Assembly (NCBI GenBank): GCA_021790335.1
Contig: JAJYEE010000018.1
Location: 1-56,470 of the forward strand
DNA from: Pseudomonadota bacterium
GTDB taxonomy: Bacteria > Pseudomonadota > Gammaproteobacteria > Acidiferrobacterales > UBA6901
DNA: 56,470 bases
Direction: 5' to 3'
A program made the translations under genes and the position numbers. Below, in pieces: positions 1-56,470 of this stretch. The number at the start of each line of letters is the position of its first letter. Position 1 is the first letter of the stretch. The notes under the pieces are model-generated. The model worked only from the letters and a program-made list of their open reading frames with translations, ran no database searches and was not told the DNA's origin.

Positions 1-41
1 CCGCAGGACAGTGTTGTTGAATGATCCGGGTCCACGTAAAG

Positions 42-58
42 ACTAAGGAATCCTTAGT
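42..58. promoter_or_regulatory. Palindromic candidate operator upstream of the XRE regulator
   Basis: ACTAAGGA-A-TCCTTAGT is a perfect 8-bp inverted repeat around one central base. A related half-site CTTAGTC recurs at 107-113, and a second small inverted repeat (CAAGG/CCTTG) spans 113-130. The repeats lie 45-130 bp before the start of the small helix-turn-helix gene. XRE-type repressors commonly bind such dyads in their own promoter region, so an autoregulatory operator is the natural inference. No matching -35/-10 pair was convincing. Confidence 0.4.
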
Positions 59-174
59 ATCCTGTCAAGCCGAATCCGACGATCATCCTGCCTGGATTCA
101 GGAACTCTTAGTCAAGGAATGGAACCCTTGAGTAACGAGGGGATACACCAGTATCGACACTTGGGATCGCGCGA

Positions 175-501
175 ATGACCGGCAAGACATCACCGATCGC
201 AAAACGTCTCAAGGAAGCCCGTACCCGGGCGGGGCTTTCGCAAAAACAGCTGGGCATCAAAGCCGGCATCGACGCGTTTTCGGCGAGCCCGCGAATCAAC
301 CAGTACGAGACCGGTAAACACAGGCCGGATTTTGCGACGGCACGGCGTCTGGCGGATGTGCTTCGCGTGCCGACCCCGTTCCTGTATGCCGAAGACGATA
401 CGATGGCTGAAATGCTTTTGCTGACCGGCGCACTGTCGCAACGAGACCTGAGAAAGCTGCTCAAGGAGCTTCGAAGGCGCGTGGCTGCTTCCCCGCAGTA
501 G
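175..501 (+). CDS. Small XRE-family helix-turn-helix transcriptional regulator
   Basis: This 108-residue protein has a single Cro/CI-type HTH domain over about residues 8-70: KRLKEARTRAGLSQKQLG, then an INQYETGKHRPD recognition region and the typical LADVLRVPTPFLYAEDD end. The last 30 residues (LRKLLKELRRR) are basic and helical, possibly for dimerisation. It should act as a cytoplasmic DNA-binding repressor. It is monocistronic and points toward, but is separated by about 280 bp from, the convergent leftward pair ending at 783. It may regulate itself through the palindromes at 42-130. The insertion SAS in the middle of the HTH (AGIDAFSASPRINQYETG) is seen in a subset of these regulators. Family assignment is firm; the target is unknown. 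Confidence 0.85.
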   Translation: MTGKTSPIAKRLKEARTRAGLSQKQLGIKAGIDAFSASPRINQYETGKHRPDFATARRLADVLRVPTPFLYAEDDTMAEMLLLTGALSQRDLRKLLKELRRRVAASPQ

Positions 502-782
502 ATTCGAAGGACCGCTCCGCTCTGAGACCTGCCAAATGCCCAAGGAGTGCAACTCGGCCTAAGCAAACGGTCAAGCATCGAAAGATCAACGGCCGCTGAC
601 AAGCGCTAACCCGCCGAATTTATTGTCCGGACGCTTGTATCTGGAACTCCACACGTCACGTACTCCGTTTGAAGCAGGGCATATTGAAAGCTGCCCACCG
701 AGGCGACCGGCGCCCGTCAGTGCAGGGCCAGCGGACGCACAAAGCATACTTTTGCCGTCCTACTTCACGCTGGGCTAATCAG
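502..782. other. Gene-free spacer between convergent genes
   Basis: About 280 bp separate the XRE regulator from the end of the HEPN gene on the other strand. I see no credible ORF, tRNA or T-tailed hairpin here. Confidence 0.6.
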
Positions 783-1427
783 CTATGTGGTCACCCGCCA
801 TGGCTTGTAGTTTCCAGGCGTTGCAGAAACCAACAACTCCGAAACCGCATTGTCGCATTCAACGGCGGTGGCGTCGATCAACGTTCGGTAACTCTGTAGT
901 TCCCCAATCTTGATGTAATCAGCGTCGCGGCCGCGATGCGCGATGTCGCCACGGACACCAACAAAATCATTGATCGTGTCTTTCCCGCATGACCAGTGAT
1001 CAGACAGCCTTTCGAGTCCAATAGCACGCAAATACAGTTCATCGATTGGCCCTGCTTTGGGGGTATTGATCGCACCGCAAAGTTCTCTTACATGTGTGAC
1101 AAGGACTTGTTTCCATCCATCACCTGCGAATTCAAGGGGCTTCAATTCATGCTTGGATTCTCTGGCCACCTTAGCTAATTCCTTTTGAACCCGACGCGGC
1201 AATTGGTCAGGAGATTGGCACTTGTCACAAAAATAATTTGCGGCTTCCACGCAGAGGGATTCAAGGTAGAGTTCCCACGCAGCGCAGAGCATTACCACAC
1301 CACTACGAGTGATATGCCCGAGGCCCTTTTTGCCAGGGCTTCCGTCATGCAACTGACCATGGCTTTCAATCAATCTATCGACATCGACAATGTTGCCGCG
1401 GAACGCCAGTATTGAGGAGGATGGCAT
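783..1427 (-). CDS. HEPN-domain protein (RiboL-PSP-HEPN type), putative RNase
   Basis: This 214-residue protein has the pattern of the RiboL-PSP HEPN group. An N-terminal helical region contains LCAAWELYLESLCVEAANYF (44-66), and a C-terminal helix pair ends in NDFVGVRGDIAHRG. R159-G-D-I-A-H164 is a textbook R-x4-H HEPN motif, which in active members forms the RNA-cleaving site at a dimer interface. HEPN proteins are found in toxin-antitoxin, abortive infection and other anti-phage systems, and also as non-catalytic RNA-binding proteins. The gene follows a 148-codon gene on the same strand after a 108-bp gap, so the two may form a unit. The Shine-Dalgarno sequence is weak. Fold and motif are seen directly; the RNase role is inferred from the family. 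Confidence 0.7.
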   Translation of the reverse strand: MPSSSILAFRGNIVDVDRLIESHGQLHDGSPGKKGLGHITRSGVVMLCAAWELYLESLCVEAANYFCDKCQSPDQLPRRVQKELAKVARESKHELKPLEFAGDGWKQVLVTHVRELCGAINTPKAGPIDELYLRAIGLERLSDHWSCGKDTINDFVGVRGDIAHRGRDADYIKIGELQSYRTLIDATAVECDNAVSELLVSATPGNYKPWRVTT

Positions 1428-1535
1428 AGTGGCTAAACCACCAGCTGTGCGACTTTTCGCGCGGGAGGACGTGATAATGGGTTTAACATCAATTCATCTA
1501 TCGCGCAATCGGGATCAATTTGATTGTGACGATGG

Positions 1536-1982
1536 TTATGAGTGAACATATTTCTCGATGAGAGGTTGTCCCGATTTTTGGTCATAGATTGCGAATACGT
1601 ATTGATCCCCTGGCAGGGTTCCATAAAACATTTGAATTTGTTGCTTGCAGTCATCAATATGCAATCGCGCGTCGGAACAGGTCGAAACCCAAACTCGTAT
1701 ATCTGCGCGAGCTTGTATGAGTTTCTGAAAGTCGCCATCAATGTCAGGGTGCCGCTTGTTAAGTTCTGACTCTAAAACCATTGCCATGTGAGTGAGAAAT
1801 TCGCCTCTCTCGTAGCGCTGTTGTGTATACCATGACAAGTCATATAGCCATCCAGAAATGACTTCATGGCCTAAATCGCGTCCTAGCTGTTTAAAGATAT
1901 TTATAATTGCCTCTGTGCCAGAGCGGCCTTTCCAAACTGGAATCCTGCGTGCGGCTTCCATGATCTTGTCAATGTCACTCAT
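1536..1982 (-). CDS. Uncharacterised 148-residue protein, possible restriction-endonuclease-like fold
   Basis: I do not recognise a named family. A GGGAGG ribosome-binding site sits about 7 nt before the ATG, so this is a real gene. The order of features, WLYDLSWY (45-52, Asp48), MVLESELN (68-75, Glu71 and Glu73), DFQKLIQARADIRVWV (84-99) and a late DQYVFAIYD strand, resembles the D...E-x-E/K spacing of PD-(D/E)XK nuclease-like proteins of unknown role in bacterial accessory regions. That fold is an inference from pattern only. It is first in a leftward pair with the HEPN protein, 108 bp apart, and both sit between an XRE regulator and an IS110 stub. A partner, antitoxin or second effector role is possible. 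Confidence 0.6.
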   Translation of the reverse strand: MSDIDKIMEAARRIPVWKGRSGTEAIINIFKQLGRDLGHEVISGWLYDLSWYTQQRYERGEFLTHMAMVLESELNKRHPDIDGDFQKLIQARADIRVWVSTCSDARLHIDDCKQQIQMFYGTLPGDQYVFAIYDQKSGQPLIEKYVHS

Positions 1983-2149
1983 GTGATGCCTCCCATGCTT
2001 TTAAGCGCATTCCCATCATTGCCTACGCCGCAGTCTTCTTCAGCGTGGCCGTGACACCCGTTGCCGATTAGTCGAAGCAGTTGAGACTGACGCAATCGCT
2101 GAACCGCGCTGGAAGTCCCTCCTCTTTGTTGCGGTCCTCCCGCTGTATT

Positions 2150-2377
2150 TATTGTTCACGTGCTTGATGGCGTGTCCGAGTTGCTCAGGCTTGTGTGCCC
2201 AGCGGCGGACGCTGCCGCGAGTCTTCATGCCGATGGGCAGGGTTCGAGTTTTCCGAAAAGCGGCGGCACTTGCCCGTGCTAGAGCTGCTTTTCTGGTATC
2301 GTCTCGCCCCGTCCTTCCATACCATGCACCTGGATCATGCTCTTTGCTAGGTCGAGTCCCGCGGTTGTAATCTTCAT
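2150..2377 (-). pseudogene. IS110-family transposase, 5' remnant
   Basis: From an ATG at 2377 with a GAGGAGG ribosome-binding site, the minus strand reads MKITTAGLDLAKSMIQVHG, the N-terminus of IS110-family DEDD transposases, including the first catalytic Asp in GLDLAK. The frame stops after about 32 codons. The homology resumes through a frameshift as IGMKTRGSVRRWAHKPEQLGHAIKHV, which matches the next conserved segment (IGMEACGSAHHWARELxxLGH in relatives). The remainder of the roughly 340-residue transposase, including its C-terminal Ser-containing region, is absent. It is a decayed mobile-element stub marking the right edge of the accessory patch. Confidence 0.7.
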
Positions 2378-2860
2378 CGGTCGCCTCCTCTTCAGGTTGA
2401 GTGAAATTGATCCAACTTCACCCTGGCACTTTCGATGCCGTATCGGGAGGGGCGACCTGCGTGGCGATTTTTGGATCATGTGACTTTTGATGAATATTAC
2501 CGCACCTCCCTGAGAGTCTGGTAGCCGACGAACTGCGGACGGATTGCATAGTGAGCTCCAGCGTCCGCTTCGGCCGACAACCGGGCGTTCAATGCAATCT
2601 GAATCGCCCCGGGGCGGTTCAATCTCACGACCGAGTGAGATGGACCCAAGGTCAAGGGTTTTCTGGCACCGGCAGCGAGAGACATACCGGGTCCGCTGTG
2701 GATTTATTGAAACAAACTGGAATCACTAACCTCTCCCGGGCACTGGAGTAGCACCCGACCAAGATCATCCGCGATGCTCGCTGCAGCCCGCGACCGGGGG
2801 AAAGTAAAAATGCGCTGGATCAGCATCGCTGGCGCCAGGCGCGGATGCGGCATAGGCAAC
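2378..2860. other. Spacer with no recognisable gene
   Basis: About 480 bp lie between the IS110 stub and the AraC-type regulator. Short overlapping ORFs exist on both strands, but none resembles a protein I know and none has a convincing ribosome-binding site. The segment probably consists of residue from the insertion. Confidence 0.5.
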
Positions 2861-2888
2861 TTGACGTATTTTGTTTGTTTTGTACTAA
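2861..2888 (+). promoter_or_regulatory. Predicted sigma-70 promoter of the GlxA/AraC-type regulator
   Basis: TTGACG (2861-2866) and TACTAA (2883-2888) are separated by 16 bp. The predicted start of transcription falls at about 2895, directly at the ATG at 2896, so the message may be leaderless. This promoter lies inside the alternative longer reading from 2845, which argues for the shorter start. Confidence 0.5.
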
Positions 2889-2895
2889 TACAGAC

Positions 2896-3876
2896 ATGCG
2901 AACGTTCTTGATTATCGTCCCGGAAGGGGGGCTGTTATTCGAGCCGACGGGCATCGCCGACATCCTGGTACGAGCCAGTCGTTTGCAATCGAAGGGCGTA
3001 TACGAGGAACTCTACCAGGTGACGATTGCCGCCAGCCAACCTCATTGCGTGATACGTGGGGCATCGGGACTGAACCTGCTGGCGCACCATCGTCTGTCGG
3101 ACCTTGACCCCGAGCTTGAGCGCGACACCATCATGATCGTGGGAAAAGGATCGTCCGAGGAGGAAAGCGTTTGCATTGCGGATTGGATACGCCGTGCAGC
3201 ACCCAAGGCACGGCGCATCGTTTCGGTCTGCGGCGGGGCCTTGCTCCTGGCCCGGACCGGCCTGCTCGATGGCCGCCAAGCCACTACGCATTGGCAGCTG
3301 TTGGACACACTGCAATCATGTTTTCCCAAGGTGAAAGTCCAAAAAGGGCCAATATTTGTCCGCGATGGGTCACTTTGGACTTCAGCCGGAGCCAGCTCGG
3401 GCTTCGATCTTACTTTGGCGCTCGTCGAGGACGACCACGGTTTTGCCCTGGCACGCGATGTGGCCCAAGACCTCGTCTTGTTCTTGCGTCGGCCTGGCGG
3501 ACAGTCACAATTCAGCCGCTATCTTCTGAACCAGGCCAAAAAACCTGGTCCGATCCGCGATCTCCAGTCGTGGATCCTCGAGAATCTCGCCGACAATCTG
3601 TCAGTCGCGAACCTGGCGGATCGCGTTGCCATGAGCCCGCGCAACTTTACGCGCGTGTTCACCCGAGAGACGGGCACTCCTCCAGCCCGATATGTGGAAG
3701 AGGCACGTCTGGATGCGGCCAGGCAACGCCTGGAACAAAGCACGGACTCTATCGAGCAGATCGCGGCGACCATGGGGTTCGGAAATGGCCTCAACTTACG
3801 CCGTGTGTTCGAAAAAACCCTGAAGATCACGCCTACGGAATATCGCCAACGGTTTTGTTCCCGCAGCTTGGCGTAA
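2896..3876 (+). CDS. GlxA-type transcriptional regulator (DJ-1/PfpI domain plus AraC HTH)
   Basis: This 326-residue cytoplasmic regulator has two domains. Residues 1 to about 185 form a DJ-1/PfpI-like amidotransferase fold, with the nucleophile-elbow sequence VSVCGGALLLARTGLLDG and the ATTHW motif typical of GlxA relatives. The last 90 residues or so form an AraC-type double HTH (NLSVANLADRVAMSPRNFTRVF and IEQIAATMGFGNGLNLRRVF). Such proteins usually sense small nitrogenous or catabolic ligands and activate nearby genes. I chose the ATG at 2896 because the protein homology begins at MRTFLIIVPEGG and a promoter precedes it immediately; an in-frame ATG at 2845 would add 17 atypical residues. 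GAPDH starts 82 bp downstream in the same direction; a regulatory link is possible but unproven. Confidence 0.88.
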   Translation: MRTFLIIVPEGGLLFEPTGIADILVRASRLQSKGVYEELYQVTIAASQPHCVIRGASGLNLLAHHRLSDLDPELERDTIMIVGKGSSEEESVCIADWIRRAAPKARRIVSVCGGALLLARTGLLDGRQATTHWQLLDTLQSCFPKVKVQKGPIFVRDGSLWTSAGASSGFDLTLALVEDDHGFALARDVAQDLVLFLRRPGGQSQFSRYLLNQAKKPGPIRDLQSWILENLADNLSVANLADRVAMSPRNFTRVFTRETGTPPARYVEEARLDAARQRLEQSTDSIEQIAATMGFGNGLNLRRVFEKTLKITPTEYRQRFCSRSLA

Positions 3877-3958
3877 CTTGATCGTTTATTGTCGTTTGCG
3901 CCATTCCTTACTCATGTTAGTTTCGATTCAGGACAGATAAATAACTAAGGGGTTCGGC

Positions 3959-4969
3959 ATGGTAAAAGTAGGAATCAATGGATTCGGCAGGATTGGTCGC
4001 AATGTCCTTCGCGCGGCCTTAGGGCGAAGTGAATTCCAGGTTGTTGCCATCAACGACCTGACGGACAGCAAGACCCTGGCCCATCTCCTGAAATACGATT
4101 CGCTGCTGGGCGTCTTGTCGGCGAAGGTCGAAGCCGGCGAAGGCCAGTTCATGATTGATGGCAGGCCCATCCGGGTCTTCTCGGAAAAGGATCCCGGGTC
4201 CATCCCATGGAAAAGCGTGGGCGTCGAGGTCGTGATCGAGGCCACCGGCTTGTTCACCGACAAGGCCAAGGCCGAGGCGCACATCACCAAGGGTGGCGCG
4301 AAGCGAGTCATCATCTCCGCACCAGGGAAGAACGACGACATCACCATTGTGATGGGAGTCAACCATGACCGATACGACCCGGCGCTCCACAAGGTAGTCA
4401 GCAACGGCAGCTGTACCACCAACGGCCTTGCACCGGCAGCCCAAGTGCTCCACCAGACCTTCGGCATCGAGTATGGACTGATGAACACCACCCACGCCTA
4501 TACCAACAGCCAGGCCTTGCACGACCAGCCGGAAAAGGATTTGCGAGGAGCCCGGGCTGCAGCGCTCTCGATCGTTCCTTACTCCAGCGGAGCGGCAAAA
4601 GCCATCGGCAAGGTCATCCCGGAACTCGATGGGCGCCTGACTGGCTACTCCCTGCGGGTTCCGGTTCCGGTCGTCTCCGTCGTCGATTTGTCAGTCACTC
4701 TGAAGCGCGAAGCTACGGCAGCCGAAATCAATGCGGCATTTCGCCAGGCTGCGGAATCAGGTCCGCTGCGGGGCATTATCGGTTATAGCGACGAGCCACT
4801 GGTGTCGTGCGATTACAAGGGCGATCCGCGTTCATCCATAATCGACGGGCTCTCCACTCTCGTCATCGGCGGCAAACTCGCGAAGATCCTCGCATGGTAC
4901 GACAACGAATGGGGCTTTTCGAACCGCCTTATCGACCTGGGCCTGTTGATGGAGAAACACGGGCTGTAA
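3959..4969 (+). CDS. gap: Type I glyceraldehyde-3-phosphate dehydrogenase
   Basis: This 336-residue enzyme converts glyceraldehyde-3-phosphate, NAD(P) and phosphate to 1,3-bisphosphoglycerate in glycolysis, gluconeogenesis or the Calvin cycle. The N-terminal Rossmann motif GINGFGRIGR is intact, and INDLTD with Asp33 suggests an NAD preference. The active site SNGSCTTNGLAP places the nucleophile at Cys152 and the general base at His178 (NTTHAYT). The C-terminus has the usual WYDNEWGFSNRL. An AAGGGG ribosome-binding site precedes the ATG. No pgk, tkt or fba gene is adjacent, so it is transcribed alone or with the upstream regulator. It does not resemble the arsenate-linked GAPDH variant. Confidence 0.96.
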   Translation: MVKVGINGFGRIGRNVLRAALGRSEFQVVAINDLTDSKTLAHLLKYDSLLGVLSAKVEAGEGQFMIDGRPIRVFSEKDPGSIPWKSVGVEVVIEATGLFTDKAKAEAHITKGGAKRVIISAPGKNDDITIVMGVNHDRYDPALHKVVSNGSCTTNGLAPAAQVLHQTFGIEYGLMNTTHAYTNSQALHDQPEKDLRGARAAALSIVPYSSGAAKAIGKVIPELDGRLTGYSLRVPVPVVSVVDLSVTLKREATAAEINAAFRQAAESGPLRGIIGYSDEPLVSCDYKGDPRSSIIDGLSTLVIGGKLAKILAWYDNEWGFSNRLIDLGLLMEKHGL

Positions 4970-5166
4970 CCGCCAATCGGTGCGAGTCAGGTCGTTCTCT
5001 CGTCAATTATATTGCCAGATACCTGCTTTGGTCAGCTGAGCTGCCAGATTCCGATGCGGGACGAGTTGTCCGCATTGGCCGAGGACCCGCCGCTGAATAG
5101 TGTGCGCCCACCCGTCAGCGATAGCCGAGATAGCGCATTGGCTCCTTTTCCTGCACAAGCAAGCTA
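4970..5166. other. Spacer downstream of gap
   Basis: No recognisable gene or terminator. The segment leads into the 20-bp repeat at 5167 that marks the integrated-element remnant. Confidence 0.5.
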
Positions 5167-5186
5167 TGCTGTAATCCTGCTGTAAT
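5167..5186 (+). repeat. Left copy of a 20-bp perfect inverted repeat
   Basis: TGCTGTAATCCTGCTGTAAT occurs here, and its exact reverse complement occurs at 6860-6879. Each copy is itself a tandem pair of the unit TGCTGTAAT(CC). The two copies bracket the TraD-like fragment and the integrase gene. Further bases do not match. Arm-type integrase binding sites or the ends of a decayed element would look like this. Confidence 0.75.
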
Positions 5187-5304
5187 TGTGTTGCGCTCCA
5201 GTGCGCCATGATACATTTCGATGCATGGCAACGTTATTTCAGATCAGGTACTTAGGTGCATGGAGCCGCACGACAATGCATCGTTTGGCGATTGGCGATC
5301 AGCA

Positions 5305-5614
5305 GCTGTCGCGTCGGGTGCAAAGCGAGGGATCCGGTGTCGGCGGGTCGCATTCCGGTGAAAGCGAGCAGATCAGCATCGAACGGGTGGTGCTGCCGTC
5401 GGAGATCGCGGGGCTGCGCGATCGGTGCGGATTTCTCAAGCTCGCGGGAGATTTTCCGATCGCGCGGGTCGAGATTCCGATCCCGCCCGCGCGGGCGGAG
5501 GTTTGCCGGCCGTTCGTGGCAGCGGCGACCGGGGTAACCGCGCCGGAGCCTGCGGCCCCGCCGGCGGGCGTGTCGAGCGCGGTCGCCGATCTGGGTCGGC
5601 GGATGAGGTCGTGA
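5305..5614 (+). pseudogene. VirD4/TraD-type coupling protein, C-terminal fragment
   Basis: The reading frame contains VVLPSEIAGLRDRCGFLKLAGDFPIARVEIPI. This resembles the conserved end of type IV secretion DNA-binding coupling proteins of the TraD class (LLPSEIxxLxDLxGYLKLxGDxPVAxV). A Pro/Ala-rich tail follows and a stop at 5612-5614. The large ATPase domain with the Walker motifs is missing, so this is a truncated remnant. The same frame is open from 5186, but the upstream part looks unrelated. It sits next to a tyrosine integrase and a tRNA gene, consistent with the wreck of an integrative conjugative element. The assignment rests on one conserved segment. Confidence 0.5.
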
Positions 5615-5809
5615 GTGATTGTGGTCACCCCCGCCGTGCGAATTGGAACGCCGGCTGGGCGCGCTGGCGGCGCAGGAATGTCGGCTTTACCATTTCTTCC
5701 GGAGGCTCATCGAAGTCCCCCAGTTGTTATCGTTGTGGCTCCGATGAACGACGTCCGCTGCGGTGCCTTCCGCATCGAACCACGCTGCAATCTTTGAGGA
5801 ACGGCAGTG

Positions 5810-6802
5810 TCAGCCGATCAACTCGACCAGATCCTCTGCCCGCAGGTGCGTGTAGCGCTTGAGCATCTGCAAGGTCTTGTGTCCGGTGATCGCCGCCACT
5901 TGCATGGGATTGAGCCCCTTCTCGAAGAGCCGCGAGGTCGCCTCGTGGCGCAGGTCGTGGAAGGTCAGGCCTTCGACACCAGCGGTAGCGCAGATGCGTT
6001 CGAACGCCTGGCTGATGGAATCCGGGCGCATCGACCACACCGCTCCGTCCAGCCGGCGGGGCAGGTCATCGAGGACCTGCAGGGCGCGCGACGACAGCGG
6101 CACCCGCCGGCGCGTGCCGGTCTTGGTTTCGGGTACTAGCAACACTCGGACCTTCCGGTCTGCATGCTCCCAGCGCATGGCAGCGATCTCGCCGCGACGC
6201 ATGGCGGTCTCGATGGCCCAGGGGATGAGGTGCTGGATTTCGCCGCCGTAGGTCTTCGCGGCTTCGATGAGACGGGATTCCTCATCTTCCACGAGCCGCC
6301 TGCTCCGGGCATTGGCAGTGCGCGGAATGCGCACGTCCCGAACGGGATTCCCGAGTGACGCCATGCCCCATTCCTGGCGGGCTATGTTGTACAGATGCGA
6401 CAGCAGGGCAAACCGGTTCCGCACCGTCGCCGGCGTCGCTTCACCGAGCCACGCATCGCGAACTTTGGCGAGGTCGTGACCCCGGATGCCGGCCAGCGGA
6501 CGCGACGCGATAGCGCTCTGCCGCCAGGCTGACGCGACCGACGCTTCGGCAGCGTGCCCCCTCTTCTTTGCCGACACTTCCCGTCCATAGCGCTCCAGAG
6601 CCTCGCTGAGCGAAGTGCTCTCCGCCTCTGTCCGCGAGACGAACTCGCCCCGGTCCATTTCACTCTCGATTTTGCGAGTCCAAGCCTCGGCCTTGGCTTT
6701 GGAATCGAACGTCCGAACCTGCGCGGAATATCCGCGCCGGCGGATGTGCGCCTGCCAGACGCGCTTGCCCGCCGGACCCTTACGCGGAATGAACGATGCC
6801 AT
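5810..6802 (-). CDS. Tyrosine recombinase / phage-type integrase
   Basis: This 330-residue integrase would catalyse site-specific recombination of a mobile element. It has an N-terminal Arm-binding-like region (ASFIPRKGPAGKRVWQAHIRRRG), a core-binding SAM-like domain and a catalytic domain. Catalytic residues are visible as ETAMRRGEIAAMRW (Arg I), TFHDLRHEATSRLFEKG (His-x-x-Arg), TGHKTLQMLKRYTHL (His and the Tyr nucleophile). The ATG at 6802 is chosen because GGAGGG lies 8-13 nt upstream; an ATG 12 codons earlier lacks a site. The gene begins about 120 bp from a tRNA-Arg gene, the classic integration target. It appears intact although its neighbours are eroded. Confidence 0.9.
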   Translation of the reverse strand: MASFIPRKGPAGKRVWQAHIRRRGYSAQVRTFDSKAKAEAWTRKIESEMDRGEFVSRTEAESTSLSEALERYGREVSAKKRGHAAEASVASAWRQSAIASRPLAGIRGHDLAKVRDAWLGEATPATVRNRFALLSHLYNIARQEWGMASLGNPVRDVRIPRTANARSRRLVEDEESRLIEAAKTYGGEIQHLIPWAIETAMRRGEIAAMRWEHADRKVRVLLVPETKTGTRRRVPLSSRALQVLDDLPRRLDGAVWSMRPDSISQAFERICATAGVEGLTFHDLRHEATSRLFEKGLNPMQVAAITGHKTLQMLKRYTHLRAEDLVELIG

Positions 6803-6859
6803 GATGTGCCCTCCATCAGTGGTTATCTGTGGGGGCACTCTACCCGGTTTTGGAACCGG

Positions 6860-6879
6860 ATTACAGCAGGATTACAGCA
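6860..6879 (-). repeat. Right copy of the 20-bp inverted repeat, next to the integrase start
   Basis: This is the exact reverse complement of 5167-5186. On the plus strand it reads as two tandem GGATTACAGCA units (6858-6868 and 6869-6879), and a further half-unit TTGCTGTAAC lies at about 6904. Its place between the integrase start and the tRNA suggests integrase or excisionase binding sites and could also overlap the integrase promoter. Confidence 0.75.
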
Positions 6880-6925
6880 AACTCGGGATCCGGGCGATGT
6901 TGATTGCTGTAACACTTTGATTTAT

Positions 6926-7002
6926 TGGCGCGCCCTAGAGGATTCGAACCTCTGACCTTTGGAATCGGAATCCAACGCTCTATCCAGCTGAGCTAAGGGC
7001 GC
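6926..7002 (-). tRNA. tRNA-Arg (anticodon CCG)
   Basis: The minus strand folds into a complete cloverleaf. The acceptor stem is GCGCCCT/AGGGCGC, the D-arm GCTC...GAGC, the anticodon stem TTGGA/TCCAA with loop TTCCGAT (anticodon CCG, reading CGG), the T-arm AGAGG-TTCGAAT-CCTCT, the discriminator G, and the CCA end is encoded. The length is 77 nt including CCA. The 3' end faces the integrase gene, as expected for an attachment site. I did not find a second copy of the tRNA 3' end in the window. Confidence 0.95.
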
Positions 7003-7178
7003 TATGCCGGAAGAATACCGTTTCACCTAGGGCAGCGTCCACCGGCAATACAGGACCTCCGGCCGCCGGCTTAGGGAAGCGCTTTACCAGCAGTCCAACC
7101 CTATGTCCCGTATGGACTAATTCTAGCGCACAAGGTTGATATGCCGCGTTGAAGTGTGCAATTTCCGGGCATTCCGCC

Positions 7179-7184
7179 TATAAT
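7179..7184 (+). promoter_or_regulatory. Candidate -10 box for the cytochrome gene
   Basis: A perfect TATAAT lies 79 bp upstream of the cytochrome start. No good -35 hexamer sits at 16-18 bp, so an activator or an extended element may be used. Confidence 0.35.
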
Positions 7185-7262
7185 TCGCGCTCGATTCTTG
7201 GGGCTTGCCGTAACCGGTGGCGGGCGTTGGTTTTCTCAGACATTGTTGATAAGGAAACAGAA

Positions 7263-7757
7263 ATGACTGATCGCAAGGTGTACAAGACATTTACAGGCCT
7301 GGTCGCAGCGCTGGTCGCAGTGACGGTGGTTATCTTTGTGGTTGCCCAGATGGTCACCAGCGGACTGAGGCTCAATGCGGGCAAGACGGCGCTGGCTCAG
7401 AATCAAGCGGCCATCGCCGCGCGAATCAAGCCGGTTGGCGAAGTAACCGTCAGCAGTGCGCCGGTCGTGAATAGCCTTATTCCTGCCGCGAGTGCGGCGG
7501 TAAAAAACCCGGGCGAGTCGACTTTCAAGTCGACCTGCGTCGCCTGTCATGGAGCCGGCGTCGCTGGCGCACCGAAGTTCGGCGACAAGGCGGCATGGGC
7601 GCCTCACATCGCCAAGGGTCTGCCTACCCTTTATAAGCATGCGCTTCATGGTTTCTCGGGCAAGGCTGGCTACATGCCTGCGAAGGGCGGCAACCCCGGT
7701 CTGTCAGACGCTGACGTCAAGGCGGCCGTTCGATACATGGTTGCCCATGGCAAATAA
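7263..7757 (+). CDS. Membrane-anchored class I cytochrome c (cytochrome c5 type)
   Basis: This 164-residue monohaem electron carrier has an uncleaved N-terminal membrane anchor (about residues 11-31) and a linker, then a periplasmic haem domain. The haem motif is CVACH (Cys92, Cys95, His96). The distal Met ligand is in GYMPAKGG (Met138), and the fold ends with LSDADVKAAVRYMV as in cytochrome c5. It probably passes electrons between quinol-oxidising complexes and a terminal oxidase or reductase. An AAGGAAA ribosome-binding site precedes the ATG at 7263; an in-frame ATG at 7149 would add an implausible leader. It stands alone, with a strong terminator at 7780-7810. Confidence 0.92.
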   Translation: MTDRKVYKTFTGLVAALVAVTVVIFVVAQMVTSGLRLNAGKTALAQNQAAIAARIKPVGEVTVSSAPVVNSLIPAASAAVKNPGESTFKSTCVACHGAGVAGAPKFGDKAAWAPHIAKGLPTLYKHALHGFSGKAGYMPAKGGNPGLSDADVKAAVRYMVAHGK

Positions 7758-7779
7758 AGAAGTGTCCCGTCGATGACGC

Positions 7780-7810
7780 AAAAAGCGGCCTTCTGGCCGC
7801 TTTTTGTTTT
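7780..7810 (+). terminator. Rho-independent terminator of the cytochrome c5 gene
   Basis: AAAAAGCGGCC-TTCT-GGCCGCTTTTT forms an 11-bp stem followed by TGTTTT. It lies 22 bp after the stop. A group II intron remnant begins directly behind it. Confidence 0.92.
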
Positions 7811-8255
7811 GTGCGCCCGGCACGGGCGCACTCTTGTGGGTGTGACTCCCGCCGTAAGCTGATCACAACGAGCGTAGCGAAGCGCAACTGCATGAGGGCG
7901 ACCGAGTGTGGGGAGGAAGCGTGGAGCGAAGCTGCGAGCCGATGGACAAGAACCGCATAGAAGGCGAAGCCTCGCAGGGCGAGCGGGCATGAAACCGCGA
8001 AGCTCTCGTGATCAAGGCGAGGTCGGCGTAAATGCGGCGGTTGTGCAGCGAAGGAGTGCGTTCTTGCCCGGGGAGATCTCGCTTTGCGCCTGAAAGGGTG
8101 ACGGTGTCGAACCGCAAGCGAGAAGTCAGCAGAGGCCGTAGTAGCTGCCCGTACGGGGCGAAGGGCCGAACGAGGGGAAGTGCTCAAGACCATGCCGATG
8201 CACCGAGCAATGTGTCAGATGCCCGCGCAAGCGGGGCGGTCCGGGGCGGCGGGCG

Positions 8256-8618
8256 GTGAAGCCGCACGCGACGGGGACGGATCGGCTGATCCAACAGGCA
8301 CTGCTGCAAGGGCTGCAACCGGTTCTGGATCCCCCCTTCAGTAAGCACAGCTACGGTTTCCGCCCTGGGTGGCGCGCGCACGATGCGGTATTGGCCGCGC
8401 AGTCGCACGTGCGACTGCGGGCGCACAATCGTGGTGGATGTTGACCTGGAAAAGTTCTTCGACCGGGTCAGCCACGACATTCTCATTGACCGCCCGCGAA
8501 GGCGCATCCCGGGCGCCGGAGTAGTTCGGCTGATTCGTGCGTATCCCGATGGCGGAATCATGGGCGATGGCGTGGTGCAGCGCCGGTACGTGGGCACGCC
8601 GCAAGGCGGCCCTCTCAT
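8256..8618 (+). pseudogene. Group II intron reverse transcriptase, N-terminal part (broken)
   Basis: One frame reads DRLIQQALLQGLQPVLDP and KHSYGFRPGWRAHDAV (RT blocks 1-2). A frameshift near 8420 then leads to VVDVDLEKFFDRVSHDIL (block 3, with the first catalytic Asp) and YVGTPQGGPL (block 4). Reading stops at the inserted element after GGPL. The first 80-100 residues of a normal intron RT are missing or out of frame. It continues after the insertion at 10857. Confidence 0.8.
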
Positions 8619-8634
8619 GCCATGGACACAAAAG
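8619..8634 (+). repeat. Left terminal inverted repeat of the serine-recombinase element
   Basis: GCCATGGACACAAAAG pairs perfectly with 10841-10856. If two or three flanking bases are included (CATGCC against CACGCC) the match extends with one mismatch. The recombinase reading frame runs through this repeat without a stop. Confidence 0.8.
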
Positions 8635-10279
8635 GTAATTTTTATCCGACCCCGTTTTATCTACAGATCCAGAGACGTTCGACGAACTCGGATTGCCGCC
8701 GGATCGTACCGCGTTGGGGATCGAATGACGAATCGTAATGCGGTCATGGCCGACCACCACCTCCTTCACGAGCAGTCGCGCAATCCGTTGACGCTCCCGC
8801 ACATCAAGGGTTTGGGCATGGGCACGCAGACTTTCGAGAAAGGCCGACAGCGTTTGCGCCAGGCGTAAGGTGGTGGCCTGATCCGCCACCTGGGTTTGCA
8901 ATGTCGCAAGCTCCGTGTGCAGACGCTGCTCACGGCCACGAAGTTCCGGCATCCGCCGGTGCAGTTCATCCAGCGAGAGCAACTCCTCCTGATACGCCGA
9001 CAAGAGTCGCTCCATGCGTTTGTTGGTCTGCACGAGTTCCCGGTGTAACGTCTCTTCGCGACGCTTGATCGGACTGGAGTTACGCGCGCACTCAAGACGT
9101 CGGTTTAGCTCGGCCTTGATCAAGGTCGGATCTTCGAGCAAGCGCATGAGCTCGCGCCACACGAGGGGTTCGAGTAAATCTTGGCGGACCGGACGCTCGG
9201 TACAGCGCGCCTTGCCTGCATAGCGCCACGCATCCGAGCCCAAGCAACGGTAGTAATAGATTTTGCGCGCACTCGATCGCGTGGCCGTACGGTACCATGC
9301 ATAACCGCAATGACGGCAGTGCACGAGTCCCTGCAAGATGGCGGGTTCAATCGTTCGACGGGCCGAGAGTTTCTTGTTTATGGCTAAACGCTCTTGGGCT
9401 AACGCAAAGGTCTGCTCCTCGATCAAGGCGGGTACCGCGATCTCGATCCACTGCTCCCGCGGCACCTCGTGACTCGCGCTGTTGCGTGAGGGCAGGCTCC
9501 CCCGTTGGCGTAGCGCGCGATTGTTGGTGCGCGTGCGTGCGGCGGGTTTTGTCTTGCCGAAGCAGGCGGTGCCTTGATAGGCCGGGTTGCGCAGCATGGC
9601 CCACACCGTGGAGCGTTCCCATTGAGCGTGGCACTTCTGCGTCGGCACCCCGCGTTCGTTCAATCGGCGCGTGACCCCCCCCGATGCTTAAGCCCTCACG
9701 GGTGTACCACGCATACGCCTGGCGGACCACGTCGGCTTCGGCCTCGATAATCTCGTAGAAACCCGCGTGCTCATCGGTCTTGCGTATATAGCGATAGCCG
9801 TAGGGTGCGCCGCTTAATACACTGACCTCCCCTTGGCGGGCCCGATGGAGTTTGCCGCGGCGTGAGCGCTCCAGAATCTGGGCGCGTTCATATTCGGCGA
9901 TCATGCCTTGGAATTGCACCAACAGTTGATCTTCGGGCGAGCCCGAGTGCGGGCTGTTTTTAAAAATGATCTCGACGCCGTGACGCGCGAGATCCTCCAT
10001 CAGCAACACCCGGTAGGCATATTTGCGCGAGAGCCGATCGGGCGAGAGCACCAACACGGCTTCGATCTCGCCCGCGGCGGCGAGATCGCGCACGCGCTCA
10101 AGCCCCGGGCGCACGAGGTTGGAGCCGCTGTACCCCTCGTCTTGGAAGATCCATTCATCCGGTACGGCAAAGCCTTCGGCTCGAGCGAATTCCACCAAGG
10201 CGGCCACTTGGCTCGCAATCGTCTTTTCTTCCTTCTGTTGATCGGAGGATACCCGGGCGTAGAGGGCGGCGGTCTTCAT
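8619..10279 (-). pseudogene. Large serine recombinase, frameshifted
   Basis: The N-terminal half starts at 10279: an intact resolvase domain with TAALYARVSSDQQ (catalytic Ser in RVSS), SPDRLSRKYAYRVLL and AEYERAQILERSRRGK. The recombinase domain is split by one extra base in a run of eight C (G8 on the coding strand) at about 9675-9682. The other frame continues with TRRLNERGVPTQ, RNPAYQGTACFGK, a zinc-ribbon-like HCRHCGYAWYRT and a long coiled coil, to IRHSIPNAVRSGG. Joined, this gives a protein of about 550 residues, normal for the family. There is no stop before the left terminal repeat; the frame runs on antisense through the RT to 8338. With seven G the gene would be intact, so a sequencing error or slippage cannot be excluded. 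Confidence 0.85.
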
Positions 10280-10430
10280 CGATGATTCCTTGCGGGGCGG
10301 GATTCACGCCAACGCGGCGTGTCTGATCGGGGACGAGCAGTGCATAGACGCACTCGAGTTTGGTGGCCAGCAGACGGTCGAAGACGTACTCCAGATGGAC
10401 GGGATGGCCGGGGGCGCGGCGATCAGCCAC
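10155..10430 (-). CDS. Possible small ORF between the RHH protein and the recombinase
   Basis: A GTG at 10430 overlaps the stop of the RHH gene (GTGGCTGA), which would allow translational coupling. The first 50 codons (HLEYVFDRLLATKLECVYALLVPD) read like a real protein. The frame continues to 10155, overlapping the recombinase start by 125 bp, and that tail looks like shadow sequence. It may be a short gene whose original stop was lost. I do not recognise a family. Confidence 0.35.
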   Translation of the reverse strand: MADRRAPGHPVHLEYVFDRLLATKLECVYALLVPDQTRRVGVNPAPQGIIDEDRRPLRPGILRSTEGRKDDCEPSGRLGGIRSSRRLCRTG

Positions 10431-10752
10431 GGCCTCGTGCCTGAGCAATAAATCGCAATACCGCCCGCGCCACCGTCTCGCCGATCGTGAGCCCACTTCG
10501 CTGCGCGTAGGCCCGCAGTTTCGTCACCACGTCGCTGGGTACCTTGATCGTCATGGGAATAGTGGGGATGGGCACTTCCATCGGGTGTTTGAGGTGCTGT
10601 GCCTCGTTGAGGTAACGGTAGGCTTGGCGCAACGAGAGACGAAAGCGCTTGACCAATATGTCGGCGGCCTCGTTGGGGGAGTATTCCCGGTTGATCAGAT
10701 CGAGGGCGGCATTCAGCCGTTGCGTTTTTTCGGCGAGGGTCGATCGGGCCAT
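10423..10752 (-). CDS. HTH/ribbon-helix-helix regulator of the recombinase element
   Basis: This 109-residue protein has an N-terminal helical segment (STLAEKTQRLNAALDLI and NEAADILVKRFRLSLRQAYRYL, HTH-like). Its C-terminal segment, TIPMTIKVPSDVVTKLRAYAQRSGLTIGETVARAVLRFI, looks like a CopG/Arc ribbon-helix-helix with strand IPMTIKVP. It should bind DNA, probably as a regulator or accessory factor of the serine recombinase encoded downstream. It is preceded by a strong promoter (10761-10789) placed so close that its mRNA would be nearly leaderless. The gene is intact although the recombinase is frameshifted. Confidence 0.7.
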   Translation of the reverse strand: MARSTLAEKTQRLNAALDLINREYSPNEAADILVKRFRLSLRQAYRYLNEAQHLKHPMEVPIPTIPMTIKVPSDVVTKLRAYAQRSGLTIGETVARAVLRFIAQARGRG

Positions 10753-10760
10753 ATGTCATA

Positions 10761-10789
10761 TATATATTACCTCTTGCGCCGCAAGTCAA
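10761..10789 (-). promoter_or_regulatory. Predicted promoter of the element's RHH-recombinase genes
   Basis: On the minus strand, TTGACT (10784-10789) and TATATA (10761-10766) are separated by 17 bp. The ATG lies 9 bp after the -10 box, predicting a leaderless or near-leaderless transcript. Confidence 0.6.
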
Positions 10790-10840
10790 GGACCGATAAC
10801 GAGCGGTTCAATTTCACGTCGCGGTCAAACTCGAAGTTCG

Positions 10841-10856
10841 CTTTTGTGTCCATGGC
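10841..10856 (-). repeat. Right terminal inverted repeat of the serine-recombinase element
   Basis: CTTTTGTGTCCATGGC is the exact reverse complement of 8619-8634. RT homology resumes a few bases later at CTCTCGCCGCTGCTG. Confidence 0.8.
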
Positions 10857-11475
10857 GTGCTCTCGCCGCTGCTGGCCAATGTGCTGCTTGATGAGGTGGA
10901 CAAGGAATTGGAGCGCCGCCACCATCGCTTCGTGCGTTATGCCGATGAACGCAACGTGTACGTGCGCAGCCAGAAAAGCAGGCGAGCGGGTAATGGCATT
11001 GCTGCGGCGTCTGTACGGCCGGTTGCGCCTAACGGTCAATGAGTCCAAAAGCGCGGTGGCAGACGTCAAGGGGCGCAAGTTCCTGGGCTATTGCTTCTGG
11101 TTCGCCAAAGATGAGGTCAAACGGGTCCGAGAATTGACCCGACGCAATGGCGGGCGCAGCATGCAGGAGGTCATCGAACGGTTGCGACCTTACCTGCTGG
11201 GCTGGAAAGCCTACTTCGGACTGGCGCAAACGCCGGGTGTGTGGCGTTCGCTTAACGAATGGCTGCGCCACCGTCTGCGCGCTATCCAACTCAAGCACCG
11301 GAAGCGCGGGACGACCATGTACCCGGCACTCTGTCCCCTGGGGGGGGCTCGCCCCGCTGTGGTCCGGCGAATCGCTGCCAACAGCCGCCGATGGTGGCGC
11401 AACAGCGGTCTGTTGCTCAACGGCGTCTTGGACTTGGCATGGTTCGACCGTTTAGGCCTGCCCCGTCTCTCTTGA
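10857..11475 (+). pseudogene. Group II intron reverse transcriptase, C-terminal part (broken)
   Basis: The sequence resumes the RT with LSPLLANVLLDEVDKELERR and RFVRYADERNVYVRSQK (RT block 5). The catalytic YADD is changed to YADE. A frameshift follows near 10970. The next frame encodes VMALLRRLYGRLRLTVNESKS, RKFLGYCFW, the thumb and the maturase X region (LRPYLLGWKAYFGLA, LNEWLRHRLRAIQLKHRKRG), and ends LGLPRLS. With the N-terminal part and its frameshift this RT cannot be functional. Confidence 0.85.
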
Positions 11476-11529
11476 CCTTAACCCTCTCGAACCGCCCGGT
11501 GCGGCGGCGCAATTTTTCGAAGCCCGATA

Positions 11530-12050
11530 GTTGCACGGAAAGACACGGCATTGATTCGACAGGCATAAGTGTGACAGCGGGTGCGCAATACCCAGAGAGG
11601 CCTCAACGTGTGCCGCGAGGCTGCCGGCCCCATCGAGAGACGACAGGATGCGCGCTCAGGGGTCAGCAGAGACCATAGGTTAGGTGCCAGGACGGGCTAA
11701 AGAGCCGAAACGAGTAAGGACGATCGATCTTGTGTCGATCGCCGAGCCTGGATGCCTGGGTATGGCATCGCCTGCGGATCATCGCTTGGCGGCAGTGGAA
11801 GCATCCGCGAACGCGCGAATCGCGCCCTGCGCGTTGGGCATCGACGCCCTCCGTGGCTAAAAGTCGAGCGTCAACGGGCGCGGGCCATGGCGGAATGCGG
11901 GAGCCAGTCACATGACCCACGCGATACAACAAAAACTCTTTGCCAGCATGGGGCTGGCCTCACTGGTGTCCGCCCATCAGCGGTTGCAGTGTTCTATTTG
12001 AACCACCGGATGCCGGACCACACGCCCGGTGTCGAACTCAATCGCCTCAC
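11530..12050 (+). mobile_element. Second group II intron remnant, internally deleted
   Basis: Positions 11565-11720 contain intron RNA-domain sequence similar in layout to the first remnant (GGTCAGCAGAGACCATAGGTTAGG, then CTAAAGAGCCGAAAC). Most of the ORF is deleted. From about 11745 a decayed maturase X-domain follows in several frames (LDAWVWHRLRIIAWRQWKHP, then a GRGPWW-like and GASH-like tail). At about 12000 comes ACCACCGGATGCCGGACCACACGCCCGGT, which resembles the sequence after intron ORFs. It lies in the same orientation as the other two remnants and ends 180 bp before ubiK's 3' end. Confidence 0.6.
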
Positions 12051-12230
12051 TTGAGGTTGTGTCGAATCGCAAGAAGTTGGGTGCCCAGCGTGATGGCAGT
12101 CTAGACCCCAATGCTCTCCGCGTTCACCATCAAGCAAACCCCCGGCAGGCAGAAACGGAAATGCCCCCTACCTCAGCGCGGAACGAGTGTAGTCCCGCTG
12201 GCACACAGTCGCCTAAACCACCGCTGCAGA

Positions 12231-12473
12231 TCAGGGGGTGGATGATTTCCGTTCGAGTTCGGCAATCCGTTTCTCGAGTTCGGTCAATTTGGCGCGTGTG
12301 CGTCCGAGGACTGCCGCCTGAACATCCATTTCGTCCCGGGTTACCAGGTCCAGTCGCTCAAACACGCTGCTCAGTGCTGCACGCAGGTTGCGTTCGCCGT
12401 CTGCGACGAAGTCCTGTGGTAAAGCCCCGCGCAACGCAGAGAGGATCTGATCGATGGGGTTAGCATTTGACAT
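12231..12473 (-). CDS. ubiK: UbiK-type ubiquinone biosynthesis accessory factor (BMFP family)
   Basis: This 80-residue protein is helical. Its N-terminus (IDQILSALRGALPQDF) and C-terminal coiled coil (AVLGRTRAKLTELEKRIAELE) match the YqiC/UbiK family of membrane-fusogenic small proteins, which assist aerobic ubiquinone synthesis by binding the UbiJ lipid carrier. The RVxREEFDVQxAVL pattern of the family is recognisable as LVTRDEMDVQAAVL. It is transcribed divergently from the porin gene at 12737, an arrangement usual next to glnK-amtB in gammaproteobacteria. Confidence 0.88.
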   Translation of the reverse strand: MSNANPIDQILSALRGALPQDFVADGERNLRAALSSVFERLDLVTRDEMDVQAAVLGRTRAKLTELEKRIAELERKSSTP

Positions 12474-12736
12474 GGCGTTATCACCTGACAGGGTCTCGGT
12501 TCATTACCCTTCCATTCACGGAATTCCCGGCGATCTTACCAGATGCGCCCGCTGCGTGCCGCTGCCTGGCCCCGATTTCCGCGTGTGTGTGAAAATTCTC
12601 TTCCCAGATTCCCCAATTTCCCGCTGAGCGGCATTCATTTTGTATTGCCGATAACTTAAAATCGCGCCACGCGTCCCGGCTAGAAGCCGGGTGTTGACCA
12701 CCCGGAAACCCACCGTTCGGGGACGAGAGGAGATTC

Positions 12737-13408
12737 ATGCAGAAGATGCGTGTCACGGTTCTGGCAGCCGGTCTGATCGCTTGCGGCACAGTTTGGGCGC
12801 AGGGTTTCGAGCCGCCAACCTACAATGTCGGCGTCGTGAGCAACTATGTGTTTCGCGGCATATCCCAAACAAACAATCAGCCGGCACTCCAGGGCGGTGT
12901 CGAGATCAAACATCCTGGCGGCTTCTATGCCGGCCTCTGGGGCACAACCCAAAACATCCCAAGCAGCGGTGCGAATCTGCGCGGAGATGCCTACGCAGGT
13001 GTCGCTTACGAGGGAAGTTCCGGCCTGGGCTTCGATGTCGGTGCGCACGCCTATTCCAATGCCTTCGTATTCCCGGGACAGAACCGCAGCTCCTTCTGGG
13101 AGGCCTACGGCAGACTGTTCTTTGGTCCGGCATCCGTGAAGTGGTCGCATGACTTTGAGCATCACGACGACTATATCGAGGGGGCGCTCGACTATGACAT
13201 AGGCAGTGGAGTCAGGCTGCATCTCCATGCCGGTCACTATCTGCTGAGCAACCCCAGCATGGGTGGCAACTATTCTGACGGGAGCATCGGCCTCAGCCGG
13301 ATGTTTGGCGATCTGGACGCAGCGATTGCGGTTACCGATACGACCCAGGAGCCGAACAGCAAGCTCAATGACACGACCCTTGTTATTTCTGGAGTCTACC
13401 GCTTCTAG
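12737..13408 (+). CDS. TorF-family putative porin
   Basis: This 223-residue outer-membrane beta-barrel has a cleavable signal peptide (about residues 1-21, ending VWA-QG). The mature start YNVGVVSNYVFRGISQTNNQPALQGGVE is the signature of the TorF-like porins. The repeated aromatic strand ends (GFYAGLWG, AYAGVAYEG) and C-terminal Phe (SGVYRF) fit barrel assembly by the BAM machinery. An AGAGGAG ribosome-binding site precedes the ATG. Relatives commonly sit between ubiK and glnK-amtB, and here this link is stretched by about 3 kb of inserted DNA. The solute is not known; a nitrogen-related role is inferred from context only. Confidence 0.85.
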   Translation: MQKMRVTVLAAGLIACGTVWAQGFEPPTYNVGVVSNYVFRGISQTNNQPALQGGVEIKHPGGFYAGLWGTTQNIPSSGANLRGDAYAGVAYEGSSGLGFDVGAHAYSNAFVFPGQNRSSFWEAYGRLFFGPASVKWSHDFEHHDDYIEGALDYDIGSGVRLHLHAGHYLLSNPSMGGNYSDGSIGLSRMFGDLDAAIAVTDTTQEPNSKLNDTTLVISGVYRF

Positions 13409-13889
13409 TCTGCCGCCCGATCCATGCGCGCCCCGCGGGGCGCCGGACCGGGGCCAGTAAATCCGCGGATGCTTGCACCCCGATGGCGCGTCGGGGGTGA
13501 CTTGTGGAGCATCGCCCAGCAGCCGGATGGCAGACGGAGGCGTCCGCACGATGCCATTGCCGCTTACTCTGCCCATAAATCGCTGATGCATAAGGTGATA
13601 CTGCCGCTTCGCGGTCTCTGAGATCAGCCAGGCCAAGGTGGCATGGCGTTTGCGTCGGGATTCCTGAAAGGATCGCGGTCTGGCGACCGCAGATCCGTCC
13701 TGCAAATCACGCTGCGCCGAGAAGGGAAGCCTTGTTGCAACGACTTACGTGCGATGAAATTAGCGGCTTACCCCGTGTCACGAAGTGCATTTGGGCTGAG
13801 TCGATCCGAACATGTCCCGTTGCCGGGGCCGGTCCATGTCACATTGACCCCGGCACCCCAGCGGGCAGCTCTTTCGCCGAGGCCTGTCC
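13409..13889. other. Gene-free spacer after the TorF-like porin
   Basis: The segment holds the 16-bp perfect palindrome GCGCCCCGCGGGGCGC at 13428-13443, a stem without a T-run that may act as a weak 3' end of the porin message. I see no gene in the remaining 440 bp. Confidence 0.5.
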
Positions 13890-14651
13890 TTGAACCGCAT
13901 CGCCATTGCGGGATCCGGTCCCGAAAATCTCATCGGGCTATGGCGCCGGCGGTTGTTCGAGACGGAAACCGTGTGCGACACCGACTCTGAAGTCTGGTGG
14001 CTGCAAACCGAAGAGCTCTATGCCGCCCTGCACCTGCCGACCGCAGCGCCCGATCGGCGGGCACGCCGCCAAGGAAACGCCGGTGCGCTAAAAGTGAGCG
14101 ACGATCTGCTTACCTGGCAGGGTTGGTTCGACAATCCGAAGGACGCCGACATCGCCGATATCCGGCGTATGCATTTCGATGGACAAAATCTTGTCGGACA
14201 GGGGGTACGCGCCCCGCTCCGCGAAATCTGGGAGCGTGTGGCTGCGCCCAGCGATGACCGGCTCGCGCTCGCATTGCGGGACGAATGTACCGTAGCTGGC
14301 GATTGGCGTGCGCGCCGCGGTGTATTCGTGGTGCTCGGCGACTACTTCATGTTTGCGCTTGACCGCAGCCTTTGTCTGGCGAGCGGGGCACGGATGCGAT
14401 CCACCCGCCCGTCCACGTTCGCTGTGTTCCGGCTAGAGCACGAAATCAGTTTCGGTGTCCGGCGCGGCCAAGTATCCTGGGAGATTCGACGTTCCACACT
14501 GCCTTACCGCGAGGGCCAGTCTTTGATTGCGGTACATGGCCTACCCGAGCCGGTAACCCGCTGTGAATGGCACCAAAGGGCCCAGATACCGGCCGCGTTG
14601 CGACGCTGGCAGGCCGTCGAGATCGGAACGAGATTCACAGGTCTTGTTTGA
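13890..14651 (+). CDS. Uncharacterised protein resembling HRI1-like beta-barrel proteins
   Basis: The protein has 253 residues from a TTG start; no better start with a ribosome-binding site was seen, so the N-terminus is uncertain. The pattern LIGLWRRRLFE, then DTDSEVWWLQTEELYAALHLP, followed by DLLTWQGWFDN and DIADIRRMHFDGQNLVGQG, resembles bacterial and fungal proteins of the HRI1 type. These have a lipocalin-like double barrel and no known biochemical function. No signal peptide or membrane segment is present. It stands alone in the inserted region between the TorF-like porin and the glnK group, with gene-free DNA on both sides. Function is unknown; the family link is a resemblance only. 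Confidence 0.65.
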   Translation: MNRIAIAGSGPENLIGLWRRRLFETETVCDTDSEVWWLQTEELYAALHLPTAAPDRRARRQGNAGALKVSDDLLTWQGWFDNPKDADIADIRRMHFDGQNLVGQGVRAPLREIWERVAAPSDDRLALALRDECTVAGDWRARRGVFVVLGDYFMFALDRSLCLASGARMRSTRPSTFAVFRLEHEISFGVRRGQVSWEIRRSTLPYREGQSLIAVHGLPEPVTRCEWHQRAQIPAALRRWQAVEIGTRFTGLV

Positions 14652-16214
14652 GCGGATCACCGACACTCGCCGATCCCCAGAGTCTGCGCTGCGCCGTAAC
14701 CGAGGTTGTTTAGTGCAGGCAGGAAGCTAATCAGTAGACGCTGCCGGACGGGCCGTTCGGCGTCCCGCTCAGACTGCGTACCTGGCCCAATCCCCGTTTT
14801 GCCCTATTGTGGTGCATCCAGTCCGTAGCGCAATTTCCCCCTCAGCGCTGCCGCTACCGGGTAAGAATCCACATTGTATTGGTGTATAAAAAACGTGCCA
14901 AACGACGATCCCTCGGCAAAAAATGGCTAGCGCATCAGGTCGCTTCAGAACTCTGACCGCCCCTGACGTCAGGGCTGAGCAGACCAATGAGGGGCTTTGT
15001 CTCTCGTTCGTACGCGCGCTTACCAAAATCCACGCTTTATTGGTGCTCAATGCGTGCCTAGGCAAAGGCGTGCCCTGCCTGGGGGGCGTCGTGCGGTCCT
15101 GGGTGGCCCTTGGTTTACGCTCCGCGCTGACCAAGGGGCGGCAGCCGGGCGCCCGGAGCTGGGCTTGCTGCGGTAGGAGTCAGGGAGCGAGGCAAGGCGT
15201 CGCGCGAAGAATTCAAGTCCAGCAGGTTCCAGAAGGCAAAATTTCCCCTTCCCGACGAATCTGGCGGTTCTGAGACGGCGATCGCGAAGCAGCGGCAGCA
15301 AGGAGCCCTCGGGCAAGCGCCGGAAGGTACGTCACTCAAAGCACGTCTGTATGGGCAAGAGCCCGGATCGATCATGCGCCCGCTTTCGACAGCGGCCCGC
15401 GCACCGGCGCGCGTATTTCAAAAGTGAAGACCTTTCCGGGTTCCTGGCACAGCAGATCAAATGCGGTGCCATCGGTGTCCCTATATTTTCATTCGACGCC
15501 TGCACCCTGCGTCCCGTTGGCCCAGTGTGCGAAAAACAACTTGCAGAATGGCTGCCGCCACTTTGCCGAATGTCGCGGACAAGCACGGTGGAAGTGGTTG
15601 GACTCCGGTCGAGGGAGCCGGCGCTGCCCCGCCGGTTGGTGTCTGAACCAGACTATTAGCCATCCGGGAAGACGGACCAGAATCTATACCTCCTCGACAA
15701 ACTCTGGCTCGACGTGCCGTCATGCTCCCACCGCTAACTAATGACGATGTGCAGCAAGCGTGCGGATTCCATGGCGGCCCGGAAGAGACCACCCGTCCAC
15801 TTGAAGGCCGGATATATGTGTGCGGTCATGACCTTCGTCTGCCTGAATACTAAAGAACCTCTTGCAAGCCGAAAGGGATCCACATATGGCCGGACGGTGG
15901 CTTGGGTGTCCTTGGCAAGGGGGCTTGCGCCCACCCGCCCGGGACCCTGCGCCTTCCGCGGACACCTCGCCCCGGTGCTTCGCGCCTTCGCCAGCTCGCA
16001 GCGGCGGGCTTGCTGATTTTCCCTGGTGCCGGCTCAGCGCCTCAACACAAGCGGCGCGCTATCCGCAACGAACGCGACGCTTTATCCTTACAATTCCGCT
16101 GCTCCTACCCCCTTGCGCAAACCGGCCCCTCATTCACTGCGGACCCGTAGATTCGCTCGTTCTTTGTTTACAAAGCTGACTTGTGCTTTTCCGCCAATTG
16201 AACCCATACCAGTC
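14652..16214. other. Long region without a recognisable gene
   Basis: About 1.56 kb contains only short overlapping ORFs on several frames, none with recognisable motifs or ribosome-binding sites. Composition is mixed, with AT-rich patches near 14870-14935, as in decayed inserted DNA. The right end merges into the nitrogen-control region at 16215. Confidence 0.55.
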
Positions 16215-16229
16215 GCACCATTAAGGTGC
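16215..16229. promoter_or_regulatory. NtrC-type enhancer site 1
   Basis: GCACCATTAAGGTGC matches 14 of 15 positions of the NtrC core GCACCAWWWTGGTGC. Its centre is about 130 bp upstream of the start predicted from the sigma-54 promoter. Confidence 0.75.
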
Positions 16230-16246
16230 GATGTGGATTGTCGCGC

Positions 16247-16261
16247 TCGCCAAAGAGGTGC
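16247..16261. promoter_or_regulatory. NtrC-type enhancer site 2 (weaker)
   Basis: TCGCCAAAGAGGTGC keeps one full half-site (GGTGC) and matches 11 of 15 positions. Its centre is 32 bp from site 1, three helical turns, the spacing known for the paired NtrC sites at E. coli glnAp2. It lies about 98 bp before the predicted transcription start. Confidence 0.55.
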
Positions 16262-16325
16262 ATCCGGAATTCACTCTGAAATCAAAAGTGGCGCTATCTA
16301 TATGTTTATACAACATTTTTTAAAT

Positions 16326-16341
16326 TGGCATGGATTCTGCT
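16326..16341 (+). promoter_or_regulatory. Sigma-54 (RpoN) promoter of the porin-glnK-amtB genes
   Basis: TGGCATGGATTCTGCT has the GG of the -24 element and the GC of the -12 element in exact register and differs from the consensus TGGCACG-N4-TTGCW at only a couple of positions. Transcription should begin near 16352, leaving a leader of about 125 nt. The AT-rich DNA at 16290-16325 could be bent between enhancer and promoter. Confidence 0.75.
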
Positions 16342-16478
16342 GTGGCGAGCCTGCAATGGATCTGCATGGCGACCGATGATGATTCATTTGGGTAACTGTT
16401 GCACATTAAGGAAAAGCGCCTAAACCGGTCCGGGATGAGGATCGCCGGATCGAATCAACTACACGCGAGGAAAAACCG

Positions 16479-17597
16479 ATGAACCGTTTCAACAAATCCA
16501 TCCTTGCCACAAGCATGGTGATGTGCTCGGCAACAGTCTGGGCCGCAAACAAGACGCCCACACTGGGTGATGTCCTGCAGGCCTCGGACATCACGTTCAG
16601 TGGCTATATCGACACTTCCTACAGCTATCTGACCGGTAACGGTCTTTTTACCAGCGGAACGCCAGATCGAGTCTATGACGCGCAACACAATGCCTTCAGC
16701 CTGCATACGATCGACTTGTCCGCTTCTTATCTCCCAGCGAGCGGTTTCGGCGGAATGACGCAACTCGATTACGGCACAGACGCTGCGGTGACTAGCGCTG
16801 GTACCGGACTACCTGCAGTCAACGGAGGTTCCGAGGTCGATGTGCAGCAGGCGTTCCTGCAGTATGCCACCGGGCCGCTTACCGTAATGGCGGGCAAATA
16901 CGACACCCTGGCAGGAGAAGAAGTAATCGCAAGCCCGTCCGATTATAACTTCACGCGCGGAATACTTTTCGGTTATGCCATACCGTTTTCTCACACCGGT
17001 GTGCGTGCGACTTATGCACTCAACTCCGATTACAAGCTCATCGCCGGTGTCAACAACGGCTGGAATGTGGTTACGCCTTCGACAACCGGTGTCTACGGGA
17101 AAACCCTGGAGCTTGGCTTTGCGGCAACGCCGGTAAAGCCGCTGTCACTGAACGCGGTTCTCTACAGCGGCGATGCGCCCGGAACTGCGGGTGTGGCGGG
17201 ACGCCGCGATCTTCTGGATCTGGTGGGTAGCTACAATGCCACCGATGCGCTCACCCTGGCTCTGGAAGCCGACTATGGCCAGCAGGCAGACGCAGTGACA
17301 GTCGGCTCCAAGGCCAAGTGGAGCGGTGTTGCCGCCTACGCCAACTACAGCATCAACTCCCTGTGGCGCGTGGCCGCACGTCTGGAGTACTTCAACGACC
17401 AGAATGGGCTTATGACCGGCATTGCCCAGAAATGGAAAGAAGGCACGCTCACTCTCGCCTTCATGCCGACAGTCCAGACCGAGTTGCGCGGAGAGGTGCG
17501 CTATGACAAATCGAACAAGAGCGTCTTTGAGATGGTCAACGGAACTTCGAAGGACAACCAGTCTTCGATCGGTGTGGAAGGCCTGTATAAATTTTAA
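16479..17597 (+). CDS. Outer-membrane beta-barrel porin, BBP2/OmpL-like
   Basis: This 372-residue protein has a signal peptide (1-22, ...SATVWA-ANK). It is followed by an early strand ITFSGYIDTSYSYL and alternating barrel strands to the C-terminal GVEGLYKF. Sequences such as VDVQQAFLQYATGPLTVMAGKYDTLAGEEVI and FTRGILFGYAIPFSHTGVR are characteristic of the putative beta-barrel porin-2 family. An outer-membrane channel role is inferred. The gene lies 54 bp before glnK and 138 bp after the sigma-54 promoter, so it is probably induced with glnK-amtB under nitrogen limitation and may admit ammonium or small nitrogen compounds. That substrate idea is contextual. Confidence 0.85.
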   Translation: MNRFNKSILATSMVMCSATVWAANKTPTLGDVLQASDITFSGYIDTSYSYLTGNGLFTSGTPDRVYDAQHNAFSLHTIDLSASYLPASGFGGMTQLDYGTDAAVTSAGTGLPAVNGGSEVDVQQAFLQYATGPLTVMAGKYDTLAGEEVIASPSDYNFTRGILFGYAIPFSHTGVRATYALNSDYKLIAGVNNGWNVVTPSTTGVYGKTLELGFAATPVKPLSLNAVLYSGDAPGTAGVAGRRDLLDLVGSYNATDALTLALEADYGQQADAVTVGSKAKWSGVAAYANYSINSLWRVAARLEYFNDQNGLMTGIAQKWKEGTLTLAFMPTVQTELRGEVRYDKSNKSVFEMVNGTSKDNQSSIGVEGLYKF

Positions 17598-17990
<393 letters not shown>

Positions 17991-18006
17991 TACGGGAGAA
18001 ACATTA

Positions 18007-19440
18007 ATGCGTAACCAATTTAGTACCAAGATGTTCTTGGGGGCAGTTCTTGCCGTACTGCTGCTGTTTGCCCCAATGCTGGCGTTCAGCGACGAGGGCA
18101 CAGCGACGCCCGCGCAGGCCCCCGCGGCGACCGCCCCGGCAGCGCCAGCTCCAGCCGCAGTGGCGGCCCCGGCCCCTGCTCCTGCTCCCACGGAGGCGGT
18201 GAGCGCGGATGCCAACGTCAAGATCAATCCCGGCGACACCGCGTGGATGCTGACATCCATGGCGCTGGTGTTGATGATGACCGTGCCGGGCCTTGCCCTG
18301 TTCTACGGTGGTATGGTGCGCAACAAGAACGTCCTTAGTACCCTGGCGCATAGCTTTGCCACCACCTGCCTCGTGACGGTGCTATGGTATGCCGTTGCCT
18401 ACAGCCTGTCGTTCACGAACGGCAATCCCTGGATCGGGGATTTGAGCCGGTTGTTCCTGCACGGCATGGGCAAGACCACGGTCTCCGGTCTGTCGGGCGC
18501 AGTGCCGGAATCGGTGTTCATGGCGTTCCAGATGACCTTCGCCATCATCACTCCGGCGCTGATCTCCGGCTCGTTCGCTGAGCGCATGAAGTTCTCCGCA
18601 GTGCTGTGGTTCATGGGATTGTGGCTTATCTTCGTCTACTCGCCCGTGGCCCACTGGGTCTGGTCCGCGGACGGCTGGCTCAACAAGCTTGGTGCTCTGG
18701 ACTTCGCCGGCGGCACGGTGGTGCATCTGAACGCCGGCGTCGCGGGCCTGGTGACCGCGCTCGTGCTCGGCAAGCGCCTCGGCTACAAGAAGGAGCCCAT
18801 GGCGCCGCATAATCTGGTGCTGACCGTGATCGGTGCCTCGCTGCTGTGGGTCGGCTGGTTCGGCTTCAATGCCGGCAGCGCCGTGTCATCCGGTGGACGG
18901 GCCGGCATGGCCATGGTAACGACCCAGATCGCGACCGCGGCCGCGGCGATGGCGTGGATGTTCGCCGAATGGCTGGCGCGCGGCAAGCCGAGCGTGCTGG
19001 GCATGGCCTCGGGTGCGGTGGCCGGACTGGTGGCGATCACGCCGGCGTCGGGTTTCGTCGATCCGACCGGCGCCCTGTTGATCGGCATCGCCGGCGGTGT
19101 AGTCTGCTTCTGGACCGCCACGTACCTCAAAAACATGATCGGCTATGACGACGCGCTCGATGCATTCGGCGTACACGCGGTCGGCGGCGCGCTCGGCGCG
19201 ATCCTCACGGGGGTATTCGCGGTGAAGGCCATCGGTGGTACGCCCGGTGTGCTCGAAGGCAACTTCGCCCAGCTTGGCAAGCAGTTCATCGATGTCGGCG
19301 CAGTGCTGGTGTACGACGTAGTGATGACGTACATCATCCTCAAGGTCGTGGACATGATCGTCGGCCTGCGTCCGAGCGAAGAAGAGGAGCGCGAAGGCCT
19401 CGACATCTCCCAGCATGGCGAGCGGGCCTACGGCGACTAG
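18007..19440 (+). CDS. amtB: Ammonium transporter AmtB
   Basis: This 477-residue inner-membrane channel of the Amt/Mep/Rh family conducts ammonium. It has a signal-like N-terminus (about 1-28), then an unusual Ala/Pro-rich segment (residues 33-62, TPAQAPAATAPAAPAPAAV...), then eleven membrane helices starting at AWMLTSMALVLMMTVPGLALFYGG. The twin pore histidines are in GGTVVHLNAGVAG and ALDAFGVHAVGGALG. The C-terminal tail VGLRPSEEEEREGLDISQHGERAYGD is the GlnK docking sequence. I chose the ATG at 18007, with GGGAG upstream, over an in-frame ATG inside glnK. It is last in the sigma-54-driven porin-glnK-amtB group and is followed by a terminator. Confidence 0.96.
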   Translation: MRNQFSTKMFLGAVLAVLLLFAPMLAFSDEGTATPAQAPAATAPAAPAPAAVAAPAPAPAPTEAVSADANVKINPGDTAWMLTSMALVLMMTVPGLALFYGGMVRNKNVLSTLAHSFATTCLVTVLWYAVAYSLSFTNGNPWIGDLSRLFLHGMGKTTVSGLSGAVPESVFMAFQMTFAIITPALISGSFAERMKFSAVLWFMGLWLIFVYSPVAHWVWSADGWLNKLGALDFAGGTVVHLNAGVAGLVTALVLGKRLGYKKEPMAPHNLVLTVIGASLLWVGWFGFNAGSAVSSGGRAGMAMVTTQIATAAAAMAWMFAEWLARGKPSVLGMASGAVAGLVAITPASGFVDPTGALLIGIAGGVVCFWTATYLKNMIGYDDALDAFGVHAVGGALGAILTGVFAVKAIGGTPGVLEGNFAQLGKQFIDVGAVLVYDVVMTYIILKVVDMIVGLRPSEEEEREGLDISQHGERAYGD

Positions 19441-19472
19441 CCTTCAGACACCAAAGAATGAGGTTGCATTTG

Positions 19473-19500
19473 CGGGCGCTTCGGCGCCCGTTTTTTTTTT
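19473..19500 (+). terminator. Rho-independent terminator after amtB
   Basis: CGGGCGC-TTCG-GCGCCCG forms a 7-bp GC stem with a tetraloop, followed by ten T. It lies 32 bp after the amtB stop. A group II intron remnant lies just beyond it. Confidence 0.95.
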
Positions 19501-19589
19501 GAGAATTCCGCCGGTAACTGCGGATCTGAATAAAACCGGATGGCAAAGCGTTGGCCTGACGAACAGGAAGCGGACAGTGGGTTGCACAG

Positions 19590-20056
19590 CAGATGGATAC
19601 CGCGGCCGGTGCGCCGGATGGACATTCGCAAGCCGCAAGCGGGCGGTCGCTACAGCGCACGATCAAGGATCTGAATCCACTGCTACAGGGCTGGATCGGT
19701 CACTTCCGCATGCGCCAAGGTGGTTATCCTGGAAGACTTCGGCTGGTGGCTACCGCGACGGCTGTGCTGTCTGCCGTGGCGGCGGTGGAAGCGTCCGTCC
19801 ACGCGCCGACGTCGGCTGACTGCGTCGGGGCTAGACCCCGGGCGGGCATGGAGCCGTCGGTGACCGGGCGCGGCCTTTGGTGGCATGCCGTCACCGCGCA
19901 CACGAACCACGCGCTACCCACACTCTACTTCACCCCCTGGGGCTGGTCTCGCTGCTCAGCGGCGTCTTCAGCGTGGGTCATGAACCGCCACATGCGGAAC
20001 CGTGCGTATGATGGTGCGAGGGGGCCAGAAGGGTGACCTCCGCCCTACTCGATTAT
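19590..20056 (+). mobile_element. Third group II intron remnant (3' part)
   Basis: The maturase X-domain is recognisable in broken frames: RTIKDLNPLLQGWIGHFRM, then EDFGWWLPRRLCCLPWRRWKRPSTRRRRLTASGLD split over stops and frameshifts. After the ORF, GAACCGCCACATGCGGAACCGTGCG and a GAGGGGGCC...CTCCGCCCTACTCGATT stem give the domain V/VI-like 3' end near 20056. The 5' RNA domains and most of the RT are gone. It lies right behind the amtB terminator, the preferred position of IIC introns. It is not functional. Confidence 0.65.
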
Positions 20057-20400
20057 CCGATGCAGAAACGACCCGAGAAATACATGTCCGCACGTTAACC
20101 GACCGTCGCCATGCACGGCTAACCGCCCATAGCCTAACGCGAACTTAGATGTTTACCGAAAGGCCTGTGGGCCGTCTGAAGCACAGTGTCAGGGCATTCC
20201 GGATACCCCGAAGCGGCGCAGAAAGGTGGACGCAAACCCCGCGGGGCCGCCCTAAAGTGCATGGCCGAATCCGGCATACCGTCCCGACAGGCGCTCTTAC
20301 CCGCCCCGCCCTAAGGAGATTCCCTGCACGACAGCAATTGCTGCCCGGCACTCTCCTGCCGCCTCAATCCGGCAATGGACCGTGCCATGCAAAAACCCGC
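20057..20400. other. Spacer between the intron remnant and the YdgA-like gene
   Basis: No gene or known motif is recognisable in about 340 bp. It is the 3' side of the leftward gene that ends at 20401. Confidence 0.5.
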
Positions 20401-21777
20401 TCAGTGGGTCGCCTGCCCTGAATTTTCCGGCTGGCCATTGATCAGCATTTGTCCCTGATGGATGGCCACAGTGAGCATATAGTCCGCACCGGCCGAAGCC
20501 AAATGCCAGCGTGACGCAATCTGGGCCATGTACGCCGGCAGTGCGCTGTGGACGATGCGGACTACTCGTGATGGCGTTAGCCTGCTGACTTCATCCGGGG
20601 TCAGGGTCCCTCGGGTTCTGTAGGCATCCAGCCGCCGATGGATTTCGTCCGTGGCAACATCGGCCACTACGGCTCTCGGCACCAGCAGTTCCGCAGTCCC
20701 GTTCATCGCCCGCAGCAGCAACTCGGAGTATCCCGAACCACCGATGTCGGTGCCGTTCAGGACGAACTTGCCCTTGCCGGCAACCTCGCTGCCGTCCATT
20801 TTCAGCCCGAATCTGGCGATTTTCAGTTCCGGTGCCTTGCGTGCCAGTGCACGCAACAGCCCGGCAGTCTGGGCAAGCAGCTCCGCCGACATTCGGTTCG
20901 CAGGCAGGTGTTGGCGTACAAGCATCTGGGTGCTCCGCTGGAATCCGGCAAGGCTTGCGCTGTCCAGCTTGCTGATCTGCACCAGAAGCTGTCCCGGGCC
21001 GTAGCTGCTGTTGCCATCGCTGACCATGCGGACGTGCATCGCAAAGTGGGCGGCTACATCGCCTGCCTGATGCTGCTTTGATAAGGTGATCTGCAGGTCT
21101 TCAATGCCGACCGGTCCCGCTGGACTGGGCCTGCTAATATGGCCTACCGACAGGCTGGACTCACCCAAACCCGAAACACCGGGTCGACGCGTCCAGTTGA
21201 AAGTCACCTGCGACAGCGAAACGGAGTTCTTGGGACCCCCTAGCTGCGCCAGCGGGCAATCAATATTCCCGGTAACTGTCTTCTGATCGGCACCAACGAC
21301 GATTTTCCCCGTGGCCAGACCCCAGCCGAAGCCACCGCCGTGGGGAACAATCCGTTTGTAGGCAGGGATATTCAGATTGGTCACGCTGTTTCCAGCAAGG
21401 TAAATCATTGTGTGCGCAGTGATGGGCTTAAAACTCGCCAGCGCCGGAGAAACCACGGTGAGCCGCGTCGTTACCATGGCCATCCCTGGCATGAACCCGA
21501 GCCGGGTGAGCTCAGGAAGCGGTCCCGGCCGGATGTGGCTGACCACTGAGATATCCGCCGGAAGCCCTGGCACCGCTATCGTTGCCACAGCCGTTGAACC
21601 CAGCAAGCCGTTCTGGAAGCGCAAATTCGTGACGGTAAAACCGGCATCCCCGCCGATTTGCCGCAAAAGCGCTTCGTATGTCTGCCGGGCCTGAATCCCG
21701 AGCCAGTAGGAGGCGGCGCCCGCTATGGCAACTACCCCCAGAAGCACGGCGACAACGACAGCGGCAGTTTTCTTCAT
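20401..21777 (-). CDS. YdgA/DUF945-family protein
   Basis: This 458-residue protein has an N-terminal membrane anchor or signal (MKKTAAVVVAVLLGVVAIAGAASYWLG), then ARQTYEALLRQIG, the usual opening of DUF945 (YdgA-like) proteins. The periplasmic body has a beta-rich repeating pattern with segments such as FKPITAHTMIYL and DLQITLSKQHQAGD. The family is widespread in gammaproteobacteria and its role is unknown; an envelope function is likely from the export signal. It is monocistronic, 114 bp from the end of the CDSGH-type gene on the same strand. Confidence 0.82.
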   Translation of the reverse strand: MKKTAAVVVAVLLGVVAIAGAASYWLGIQARQTYEALLRQIGGDAGFTVTNLRFQNGLLGSTAVATIAVPGLPADISVVSHIRPGPLPELTRLGFMPGMAMVTTRLTVVSPALASFKPITAHTMIYLAGNSVTNLNIPAYKRIVPHGGGFGWGLATGKIVVGADQKTVTGNIDCPLAQLGGPKNSVSLSQVTFNWTRRPGVSGLGESSLSVGHISRPSPAGPVGIEDLQITLSKQHQAGDVAAHFAMHVRMVSDGNSSYGPGQLLVQISKLDSASLAGFQRSTQMLVRQHLPANRMSAELLAQTAGLLRALARKAPELKIARFGLKMDGSEVAGKGKFVLNGTDIGGSGYSELLLRAMNGTAELLVPRAVVADVATDEIHRRLDAYRTRGTLTPDEVSRLTPSRVVRIVHSALPAYMAQIASRWHLASAGADYMLTVAIHQGQMLINGQPENSGQATH

Positions 21778-21891
21778 GGCGATCTTCCCTATGAAAAAAT
21801 CCGTTGCAACGACAATCTGGTCGGAGTTCAGCCGCGTGTCCAGCTACGCCGTCCGCCACACGCTGCTGAACGACGTTCCTGCCAACCGCCG

Positions 21892-22128
21892 CTATAGTTT
21901 CTTATGCGTGCCGTCGCAGTAAGGTTTGCTGGCTGAGCATTTGCAACCGCATAATGCCACGCTTGTCGCGCTTTCGATATCGACCCGTACCGGAGTGAAC
22001 TCCGTATCCTTGTGCGAGCCGTCGCAGAATGGTTGTGTCTTGGAGAGGCCGCACGCACACCACCAGTAGGTGCCGGGCGCTAGATCGAGAACATACGGTG
22101 CCTTCTGTGCAACTCGAGGATTGGTCAT
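21892..22128 (-). CDS. CDGSH-type iron-sulfur protein (two motifs)
   Basis: This 78-residue protein has two CDGSH motifs: CACGLSKTQPFCDGSH and CGCKCSASKPYCDGTH. Each has the Cys-x-Cys...Cys...His arrangement that binds a [2Fe-2S] cluster, so the single chain may carry both clusters. This two-motif form is the bacterial MitoNEET-like class. Roles in redox or iron-sulfur transfer are proposed for the family; no specific partner is evident. It ends 114 bp from the YdgA-like gene's start and begins about 105 bp from the end of speE. Confidence 0.9.
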   Translation of the reverse strand: MTNPRVAQKAPYVLDLAPGTYWWCACGLSKTQPFCDGSHKDTEFTPVRVDIESATSVALCGCKCSASKPYCDGTHKKL

Positions 22129-22233
22129 GGTTGGTGCTCGAAATAAGTGGTTTAGGAAAAATTGTTATGATTTCAAAACCACGAGATTTATACCCCGAAC
22201 GCGCCGGACATTCAATCTCGTACGGCTACCCAT

Positions 22234-23085
22234 CTACAGCAGCATTTCATAGAGGAACTCCGGACTGGCCATTGCTGCCATATGCATGCCGAGGTTGTAA
22301 TACCGGGTGGGGAACTTTTTGCCGGCAACCGCCTCCTGTCGGAACCCGGAAAGCGACGAGTCCTTGCAGGCGAGCGTTGTGCTCCACCACCCGGACGGGT
22401 AGGTGCACTGCGGAAAATTCAGTGTCGCCACGTCCAGGAAGCCGGCGGTGCGCAGTGTCTGATGCATGGATTTGATTATGTGAGGATGAAACAGCGGCGA
22501 TTCGCTCTGGCCGGCCAGTATCCCGTGCCCGCCCGTCGCGCGGAAGCAATTCCGGTAAAACTCTTCTGAAAATAGTCCGGCGGCCGGTCCCACCGGGTCT
22601 GTCGAGTCGATTATGATTACGTCGTAGCTGCCGGGCGGCACCTGTGCGACCCACTGGATCCCGTCGTCGAACCGCAACCGCGCCCGCGGATCGGAATTCG
22701 ATGCACACAGCTCAGGAAAATACCGCTCCGCGACGCGTGTGACTCGTTCGTCCAGCTCCACTTGCTCGACCAGCTCCACGGTCGGGTGCTTGAGAACCTC
22801 GCGCAACGTACCGCAGTCGCCCCCCCCGACGATCAGGACCCGACGCGGCTCGGGGTGCGCGAACAGCGCTGGATGGGACATCATTTCGTGGTAAATGAAG
22901 TTGTCGCGGTCGGTTACCATCACCAGACCATCGAGCGTCATCAACGTACCGAAAGTCTCGGTTTCATAGATCTCTATGCGCTGGTATGGGGACTGCTCGT
23001 CATGGACCTTGTCCAGTATCTTGAGTGATATTGCCGAACCTTGGTCGGCCCATTGTTCGGTATACCAGGTGCTGTCCAACGCCAT
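22234..23085 (-). CDS. speE: Polyamine aminopropyltransferase (spermidine synthase)
   Basis: This 283-residue enzyme transfers the aminopropyl group of decarboxylated S-adenosylmethionine to putrescine. The N-terminal LDSTWYTEQWADQGSAISLKI and the TLDGLVMVTDRDNFIYHEMM region match bacterial SpeE. The nucleotide-binding loop reads VLIVGGGDCGTLREVLKH, with Cys where Gly is usual, and the catalytic region is DSTDPVGPAAGLFSEEF. I chose the ATG at 23085, where family homology begins; an upstream in-frame start at 23148 adds 21 atypical residues. It is divergent from speA (149 bp), and speD lies beyond, so the three enzymes are grouped. Confidence 0.94.
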   Translation of the reverse strand: MALDSTWYTEQWADQGSAISLKILDKVHDEQSPYQRIEIYETETFGTLMTLDGLVMVTDRDNFIYHEMMSHPALFAHPEPRRVLIVGGGDCGTLREVLKHPTVELVEQVELDERVTRVAERYFPELCASNSDPRARLRFDDGIQWVAQVPPGSYDVIIIDSTDPVGPAAGLFSEEFYRNCFRATGGHGILAGQSESPLFHPHIIKSMHQTLRTAGFLDVATLNFPQCTYPSGWWSTTLACKDSSLSGFRQEAVAGKKFPTRYYNLGMHMAAMASPEFLYEMLL

Positions 23086-23234
23086 CGGGGAGGTCTCCGG
23101 GGTGATGCGTAAGCCGCCGGCAAGGCGGAAAAATACGCTCGATTTCAATCGTCACGAAAATTCAGGATAATCTATCTTATTACTTTTCAGGCTTCTCTTG
23201 TATCATCAGCGCGCACTTCCTCCGGCTTCCGCCC

Positions 23235-25151
23235 ATGACCGAATGGAACATACAAAAGGCCCGTGACACCTACAACATTGCGCATTGGGGCAATGGCTAT
23301 TTTGACATCAACGAGCGCGGCCACGTGGTCGCCTACCCCAATCCTGTTTGGAGTCAGTCGGGAAGCAGGCGCAATGGCAAAGGCCCGTCCATTGATTTGC
23401 ACGATCTTGCCGCAGAGCTCGCCGCGCGCGAACTGACGCTTCCGGTCCTGGTTCGCTTCTCCGGCATTCTTCATCACCGCATCGATGAGCTGTGTGACGC
23501 TTTCGGCAGCGCTTGCCGGTCCGATGCCTATCATGGCCGCTACACTGCAGTCTATCCGATAAAGGTGAACCAACAGCGCAGCGTGGTAGGTGCGCTTCTC
23601 GCTCACGGGGGCAAGCGTGTCGGACTCGAGGCGGGGAGCAAACCGGAGTTGCTCGCGGTCCTTGCCTGCTCCCATCCAGACAGCATTGTGGTCTGCAATG
23701 GCTACAAAGACCGGGAGTACGTGCGGCTGGCTCTGATTGGTCGCCAGCTCGGAATGAAGGTCCACATCGTGGTGGAGAAACTTTCCGAACTCGATCTGGT
23801 GATCGCCGAGTCGCGTGCCCTGGGGGTTACCCCGCTGCTTGGCGTGCGAGTGCGGCTTGCTTCCCTAGGTGCCGGAAAGTGGCAGAACACGGGAGGCGAG
23901 AAGTCCAAGTTTGGCCTCTCGGCCGCGGAGATTCTGCGTGTGGCAGACCGCCTACAGGCGAACGGGATGCTCGGCGCGCTGCAGATGATGCACTTTCACA
24001 TGGGCTCCCAGATCGCAAACATCCAGCATGTGCAGAACGGAATGCGCGAAGCGGGACGTTACTATGCCGAGCTGCGGCGGTTGGGAGCCGATATCCGCTG
24101 CGTCAACGTCGGGGGCGGTTTGGGTGTCGACTACGAAGGCACCCGGTCGCGCTCGTTCTGTTCAATGAACTACAGCATCCAGGAGTACGCCCATAATATC
24201 GTGCGCGCGCTGAAAGAAATCTGTGCGGAGCGCGACCTGCCCCATCCGGACATCGTAACCGAATCGGGTCGTGCCATGACGGCACACCACGCGGTGCTGA
24301 TTACCAAGGTGGTTGACGTGGAGCTGGCACCCGGTGCGGACATGCCGGCAGCAGCAGCTGAGAACGAGCCCCAGGTTATCCATGACCTGTGGCGCGGGCT
24401 TGACGGAATTGCCCAGCGACCCACGCTGGAAAACTATCACGACGCCGCCAATTTCTTGTCCGAAGCACAGGCCATGTTCACGCACGGCGTACTTGACCTG
24501 GCGGCGCGCGCACGTGCCGAGCAGCTCTATTTTGCCACCTGTCAGCGCGTGCGGGAGCGCCTGCAACCCGGGATTCGGAGTCACCGCGAGGTGCTTGATG
24601 AGCTAAATGAAAAGCTAGCGGACAAGTACTTCTGCAACTTCTCGCTGTTTCAGTCGATACCCGACCACTGGGCGATAGACCAGGTGTTTCCGATTCTGCC
24701 TTTGAGCCGCCTTGACGAGGAGCCCAGGCGGCGCGCGGTCCTGCAGGACATCACCTGCGACTCCGATGGGCGCGTGGACCTTTATGTCGACGGCGAAGGG
24801 GTGGAGCCGAGCCTGCCTCTGCACGCGCTACGGCCGAACGAGGCCTACCTGCTGGGCATCTTTCTGGTCGGGGCTTACCAAGAAATCCTCGGGGATATGC
24901 ACAATCTGTTTGGAGATACCGATTCGGTCCAGGTCGAACCGACTGAGGACGGGGGCTATCGCCTGACCGAGGCACGCCGCGGGGATACGGCGGATTCGGT
25001 GCTGCGCTACGTCCATTTCGACCCTGAGGACCTGCTTGCGGCGTACCACGAAAAGATCGAAGCCGCTGAGTGGCTCGATACCGCCCGGCGCGATGCCTAT
25101 CTTGCCGAGATCCGCGCGGGGCTTGGAGGCTACACCTATCTGGAAGACTGA
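23235..25151 (+). CDS. speA: Biosynthetic arginine decarboxylase
   Basis: This 638-residue PLP enzyme of fold III converts arginine to agmatine, the first step of the arginine route to putrescine. The PLP lysine is in TAVYPIKVNQQR (Lys110). RCVNVGGGLGVDYEGT is the phosphate-binding Gly-rich loop, and the C-terminal active-site segment CDSDGRVDLYV shows the substrate-binding Cys and Asp residues. Length and order match E. coli SpeA (658 residues). The enzyme is probably cytoplasmic and homotetrameric. An agmatinase (speB) or the aguA/aguB pair that would complete putrescine synthesis is not in this window. It is convergent with speD. Confidence 0.96.
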   Translation: MTEWNIQKARDTYNIAHWGNGYFDINERGHVVAYPNPVWSQSGSRRNGKGPSIDLHDLAAELAARELTLPVLVRFSGILHHRIDELCDAFGSACRSDAYHGRYTAVYPIKVNQQRSVVGALLAHGGKRVGLEAGSKPELLAVLACSHPDSIVVCNGYKDREYVRLALIGRQLGMKVHIVVEKLSELDLVIAESRALGVTPLLGVRVRLASLGAGKWQNTGGEKSKFGLSAAEILRVADRLQANGMLGALQMMHFHMGSQIANIQHVQNGMREAGRYYAELRRLGADIRCVNVGGGLGVDYEGTRSRSFCSMNYSIQEYAHNIVRALKEICAERDLPHPDIVTESGRAMTAHHAVLITKVVDVELAPGADMPAAAAENEPQVIHDLWRGLDGIAQRPTLENYHDAANFLSEAQAMFTHGVLDLAARARAEQLYFATCQRVRERLQPGIRSHREVLDELNEKLADKYFCNFSLFQSIPDHWAIDQVFPILPLSRLDEEPRRRAVLQDITCDSDGRVDLYVDGEGVEPSLPLHALRPNEAYLLGIFLVGAYQEILGDMHNLFGDTDSVQVEPTEDGGYRLTEARRGDTADSVLRYVHFDPEDLLAAYHEKIEAAEWLDTARRDAYLAEIRAGLGGYTYLED

Positions 25152-25182
25152 GTCGGGGCGGGTCCGTGCAGGAAACCCTTGA

Positions 25183-25590
25183 TCAGGCGTGCGCCAGTTT
25201 CAGCTCTGTGGGGGCGCCTGAATCGCGTGCTGTGCCCATCATGTCCACCTGGCCGCGATGCAGTTCCATCGTCGACACGTGGCCAGCTTTCAGCTCCTGG
25301 CGCAAATGATTGAACCCGATCTCCGAAGAAACACTGTCCCCGCAGGTAAACAGGTCGACAGCGGCATAACCGAATTCGGGCCAGGTGTGAATCGCGAGAT
25401 GGCTCTCGGCGATGATCACGGCACCCGAAACGCCGTGCGGCGAGAAATGATGGAAGGTTTCCGTGACGATGGTGGCCCCAGTCTTGCGTGCTGCCTCCAG
25501 CATGGCGTTCCTGACGAAATCGACGTCGTTCAGGATCTCGCGATCGCAAGAATAGAACTCCGCCACGATCTGGTGCCCTAACGAGCGCAT
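25183..25590 (-). CDS. speD: S-adenosylmethionine decarboxylase proenzyme
   Basis: This 135-residue proenzyme self-cleaves between Glu62 and Ser63 in AESHLAIHTWPE, turning Ser63 into the catalytic pyruvoyl group. The catalytic Cys and His region DLFTCGD and LGHQIVAEFYSCD are conserved. It makes the aminopropyl donor for SpeE. I chose the ATG at 25590 (MRSLGHQIV), which has a GGGGGG site upstream, over an ATG five codons earlier. It is convergent with speA, 31 bp away, and completes a speE-speA-speD group. Confidence 0.95.
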   Translation of the reverse strand: MRSLGHQIVAEFYSCDREILNDVDFVRNAMLEAARKTGATIVTETFHHFSPHGVSGAVIIAESHLAIHTWPEFGYAAVDLFTCGDSVSSEIGFNHLRQELKAGHVSTMELHRGQVDMMGTARDSGAPTELKLAHA

Positions 25591-25825
25591 GGGTAAGCCC
25601 CCCAAGTAGTTCGATGCCCGGAAACCTGCACCTTCGGCAGATTCAGTTGAAGTAGCTCCCGCACACGACCGGTCAGATGAGCCGTCCTTGTGCCGCGGAA
25701 ACGCGACGCATGATAGGGGTGTTTTCCGCGCAACGCAATTCGTTTTCGAGCCTGGAAAAATTTTTTCCGGCGCGGTCTCGTTATTTCAAAACCGGGTCTT
25801 CCGATGCTGCAGCCAGGCCGGTGAC

Positions 25826-26407
25826 TTAGGCCCCCGGTGCCGCCTTGACCTTCAGCGGAATTGCCTTGATGCCCAGCTGGGCAAGCCTGCGGTCGACCGA
25901 ATTCATCGCCGCCACGCTGGCAAACGGGCCGAGGCGCACGCGGTAGTAGGAGCCGCGGCCCTCTACGCTGACCTTTTCCGTGTATGACTCGATCCCTTCC
26001 AGGGCAAGCCGGGCGCGCAGGTGGTCGGCGTCATGGCTTTTCACGTAGGCTGCGGCCTGCAGAATGTAACGAACGCCTTTCCCTGGGGATTTTGCGCCCG
26101 CGCTGCCTGTGCCGTTACGATGTGCTGCCTCGGGCATTCCGCTCCCGACCTCGGGCAGAATTGTATAGAAATCGAACGTCGGCTTGGGTGGAGCAGATGC
26201 CGCAGCTGGTGGCTGGGCAGGTGCCGTCGCGGCAGGGTGGTGTGCAAACAATTTCCGCAGACCGGTCAGCCGTCCGCCGTTCAGTATGTGCTGGACGGCC
26301 AACGCGATGACCAGCCCAAGAACGAAACCGATCAGAAGCAGTTGCCAGCCGGAACGGGCAGCGCCGGGACGGTGTCGTACCGCAGTGCGTCGGACCTGTT
26401 GTGCCAT
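25826..26407 (-). CDS. SPOR-domain membrane protein, FtsN-like
   Basis: This 193-residue protein has a cytoplasmic basic start (VRRTAVRHRPGAARSG), one membrane helix (about 22-42), an Ala/Pro linker and a C-terminal SPOR domain (about 110-187, ILQAAAYVKSHDADHLRARLALEGIESYTEKV...YYRVRLGPF). SPOR domains bind denuded septal peptidoglycan, so a role in cell division is likely. It lies 9 bp after argS on the same strand and is probably cotranscribed with it, as is common in gammaproteobacteria. Length is shorter than E. coli FtsN; assignment as FtsN itself is not certain. Confidence 0.85.
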   Translation of the reverse strand: MAQQVRRTAVRHRPGAARSGWQLLLIGFVLGLVIALAVQHILNGGRLTGLRKLFAHHPAATAPAQPPAAASAPPKPTFDFYTILPEVGSGMPEAAHRNGTGSAGAKSPGKGVRYILQAAAYVKSHDADHLRARLALEGIESYTEKVSVEGRGSYYRVRLGPFASVAAMNSVDRRLAQLGIKAIPLKVKAAPGA

Positions 26408-26416
26408 GATAATTCC

Positions 26417-28177
26417 CTACATCACCTGTGGAGCAGAAACGCCGAGGAGTCCGAGCCCGTTGGCAAGCACCTGGCGTGCGGCATCGATGAGATTCAGCCG
26501 CGCGTCGCGCAGGTCATCCGACTCGACCAGGAAAACATGCGCGTTGTAATACGCATGGAAGTCGTTTGCAAGTTCGCGCAGATAGTATGCCAGCTGATGC
26601 GGTTCGTAGCCGAGTGCTGCCGCCTCGATGACTTCAGGGTACCGCGCCAGACTTGCGAGCAGCGCCTGCTCGTGCGGCTCGCTCAGCAGACCGAGGCAGC
26701 GACGGCCGCGTTCACGATCGCGGGTCAACCCCTTTTCGCCCACCAGCCGTAGGACGCTGCAAATTCTGGCGTGCGCGTACTGCAGGTAATAGACCGGATT
26801 GTCGCTGGACTGCGACTTGGCGAGATCTAGGTCAAAATCCATGTGCTGCTCGCACTTGCGCAGGATATAGAAAAAGCGCGCGGCGTCATTGCCCACCTCG
26901 CGGCGCAGGGAGCGCAGTGTCACGAATTCCCCGCTGCGGGTAGACATCTGTGCCTTCTCTCCGCCACGGTACAGGATCGCAAACTGCACGAGAAGCACGT
27001 CAAGCTTGGACGGGTCCCGTCCAAGCGCGGACAGGGCTGCCTTGACGCGTGGAATATAACCATGGTGATCGGCACCCCAGACGTCGATCACGCGCTCGAA
27101 TCCACGCTCCATCTTGTCTAGATGGTACGCAATATCGGAGGCAAAGTACGTTTTCTGGCCGTTTTCGCGCACGATCACGCGGTCCTTTTCGTCGCCAAAG
27201 TCGGTGGAGCGAAACCACAATGCGCCGTCCTTCTCGTACACGTGGCCACTGGCCTTAAGCCGTTCGATTGCCCGGTCAACCAGACCGCGCTCCGTCAGGG
27301 TGCGTTCTGAGTACCACTCCTCGTAAACCACGCCGAATTCCTCGAGATCCTGGCGAATGTCATCGAGAATGACCGTCAGGCCAAGATCGAAAACCCGGCG
27401 GTAGTGTTCCTTGCCCAGCAGCGATTTGGCGCGTTCGATCAGCGAGTCGATATGGACTTCCTTGTCGCCGCCCACGGGCTCATCCGGCGGAATGTCTTCA
27501 AATACCTTGTCCGCTGGCTTACGGAATGCGTCGCCGTTTTCGCGGTGCAGCGTAGCCGCAATATCGAATACGTAGTCACCCTTGTAGCCGTTGCTCGGAA
27601 ATGTGAATTTTTCGCCGCTCAGTTCGAGATAGCGCAGCCACACGCTTGTGGCGAGGATGTCCATCTGCCGGCCGGCGTCGTTGACGTAGTATTCGCGATG
27701 CACCTGGAAACCTGCCGCCGCCAGCAGGTCCGCCACCGCCGCGCCATAGGCTGCGCCGCGCCCGTGACCAACGTGCAGTGGGCCGGTGGGGTTGGCGGAA
27801 ACGAATTCCACCTGGACGCGCCGGCCACCGCCGACTGTCGATCGCCCGTAGGCTTCACCGGCATCCAGGATGCGGTTAACCACGTCCTGGTGAGCGTCGG
27901 ACGCCAGGAAGAAATTTATGAAACCCGGTCCGGCAACTTCAACGCGCGCAATTCGATCGGACCCGGGCAGCGCGGCCGCAATTTTTCCCGCCAGCTCGCG
28001 CGGCTTGAGGCCGGCGCTGCGCGCCAGGCCGAGCGCAACGTTGCTCGCGAAGTCTCCGTGCTCCGGGTTGCGTGTATGCTCCGGAACGTTGACGTATTCG
28101 ATTTCCGCCGGCAGCGTGCCGTCGGCCTGGAGCCGTCGCACGGCCTGCGCCAGAAGATCGCTTATGTGTTCTTTCAA
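26417..28177 (-). CDS. argS: Arginyl-tRNA synthetase
   Basis: This 586-residue class I synthetase charges tRNA-Arg. It has the N-terminal Add-1 tRNA-binding domain, the HIGH motif as [12 protein letters not shown], the KMSKS-type loop as [11 protein letters not shown] (a common ArgS variant without canonical lysine), and the C-terminal DALR anticodon-binding domain ending in SAPQVM. Length matches the family (about 580). It is followed by the SPOR gene after 9 bp. Interestingly, the window also holds a tRNA-Arg gene. Confidence 0.97.
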
Positions 28178-28432
28178 GGTCGTGTCCGCGGTGATGGCGA
28201 CGCTATCGCGTCGTGGCGCGGCATTTTACCCGTGTGCACGCGGAGCGAGAAGCAGTTGTCGCTGTCATGTGGGCTGGTGTGCGGTCCGGCAGCGTCCGGT
28301 GCCGCACGGGCCGCCATTTTTCGAAATAGGCGCTTGACCTGCATTGCCTGCCGTCCGGGCGATTCTTGGCGCGGATGCGTGCCGACGCCGCGCAGCAGCG
28401 CGGCCGTTCCGACCGACCGTGTGGGCCAAGCT

Positions 28433-29227
28433 TCAGTCCTCCTGCCGCCGCCGCGGCCCGGTACAGCGTTCCAGGAGGCAGCGGCTTACCGGGTCGCCCG
28501 CAATTTCCGCAAGGTGCTGAAATACGAGGCGCGCTTGAGATCTGAGTCCGGCACGAAACAGGTCGTAGCCGCGGCCGAATTCCGTAAGCCAGCCGGTATC
28601 CGGGTATTGTTGCGGCAGAATGAGCTCATAAAGCCGGACCGGCTCGGGCCGCCCGCGGATCTGCAGTACATCGATTTCCCGAATTTTGAAAAGGTCTTTT
28701 CCTGTGTGCCGGATGGCGGACTCGCTCAACAGCACGTGGGTGCCGTATACCATGTTCAGCGACCGCAGGTGTGCGGCGAAATCAACGACATCACCAACGA
28801 CCGCGATGCCGGTGTCTGTGCCAAAGTCGTTCGCTACCGCCAGGCCGGTGCTGATACCGATATCGACGTCGAGCGGTGGCAGGGCGCGCGCCAACCAACC
28901 GGTTTGAAGTAGCCGGATCCGGCGGGTCAGTTCGATGGCCGTGTGGCAGGCGTGTGTGGCGTGATCCGTCCGCGCCAGGCCGTGCACCCAGGACACCGTG
29001 TCGCCCAAAGACCGGACGAACCGACCGCCGTAAGCCGCTGACATGGCTTCCAGCTGGCCGAAATAGGCGCCGAGAAACTCCATGATATCGGTCACGGGCG
29101 CGGTTTCCGCCAAACGCGCGAATCCGCGCAGGGACAAAGACAGCACGGTGAGCTCGCGCCTGCCGCTTTCCGGTGTTTCCAGAAAGGCGGAGTTCCGTTT
29201 CAGTGCATTGTTGCTGGGCTGATCCAT
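28433..29227 (-). CDS. Class III nucleotide cyclase-like protein, degenerate
   Basis: The 264-residue protein (from ATG 29227) contains a CHD nucleotide cyclase-like domain: LTVLSLSLRGFARLAE, GGRFVRSLGDTVSWVHG, DVDIGISTGLAVA and GIAVVGDVVDFAAHLRSL. The first metal-binding Asp, normally in a [FV]xDxxGFT motif, is replaced here by Ser (SLSLRGF); the second (LGD) is present. The region after the cyclase (IRGRPEPVRLYELI) is the typical cyclase ending. Activity is therefore doubtful and a regulatory or non-catalytic role is possible. A GTG at 29335 in the same frame could extend it; neither start has a clear ribosome-binding site. It lies upstream of argS on the same strand after a 255-bp gap. Confidence 0.75.
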   Translation of the reverse strand: MDQPSNNALKRNSAFLETPESGRRELTVLSLSLRGFARLAETAPVTDIMEFLGAYFGQLEAMSAAYGGRFVRSLGDTVSWVHGLARTDHATHACHTAIELTRRIRLLQTGWLARALPPLDVDIGISTGLAVANDFGTDTGIAVVGDVVDFAAHLRSLNMVYGTHVLLSESAIRHTGKDLFKIREIDVLQIRGRPEPVRLYELILPQQYPDTGWLTEFGRGYDLFRAGLRSQARLVFQHLAEIAGDPVSRCLLERCTGPRRRQED

Positions 29228-29673
29228 AAATGTACGGAAAATTCCAATTCCGGTTTGAATACCCAAAATCGCGCCGGGTACGCCGGCAATTAACGGCCTG
29301 TTTTGCTTCGCAGCCGGAATCGAAGCCCGCTTCACCCCAGGTGGAGCGGCTCGGCGGACTGGCCCGGTCTGGTTCCTTATCCGCCCAAATCAGGGGTTCC
29401 GTAGTCCCGCCTCAACGGCATTCCGTTGACGCGCCCGATCGCCACCGGGATCGAGATGCCCTGCATTGATGGCAGCCCAGCTGGAAATGTGTTCCATGAC
29501 ATGGTCGCCGGTGCTATCGCGATGCTGTCAGCCGGAAAGCAACGATATCTTCAATTTTAGTGCTCAGATTATTTTTGTAACCCATTAAAAGCCTTAAACC
29601 ATTGGTCCGCTGGTGTTTGGCAAGGAGGCCATGTGCCGTGCCACGTGCCGCGGCGAACCGCGAAATTGCCGAC

Positions 29674-30369
29674 TCACGGGCCGGAATTGGATGGCAGGGC
29701 GCCAGAAAGGAGGGCCTCCACTTCGCGCAGATTGGCGCGGTGCATGGGTTTTCCGTCCACGGGACTCAGTGGGGCCTCGCGTCCGCCCTCCGGCGTGAAA
29801 ATGATCAGCTCTACGACCGAGGCGTCCACGAGAAACCGAAAGGTCGGACGGCTCTCATGGCGCGCTCCGCCGAAACGGATGCGACGGCTGGATTCCTCAT
29901 AGGGGATATGGTGCTCGTCCAGCAGAAAGGCGATTTCCTCAGGAGTATAGGCGTTCAAATGCAGCTGAATCTCGGAAAACGGCGTTACGTTGCCGCTGAG
30001 GACGGCACCGACGAGGCGCGGCTCATAGGAGGCCAGAAAGCGCATCGCCTCGACAGCCACCCGCCGAAGCTCGCCCAGAGCGGCCGAAACCCGATCGGCA
30101 TGGAACAGTCGCAGGTAGGCGTTCAGGGCTGTATCCACCTCATGGTTGGAGGGCAGGTGGCGCGTCTCTGGTTGATTTAGGCGGTTCGCGGCTTTGCGTT
30201 TGGCTGCGTGGAAATCCGTGACACCCTCTTCCGCCATGATGCGTGCCGCCTCGGTGCAGATGTGCTGCCGAACCTGCTCCGCGCCGCGCGGCCCAGCTCC
30301 GTCCACCCTGCCGTCAAACTTGCCGCGATGGCGTGCGCGTCGCGCCGGCGGGCCAGATTTGTGATGCAT
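29674..30369 (-). CDS. Conserved protein of unknown function downstream of mrcA
   Basis: This 231-residue protein belongs to a proteobacterial family I recognise by pattern but not by name: AARIMAEEGVTDFHAAKRKAANRL, LPSNHEVDTALNAYLRLF, LASYEPRLVGAVLSGN, APLSPVDGKPMHRANLREVEALL. The central part (PRLVGAVLSGNVTPFSEIQLHLNA) resembles a nucleotidyltransferase-like fold without the usual Asp pair. No export signal. Its start overlaps the stop of mrcA by one base (TGATG), indicating translational coupling, so it may serve in envelope maintenance, but no function should be assumed. Confidence 0.7.
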   Translation of the reverse strand: MHHKSGPPARRARHRGKFDGRVDGAGPRGAEQVRQHICTEAARIMAEEGVTDFHAAKRKAANRLNQPETRHLPSNHEVDTALNAYLRLFHADRVSAALGELRRVAVEAMRFLASYEPRLVGAVLSGNVTPFSEIQLHLNAYTPEEIAFLLDEHHIPYEESSRRIRFGGARHESRPTFRFLVDASVVELIIFTPEGGREAPLSPVDGKPMHRANLREVEALLSGALPSNSGP

Positions 30370-32909
30370 CAGAACAGCCCTTGGCGAACGCTTTCCGGTG
30401 GCGGTGCGCCTGGGGTGGTTGCGTCCAGGCGGATGCCTGCCTTGGGCACAGTGCCTTGGATGAAATACTCTTGCATGGCCCTGGGATCGGTCGGACCGGC
30501 CAGTTGGCCCGTATCGCGGTCAATCATTGCGGTGACGATTCCCGGTGGCGGAACCAGCGGCACCTGCGGATAGCCCGCCAGCGCCGTGCGCATGTAGTTG
30601 ACCCAGATGGGCAGTGCCGCTCGGGCGCCCACCTCGCCGCGACCTAGGGGAGCAGGCTGATCAAATCCCACCCAAACGCTGGTCACTACGTCGGGGTTAA
30701 ATCCCGAAAACCACGCGTCCCGCTGATTATTGGTGGTTCCGGTCTTCCCTGCGATGTCCCTCCTTCCCAGCACCAGGGCGCCCTGTCCTGTCCCGGAAGT
30801 GATTACGCTGTGCATCATGCTCGTCATGATGAAATCGTCGTCGGCGCTGATCACGCGTGGTGCCCAGCGGATCGGAGCCGTTGTTGTCAGAGCGCTGGTG
30901 GCAGTGGCCGCGGCGCCCGTTGCGGCCGTTTGAGCAGGACTGACGGGGGGCTGCGGTGTGGGGCAGGCGGCGGGCGCCCCGCCGCCACCGTCGCGCGCGG
31001 CATTGGTGTGACCGCTAGCGTCGCAAACCACCGGTGGATTGGCCTGTTCCAGGACATGATGCTTCTCGTCTTCGATGCGCAGAATGAAATGCGGCTGGAC
31101 CCGATAACCGCCGTTGGCAAACACCGCATAGGCGCTGACCATCTGCAGAGGGGTGACCGATGCCGAGCCCAGGACCAGTGACAGGCTGTCCGGCAGTGTT
31201 GCCGGATCGAACCCGAAGCGGGCCAAGTATTGGACTGCGTAATTGGGCGTGATTTCGCGCAACAGCCTTATCGACACGAGGTTCAGCGACAGGGCAAGCG
31301 CTTTGCGCAGGCGCGTGGGACCGACGAAGTTGCGCTCGTAGTTTTCGGGCCGCCACGTCGCACCCTGATTGGCGTCCGGGACGACGATCGGCGCGCCGCT
31401 CACCAGGCTGGCGGCTGTGAAGCCCTTGTCGAGAGCTGCGCAGTACACGAATGGCTTGAAACTGGAACCAGGTTGGCGCTCCGCCTGAATTGCCCGGTTG
31501 AAGCTGCTTTGGTAAAAATCAAAACCACCGGTTAAGGCGAGAATTGCCCCGTTGTTCGGGTCGAGCGAGACCAGGGCGCCGGCTACATTGGGAACCTCGG
31601 CCAGGCGCCAGGTCCCGCTATGTAACGGCTGAATGTAAATGATGTCGCCGACGCGCACGACATCCGCTGCGGTCTGCGGCGCCGGACCCTGCCTGTTGAC
31701 GCTGATGTAACGCCTGGCCCAGGACAGGCCGTTCCAGTTCAGCGTGATATTGCTTCCATTCTGGGCGTACACGGCCGCAGTCCGGCCATTGACTTGCGTT
31801 ACGATTGCGGGCATGAGCGGGCCCACGACCGGATAATCCTTCAGTATCCGGTCGAGCTGCCCGGTGCTCGTGCCGGCATTGATATGCGTGTGACCGGTCG
31901 GCCCACGATAGCCATGGCGTCGATCATAGGCCAAAAGCCCTCGCTGCAGCGCATGATTTGCAGCTTCCTGATCCTTGGCGCGTATGGTGGTATAGACGTT
32001 GTAACCCTTGGCGTAGCTGTTTGTCGAGTAGTGCTGATACATGTACTGGCGCACCATCTCGGCGACATAGGGTGCCTGGACGCTGTAACCCTGGGATGAC
32101 GGCGCCGAGGGAAGAGGGCTTGCTATGGCGGCGTTATAGGCGGCGCGGTTTATGAAACCGAGTTTGAGCATGCGTCCCAGCACGTAGGCACGTCGTATGC
32201 GTGCATCCTTGTGGCTGTTGAACGGATTGTCGCGCGAGGGTGCCTGCGGCAGGCCCGCGAGCATCGCCGCCTCCGGCAGCGTCAGTTGGTCGAGCTTCTT
32301 CCCGAAATAAACCTGCGCGGCCGCAGCAAAGCCGTAGGCGTGATTGCCTAGGTATATCTTGTTCACGTATAGGTCAAGAATCTCGTCCTTGGTGTATTCG
32401 CGCTCGATCTTCAGGGCGAGCAGCATTTCTTTCAGCTTGCGCGTGTAGGTCTTCTTCGGGCTGAGGAAGTAATTGCGCGCGACCTGCATCGTGATGGTGC
32501 TTGCGCCCTGTATGCGGTGCCCCGAACGCAGATCGGCCCAGGCCGCGCGTACGATCCCCTCAAAATCAATACCTTCGTGGTAATAGAAGGATTCGTCCTC
32601 CGCGGACAGCAGTGCGTCGATCAAAAGTGGCGGGATCTGCTTGAAGTCCACCGGGATTCGCTTTTCGGCGCCGAACTCAGCGATCAGGGTTCCGCCGGCG
32701 GTGTAGACCCGCATAGGGACCTTGAGCTGTTCTTTTCGCAGCCCGCCGACGGAGGGCAGAGTCGGGGTAAGTACCAAGGCGATCAAGGCCAGCATCAGTA
32801 CGCCTGTTGCGAACAATCCGCTAAGCGCAATCAAAGCCAGCTGCCAGGGCTTGTCGGGAAGATGTGCGGTCCGTCTAAGCCGGGCGAAAGGACTTCTGGG
32901 GGTGGTCAT
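30369..32909 (-). CDS. mrcA: Penicillin-binding protein 1A
   Basis: This 846-residue class A PBP polymerises and cross-links peptidoglycan at the inner membrane. After one N-terminal membrane helix (about 22-48) come glycosyltransferase motifs (EDESFYYHEGID, GASTITMQVARN, KLKEMLLALKIE, LDLYVNKIYLG), an OB-like insertion typical of PBP1A, and transpeptidase motifs GSSFKPF (Ser nucleophile), ALSLN and AGKTGTTNN. An Ala/Pro/Thr-rich insertion sits in the transpeptidase region (about 660-700). It is divergent from pilM, the usual mrcA-pilM arrangement of gammaproteobacteria, and overlaps the gene of unknown function downstream. Confidence 0.95.
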   Translation of the reverse strand: MTTPRSPFARLRRTAHLPDKPWQLALIALSGLFATGVLMLALIALVLTPTLPSVGGLRKEQLKVPMRVYTAGGTLIAEFGAEKRIPVDFKQIPPLLIDALLSAEDESFYYHEGIDFEGIVRAAWADLRSGHRIQGASTITMQVARNYFLSPKKTYTRKLKEMLLALKIEREYTKDEILDLYVNKIYLGNHAYGFAAAAQVYFGKKLDQLTLPEAAMLAGLPQAPSRDNPFNSHKDARIRRAYVLGRMLKLGFINRAAYNAAIASPLPSAPSSQGYSVQAPYVAEMVRQYMYQHYSTNSYAKGYNVYTTIRAKDQEAANHALQRGLLAYDRRHGYRGPTGHTHINAGTSTGQLDRILKDYPVVGPLMPAIVTQVNGRTAAVYAQNGSNITLNWNGLSWARRYISVNRQGPAPQTAADVVRVGDIIYIQPLHSGTWRLAEVPNVAGALVSLDPNNGAILALTGGFDFYQSSFNRAIQAERQPGSSFKPFVYCAALDKGFTAASLVSGAPIVVPDANQGATWRPENYERNFVGPTRLRKALALSLNLVSIRLLREITPNYAVQYLARFGFDPATLPDSLSLVLGSASVTPLQMVSAYAVFANGGYRVQPHFILRIEDEKHHVLEQANPPVVCDASGHTNAARDGGGGAPAACPTPQPPVSPAQTAATGAAATATSALTTTAPIRWAPRVISADDDFIMTSMMHSVITSGTGQGALVLGRRDIAGKTGTTNNQRDAWFSGFNPDVVTSVWVGFDQPAPLGRGEVGARAALPIWVNYMRTALAGYPQVPLVPPPGIVTAMIDRDTGQLAGPTDPRAMQEYFIQGTVPKAGIRLDATTPGAPPPESVRQGLF

Positions 32910-33007
32910 TGCGTGCTAATACTTCTTACTGCTTCTGATCTGGTCTATAAATTTGAAGAAGGATACCCGGCAGTATAGAACGACCGGCGCCGGCGCCCAA
33001 TAGAAAT

Positions 33008-33037
33008 TTGTCATTTCCGCGCGGCATCGTCTATATT
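33008..33037 (+). promoter_or_regulatory. Predicted sigma-70 promoter of the pilMNOPQ operon
   Basis: TTGTCA (33008-33013) and TATATT (33032-33037) are separated by 18 bp. The leader before the pilM start is about 60 nt. Confidence 0.5.
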
Positions 33038-33103
33038 TGGGGGTAGCATTTAAACCAAATTTGCACCTATCCTATCTAACTTACTGGAAAAAGAGAGAAA
33101 AAA

Positions 33104-34180
33104 TTGGCCTCGCTGGGAAGCTTGCTGGCTAAAAAAAAGCCACCCCTCGTGGGCGTGGACATCAGCGCATCCTCGATCAAGGTTCTGGAACTGAGCAAGT
33201 CCGGGGACCATCTGCGGGTCGAGCGCTATGCAGTAGAACCCCTGCCCCAGAATGCCGTCGTCGAGCATACGATCACCGAGGTCGATCAGGTCGCACAGAC
33301 CATGCAGCGTGCGCTCAAGCGTTCGGGCACCAAGTGCAAGCATGCGGCGGTAGCCGTTGCTGGGTCACACGTGATTAGCAAGATCATCAACATGCCCGCC
33401 GGCCTTAGTGACCAGGACATGCAGACCCAGCTCGAAATGGAAGCCGATCGCTACATCCCGTATCCGCTGGATGAGGTCAACATGGACTGGGAGGTGCTCG
33501 GTTCCGCAGAAAACAGCGCCGATCAGGTAAACGTGCTCGTTGCGGCATGTCGTAAGGAAATTGTGGACGACTATCTTGCGGTGACACAAGGCGCCGGGTT
33601 GACGCCTCTTATCATCGATGTCGAAACCTATGCAATCGAGAACGCCTATTCGCTCATAGCAAAGCATATGCCCGGCGGAGGTATGGAAAAGACCGTCGCT
33701 GTCCTCGATATCGGTGCCACGACCACGAACATCAACGTCATGCACGACAATCGCTCGGTGTACACGCGCGACCACACTTTTGGAGGCCGCCAGCTCACCG
33801 AGGAAATTCAGCGTCGCTACGGTCTTTCGTATGAAGAAGCCGGCCTCGCCAAGAAGCAGGGCGGTCTGCCGGACAATTACCAGACTGATGTGCTGCGCCC
33901 GTTCATGGAAGCGATGTGCCAGGAAGTGATGCGCGCCCTGCAGTTTTTCTACTCCTCGAGCCCATACAACAGCGTCGACCAGGTTCTGCTGGCCGGTGGC
34001 TGCGCCCAGATTGCCGGCATCGATGAGCTGGTTGCGGCGCGCATCAACGTGCCGACGGCCATCGCCAATCCGTTTGTCAGCATGTCCCTGTCCTCCCGCG
34101 TCAAGCCCCAGCTCCTCAGCAATGACGCGCCTTCGCTCATGATCTGCTGCGGGCTCGCGATGCGGAGTCATGAAGCATGA
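33104..34180 (+). CDS. pilM: Type IV pilus assembly protein PilM
   Basis: This 358-residue cytoplasmic actin-like ATPase-fold protein is the base of the pilus alignment subcomplex and binds the N-terminus of PilN. It has VGVDISASSIKVLELSKSG at the start, phosphate-binding segments VLDIGATTTNINVM and the SSPYNSVDQVLLAGGCAQI region. The start is a TTG at 33104 with a purine-rich upstream sequence; homology starts there. It overlaps pilN by 4 bp (ATGA), heading a pilMNOPQ operon. Confidence 0.93.
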   Translation: MASLGSLLAKKKPPLVGVDISASSIKVLELSKSGDHLRVERYAVEPLPQNAVVEHTITEVDQVAQTMQRALKRSGTKCKHAAVAVAGSHVISKIINMPAGLSDQDMQTQLEMEADRYIPYPLDEVNMDWEVLGSAENSADQVNVLVAACRKEIVDDYLAVTQGAGLTPLIIDVETYAIENAYSLIAKHMPGGGMEKTVAVLDIGATTTNINVMHDNRSVYTRDHTFGGRQLTEEIQRRYGLSYEEAGLAKKQGGLPDNYQTDVLRPFMEAMCQEVMRALQFFYSSSPYNSVDQVLLAGGCAQIAGIDELVAARINVPTAIANPFVSMSLSSRVKPQLLSNDAPSLMICCGLAMRSHEA

Positions 34181-34746
34181 CCCGGCTAAACCTATTGCCA
34201 TGGCGCCAGTTGCGCCGCAAGGAGCAGGACCGCCAGTTGCTGAGCATTGGGATCGGTGCCGCAATTCTCATGCTGCTGATCCTGTTCTACGTGTATTTGA
34301 ACGTTAACAGCCGGATCGAACAGCAGAATAAGCGCAACCAGTACCTGACTGCCCAGATAAACAAGCTCGATGCACAGATCCGTGCCATCAGACAGCTGAA
34401 GAAGGAACGTCAGGCGCTGATCGCGCGCATGCACGTGATCCAGCAGCTGCAGGCGGACCGCACCCAGATCGTGCATGTGTTCGACAGCCTAGCGCGACGG
34501 TTGCCGCAAGGTATCTACCTGACGAGCTTGGTACAGAGCGGCACCAAAATAACGATCAGCGGCGTGGCCCAGTCCAATGCCCGCGTGTCGGCATTCATGC
34601 GTAATCTCGATGCGTCCAACTGGTTCGCAAAACCCGATCTGGATGTGATCAATGTCACGGCCCAGGGACGCGCGCGCGTAAGCAAATTCACTTTGCACGT
34701 GATCGAGACCAACAAGACCGCCAAAAAGGAAGGGTCGAAGCCATGA
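34177..34746 (+). CDS. pilN: Type IV pilus assembly protein PilN
   Basis: This 189-residue inner-membrane protein has the conserved start TRLNLLPWRQLRRKEQDRQ, which docks PilM, then one transmembrane helix (about 24-43) and a periplasmic coiled coil plus ferredoxin-like domain (GIYLTSLVQSGTKITISGVAQS). It pairs with PilO in the periplasm. It overlaps pilM and pilO by ATGA. Confidence 0.92.
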   Translation: MTRLNLLPWRQLRRKEQDRQLLSIGIGAAILMLLILFYVYLNVNSRIEQQNKRNQYLTAQINKLDAQIRAIRQLKKERQALIARMHVIQQLQADRTQIVHVFDSLARRLPQGIYLTSLVQSGTKITISGVAQSNARVSAFMRNLDASNWFAKPDLDVINVTAQGRARVSKFTLHVIETNKTAKKEGSKP

Positions 34747-35378
34747 CGCTCGACGACCTCAAAAACATAGACCTGAACAACATCGGCTCCTGGCCCTACC
34801 CGGTCAAGATCGGCGCCATAGTGCTGGTGTGTGTGCTGATACTTTTCCTCGGCTACTGGTTTGTCATCTCTGACGAGATCGATCAGCTGAGCCAGGCGCA
34901 AAGGCAAGAGCAGAGTCTCAGGCAGACGTTTCTTGAGAAAAAAGCGCTTGCTCTCAATCTACCGGCATACAAGGAGCAGATGCTGGAGATGAACGAGGCT
35001 TTTGGAACCCTGCTGCGCCAGCTGCCGGACAAGACCGAGGTCCCGAATCTGCTGGTCGACATCACGCAGGCGGGTCTGGGACGGGGTCTGCAATTTGTCC
35101 TGTTCAAGCCCGAGAAGGAAAAACCGCTGGATTTCTATGCCGAACTCCCGGTCAGCATCAAGGTCACCGGCACCTATCATGAAATGGGCGAGTTCGTGAG
35201 TGATCTGGCCGCGCTGCCGCGCATTGTGACGCTCAGCCAGATCAACATCACCAGCAAGCCCGGGACCAACCACCTTACGATGACCACCCTGGCCAAGACC
35301 TACCGCTATCTGGAGCCTGACGAGATGGTCCGTCCGGCCAGCAAACGGCCGCCATACAGGCCCAAGGTCGCAAAATGA
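34743..35378 (+). CDS. pilO: Type IV pilus assembly protein PilO
   Basis: This 211-residue inner-membrane protein has a single membrane helix (about 22-42) followed by a long coiled coil (ISDEIDQLSQAQRQEQSLR) and a ferredoxin-like periplasmic domain with FYAELPVSIKVTGTYHEMGEFVSDLA. It forms a heterodimer with PilN. ATGA overlaps join it to pilN and pilP. Confidence 0.93.
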   Translation: MTLDDLKNIDLNNIGSWPYPVKIGAIVLVCVLILFLGYWFVISDEIDQLSQAQRQEQSLRQTFLEKKALALNLPAYKEQMLEMNEAFGTLLRQLPDKTEVPNLLVDITQAGLGRGLQFVLFKPEKEKPLDFYAELPVSIKVTGTYHEMGEFVSDLAALPRIVTLSQINITSKPGTNHLTMTTLAKTYRYLEPDEMVRPASKRPPYRPKVAK

Positions 35379-35884
35379 AGTTCCGCAACGTACTGGTAAT
35401 TGCGCTTGTGGCCGTGGGTCTGTCCGGCTGCGATGGCCACAACATGGCCGATCTGCGCAGTTTCGTGAAGCATTCATATGCTAACCGTAAACCGAAGGTC
35501 GAGCCCATTCCCAAGGTGAAGCCTGCAGAGACCTTTGTGTATTCTGCAAACACACTGCCCGATCCATTTTCGCCGGAGAACCTGAAGCCGGTATCCGTGG
35601 AAAAAGGATTACGTCCGGATCTGAACCGGCGCAAGGGGCCCCTGGAGCAGTTTCCGCTCGATTCGCTGAAGATGGTCGGAACGATTTCGCGCGGCAAGCA
35701 AGTCTGGGCCATTGTTATGGCTCCGGACGGGACCGTGCACCGCGTCAAGGTCGGTACCCACATCGGACAGAATTACGGCCTTGTCACCAGGATCACGGAG
35801 GACAAAGTCCGGATTACGGAACTCATCCAGGGGCCGACGGGCCAATGGGTACAACGCGAGGCGAGCCTCGCTCTTGCGGAATAA
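35375..35884 (+). CDS. pilP: Type IV pilus lipoprotein PilP
   Basis: This 169-residue lipoprotein has a lipobox (VGLSGC, Cys about 20) and ends in a beta-sandwich domain with FPLDSLKMVGTISRGKQVWAIVMAPDGTVHRVKVGTHIGQNYG. It links the PilN/PilO subcomplex to the secretin PilQ across the periplasm. It overlaps pilO by ATGA and ends 17 bp before pilQ. Confidence 0.92.
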   Translation: MKFRNVLVIALVAVGLSGCDGHNMADLRSFVKHSYANRKPKVEPIPKVKPAETFVYSANTLPDPFSPENLKPVSVEKGLRPDLNRRKGPLEQFPLDSLKMVGTISRGKQVWAIVMAPDGTVHRVKVGTHIGQNYGLVTRITEDKVRITELIQGPTGQWVQREASLALAE

Positions 35885-35901
35885 ATCAACGGTGTGAACC
35901 T

Positions 35902-38457
35902 ATGAAAAGAACCATCACAAACCTGCAGGGAGCACGCGGCGCAAGGTCCTTCAACCTTGTCAGGCTGCTGTTCATCGTCGCCTCTATTTGTCTGGCCAAT
36001 GCGGCCGCTGCCGCCGAGATCTCGGCGATTAGCTGGGTATCGAGCGGATCATCGCCGGTGCTGCAGGTGCGCATCCAGGGCAAATCGTCATATAAGGTGT
36101 CCACCCACGAAAACGGGCAACGCCTGCGGGTCAGTTTTCCGAACACCAAACTCGGGTCTGCGGTAAGCGACCTGAGCGGTCGTGGGCCGGTGAAGGGTGT
36201 ATTTCCCTATCTCGTGCATGACGGCAGCGCGGTCCATGTGGATCTTCTGATGACCGAGCCCGGACAACTGAAGGTAGTGCCGACCAAGTTTGGCTACTGG
36301 ATCATGGCTTCCGCGAGCGCCCGCACGACCGGGACCGCGCCAGCTGCCGCGCCGGCTGTGGCCACCGCAGCGGCAGGCAGCGTTACCGGCAAGAACGTGA
36401 TCAAGGAAGTTGATTATTTTAAGCTCCCGGGAGACCGGATGCAGATCCGTTTGCTGATGGCGCAGCCGCCTGCACCGCCAGCGGCCTTCACCATCGACAA
36501 CCCTCCCAGCATTTCGTTCGATTTTGCCAACACGCAGCTGGCCCTGGCCAAGGATACCGTTCCTGTTCACGAAGGGGCAGTTTCGGACGTGATTGCGATC
36601 CAGGCGAGTCATCGCTCGCGTGTTGTCCTCAGCCTCCTGACGGCGGCACGCTATACGACAGCCGTGTCCGGCAACTACTTCATCATTACCGTTGCGAACC
36701 CGGCCAATGCTGCCCCTGCTGCTCGTTCCGCAGTCGCCCATTTTGCCACCGCCGTAGGGACCAACAGGCACAGTGTTGCGAACATCGATTTCCGCCGCGG
36801 TCCCGAGGGCGATGGTCGGGTGATTGTCAAACTTTCGGACAGCGGGGTGGGTATCAATCTGAGTCATAAGCCGGGACAGATCACCGTCGACTTTCTCAAC
36901 ACCTACCTCAAGCCATCACTGCAGCGGCAGCTTGATGTCACAGACTTTGCGACCCCGGTCCGCTATATCGACGCGTTCCAGCGTGGACGTGACGTGCGCA
37001 TGGTGATCCGCTCTGCAGGCAAATACGACCACATTGCCTACCAGACTGATGACAGCTTCACCGTGGACATCAAGCCGCTGAGCGGCAAAGCCGGAAAAAC
37101 GGCCGAGCACCGCATCTATACGGGAAAAAGGCTGTCGCTCAATTTCCAGAACATCGATGTGCGCGCCGCACTGCAGGTGCTGGCGGATTTTACGGGGCTG
37201 AACTTCGTCGCGAGCAACAACGTGAAAGGCAGCCTAACGCTGCGCCTTAATAACGTGCCCTGGGACCAGGCGCTGGCCGTGATCCTCAACGCCAAGGGGC
37301 TGGCGATGAGCCGCAGCGGCAACGTCATTACGGTCGAAACCGAGGCCGAGATGGCGGCACAGCAAAAACTGAAGCTCGGTGCACTTGAGCAGGAGCAGAA
37401 ACTGGAGCCGCTCGCGACCGCGCTGATCCCTATCAATTACGCAAAGGCCGAGGACATCGCGAAGCTTCTGAAATCCATCAAGGCGGTGAGCCCCGCCGGC
37501 CAACAGGGATATCCCATCACGGGCAGCGTCACTTACCAGAAGCTCGAGACCGAGTCCAACACGCTGCTGTCCCCGCGTGGCCAGGTTAGCGTCGACGAAC
37601 GCACCAACTCGATTCTGATCCAGGACATTCCGGAGAAGATCCGCGAGGTGCGCAAACTCATCGAAAAACTGGACAAGCCGGTGCGTCAGGTGATGATCGA
37701 AACGCGCATCGTCTATGCCACCGACGATTTCGCCAGGAACCTCGGCGTACGTCTGGGGATACAGAAAAAAGACAATACCACGGTGGTCTGCGGCTCCATC
37801 GACTGCAACAACCAGCTGCTCACCCCGGGTAGCGCGCTCAATCTCACCGGCAATGCGCTCAGCGTGAACATGGCCGCCAGTGAGATCAACACCGTATCTC
37901 CGGGGTCGCTTGCCCTCACATTCATCGGGCTGCCGAGCGGCAATCTGCTCAGCCTGGAGCTGTCGGCGCTGCAGCAGGAGGGCAGGGGCAAGATCATCGA
38001 GAGCCCGCGCATCATTACGGCCGACGAAAAGCGGGCGGTTATCGAGCAGGGACAGGAAAGGACCTTCCTTGCCCAGGGCGGCGGTTTGGGGACGCAGTCG
38101 TTCCTCACGAAGAACGCAGTACTCCGGCTGGCAGTGACGCCGCAGATTACGCCGGATAACCGTGTAATCCTGAACGTGCATATCACCAATGACAGCTTCA
38201 ATTCGGCATCGCCCTCGGACAGCACGATGAACAAGAAGCGTGTCACGACCCAGGTCCTTCTGGACAATGGCGAAACCGTGGTGATAGGCGGTATCTACGA
38301 GCAGGTGCAGAACACGACCATCAGCAAAGTGCCATTCTTTGGTGACCTGCCCCTCATCGGCTGGGCATTCAGGAATACGGATGTGCAGAATAACCGGGAT
38401 GAACTGCTGGTGTTTCTGACTCCGCGGATTCTTTCCAACCGGCTTGCCATGCGGTGA
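35902..38457 (+). CDS. pilQ: Type IV pilus secretin PilQ
   Basis: This 851-residue outer-membrane secretin has a signal peptide (about 1-40, ...CLANAAAAAEIS), two or three AMIN domains (30-400; the second and third begin near 137 and 270), a secretin N0/STN domain (SLNFQNIDVRAALQVLADFTGLNFV), N1 domain and a secretin barrel with VVIGGIYEQ and KVPFFGDLPLIGWAFRN. AMIN domains anchor it to peptidoglycan. The ATG at 35902 is preferred because an earlier in-frame ATG at 35845 lies inside pilP. It is the last gene of pilMNOPQ, and a large stem-loop follows. Confidence 0.94.
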   Translation: MKRTITNLQGARGARSFNLVRLLFIVASICLANAAAAAEISAISWVSSGSSPVLQVRIQGKSSYKVSTHENGQRLRVSFPNTKLGSAVSDLSGRGPVKGVFPYLVHDGSAVHVDLLMTEPGQLKVVPTKFGYWIMASASARTTGTAPAAAPAVATAAAGSVTGKNVIKEVDYFKLPGDRMQIRLLMAQPPAPPAAFTIDNPPSISFDFANTQLALAKDTVPVHEGAVSDVIAIQASHRSRVVLSLLTAARYTTAVSGNYFIITVANPANAAPAARSAVAHFATAVGTNRHSVANIDFRRGPEGDGRVIVKLSDSGVGINLSHKPGQITVDFLNTYLKPSLQRQLDVTDFATPVRYIDAFQRGRDVRMVIRSAGKYDHIAYQTDDSFTVDIKPLSGKAGKTAEHRIYTGKRLSLNFQNIDVRAALQVLADFTGLNFVASNNVKGSLTLRLNNVPWDQALAVILNAKGLAMSRSGNVITVETEAEMAAQQKLKLGALEQEQKLEPLATALIPINYAKAEDIAKLLKSIKAVSPAGQQGYPITGSVTYQKLETESNTLLSPRGQVSVDERTNSILIQDIPEKIREVRKLIEKLDKPVRQVMIETRIVYATDDFARNLGVRLGIQKKDNTTVVCGSIDCNNQLLTPGSALNLTGNALSVNMAASEINTVSPGSLALTFIGLPSGNLLSLELSALQQEGRGKIIESPRIITADEKRAVIEQGQERTFLAQGGGLGTQSFLTKNAVLRLAVTPQITPDNRVILNVHITNDSFNSASPSDSTMNKKRVTTQVLLDNGETVVIGGIYEQVQNTTISKVPFFGDLPLIGWAFRNTDVQNNRDELLVFLTPRILSNRLAMR

Positions 38458-38495
38458 GGCAGCGGCCGGGCGGGCTTACCGCCCGGGCCGCTGCC
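38458..38495. other. Large stem-loop between pilQ and aroK
   Basis: GGCAGCGGCCGGGCGG pairs with CCGCCCGGGCCGCTGCC across a GCTTA loop with one bulged C. Sixteen pairs, nearly all GC, form an exceptionally stable hairpin directly after the pilQ stop codon, without a T-run. It may be a factor-dependent 3' end, an mRNA processing or stability element separating pil from aro expression. Confidence 0.8.
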
Positions 38496-38539
38496 AGAAC
38501 CGGGATGGCGCTATTGATTTCTTTGCGCGTTGCTGGCAT

Positions 38540-39142
38540 ATGCCTGCAATGACCGGGTGTGATCCTCAATCGGAAGACGCTGCAGGCACGCAGCTGCAGG
38601 CGCCCATTTCCCGCATATTTCTCATCGGGCCCATGGGCGCAGGCAAGACCACCATCGGCCGCCATCTGGCGGCGATGCTTGGCATGGACTTCTGCGACTC
38701 GGATCAGGAGATAGAAGCCCGCACTGGTGCGGGCATACCGCTTATTTTCGAGATCGAAGGCGAGACGGGTTTCCGGCGGCGTGAAGAGGCGGTGATCGCA
38801 GACCTCGTTACCCGCCCCAATCTGGTGCTTGCCACTGGCGGCGGGGTCATCCTGAGCGAAGCAAACCGCGAAGTCCTCCGGCAGAACGGCATCGTCGTGT
38901 ATTTGCGTGCCGCCACCGATATCCTCGTAGAGCGCACCCGCCGGGACCGATGTCGGCCATTGCTGCTGCAATCCGACAATCCGCGTGGCAAAATCGAGGA
39001 ACTTATGCGCGTACGCGACCCGCTCTACCGAAGCACCGCCCATGTGACTGTTGACACGGATCGGAGAAGTCCGGCAGCCTTGGCGCGCGACGTGGTGGCC
39101 AAGCTGAAGTCCGAGAAGGGCAATGAAGACGCTGGTTGTTGA
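38540..39142 (+). CDS. aroK: Shikimate kinase
   Basis: This 200-residue P-loop kinase phosphorylates shikimate at its 3-hydroxyl. Walker A is [15 protein letters not shown], followed by [17 protein letters not shown] with the Asp and Arg contacts, LATGGGVIL, and the adenine-binding RDRCRPLL. The start is uncertain: ATG at 38540 or 38549 gives an N-terminal extension of about 20 residues before the family core begins. The 3' end overlaps aroB by 20 bp. The pil-aroK-aroB order is usual in gammaproteobacteria. Confidence 0.93.
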
Positions 39143-40208
39143 GCTGGGCGCGCGCAGCTACCCCATCTATATCGGAGCCGGGCTGCTGGAGCGCGCCGAA
39201 CCCATGGCCGGACACGTGGCCGGACGCCGGGTGCTGGTCGTTACCAACGAGACGGTTGCACCGCTCTATCTCGACAGGGTGACCGCGCGCCTGGAACGTT
39301 TCGCACCGGTGGCCGTCGTTTTGCCCGACGGCGAGCAGTACAAGACACTTGCCGATCTGAACCGCATTTTCGATGCCCTGCTGAAGCAGAGGTTCGACCG
39401 GCGCACAACGCTGGTGGCGCTGGGCGGCGGGGTAGTTGGCGACATGACCGGTTTCGCGGCGGCGATATACCAGCGCGGTGTTTCCTTCATCCAGATCCCC
39501 ACGACCCTGCTGGCACAGGTTGACTCATCGGTCGGAGGCAAGACCGGCGTCAACCATCCGCTGGGCAAGAACATGATAGGCGCCTTCCATCAACCGCGCT
39601 GCGTTGTCATCGACATCGACACGCTGAATACTCTGCCTGACAAGGAGCTTTCCGCCGGTCTCGCGGAGGTGATCAAGTATGGCCTGATTCGCGATGCCGA
39701 GTTCCTCGGTTGGCTGGAAAGCAACGTCGACAGGCTGCTCGCACGCGACCCCGAGGCTCTGGGGTTTGCCATAGAGCGTTCCTGTCGCAACAAGGCAGCA
39801 GTGGTGGCAGCCGACGAAATGGAACGCGGACAGCGTGCATTGCTTAATCTGGGCCATACGTTTGGCCACGCGATCGAAACCGGGATGGGCTACGGAAGCT
39901 GGCTGCACGGCGAAGCGGTTGCGGCCGGCATGGCGGTTGCCGCAGAGCTGTCGCACCGTCTTGGCTGGCTAGGCGCCGAAGATGCAGCGCGTGTGCGCAC
40001 GCTGCTGCAGCGTGCGCACCTGCCGACGCAGGTCCCGGCGGGGCTGGGCGCCGACCGTATGCTCGAACTGATGTCCGTGGACAAAAAGGTCGAGGACGGG
40101 CAGCTACGTCTGATCCTGCTGAAGGGGATCGGCGACGCAGTGATAAGTTCAGACGTGCCGCGGGCAGCGATTGTGGACGCACTCGACCGTTGCGTAGCCG
40201 GCGCATGA
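39123..40208 (+). CDS. aroB: 3-dehydroquinate synthase
   Basis: This 361-residue NAD- and metal-dependent enzyme makes 3-dehydroquinate from DAHP. Conserved regions include [50 protein letters not shown] and the metal-binding [12 protein letters not shown] and GEAV regions. Length fits the family. It overlaps aroK by 20 bp and dgt by 4 bp (ATGA), indicating a translationally linked aroK-aroB-dgt unit. Confidence 0.96.
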
Positions 40209-41365
40209 ACCTGGGGCTGAAACTCGCTCCGTATGCTGCCAGCGACGAAGCTTCGCGTGGTCGCCAGTACCGCGAGCCACCACCCTCCTACCGGTCCCAG
40301 TTCCAGCGCGACCGAGACCGCATTGTGCATTGCGCGGCGTTCCGGCGCCTGGAATACAAGACCCAGGTTTTCGTGAATCACGAAGGCGATCTGTTTCGCA
40401 CCCGCCTGACGCATTCCATAGAGGTAGCACAGATAGGCCGGTCGGTCGCCCGGGCCATGAATCTCAACGAGGATCTTACCGAGGCCATCGCGCTGGCGCA
40501 CGATCTTGGACATACGCCTTTCGGCCATTCCGGCCAGGATGCGCTGAATGCGTGCATGCGCGAATTCGGCGGCTTCGAGCACAACCTGCAGTCATTGCGG
40601 GTTGTGGATCTTCTGGAGGAGAAATACGCAGGCTTCCCGGGACTTAATCTGACCTTCGAGACACGCGAAGGAATCCTGAAGCACTGTTCGCTCAGGAACG
40701 CGGCAGAGCTGGGCGAGCTGGGACGGCGTTTCATCGAAAAGAAACAACCGAGCCTGGAAGCACAGGTTGCAAATGTTGCCGACGAAATTGCGTACAATAA
40801 CCATGATGTCGACGATGGACTGCGCTCCGGGCTGATTACCATGGAGCAGCTGGGTGATATTGGGCTGTTCGGCGAGCAGTACGCGCAGGTATGCAGCAGC
40901 CATCCGGGCCTCACGGAGCGAGTCCAGGTTCACGAGATCGTACGCCGCATGATCAATCGACTGGTCGTGGACCTGATCGATAACAGCGCGCTGCTGTTGA
41001 AGGAAGCCGCGGTAACGTCTATCGACGATGTGCGCAGCGCCGTAAAGCCGCTTATCGCGAACAGCGAAGCGGTGCACAAACAGAGTCTGGAACTCAAGCA
41101 GTTCCTGCGCGATGAGCTCTATGCGCACTACCGCGTGCGGCGCATGACCCTCAAGGCGCACAAGGTCATAGAGTCGCTTTTCGGCGCGTTCATGGGTGAT
41201 GTGCGCCTGCTGCCACCCCAGTACCAGAATAAGATCAGGGGCGCCCAGGGTGTGGCGGACGGTCCTGCGCGCGCCCGTATTGTCGCGGACTATATCGCCG
41301 GCATGACGGACCGCTATGCCATCCAGGAGCACCAGCGTCTGTTCGACCCCGGCGCGTTGACCTGA
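40205..41365 (+). CDS. dgt: dGTPase-like HD-domain deoxynucleotide triphosphohydrolase
   Basis: This 386-residue HD hydrolase removes triphosphate from dNTPs. Motifs: [24 protein letters not shown], then [10 protein letters not shown] (His) and [21 protein letters not shown] (the HD pair), and a later [10 protein letters not shown] (Asp). It matches the Dgt-like subfamily without the large insertion of E. coli Dgt. I chose the ATG at 40205, overlapping aroB by ATGA. It replaces the damX gene usual between aroB and gltB in related genomes. Substrate preference is unknown. Confidence 0.9.
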
Positions 41366-41546
41366 GCCAAGGGTGCAGCGCGTGTCCAGCCCGCGGCCCG
41401 CGGCGCCATGATTCCGTTACCCACCGTTGAAGGGACCGCGCGTAAAAGGTAGACTTAAGCGCTTTTTGCTTGAAATTCTCCGGAATTTGCGCATTTTCTT
41501 CGGTGCGCCCGGTCCAGCACGCGCCATTTTTTGAAAGAGGTACAAT

Positions 41547-44500
41547 GTGAGTCACTCGGGACTGCCTTCGCGGCAAGGCTTGTATGATCCCAGTCACGAG
41601 CATGACGCTTGTGGTGTCGGCTTTATCGCCCACATCAGGGGCCAGAAGAGCCATGCCATCGTCGGGCAAGGACTCCAGATCCTGAAAAACCTGAGCCACC
41701 GCGGAGCCACAGGGGCAGATCCGCTGGCCGGCGACGGTGCCGGAATTCTCATACAGCTCCCCGACGCGTTCCTGCGCCGGGAATTCCAGCGTTGCGGAGT
41801 GTCTCTGCCGGCATCCGGCTCCTATGGGATCGGCATGCTGTTTCTGCCGCGCCCGGCGGAGCAGCGTGCGGCTTGTGAGCAGGTGGTGGTGGAAACCGCG
41901 GCCGCAGAGGGCATGACGGTGCTCGGCTGGCGCGACGTGCCGACCAATAATCAGCGGCTGGGAAAGGGTGTTCGCGCCGTCGAGCCGGTAATCAGGCAGG
42001 TGGCAGTGGCGCGCGGCGAAGTCGCCACGGGCGACAGCTTCGAACGCAAGCTCTTTGTGCTGCGCAAGCGCATCGAGCATGCCGTTCGAAACCTCGGCGT
42101 GCACGGTGGCGCCGAGGCCTTTTACGTTCCATCGCTTTCCAGTCGCACGTTGGTATATAAGGGAATGCTGCTGGCGGATCAGGTGGCGGAATATTACCCC
42201 GATCTTGTGGATCCGGCCGTGGTTACGGCGATTGCACTTGTGCACCAGCGGTTCTCGACCAACACCTTTCCCACCTGGGATCTGGCGCACCCGTTCCGGA
42301 TGATCGCACACAATGGCGAGATCAATACGCTGCGCGGCAACGTGAACTGGATGGCGGCCCGCCGCGCCACCATGTCATCCCGCCTTCTGGGCAGCGACCT
42401 CGACAAGCTCTGGCCATTGATTGCCGAAGGCCAGTCCGACTCGGCATGCTTCGACAATGCCCTCGAGCTGCTGGTTGCCGGCGGTTACTCGCTGGCCCAT
42501 GCCATGATGCTGCTCATTCCCGAGGCCTGGGCGGGAAACCCGCTGATGGACGAGAGACGGCGTGCCTTCTACGAATATCACGCGTCGCTGATGGAGCCAT
42601 GGGACGGACCGGCGGCGGTTGCTTTTACCGACGGTCGCCAGATCGGCGCCACGCTGGACCGGAACGGACTGCGCCCAGCCCGCTACCTGATAACGGACGA
42701 CGACATCGTGGTCATGGCGTCGGAGACCGGTGTGCTGGCCATACCTGAAGCCAAGATCATCAAGAAGTGGCGGCTACAGCCCGGGAAGATGCTCCTTATC
42801 GACCTGGAGGCCGGACGCATAATCGACGATGCCGAACTCAAGGCCGGTCTCGCCGCGCTGCGTCCCTACCGAGCATGGCTCGATAAAACCCAGCTGGTGC
42901 TCGAGAAGCTCGCGCCCGTACCGCTACCCGAATGCGAGACGGGCGCGCTGCTCGATCGCCAGCAGGCGTTTGCCTATACGCAGGAGGACATCAAGTTCAT
43001 CTTGGCCCCCATGGCCATAAGCGGCCAGGAGCCTGTCGGGTCCATGGGCAACGACACGCCGTTGGCGGTGCTCTCGAACAGGCCGAAGCTTCTATACTGC
43101 TATTTCAAGCAGCTGTTTGCGCAGGTAACCAATCCGCCCATCGATCCGATTCGCGAAGAGCTGGTTATGTCGCTGGTGTCGTTCATCGGACCGCGCCCGA
43201 ATCTCCTTGGGCTTGATCAGGCTGAGCCGAACCGCCGGCTGGAAGTGATGCAGCCGGTGCTGACGGGCGAAGACATGGCCAAGATCCGCCGTATCCGGGA
43301 ATGCACCGACGGCAGCTTCAATGCCATCACCTTGAGCATGTGCTACCCGGTGGACCGGGGCGCTGCCGGCATGGGAGCGGCGCTCGATACGCTGTGTGCC
43401 CAGGCCGAGAAGGCGGTCAGAGGCGGTCACAACGTCCTGATTTTGTCGGACCGAGACATCGACGCGGCGCACGTGCCCGTCCCGGCGCTGCTTGCGACCT
43501 CGGCAGTGCATCACCATCTGATCCGTGAGGGGCTGCGCACCAAGGTGGGCCTTGTGGTGGAAACCGGGTCCGCACGCGAGGTGCATCACTTTGCCATGCT
43601 TGCCGGCTACGGCGCCGAGGCTGTGCATCCCTATCTTGCGTTCGAGACCATCACCGGCATGGCCGAGGCGCTGCCGGCCGATCTCAAGCCTGCGGAGGCC
43701 TGCAAGCGCTATATCAAGGCGGTGGATAAAGGGCTGCTCAAGGTCATGTCCAAGATGGGGATATCGACCTACCAATCGTACTGTGGTGCGCAGATTTTTG
43801 AGGCGGTCGGCTTGAATGGTGCGTTCGTGAACCGATATTTCACCGGTACTGCCTCCAGGATCGAAGGTGTTGGGCTTGATGTGATTGCGGAAGAGGCGGT
43901 GTGCTGGCACCAGCTGGCCTATGGAGATGCGCCCGTTTATCGCAGCGCGCTCGATGCCGGTGGTGAGTATGCGTATCGAATCCGCGGCGAGGCGCATATG
44001 TGGACGCCGCAGAGCATATCCCGGCTGCAGCATGCGACGCGGACGAACAACTATTCAACGTATAAGGAATACGCAAGCCTCATCAACGACCAAAGCCAGC
44101 GCCTCATGACGCTGCGCGGCCTGTTTGAGATCAAGGAATCCGCCAGTCCTGTATCTCTGGAAGAGGTGGAGCCTACCCGGGAAATCGTGAAACGCTTTGC
44201 TACTGGCGCCATGTCACTCGGTTCCATCTCCACCGAAGCACACACCACGCTGGCGATTGCGATGAATCGCATCGGTGCAAAGTCGAACACCGGCGAGGGT
44301 GGCGAGGATGCGCGCAGATATCCGGAGGTCAGAGAGGGCGAGTCGCTGCGTTCGCGCATCCCGAGTGTGGTTCGGGACATCGTGATGCAGCCGGGCGATT
44401 CCCTGCGTTCCAGGATAAAGCAGGTCGCTGCCGGGCGCTTCGGCGTGACAACGGAGTACCTCGTCAGTGCCGATCAGATCCAGATCAAGATGGCCCAGGG

Positions 44501-46244
44501 CGCAAAACCGGGCGAAGGCGGACAGCTTCCGGGACACAAGGTGAGCGAGTACATCGCGCAGCTGCGCTTTTCCGTTCCCGGAGTCGGCCTGATTTCCCCG
44601 CCACCGCATCACGACATCTATTCGATCGAGGACCTGGCGCAGCTTATTCATGACCTGAAGAACGTCAATCCGAGAGCGTCGATCAGCGTCAAGCTGGTGT
44701 CGGAGGTTGGAGTCGGGACGGTCGCCGCCGGCGTGTCCAAGGCGCATTCCGATCACGTGACCATTTCGGGGCATGACGGCGGAACCGGAGCCAGCCCGCT
44801 TTCGTCCGTCATGTACGCCGGCAGCCCGTGGGAACTGGGCCTCGCCGAAACCCAGCAGACGCTGGTCCTGAACCAGCTGCGCGGCCGCATTGCCGTGCAG
44901 GTGGACGGGCAGATGAAAACCGGGCGCGACGTGGTAATAGGGGCGCTGCTCGGTGCGGACGAATTCGGTTTCGCCACTGCGCCGCTTGTGGTGGAAGGGT
45001 GCATCATGATGCGCAAGTGCCATTTGAATACCTGTCCGGTGGGTGTGGCCACTCAGGATCCGGTCTTGCGCAAGAGATTTACGGGACAGCCCGAGCATGT
45101 GATCAACTATTTCTTCTTTGTGGCCGAGGAAGTGCGCGAGTACATGGCGCGTATGGGATTTCGTACTTTTGACGAAATGATCGGACGCAGCGACATGCTC
45201 GATATGCGCACGGGCATTTCCCACTGGAAGGCCAAGGGACTGGATTTTTCGCGCGTTCTGCGCGGGCCCGAAGTCGCAGCCGGCATGGCGATCCGCCACC
45301 GCGAGTCCCAGGACCACGGCCTTGAGCGCGCCCTTGATCACGAGCTCATCCGCGCGGCGCGTCCGGCACTGGAGTCGCGGACACCGGTCCAGATCGACCT
45401 GCCGGTACGCAACATCAACCGCACCGTCGGTGCGATGCTGTCGGGCGAGGTAGCAAGGCGTTTCGGACATGCCGGACTGCCGGATGACACGATTGTGATT
45501 CGGGCGCACGGCACCGCCGGCCAGAGCTTTGGCGCGTGGCTTGCCCATGGAATAACCTTGGACCTGTGCGGTGACGCCAACGATTACGTCGGAAAAGGGC
45601 TATCCGGCGGGCGTCTGGTCATATGTCCGCCTGCCGACAGCCACATCGTCGCGGAGGAAAATATCATTGCTGGCAATACCGTGCTGTACGGGGCGATCGA
45701 AGGGGAGTGCTACGTTCGAGGTGTTGCCGGCGAACGCTTCGCTGTGCGCAATTCCGGCGCGGTTGCCGTCGTCGAGGGCGTGGGCGATCACGGATGCGAA
45801 TACATGACCGGCGGCACAGTGGTAGTTCTGGGTGTGGCTGGACGCAACTTTGCGGCCGGCATGAGCGGTGGTATCGCCTTCGTCCTGGATGAGGCCGGCG
45901 ATTTCACCAAGCGCTGCAATCTGTCCATGGTCGAGTTGGCGCCGGTTCCCGAAGAGGACAAGACGATCGGCGAGAATGAGGCCCAGGGCGGCGAGCTTGA
46001 GACCCACGGAGTCGTCAATATCAACCACCTGGAGCACAGCGACGCGACCATATTGCGCCGCCTGATCCAGAACCATCTGCGCTATACCGCCAGCCCGCGG
46101 GCACGGACGATCCTCGACAATTTCGATGCGTATCTCCCGAAGTTTGTGAAGGTTATGCCGGTAGAGTACCGCCGTGCGCTCGCCGAAATGGCCGCGGCCC
46201 AATCCCGCGCGCAGCTGCCGGAGGGCCGGGTGAAGCATGGGTAA
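41547..46244 (+). CDS. gltB: Glutamate synthase large subunit
   Basis: This 1565-residue enzyme makes two glutamates from glutamine and 2-oxoglutarate. A short propeptide ends at Cys22 ([10 protein letters not shown]), the glutaminase nucleophile exposed on processing. Then come the central domain, the FMN/2-oxoglutarate domain with [12 protein letters not shown]-like and [21 protein letters not shown] segments, the [3Fe-4S] motif [15 protein letters not shown], and the C-terminal beta-helix GXXGXXXG repeats (NYDGKG-like). It starts at GTG 41547, because an ATG two bases earlier meets a stop, with AAAGAGG as ribosome-binding site. It overlaps gltD by 8 bp. Confidence 0.97.
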
Positions 46245-47679
46245 GCCGACAGGATTTTTAGAATTCGGCCGACAGGATCCTGCGAATCTGCCGGTTCAGG
46301 AGCGCATCCGGTTCTACAAGGAATTCACCCTGCCTCTGGAAGAGCAGCAAATTTCGCGGCAAGGCGCCCGATGCATGGATTGCGGGATACCGTTTTGCCA
46401 GACGGGTTGTCCGGTAAACAACATCATTCCGGACTGGAACGACCTGGTCTATCGCGGACGCTGGAAGGAAGCGCTCGCGGTCCTGCATTCGACCAATAAT
46501 TTCCCTGAATTCACCGGCAGGGTCTGTCCGGCACCGTGCGAAGAAGCGTGCACGCTGAACCTCAACAGCGACCCGGTAACAATCAAAAACATTGAGCACG
46601 CGATCATCGACAAAGGCTGGGAGGCAGGCTGGGTACAGCCGCAGCCCGCGCTTCACGGAAGCGGCAAGCGGGTGGCGATTGTGGGTTCTGGCCCATCAGG
46701 CCTCGCCTGCGCCCAACAGCTGGCGCGTGCCGGCCATGCGGTGACGGTATTCGAAAAGAGCGACCGTCCCGGGGGCCTGCTGCGCTACGGCATTCCTGAT
46801 TTCAAGCTGGAGAAAAACCACATCGACCGGCGAATCGGGCAGATGACCGCTGAGGGTGTGGAGTTCCGCCTCAATCAGCACGTCGGCATAAACGTTCCTG
46901 CCGGGAAGCTGCTCGACGACTATGATGCCATCGTCCTGACAGGCGGCTCCGAACATCCGCGTGACCTGCAGGTGCCGGGCCGGGAACTTAAGGGCATACA
47001 CTTCGCCATGGAGTTCCTGCCGCAGCAGAACAAGCGCATCGCGGGCGACCGCATACCAGAAGATGGTGCCATCACCGCCACCGGCAAGCATGTGGTGGTC
47101 ATCGGAGGTGGCGATACCGGTTCTGACTGCGTAGGCACTTCGATCCGGCAGGGGGCGCTGTCCGTCACGCAGATCGAGCTGCTGCCGCGGCCGCCGGAAC
47201 GAGTAGACAATCTCATCACCTGGCCGGACTGGCCGTTGAAGCTGCGCACCTCGACATCCCAGCAGGAGGGGGTGACGCGCGATTGGGGAGTTACCACCAA
47301 GCAGTTTACCGGCCAGAATGGACAGGTCAGCGGGCTGCGTGCTGCCCGCGTCGAATGGGGCAGGGGCGGCCGCGGTGCGCCGACGATGCATGAGGTGCCG
47401 GCCAGCGAATTCGAGCTCAAGGCGGAATTGGTACTGCTGGCACTGGGCTATCTCCATCCTGTCCACGCGGGCCTGATTCAGGGTCTTGGCGTAGGGCTGG
47501 ACGGGCGTGGAAACGTCGCTGCCGACGACAGTGCCTACCGGACCTCCGTGGCCAAGGTGTTTGCCGCGGGTGACATGCGTCGCGGACAGTCCCTGGTTGT
47601 GTGGGCGATACGCGAAGGACGTCAGGCGGCGCGCGCGGTCGATGAGTTTCTCATGGGCAGCTCGGATCTCCCGCGCTGA
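46237..47679 (+). CDS. gltD: Glutamate synthase small subunit
   Basis: This 480-residue NADPH-dependent FAD flavoprotein feeds electrons to GltB. The N-terminal Cys clusters ([28 protein letters not shown]) bind [4Fe-4S] centres. Two Rossmann motifs bind FAD ([21 protein letters not shown]) and NADPH ([15 protein letters not shown]). It overlaps gltB (8 bp), so both are translated together. hemE follows after 28 bp. Confidence 0.96.
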
Positions 47680-47707
47680 CTGCCTGCGCACGCAATGGCC
47701 ATGTGCG

Positions 47708-48832
47708 ATGAGCAGTCACGCAGCGTCCGCTGACAATCCGGCACCGCCCGAAAACCACCGCTTGCTGCGCGCCTTGCTGCGCCAGCCGGTCGACATGACC
47801 CCGGTATGGGCTATGCGCCAGGCGGGTCGTTATCTCCCGGAATACCGCAAGGTGCGCGAGCAGGCCGGTTCGTTCATGCAGTTATGCACGACCCCCGAGC
47901 TTGCCTGCGAAGTCACCCTGCAGCCGCTGCGACGGTTCAAGCTGGATGCCGCCATTCTGTTTTCGGACATCCTCACCATCCCCGACGCGATGGGACTGGG
48001 CCTGAGGATGAGTGACCGCGAGGGACCGCAGTTCGAGCACCCGCTGCGCACGGCCGCCGATGTGGCTCGACTTGGAGTGCCGGATCCGGAAGATCGGTTG
48101 CGCTACGTGCTCGATGCGGTACGGCTTATACGCCGCGAGCTGGCGGGGAGCACTCCGCTTATCGGCTTCGCGGGGTCGCCCTGGACGCTCGCGACCTACA
48201 TGGTAGAGGGCGGGTCCAGCAAGGAATATGCCCGCGTCAAAGGGATGATGTTCCAGGATCCGGTTACCATGCACCGGCTTCTGGACATTAATGCGCATGC
48301 CGTCACCATCTATCTCAACGCTCAAATAGATGCCGGGGCCCAGGCCGTCATGGTCTTCGACACCTGGGGTGGCGTGCTGACACCGCGCGATTACCGTGAA
48401 TTCTCCCTGAGGTACATGCGTCAGGTGGTTGCAGGGATGAAGCGCGAATTCGGGGGTCGGCGCATTCCCGTGATTCTGTTTACCAAGGCCGGAGGGTCGT
48501 GGCTCGAAGATCTGGCCGCTAGCGGCTGCGACGCTGTGGGCGTGGATTGGACGGTGGACATGTCCGAAGCGCGCCAGCGTGTCGGCGGACGTGTTGCACT
48601 GCAGGGAAACATGGACCCGTCGGTCCTCTACGCGTCGCCGGACCGGATATGCCAGGAAGTGCAGACCATTCTCGACAGCTACGGTCCGGGGCCGGGTCAT
48701 GTTTTCAATCTCGGGCATGGGGTACACCAGCAGACCGATCCCGACCGCCTTGCCGTCATGGTCGATGCAGTGCACGAGCTGAGCGCAAAATTCCACTCGC
48801 CCGCGTCAGCAGCCACCAGCCAGGCCGGCTGA
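47708..48832 (+). CDS. hemE: Uroporphyrinogen decarboxylase
   Basis: This 374-residue enzyme decarboxylates uroporphyrinogen III to coproporphyrinogen III in haem synthesis. Conserved segments: [21 protein letters not shown] (Arg pair and RAGRYL), [14 protein letters not shown] (essential Asp), [26 protein letters not shown], and GNLDP-like [10 protein letters not shown], with [14 protein letters not shown]. The ATG at 47708 gives about 20 residues before the family core. It follows gltD in the same direction (28 bp). Confidence 0.95.
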
Positions 48833-48999
48833 TGTTGCCGAACGCCCACCATGGCCGGCGCGACGGTACCCCCCTGATCCGTTGAATTTGCCGGGATCTG
48901 TCCGGCTCCCGGGGTTGCCTGGATGGTTTGCGGATAGGACAATGAACGATGAGACGGGGAGCGTTCCGGCACGTGGCGGAGTCCGCCGCCCTGACCGGC

Positions 49000-49887
49000 T
49001 CAAGCGCTCGCGCTGCCGAGGAGTGATGCGAGCATGCGTTCGGCCTGTGCCAGATAACCGCCGCCAAACAGGTTCAGGTGATTGAGCACATGATAAAGAT
49101 TGTAAAGTCCCTTGCGTATCCGGTAGCCATCGTCGAGCGGTAGTGCCTCGCAATAGGCCAAGTAGAATTCTGCCGGGAATCCGCCAAACAGTTCAGTCAT
49201 TGCCAGATCCGTTTCGCGATCTCCGAAATACACCGCTGGGTCGAAAATCACGGGCCTTCCATTCTGGTCGGCACCGTAGTTTCCCCCCCACAAGTCTCCG
49301 TGTAGCAGCGAAGGTACCGGGCGGTGCCCGTCGAGCAGAACCGGCAGATCAGCGAGCAGGCGCTCGCCGCTGTGCTGCAAAGAGCCGCGGTATCCATTGC
49401 GGGCTGCGAGTCTGAGCTGATATCCGAGACGCCGCTGGCTCCAGAATTCGGCCCAGTTTCCAGACGGTGTGTTGATCTGGGGCGTGGCTCCAATCGTATT
49501 GTCGCGGTGCCAGCCGAAGTAATCCCTGTGGACCTGATGCAGCCTTGCCAGACCCTGGCCAAGCTGCTCGGCGGTCTGCCGGTCCGCTGTCCCGAGCGCC
49601 AGATACTCCAGCACCAGGAAGGAATGCCCTTCAACCACACCCCAGCACACCGGTTCCGGCACGCGGATCGCCGCGGCACCGGCAAGCTCGCGAAGCCCGG
49701 ACGCTTCCGATTCGAACATCGCCAGGCAACCGGGATGGTTCAGTTTCAGAAAATAGCGCTCGCCGCGGCCTACGAGAACCTCAGTTCTGCTGATACAGCC
49801 TCCTGCGACGGCAGAGCTGCTCAGCGGCACGAACCGGGTCCCGGTGGCTCGCGATATTTGCTCGGCAATTGCTGAAATAAGTGTCAT
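49000..49887 (-). CDS. Fructosamine kinase family protein
   Basis: This 295-residue kinase-like protein has the fold of aminoglycoside phosphotransferases. Motifs include ERYFLKLNHPG (ATP lysine), LLHGDLWGGNYGADQNGRP (catalytic Asp) and VIFDPAVYFGDRETDLAMTELFGGF (metal Asp). The family phosphorylates fructosamines, ribulosamines or erythrulosamines on glycated proteins, starting deglycation. It is convergent with hemE (167 bp gap) and alone on its strand. Confidence 0.9.
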   Translation of the reverse strand: MTLISAIAEQISRATGTRFVPLSSSAVAGGCISRTEVLVGRGERYFLKLNHPGCLAMFESEASGLRELAGAAAIRVPEPVCWGVVEGHSFLVLEYLALGTADRQTAEQLGQGLARLHQVHRDYFGWHRDNTIGATPQINTPSGNWAEFWSQRRLGYQLRLAARNGYRGSLQHSGERLLADLPVLLDGHRPVPSLLHGDLWGGNYGADQNGRPVIFDPAVYFGDRETDLAMTELFGGFPAEFYLAYCEALPLDDGYRIRKGLYNLYHVLNHLNLFGGGYLAQAERMLASLLGSASA

Positions 49888-50491
49888 CTTCTGGGCGGTC
49901 GCGATGATCGTAATGTTGCAAAAGTTTCCGGGTCTGCAGCCGCTACCGTATTATCGCCGAGCAGGGACGTGCAATCCGTGCGCAGGTCCGGTTTCCCCGT
50001 GATCCGCTCCGGAAAATGCGCGGCCTGGGCCTCGCTGGTTGCATCAAGAAGCCATCTCCGACATGCCGGCGGAACACCGGCAACGGTCGGGCCGGCGGTG
50101 CAGCTTGCTGCCCTGGTGATACACCATAACCTAGCGTTCCTGAAAAATTCCCGATGCGTCAAGCAATTATTCACACGACGATGCTTCTTCACCGGCTGGG
50201 CCTGCCCGCATCAGGGCTACCCGAAATTCCCCGGTGATTTTTAGTCAATATATTGATATATATTGCGTTTTTTCAGCATAATTCTTGATCAGTCCAGCAC
50301 CTGTCTGCGGAACCTCCCGATTGCTGCGACCAGGCGGTGGCCAATCATCAACAGGGTTATCCACAGCCATCGGGCTGCTGCCCAGAGCTGTTTAGCCACA
50401 ATCAGTTAGCAGCGGTTTTAAAAGTCATCAGTGTCCGTGGATCGACAAATGTTTCACAGGAGGGCGGTCGCGGATATGGTAAAGTAAAGTC
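49888..50491. other. Intergenic region before priA with DnaA-box-like sequences
   Basis: About 600 bp lack a credible gene. TTATTCACA (50167-50175) and TTATCCACA (50357-50365) match the DnaA-box consensus TTATNCACA, and TTAGCCACA (50392-50400) differs at one position. Between them, at 50236-50290, lies an AT-rich stretch (TTTTTAGTCAATATATTGATATATATTG-like). This could be a DnaA-controlled regulatory region or, less likely, part of an origin. It lies between the fructosamine kinase and priA, whose products face away from each other. Confidence 0.55.
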
Positions 50492-52699
50492 ATGTCTTCG
50501 GCACAGCGCATCGTCCAAGTCGCCGTACCCTCTCCTCTCCCCCGCACCTTCGACTACCTGCCTCCGAAATCGGGCGATTTGCCCTGTCTTGGCGCGCGCG
50601 TCCGGGTGCCTTTTGGCCGGCGCTCGGTGGTCGGAATCGTGACTGGGATCACCGGACATAGCTTGCTGCCAGCGGGACGTCTGAAGGCCGTGCAGGAGGT
50701 GCTCGATACGGGACCCTTGCTTCCGCCAGGCCTCCTGAACCTGCTGCTGTGGGCATCGGAATACTACCATCATCCGCTTGGCGAGGTGGTCAGTTCTGCC
50801 CTGCCGCAGGCGCTGCGAAAGGGCCGGCCTGCGGTCGCCGGCGACATTGACGGCTGGACTATCACCGAATCAGGTCGCGCCCGGCTCGCCGATGCCCGGG
50901 CGCTGCGAGGTGTACCTGCCCGCATCCTGCATGCCTTGGCCGGCCACGGCTCCGCCGCCGGTGAGACCTTGCTTGCTCCCCTGTCCGATCGCTGGCGGGC
51001 CGCCGTGCGGTCACTGGTGGCACGCGGCTGGGTAAGCGCGGTTCCGCACGATTGCCTAGCGCAGCCTGCATCCCGGGTGGCGGACGCGCCTGTGGCCAGC
51101 GCGGCGCAGACGGCGGCAATCGCCGCCATCACAGGCGGGCCGCCCGGTTTCCATTGTTATCTCCTCCACGGGGTAACCGGAAGCGGCAAGACCGAGGTCT
51201 ATCTTCGCGTCATCGCCCGGGTTCTCGGATCCGGGGCGCAGGTGCTGGTGCTTGTGCCGGAGATCGGACTAACGCCGCAACTGGTGGATAGCTTCCGGCA
51301 GCGTTTTGCCGTCGGCATCGCCGTGATCCACTCCGGCCTGAATGAATCCGAACGCCTGTGCGCCTGGCTCAAGGCGCGTGACGGATCGGCACGCATTGTG
51401 CTTGGCACCCGCTCGGCAGTCTTTGTACCGATGAACGCATTGCGCCTGATCATCGTCGATGAGGAACATGACGGCTCCTACAAGCAGCAGGACGGTTTCC
51501 GCTATTCAGCGCGGGACGTTGCCATACGGCGCGGCCAGCGCGAAGGAGTACCGGTGGTGCTGGGATCCGCGACGCCGTCGCTCGAAAGCCTGCACAACGC
51601 ACGGCAGGCCCGCTACACGCTCCTGCCGTTGCCCGAGCGCGTTGGTCAGGCCCAGCTGCCGCCGGTCCGTCTTCTGGACCTGCGCCGGCTTGCGCGTCCG
51701 GACGGTCTTGCTCCTCCGCTGATCGAGGCGGTGCACGACCGGCTTGTGCGTAAGGAGCAGAGCCTGCTGTTCATCAATCGACGCGGTTTCGCACCGGTGC
51801 TCATGTGTCACGACTGCGGCTGGTTTGCGCCGTGTCCACGCTGCGATGCCCGCCTGACCCTGCACAAGGCCGCAGGCCGGCTGCGTTGCCACCATTGTGG
51901 TAGCGACACCAGCGTGCCGGTGGTATGTCCGGCCTGCCAGGGTGAACATCTGCGCGGTCTCGGCGAAGGCACCGAACGCGTGGAAGCAGCGCTTGCCCGG
52001 ATTTTCCCTGGAGCCAGTATCGAAAGGATCGATCGCGACAGCACCCGGCGGAAAGGCGCACTGGAAGAAAAGCTTGGACGTGTTCGCGCCGGCGCGGCAG
52101 ATATCATGGTCGGGACCCAGATGCTGGCCAAAGGACACGATTTCCCAAACCTGACCCTGGTTGGTGTCCTCAATGCGGATCAGGGACTCTATGGATATGA
52201 TTTCCGGTCCGGTGAACAGCTATTTCAGCGCATCATGCAGGTTGCCGGCCGCGCCGGCCGCGCCGACAAGCCTGGCGAGGTGCTGATTCAGACTTTTCAC
52301 CCCGAGCACCCGCTTTTCCGGGCTTTGTGCCGGCACGATTATTCCGGTTTCGCGGATTACGCGATGCAGGAACGCCAGGAAACCCGGTTCCCCCCCTTTT
52401 GTCACTTGGCGTTGCTTCGGGCGGAATCCCCTGAGCGCGGTAATGCGCTGGCGTTCCTGGCACGGGCACGGGCAATTGCCGACGGCATGGAACTGGCTAG
52501 GGAAGTGACGGCCATGGATCCCGCGCCTTCTCCCATGGAGCGCCGCTCAGGACGCTATCGTGCGCAGCTGCTCATCCATGCCATGCAACGTCCCGCCCTG
52601 CACCGCTTCCTCGTCCAATGGCTTTCCCTGATTGCGGAAACCCCGCTCTCGCGCAAGGTGCGCTGGTCCTTGAACATCGACCCGCTCGACATGCTCTGA
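50492..52699 (+). CDS. priA: Primosomal helicase PriA
   Basis: This 735-residue helicase restarts replication at stalled forks. It has the N-terminal 3'BD domain (residues 1-110), a winged-helix segment, Walker A GVTGSGKTEV (227-236), the DEEH box (IVDEEHDGSYKQQD), the zinc-binding Cys cluster CHDCGWFAPCPRCDARLTLHK...CHHCGSDTSVPVVCPACQG, and motifs V/VI (GTQMLAKGHDFPNLTLVGVL, QVAGRAGRADKPGEV). Length is normal. It stands alone; the preceding gap contains DnaA-box-like sequences. Confidence 0.97.
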   Translation: MSSAQRIVQVAVPSPLPRTFDYLPPKSGDLPCLGARVRVPFGRRSVVGIVTGITGHSLLPAGRLKAVQEVLDTGPLLPPGLLNLLLWASEYYHHPLGEVVSSALPQALRKGRPAVAGDIDGWTITESGRARLADARALRGVPARILHALAGHGSAAGETLLAPLSDRWRAAVRSLVARGWVSAVPHDCLAQPASRVADAPVASAAQTAAIAAITGGPPGFHCYLLHGVTGSGKTEVYLRVIARVLGSGAQVLVLVPEIGLTPQLVDSFRQRFAVGIAVIHSGLNESERLCAWLKARDGSARIVLGTRSAVFVPMNALRLIIVDEEHDGSYKQQDGFRYSARDVAIRRGQREGVPVVLGSATPSLESLHNARQARYTLLPLPERVGQAQLPPVRLLDLRRLARPDGLAPPLIEAVHDRLVRKEQSLLFINRRGFAPVLMCHDCGWFAPCPRCDARLTLHKAAGRLRCHHCGSDTSVPVVCPACQGEHLRGLGEGTERVEAALARIFPGASIERIDRDSTRRKGALEEKLGRVRAGAADIMVGTQMLAKGHDFPNLTLVGVLNADQGLYGYDFRSGEQLFQRIMQVAGRAGRADKPGEVLIQTFHPEHPLFRALCRHDYSGFADYAMQERQETRFPPFCHLALLRAESPERGNALAFLARARAIADGMELAREVTAMDPAPSPMERRSGRYRAQLLIHAMQRPALHRFLVQWLSLIAETPLSRKVRWSLNIDPLDML

Positions 52700-52732
52700 C
52701 TGCCGCCAGCCACACCCGCCGCCATTCTTTCT

Positions 52733-54220
52733 TCAAAGTCCCGTCGGCAGGCTTTGGGTTGCCCCGACCTGAGTGAGCACGTAGGGCAGCGGAAAGTGTT
52801 CCCTGTATTCCTCGGGCAGATCGAACAAGGTCTGCTTGAATGCGTCCGGGGCAAACAGCATGGGAATGATGTTGTTGTAGGGAGCCGCCTTCTCTGCAAG
52901 GCACAAAGTTTCTGTACTGGCTTCGAGGTAACCCAGATCGAACAGTGTGGAAATCAAGTCGGTGTAGATCGCCTGCACATCCACGCCGTATTTGGCATTG
53001 ATACTCCGTACATCGACTTTGGTGAACCGCAGCTGGCTTACGAGTTCCCTTGCCATTTCCATTTCCGGCGTGATGCGCTCCGTTTCCAGAACCGGAAGAC
53101 GTCCCTCGTCCAAAGACCGGTAATAGTTCTTTAGCGCCAGGTGGTTCTGGTAGAGCACACGCGGAGCGTAACCCATCGACGATATTCCGAGCGCCACGAG
53201 CGGCACGTTCTCCCAACGGCGCAGCTGGTGGCGAAATGAAGCGCGCTCCGGCCGAATGAAGATGTTCTGCAAGACAGGTTCGTAGCCTTGCTGCCCAAGG
53301 AGCTGCCTGGCGTGCCGAAAAATACCTAGCTTACGCTCATGTAGTTCGTCGCGGGCGGGGAGAAACCGGACCCGGTCATGGTCGCAGCGCTGCGAATCGA
53401 GCGAATAGATCGACAGGCCAGGGACCCCGAGCCCGATTAGTTTGCCAAGTGTACCTGCCAGCGCACCGTCTGCCTCGCCTTCGAACCCGTACATGGTATC
53501 GACATTGACATTGCCGATGACCTCCACGGCATCGGCGATTTCGACAATGGCCGCCGGTACGGAGTATGCGCGGTTCAGGCGTGACAGCATGTCAGAATCC
53601 AGTGACTGTATCCCGTAGCTCAGGCGGTTCACGCCGAGCTCAGGAAGCAGCGCGATTCGCTCCGGCGGGATCGTTCCAGGTGCCGACTCGATGCTTACTT
53701 CGGCATCCTCGGTAAGATCAAAGTGCCGGTGTATGCCCTCCAGCAGCTTCTGCAGCAACCGATTGCCGAGGTACGTCGGTGTGCCTCCGCCGATATAGAC
53801 GGATTCGCAGCGAGCGTGTGCGAGCGCCGGCGCATAAAGCGCCATTTCGCGCAGCAGGTAATCCACGTACCGCTGCATCTCCTCCTCGTGACTTCCGGGG
53901 ATAACAGGGTAGTAGCAGAACCGACAAAGTGTCGCGCAGAAGGGAACATGCGCGTAAATGCTGTAGCGCCCCTGTATCACTGAGGCCTCTGCGAATAGTC
54001 CGGCTGCATCTACCGGTGTGTGCGACTTTTGGGTGATGGGCGGCGGAAAAGTCCAGTCGAAGCAAGGAAAATAATCATTCTGGACGCGAAGCGCGGATGC
54101 GATGCGGATTTTCAGGGTCTTCGGGTCGAATGCCTCGAGCGTGGTGGTCGTGGTGGTGCTGATCATCGGCGCATCGATCAGCCGCGAGCGCTTGTTGACG
54201 GTATCGTGGTAGCGTTTCAT
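52733..54220 (-). CDS. Radical SAM protein of the HemN/HemW (coproporphyrinogen oxidase-like) family
   Basis: This 495-residue radical SAM enzyme has a CATLCRFC cluster motif (Cys95, Cys99, Cys102) with AHVPFCATLCRFCYYPV, then SVYIGGGTPTYL, VSIESAPGTI, RLSYGIQSLDSDMLSRLNR and a C-terminal HemN-like domain (YDVQAI... DLGYLE). It resembles coproporphyrinogen III oxidase-like proteins, but a haem substrate is not certain; haem chaperones and methylthiolating or cyclopropanating relatives share this fold. The ATG at 54220 has GGATGG upstream; an ATG 57 codons earlier is weaker. It is convergent with priA and lies downstream of an RND transporter on the same strand. Confidence 0.8.
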   Translation of the reverse strand: MKRYHDTVNKRSRLIDAPMISTTTTTTLEAFDPKTLKIRIASALRVQNDYFPCFDWTFPPPITQKSHTPVDAAGLFAEASVIQGRYSIYAHVPFCATLCRFCYYPVIPGSHEEEMQRYVDYLLREMALYAPALAHARCESVYIGGGTPTYLGNRLLQKLLEGIHRHFDLTEDAEVSIESAPGTIPPERIALLPELGVNRLSYGIQSLDSDMLSRLNRAYSVPAAIVEIADAVEVIGNVNVDTMYGFEGEADGALAGTLGKLIGLGVPGLSIYSLDSQRCDHDRVRFLPARDELHERKLGIFRHARQLLGQQGYEPVLQNIFIRPERASFRHQLRRWENVPLVALGISSMGYAPRVLYQNHLALKNYYRSLDEGRLPVLETERITPEMEMARELVSQLRFTKVDVRSINAKYGVDVQAIYTDLISTLFDLGYLEASTETLCLAEKAAPYNNIIPMLFAPDAFKQTLFDLPEEYREHFPLPYVLTQVGATQSLPTGL

Positions 54221-54409
54221 GGTTCCATCCGTTTGTTTGTCAGACTTCCTTGTCTTAGCCCGACCGCTGCTGGAATCCAGGCAAGCCGAGCCGCCACCGA
54301 CACAATAACGCGATCGTAACGGCGAGACTTCACCAGTGCCGAACAATGCGAATTCCGCCGCAGAAAAACCTGCCCGCCACTCCCACTTCAATGTCAGGTG
54401 GCAGTCGGA

Positions 54410-56470
54410 TTACGCGTTAAGAGGCGCGACTTTTGTTTCCCGCCGCGCCTCGTACATATAGTATACGAGAGGAATGACGAACAGTGTCAACACCGTCGAT
54501 GCAAAGGTGCCGGAAATAAGCGATATGGCCAGACCGCCGAAGACCGGATCGGTCACCATGGCTGCCGTGCCCAGAATAATCGCGAGCGCGGTCAGCAAAA
54601 TCGGCCGCATCCGGGTTATGCCTGCTTGAAGCACGGCTTCGCGCAGGCCATGTCCGGCACGGCGGAAGTCCAGGATGAAATCGATAAGCAGCAGCGAATT
54701 GCGCACGACGATGCCGGCAAGCGCGATTACCCCGATCATGGATGTGGCGGTGAAATAATAGTGCCCTTCGATCAGGTCCATGATTGCATGCCCGGGAAAC
54801 ACGCCGATTATGGTCAGCGGAATGGCGCCCATGACAATGAGCGGTGTCGTAAATGACCGGTAGTAGGCGACCAGAATTACATAAATAAGCACGATCGCCA
54901 CTGCAAATGCCCGGCCCAAATCACGGAACACGTCCAGCGTAAGGCGCATCTCTCCGCCCCAGCGAAGACCATAAGAGGTTGTTGCAGGGTAGGACATGAA
55001 GTCCTGTTTGAGCCTCACACCATCGGGAAGCGGGTGCGTGCGCAGGTACTGCCACATGTGCAGAACTGCGTACACCGGACTGCCGGTCCCCATTTCACCG
55101 GTTACATATACGACCGGTCGCTGATCCTGAAACAGGATCGGCTTGGGCGCCTGTACCGGCTTGATCTGCGCGATACTCCCGAGAGAAATCTCGTTGCCCG
55201 CCGGATTGGTAAAAAATATATTGTGCAGGTCGGAGGGCAAGACCCGGTTCGGGACCGGAATCTGGAAATGAATGAGAACCGGCTCCTTTTCCCTCGCGAT
55301 ATGAACCGCCCCGGCGTCATAGCCGCCGAGAAATGCCTGCAGTGTCTGTGCGACCTCCACCGGCAAAATCCCCGCAAGCGCTGCCCTCCTGCGATCGACC
55401 ACAATGCGGTACTGGGTTGTGTCGGCAGTGGTGCTGTCGTCGATATCGACGACATCCTTGGTTTTGGCAAAAACGTCATAGCGCAACTCCTTGGCTATTT
55501 GGCGCAGTTTGCGGTAGTTTGGCCCGTACAGTTCAGCCAGTACCGTCGCACGCACCGGCGGACCGGGTGGCTCCTCAACCAGCTTGATGTTGGCTCCGGT
55601 CCTTGTTTCGAGCCTGGCGATTGCAGGCCGAAGGGAGCGTACGATCTTGATCGAGGATTCGCTGCGGTGACGTTTGTCCTTCAGGTTGACGCGCACCTCG
55701 GCATACTGCGGCCCCTTCTTGAGGCTCGAACCGCGCAGCAGGCCGTTGAAGTCGATGATGCCCGGCCTTCCTACCGTAGATTCGTAGTTTGTGACGTCCG
55801 GTACCTTACGCAGTATGTCACCGATCCTCCGTACTACACGATCGGTCTGTTCCAGTGCGGTGCCCGCCGGCATGTCCACTGTGATATTGAAGGTGTCGGC
55901 GTTGTTCTTGGGCAGCATCTTAAATTGCACCAGCTTGAACACCGGCATGGCCAGAACCAGTACCATGAGAAGCGTGATGCCCAGAAAAAACGCCAGACGC
56001 AGGCGGCGACTGCCGAGCAGCCTTCCCATTATCGATGCGTAACCGCGCTCCAGCCATCCCGGTGCGTGCTCCTCAATGTGCTGTCCGGGCGTGAGGTGCA
56101 GCCAGCGATATGCCGCCCAGGGCGCAACTGAGTAGGCAATGGCCAGCGACGTGATCATGGCAACGGGAACATTGAACGGAATGGGTGCCATGTACGGCCC
56201 CATCATGCCGTGGACCCAGAACATCGGAAGAAAGGCGACAATCACAGTGAAGGTTGCCAGATTGGTGGGGCGCCCGATCTCGTTGACGGCCCGCACTGCA
56301 CCCGAGAGGCGGTCGGCACCCTTCATGCTGTAGTGGCGGAATATGTTCTCGATGACTACGATCGAGTCGTCCACCATCAGGCCGAGCGAGAGTATCAGGG
56401 CAAACAGCGTGATACGGTTTATGCTCTGTCCGGCGACCATGCCGACTGCCAGGGTAATGAACAGGATAAG
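54410..56470 (-). CDS. RND efflux permease (AcrB-like), C-terminal part, runs off the window
   Basis: The frame is open through the right edge, so the N-terminus lies outside; 686 residues are visible here. It includes the RND signatures ALILSLGLMVDDSIVVIENI (the membrane Asp pair used for proton relay), transmembrane helices with GRPTNLATFTVIVAFLPMF, a periplasmic pore domain, and the C-terminal membrane block LAFAVAIVLIYVILVAYYRSF, GVIALAGIVVRNSLLLIDFI, RMRPILLTALAIILGTAAM and FVIPLVYYMYEARR. It exports drugs, lipids or metals in a complex with a periplasmic fusion protein and an outer-membrane channel, presumably encoded beyond the edge. Substrate is unknown. The end at 54410 lies 190 bp upstream of the radical SAM start. 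Confidence 0.9.
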   Translation of the reverse strand, partial: LILFITLAVGMVAGQSINRITLFALILSLGLMVDDSIVVIENIFRHYSMKGADRLSGAVRAVNEIGRPTNLATFTVIVAFLPMFWVHGMMGPYMAPIPFNVPVAMITSLAIAYSVAPWAAYRWLHLTPGQHIEEHAPGWLERGYASIMGRLLGSRRLRLAFFLGITLLMVLVLAMPVFKLVQFKMLPKNNADTFNITVDMPAGTALEQTDRVVRRIGDILRKVPDVTNYESTVGRPGIIDFNGLLRGSSLKKGPQYAEVRVNLKDKRHRSESSIKIVRSLRPAIARLETRTGANIKLVEEPPGPPVRATVLAELYGPNYRKLRQIAKELRYDVFAKTKDVVDIDDSTTADTTQYRIVVDRRRAALAGILPVEVAQTLQAFLGGYDAGAVHIAREKEPVLIHFQIPVPNRVLPSDLHNIFFTNPAGNEISLGSIAQIKPVQAPKPILFQDQRPVVYVTGEMGTGSPVYAVLHMWQYLRTHPLPDGVRLKQDFMSYPATTSYGLRWGGEMRLTLDVFRDLGRAFAVAIVLIYVILVAYYRSFTTPLIVMGAIPLTIIGVFPGHAIMDLIEGHYYFTATSMIGVIALAGIVVRNSLLLIDFILDFRRAGHGLREAVLQAGITRMRPILLTALAIILGTAAMVTDPVFGGLAISLISGTFASTVLTLFVIPLVYYMYEARRETKVAPLNA

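Follow-up and report, generated by a model that had tools for sequence, protein, structure and literature searches.

Organization of the locus

The stretch of DNA analysed here (hereafter the window) is 56,470 nucleotides long, and its position 1 is a contig end. Close to this end, two genes lie one behind the other on the minus strand. The upstream gene (1536-1982) encodes a 148-residue protein of a rare family and the downstream gene (783-1427) a 214-residue protein of the HEPN_RiboL-PSP family (Pfam PF18735), a predicted RNase; the intergenic gap (1428-1535) measures 108 bp. The coordinates, strand and spacing agree with the original prediction, and the residues on which it was built are in place: D48, E71-S72-E73 and D84-F-Q-K-L88 in the 148-residue protein, which together with K87 within the last stretch recall a PD-(D/E)XK nuclease, and R159-G-D-I-A-H164 in the HEPN protein, an intact R-x4-H motif. 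A ribosome-binding site had been proposed for the first gene, and GGGAGG is indeed found six bases 5' of its ATG. By eye, no Shine-Dalgarno-like site was seen in the sequence upstream of the HEPN start, where GTGG-TTTAG-CCAC ends one base 5' of the ATG. The two genes are unlike in GC content (44.5% and 51.2%), and the window as a whole has 60.1%. Open frames of at least 148 residues arose in 0.45% of 2000 shuffles of a 700-nt stretch. Since such a frame is rare in shuffles and tblastn detects a relative of its product (E 2e-5), the 148-residue frame is more than a chance open reading frame.

The flanks of the pair are as described earlier. On one side lies an XRE-type regulator on the plus strand (175-501; Pfam HTH_31, 6e-11). 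This gene is convergent with the HEPN gene and therefore outside its operon, and was not considered part of the system. It resembles the restriction-modification control protein of PADLOC (Control_protein, 9.9e-27), and restriction genes may sit past the contig end. On the other side, a minus-strand fragment (2279-2479) corresponds to the N-terminal part of a transposase that we take, by eye from its motif, to be IS110-like. This stub had no Pfam match at E 1; in a two-sequence comparison it was 38% identical over 21 residues (E 6e-4) to a like fragment at L065, the locus of a HEPN relative in genome G439. Further on, the segment 2845-4969 encodes an AraC/DJ-1 regulator and GAPDH and is followed by a tyrosine integrase on the minus strand (5810-6838; Pfam Phage_integrase, 3.1e-27), which adjoins a tRNA-Arg(ccg) gene (6926-7002).

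The two genes are cargo of an element integrated at tRNA-Arg

The locus had been described as lying in an otherwise core chromosome, and this proved wrong. The 3' 48 bp of tRNA-Arg(ccg) (6926-6973, minus strand) form an attachment-site copy that is repeated exactly on another contig of the same genome (C87, 3239-3286), and we take this repeat as the other end of the element. A sister genome, G237, is 92-94% identical to the present genome in the flanks of the element. It matches the window from 6924 rightward (92%), and about 550 bp beyond its own tRNA-Arg (L033 2314-2390) a match to C87 from 3718 on sets in (94%). To the left of 6924, no match to the window was found in the stretches fetched from G237 and two further genomes (G236 and G238), save a few bases at the repeat, and both the 148-residue and the HEPN gene were not found in G237. 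The site in G237 is thus a near-empty site without both genes. The integrase at tRNA-Arg, the 48-bp repeat and the near-empty site together identify the pair as cargo of an integrated element (positions 1-6973 here), which also contains the AraC/DJ-1 and GAPDH genes and extends beyond the contig end. Two observations are left unexplained by this reading: a second, partial tRNA-Arg copy on G237 contig C53 (L034 11267-11315; 96% match to the 48 bp), which is perhaps the end of another element, and some 5.1 kb between tRNA-Arg and the flank in G236.

Other features were noted near the integration site. A perfect 20-nt inverted repeat (5167-5186 and 6860-6879) may represent arm-type integrase sites. 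Between about 8175 and 11500, two frames that by eye resemble two parts of one group II intron reverse transcriptase (8383-8868 and 10360-11475) flank a serine recombinase split over two frames (8338-10279); from 7816 to 11497, only 8124-8174 was matched in the G237 stretch.

The HEPN protein and its relatives

Proteins of the HEPN superfamily are generally dimeric, metal-free RNases. The 214-residue protein matches PF18735 with E 2.2e-13 and 51 bits (cut-off 28.4), and R159 and H164 are invariant in all six aligned relatives, its own row included. On the basis of family and motif we infer that it has RNase activity. A search of 398 genomes from the phylum found PF18735 in 54, the present one among them (43 above the cut-off), and it was found in none of 14 control genomes; the HEPN protein itself was found in none of 59 other relatives. 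Neighbouring genes were inspected at 30 of the PF18735 loci, one of them our own.

By identity, the closest relatives found are those of G439 (54%), G334 (47%) and a P. aeruginosa plasmid (34%), followed by G325 (31%) and a Streptomyces plasmid (28%). A profile search in 237 genomes of the order of G439 matched 14 of them, and full-length matches in one piece came only from G439 and G682, the other 12 being in parts and scoring at most 49 bits. The G682 protein was found with the profile of the window protein's group (284.8 bits). Neither the HEPN protein nor the 148-residue protein, nor the profiles made from them, gave a credible sequence match in the PDB.

Several other neighbours of PF18735 genes were recorded. 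A VWA-domain protein lies beside the HEPN gene at L043 (by Pfam) and L046 (by likeness to L043), and a ParA-like protein at L058 (by Pfam) and L064 (by likeness to L058). Beside the plasmid HEPN genes of L004 and L005 (about 5872-6527), a small gene on the opposite strand carries R-N-D-L-V-H and is perhaps a second HEPN-like gene; this second small gene had no NCBIfam match.

DUF262-linked and solo HEPN genes

A recurring protein of about 360 residues is encoded directly upstream of the HEPN gene at 14 of the 29 other genome loci. Five of these 14 proteins were run against Pfam, and all five contained the GmrSD_N (DUF262) domain. The distance between the two genes, measured for 10 of the 14 pairs, ranges from -32 to +100 nt; eight of the ten overlap or abut and one has the 100-nt gap. 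A profile of the 14 proteins retrieves those 14. It found no partner in the 56-kb window at E 0.01 and none at L065, L066, L067, L099 and L004 to L007, which are loci of HEPN relatives; the five closest relatives have no DUF262 protein nearby. Because the partner adjoins the HEPN gene at all 14 loci that have one, its lack in the window is informative even with an element that passes the contig end.

The same division is visible in a tree of 26 HEPN sequences, in which six rows that we labelled as solo (the window protein and those of G439, G334, the P. aeruginosa plasmid, G325 and the Streptomyces plasmid) are parted by one change, at modest support, from 12 DUF262-linked rows (74/82; 80% of bootstraps). 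Eight rows in neither group were not counted and may fall among the solo rows, as does L062, which has overlapping neighbour genes on both sides. The tree leaves out L044, L045, L051, L060, L061 and L063, the plasmid copies L005 and L006, and the later-found G682. None of its starred branches contains the window row; the joining of the window row with G334 and G439 (support 83/99) is the only one that comes near, and long branches make the details unsure.

DUF262 and PF18735 are both listed for the defence system PD-T4-2 in PMC10952713, which lists PF18735 for three other systems as well, and T4 plaqued more on the native strain of PD-T4-2 once this system had been deleted (Vassallo et al. 2022, PMC9519451). 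The connection of the HEPN protein with phage defence made in the original prediction is therefore upheld by its intact motif and this listing, and the link of the window protein to PD-T4-2 is one of domain. The likeness consists in a HEPN domain of the same Pfam family and in the DUF262-HEPN pairs seen here at 14 loci. In contrast, the window contains no DUF262 protein, has another gene in the upstream place, and encodes a HEPN protein without a PADLOC match. The latter trait is shared: a scan of ten HEPN relatives, of which six are DUF262-linked or PD-T4-2-like, gave no match to the HEPN models of PADLOC and one weak match to SIR2. Of the 14 DUF262 partners, the one run against PADLOC matched NsnA (1.9e-66) and, more weakly, PD-T4-2_A (1.7e-33). 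The window protein also belongs, by Pfam name, to the RiboL-PSP-HEPN family of Anantharaman et al. and keeps its active-site motif. However, the entry for this family in PMC3710099 gives a fusion to endoRNase L-PSP and an operon with ParB, neither of which is seen in the window.

A small family with a plausible nuclease fold

Five sequences from four loci, its own included, were found for the family of the 148-residue protein. A tblastn search of 72,556 plasmids returned a single record, the Allochromatium vinosum plasmid pALVIN02, where two copies lie in tandem (E 2e-5). A DNA pattern of the shared motifs led to a prophage contig, at whose edge lies a gene that itself matches pALVIN02 (E 7e-4). 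The fourth locus is a gene of G655 (profile E 1.2e-11), the one match among 234 genomes of another order. Six residues, W45, Y47, D48, W51, K87 and L88, are invariant in all five rows (W-x-Y-D-x-x-W...K-L). E-x-E is kept in three of the five (window, prophage and G655), and the two pALVIN02 copies have QxE and ExV; E-x-E is a variant found in BamHI as well. With 148 residues against 175-197 in its four relatives, the window copy is the shortest, and about 10 residues are missing just before W-L-Y-D.

All other searches for this family were negative. The protein had no match in Pfam, NCBIfam or PADLOC at E 1 and none better than E 0.019 in PHROGs. It was not found in 184 other genomes of the class or 56 other genomes of the order, and family profiles found no other genome among 397 at E 0.001, the only match being one of 31 positions at E 0.08. 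In 50,697 phage records, tblastn found nothing for either the window protein or its prophage relative. Peptide-pattern scans of genome and viral contigs yielded no confirmed relative, a second DNA pattern was without matches, later viral scans returned only the same prophage, and the prophage gene had no DNA match in E. coli genomes. At the prophage locus (L010 1-3301), the family member overlaps a small gene whose product resembles MarR proteins weakly, with scores under the Pfam cut-off, and there is another small gene like it at 2987-3301.

A structure prediction of the 148-residue protein, suggested along with the original prediction, reached a pLDDT of 47.6 at best and was unusable. For the prophage relative, the best of five models has a pLDDT of 62.5 and a pTM of 0.60 (the other four, pLDDT 44-49). 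In this low-confidence model the elements follow each other as helix, three strands, helix and strand, which is the order of the PD-(D/E)XK core. Structural alignment matched it to the restriction enzymes BglII (Z 6.4), OkrAI (6.2) and BamHI (6.0) and to a chain of the CinA-CinB complex (5.8), yet an unrelated acetyl-CoA carboxylase domain tied at Z 6.4. The top Foldseek match in the PDB was this same domain, from the yeast enzyme (E 8.8e-4), and not a nuclease, and in a viral structure library a PD-(D/E)XK nuclease came first (E 4.5e-3). Because all Z scores are under 8, these matches count as support and not as proof. Given the element order and the restriction-enzyme matches of the relative, the nuclease fold proposed originally is plausible. 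The likeness to BamHI, BglII and OkrAI resides in a low-confidence model of a relative and not of the window protein; against it stand the lack of a sequence match and the equal score of the carboxylase.

No co-occurrence of the two families at the loci examined

The original prediction had joined the two genes into a functional pair and had named co-occurrence of the two families elsewhere as a test. No member of the 148-residue family was found beside any of 33 other HEPN genes (up to about 1.5 kb per side at 29 genome loci and 5 kb per side at 4 plasmid loci; frames of at least 60 residues), and the pairing is therefore not supported. As a control, the same scan recovered the window's own copy with E 1.8e-63. 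Apart from this copy, profile matches were no better than E 0.47, and BLAST gave at best E 0.11, over 38 residues; both values are chance-like. Longer stretches of G439, G334 and G325 contained no family member (best E 0.11), nor did the G682 locus by tblastn (best E 0.42). Conversely, no HEPN gene below E 0.7 was detected at the three other loci of the 148-residue family, searched over the whole of pALVIN02, a 10.6-kb prophage stretch and a 19.5-kb stretch of G655; the prophage gene is at a contig edge and its scan covers one side. With only five family sequences found, the absence is weak on the side of the 148-residue protein, and the claim of pairing is strongly lowered but, given this small sample, not killed.

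HEPN relatives in integron arrays

The closest HEPN relative found, that of G439, is a single-gene integron cassette. Two attC sites (L065 10590-10706 and 9849-9923) enclose it, and its array adjoins the gene for an integron integrase, IntI (TIGR02249, 396.8 bits; cut-off 265). The HEPN gene of G682 is also part of an array next to such an integrase gene (397.3 bits) and is directly preceded by an attC site (L099 9413-9505); a site after it is possible by eye and was not listed by the pattern search. Integrons are already known to stock phage-defence genes (PMC12444791), and an integron HEPN protein, PDB 3jrt, is named in PMC3710099. This entry was absent among the matches of a PDB profile search with four of the HEPN proteins described here. 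The G439 array contains further genes with a likeness to defence proteins at L065 7351-9824, one SIR2-like (Aga_SIR2, 1.4e-6) and one LmuA-like (3.1e-9).

The gap in the window contains an attC-like, unproven arrangement (TCATAAC...GTTAAAC, 1481-1541) that spans the stop codon of the 148-residue gene, as does one site of G439. On a home-made score it reached 10.5, compared with 9.75-11 in four control regions; in one of these, the region after the G682 HEPN gene, the best-scoring arrangement differs from the site seen by eye. Three gaps were tested with this score. The value was attained in none of 300 shuffles of the gap, in 0.47% of 3000 Markov copies and in 4 of 1348 half-overlapping real segments of 160 nt, and the top scores of 40 shuffles of 2300 nt, taken with slightly looser spacing, had a median of 10.0 and a 95th percentile of 11.5. 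TAACAA and GCGTTA, invariants of the reference attC sites, are missing, and the extra base is on the opposite arm from that in three G439 sites. The site folds weakly, with z values of -1.5 and 0.2 for its two strands, where two reference sites gave -2.6 and -3.2. No attC-like site follows the HEPN gene of the window, and no TIGR02249 match above cut-off was found in its genome, which is 97.6% complete. The site before the HEPN gene is only suggestive. With its invariants missing, its fold weak, no site after the HEPN gene and no integron integrase above cut-off, we do not claim it as an attC relic or the HEPN gene as an integron cassette.

The HEPN gene of the window thus resembles integron-cassette HEPN genes through two relatives in integron arrays, and differs from them in a genome without an integrase above cut-off and a window without a proven attC site. 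It is possible, though we consider it rather unlikely, that both genes are former cassettes, each a one-gene phage-defence device, which left the integron and were captured together by the tRNA-Arg element, and that the attC-like site separating them is a relic of this past. Such an origin would likewise take the HEPN protein as a solo RNase and the 148-residue protein as a new, small PD-(D/E)XK family.

Two solo genes or one system

The lack of co-occurrence at the loci examined and the unlike GC content lead us to take the pair as two solo genes. Most probably they are two separately acquired mobile cargo genes of the tRNA-Arg element, one encoding a solo HEPN RNase and the other, independent of it, nuclease-like. 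In such a scheme a trigger, most likely phage infection, would activate the HEPN protein, which would cut RNA through R159 and H164 and so stop growth or phage production, by analogy with the action proposed for the related AbiF/AbiD proteins. It would do so without the DUF262 partner that many of its relatives have. The 148-residue protein, small and PD-(D/E)XK-like, would act on DNA without a partner; its relatives are tandem paralogues on a plasmid, a gene at a prophage end and a chromosomal gene.

Against two solo genes speak the shared strand, the 108-bp distance and the position of the 148-residue gene in the upstream place of DUF262; together with the lack of a visible Shine-Dalgarno site for the HEPN gene, they make co-transcription and dependence possible. 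The same features suit a true two-protein defence system, in which the 148-residue protein, in the place of DUF262, would license the HEPN RNase upon sensing or nicking foreign DNA. Strand and order would be those of the DUF262-HEPN pairs, one of the ten measured pairs has a gap of 100 nt, and combinations of a DNase with a HEPN protein are described in PMC3710099. We nevertheless regard this as unlikely, since the families were not found together at 33 other HEPN loci or at three other loci of the 148-residue family, with the closest HEPN relatives lacking such a neighbour and the two genes unlike in GC, and with eight of ten DUF262-HEPN pairs overlapping or abutting where here 108 bp intervene. 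A small gene upstream of a HEPN gene on one strand would also fit a toxin-antitoxin pair in which the 148-residue protein neutralises the RNase. However, this protein matches no Pfam, NCBIfam or PADLOC family, MNT antitoxins included, the HEPN relatives examined are without such a neighbour and the 148-residue family occurs without HEPN, all of which make an antitoxin role very improbable.

Alternatively, the two genes could be decaying cargo without a present function. The adjoining IS110 stub, the HEPN gene without a Shine-Dalgarno-like site, and a 148-residue protein shorter than its four relatives, with the residues before W-L-Y-D gone, would all be in keeping with relics, but both frames are open and have kept their conserved residues, and decay too seems an improbable account of the locus. 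A two-part system, if true, would have been new, and the evidence does not favour it. Two separately acquired solo genes, the reading that we prefer, point instead to PF18735 HEPN genes without a DUF262 partner, which stand beside the proven PD-T4-2 type and of which the copies in two genomes lie in integron arrays, and to a small nuclease-like family, as yet without a name, whose members are dispersed over mobile elements. The HEPN gene and the 148-residue gene are each suited to easy single-gene testing for phage defence.
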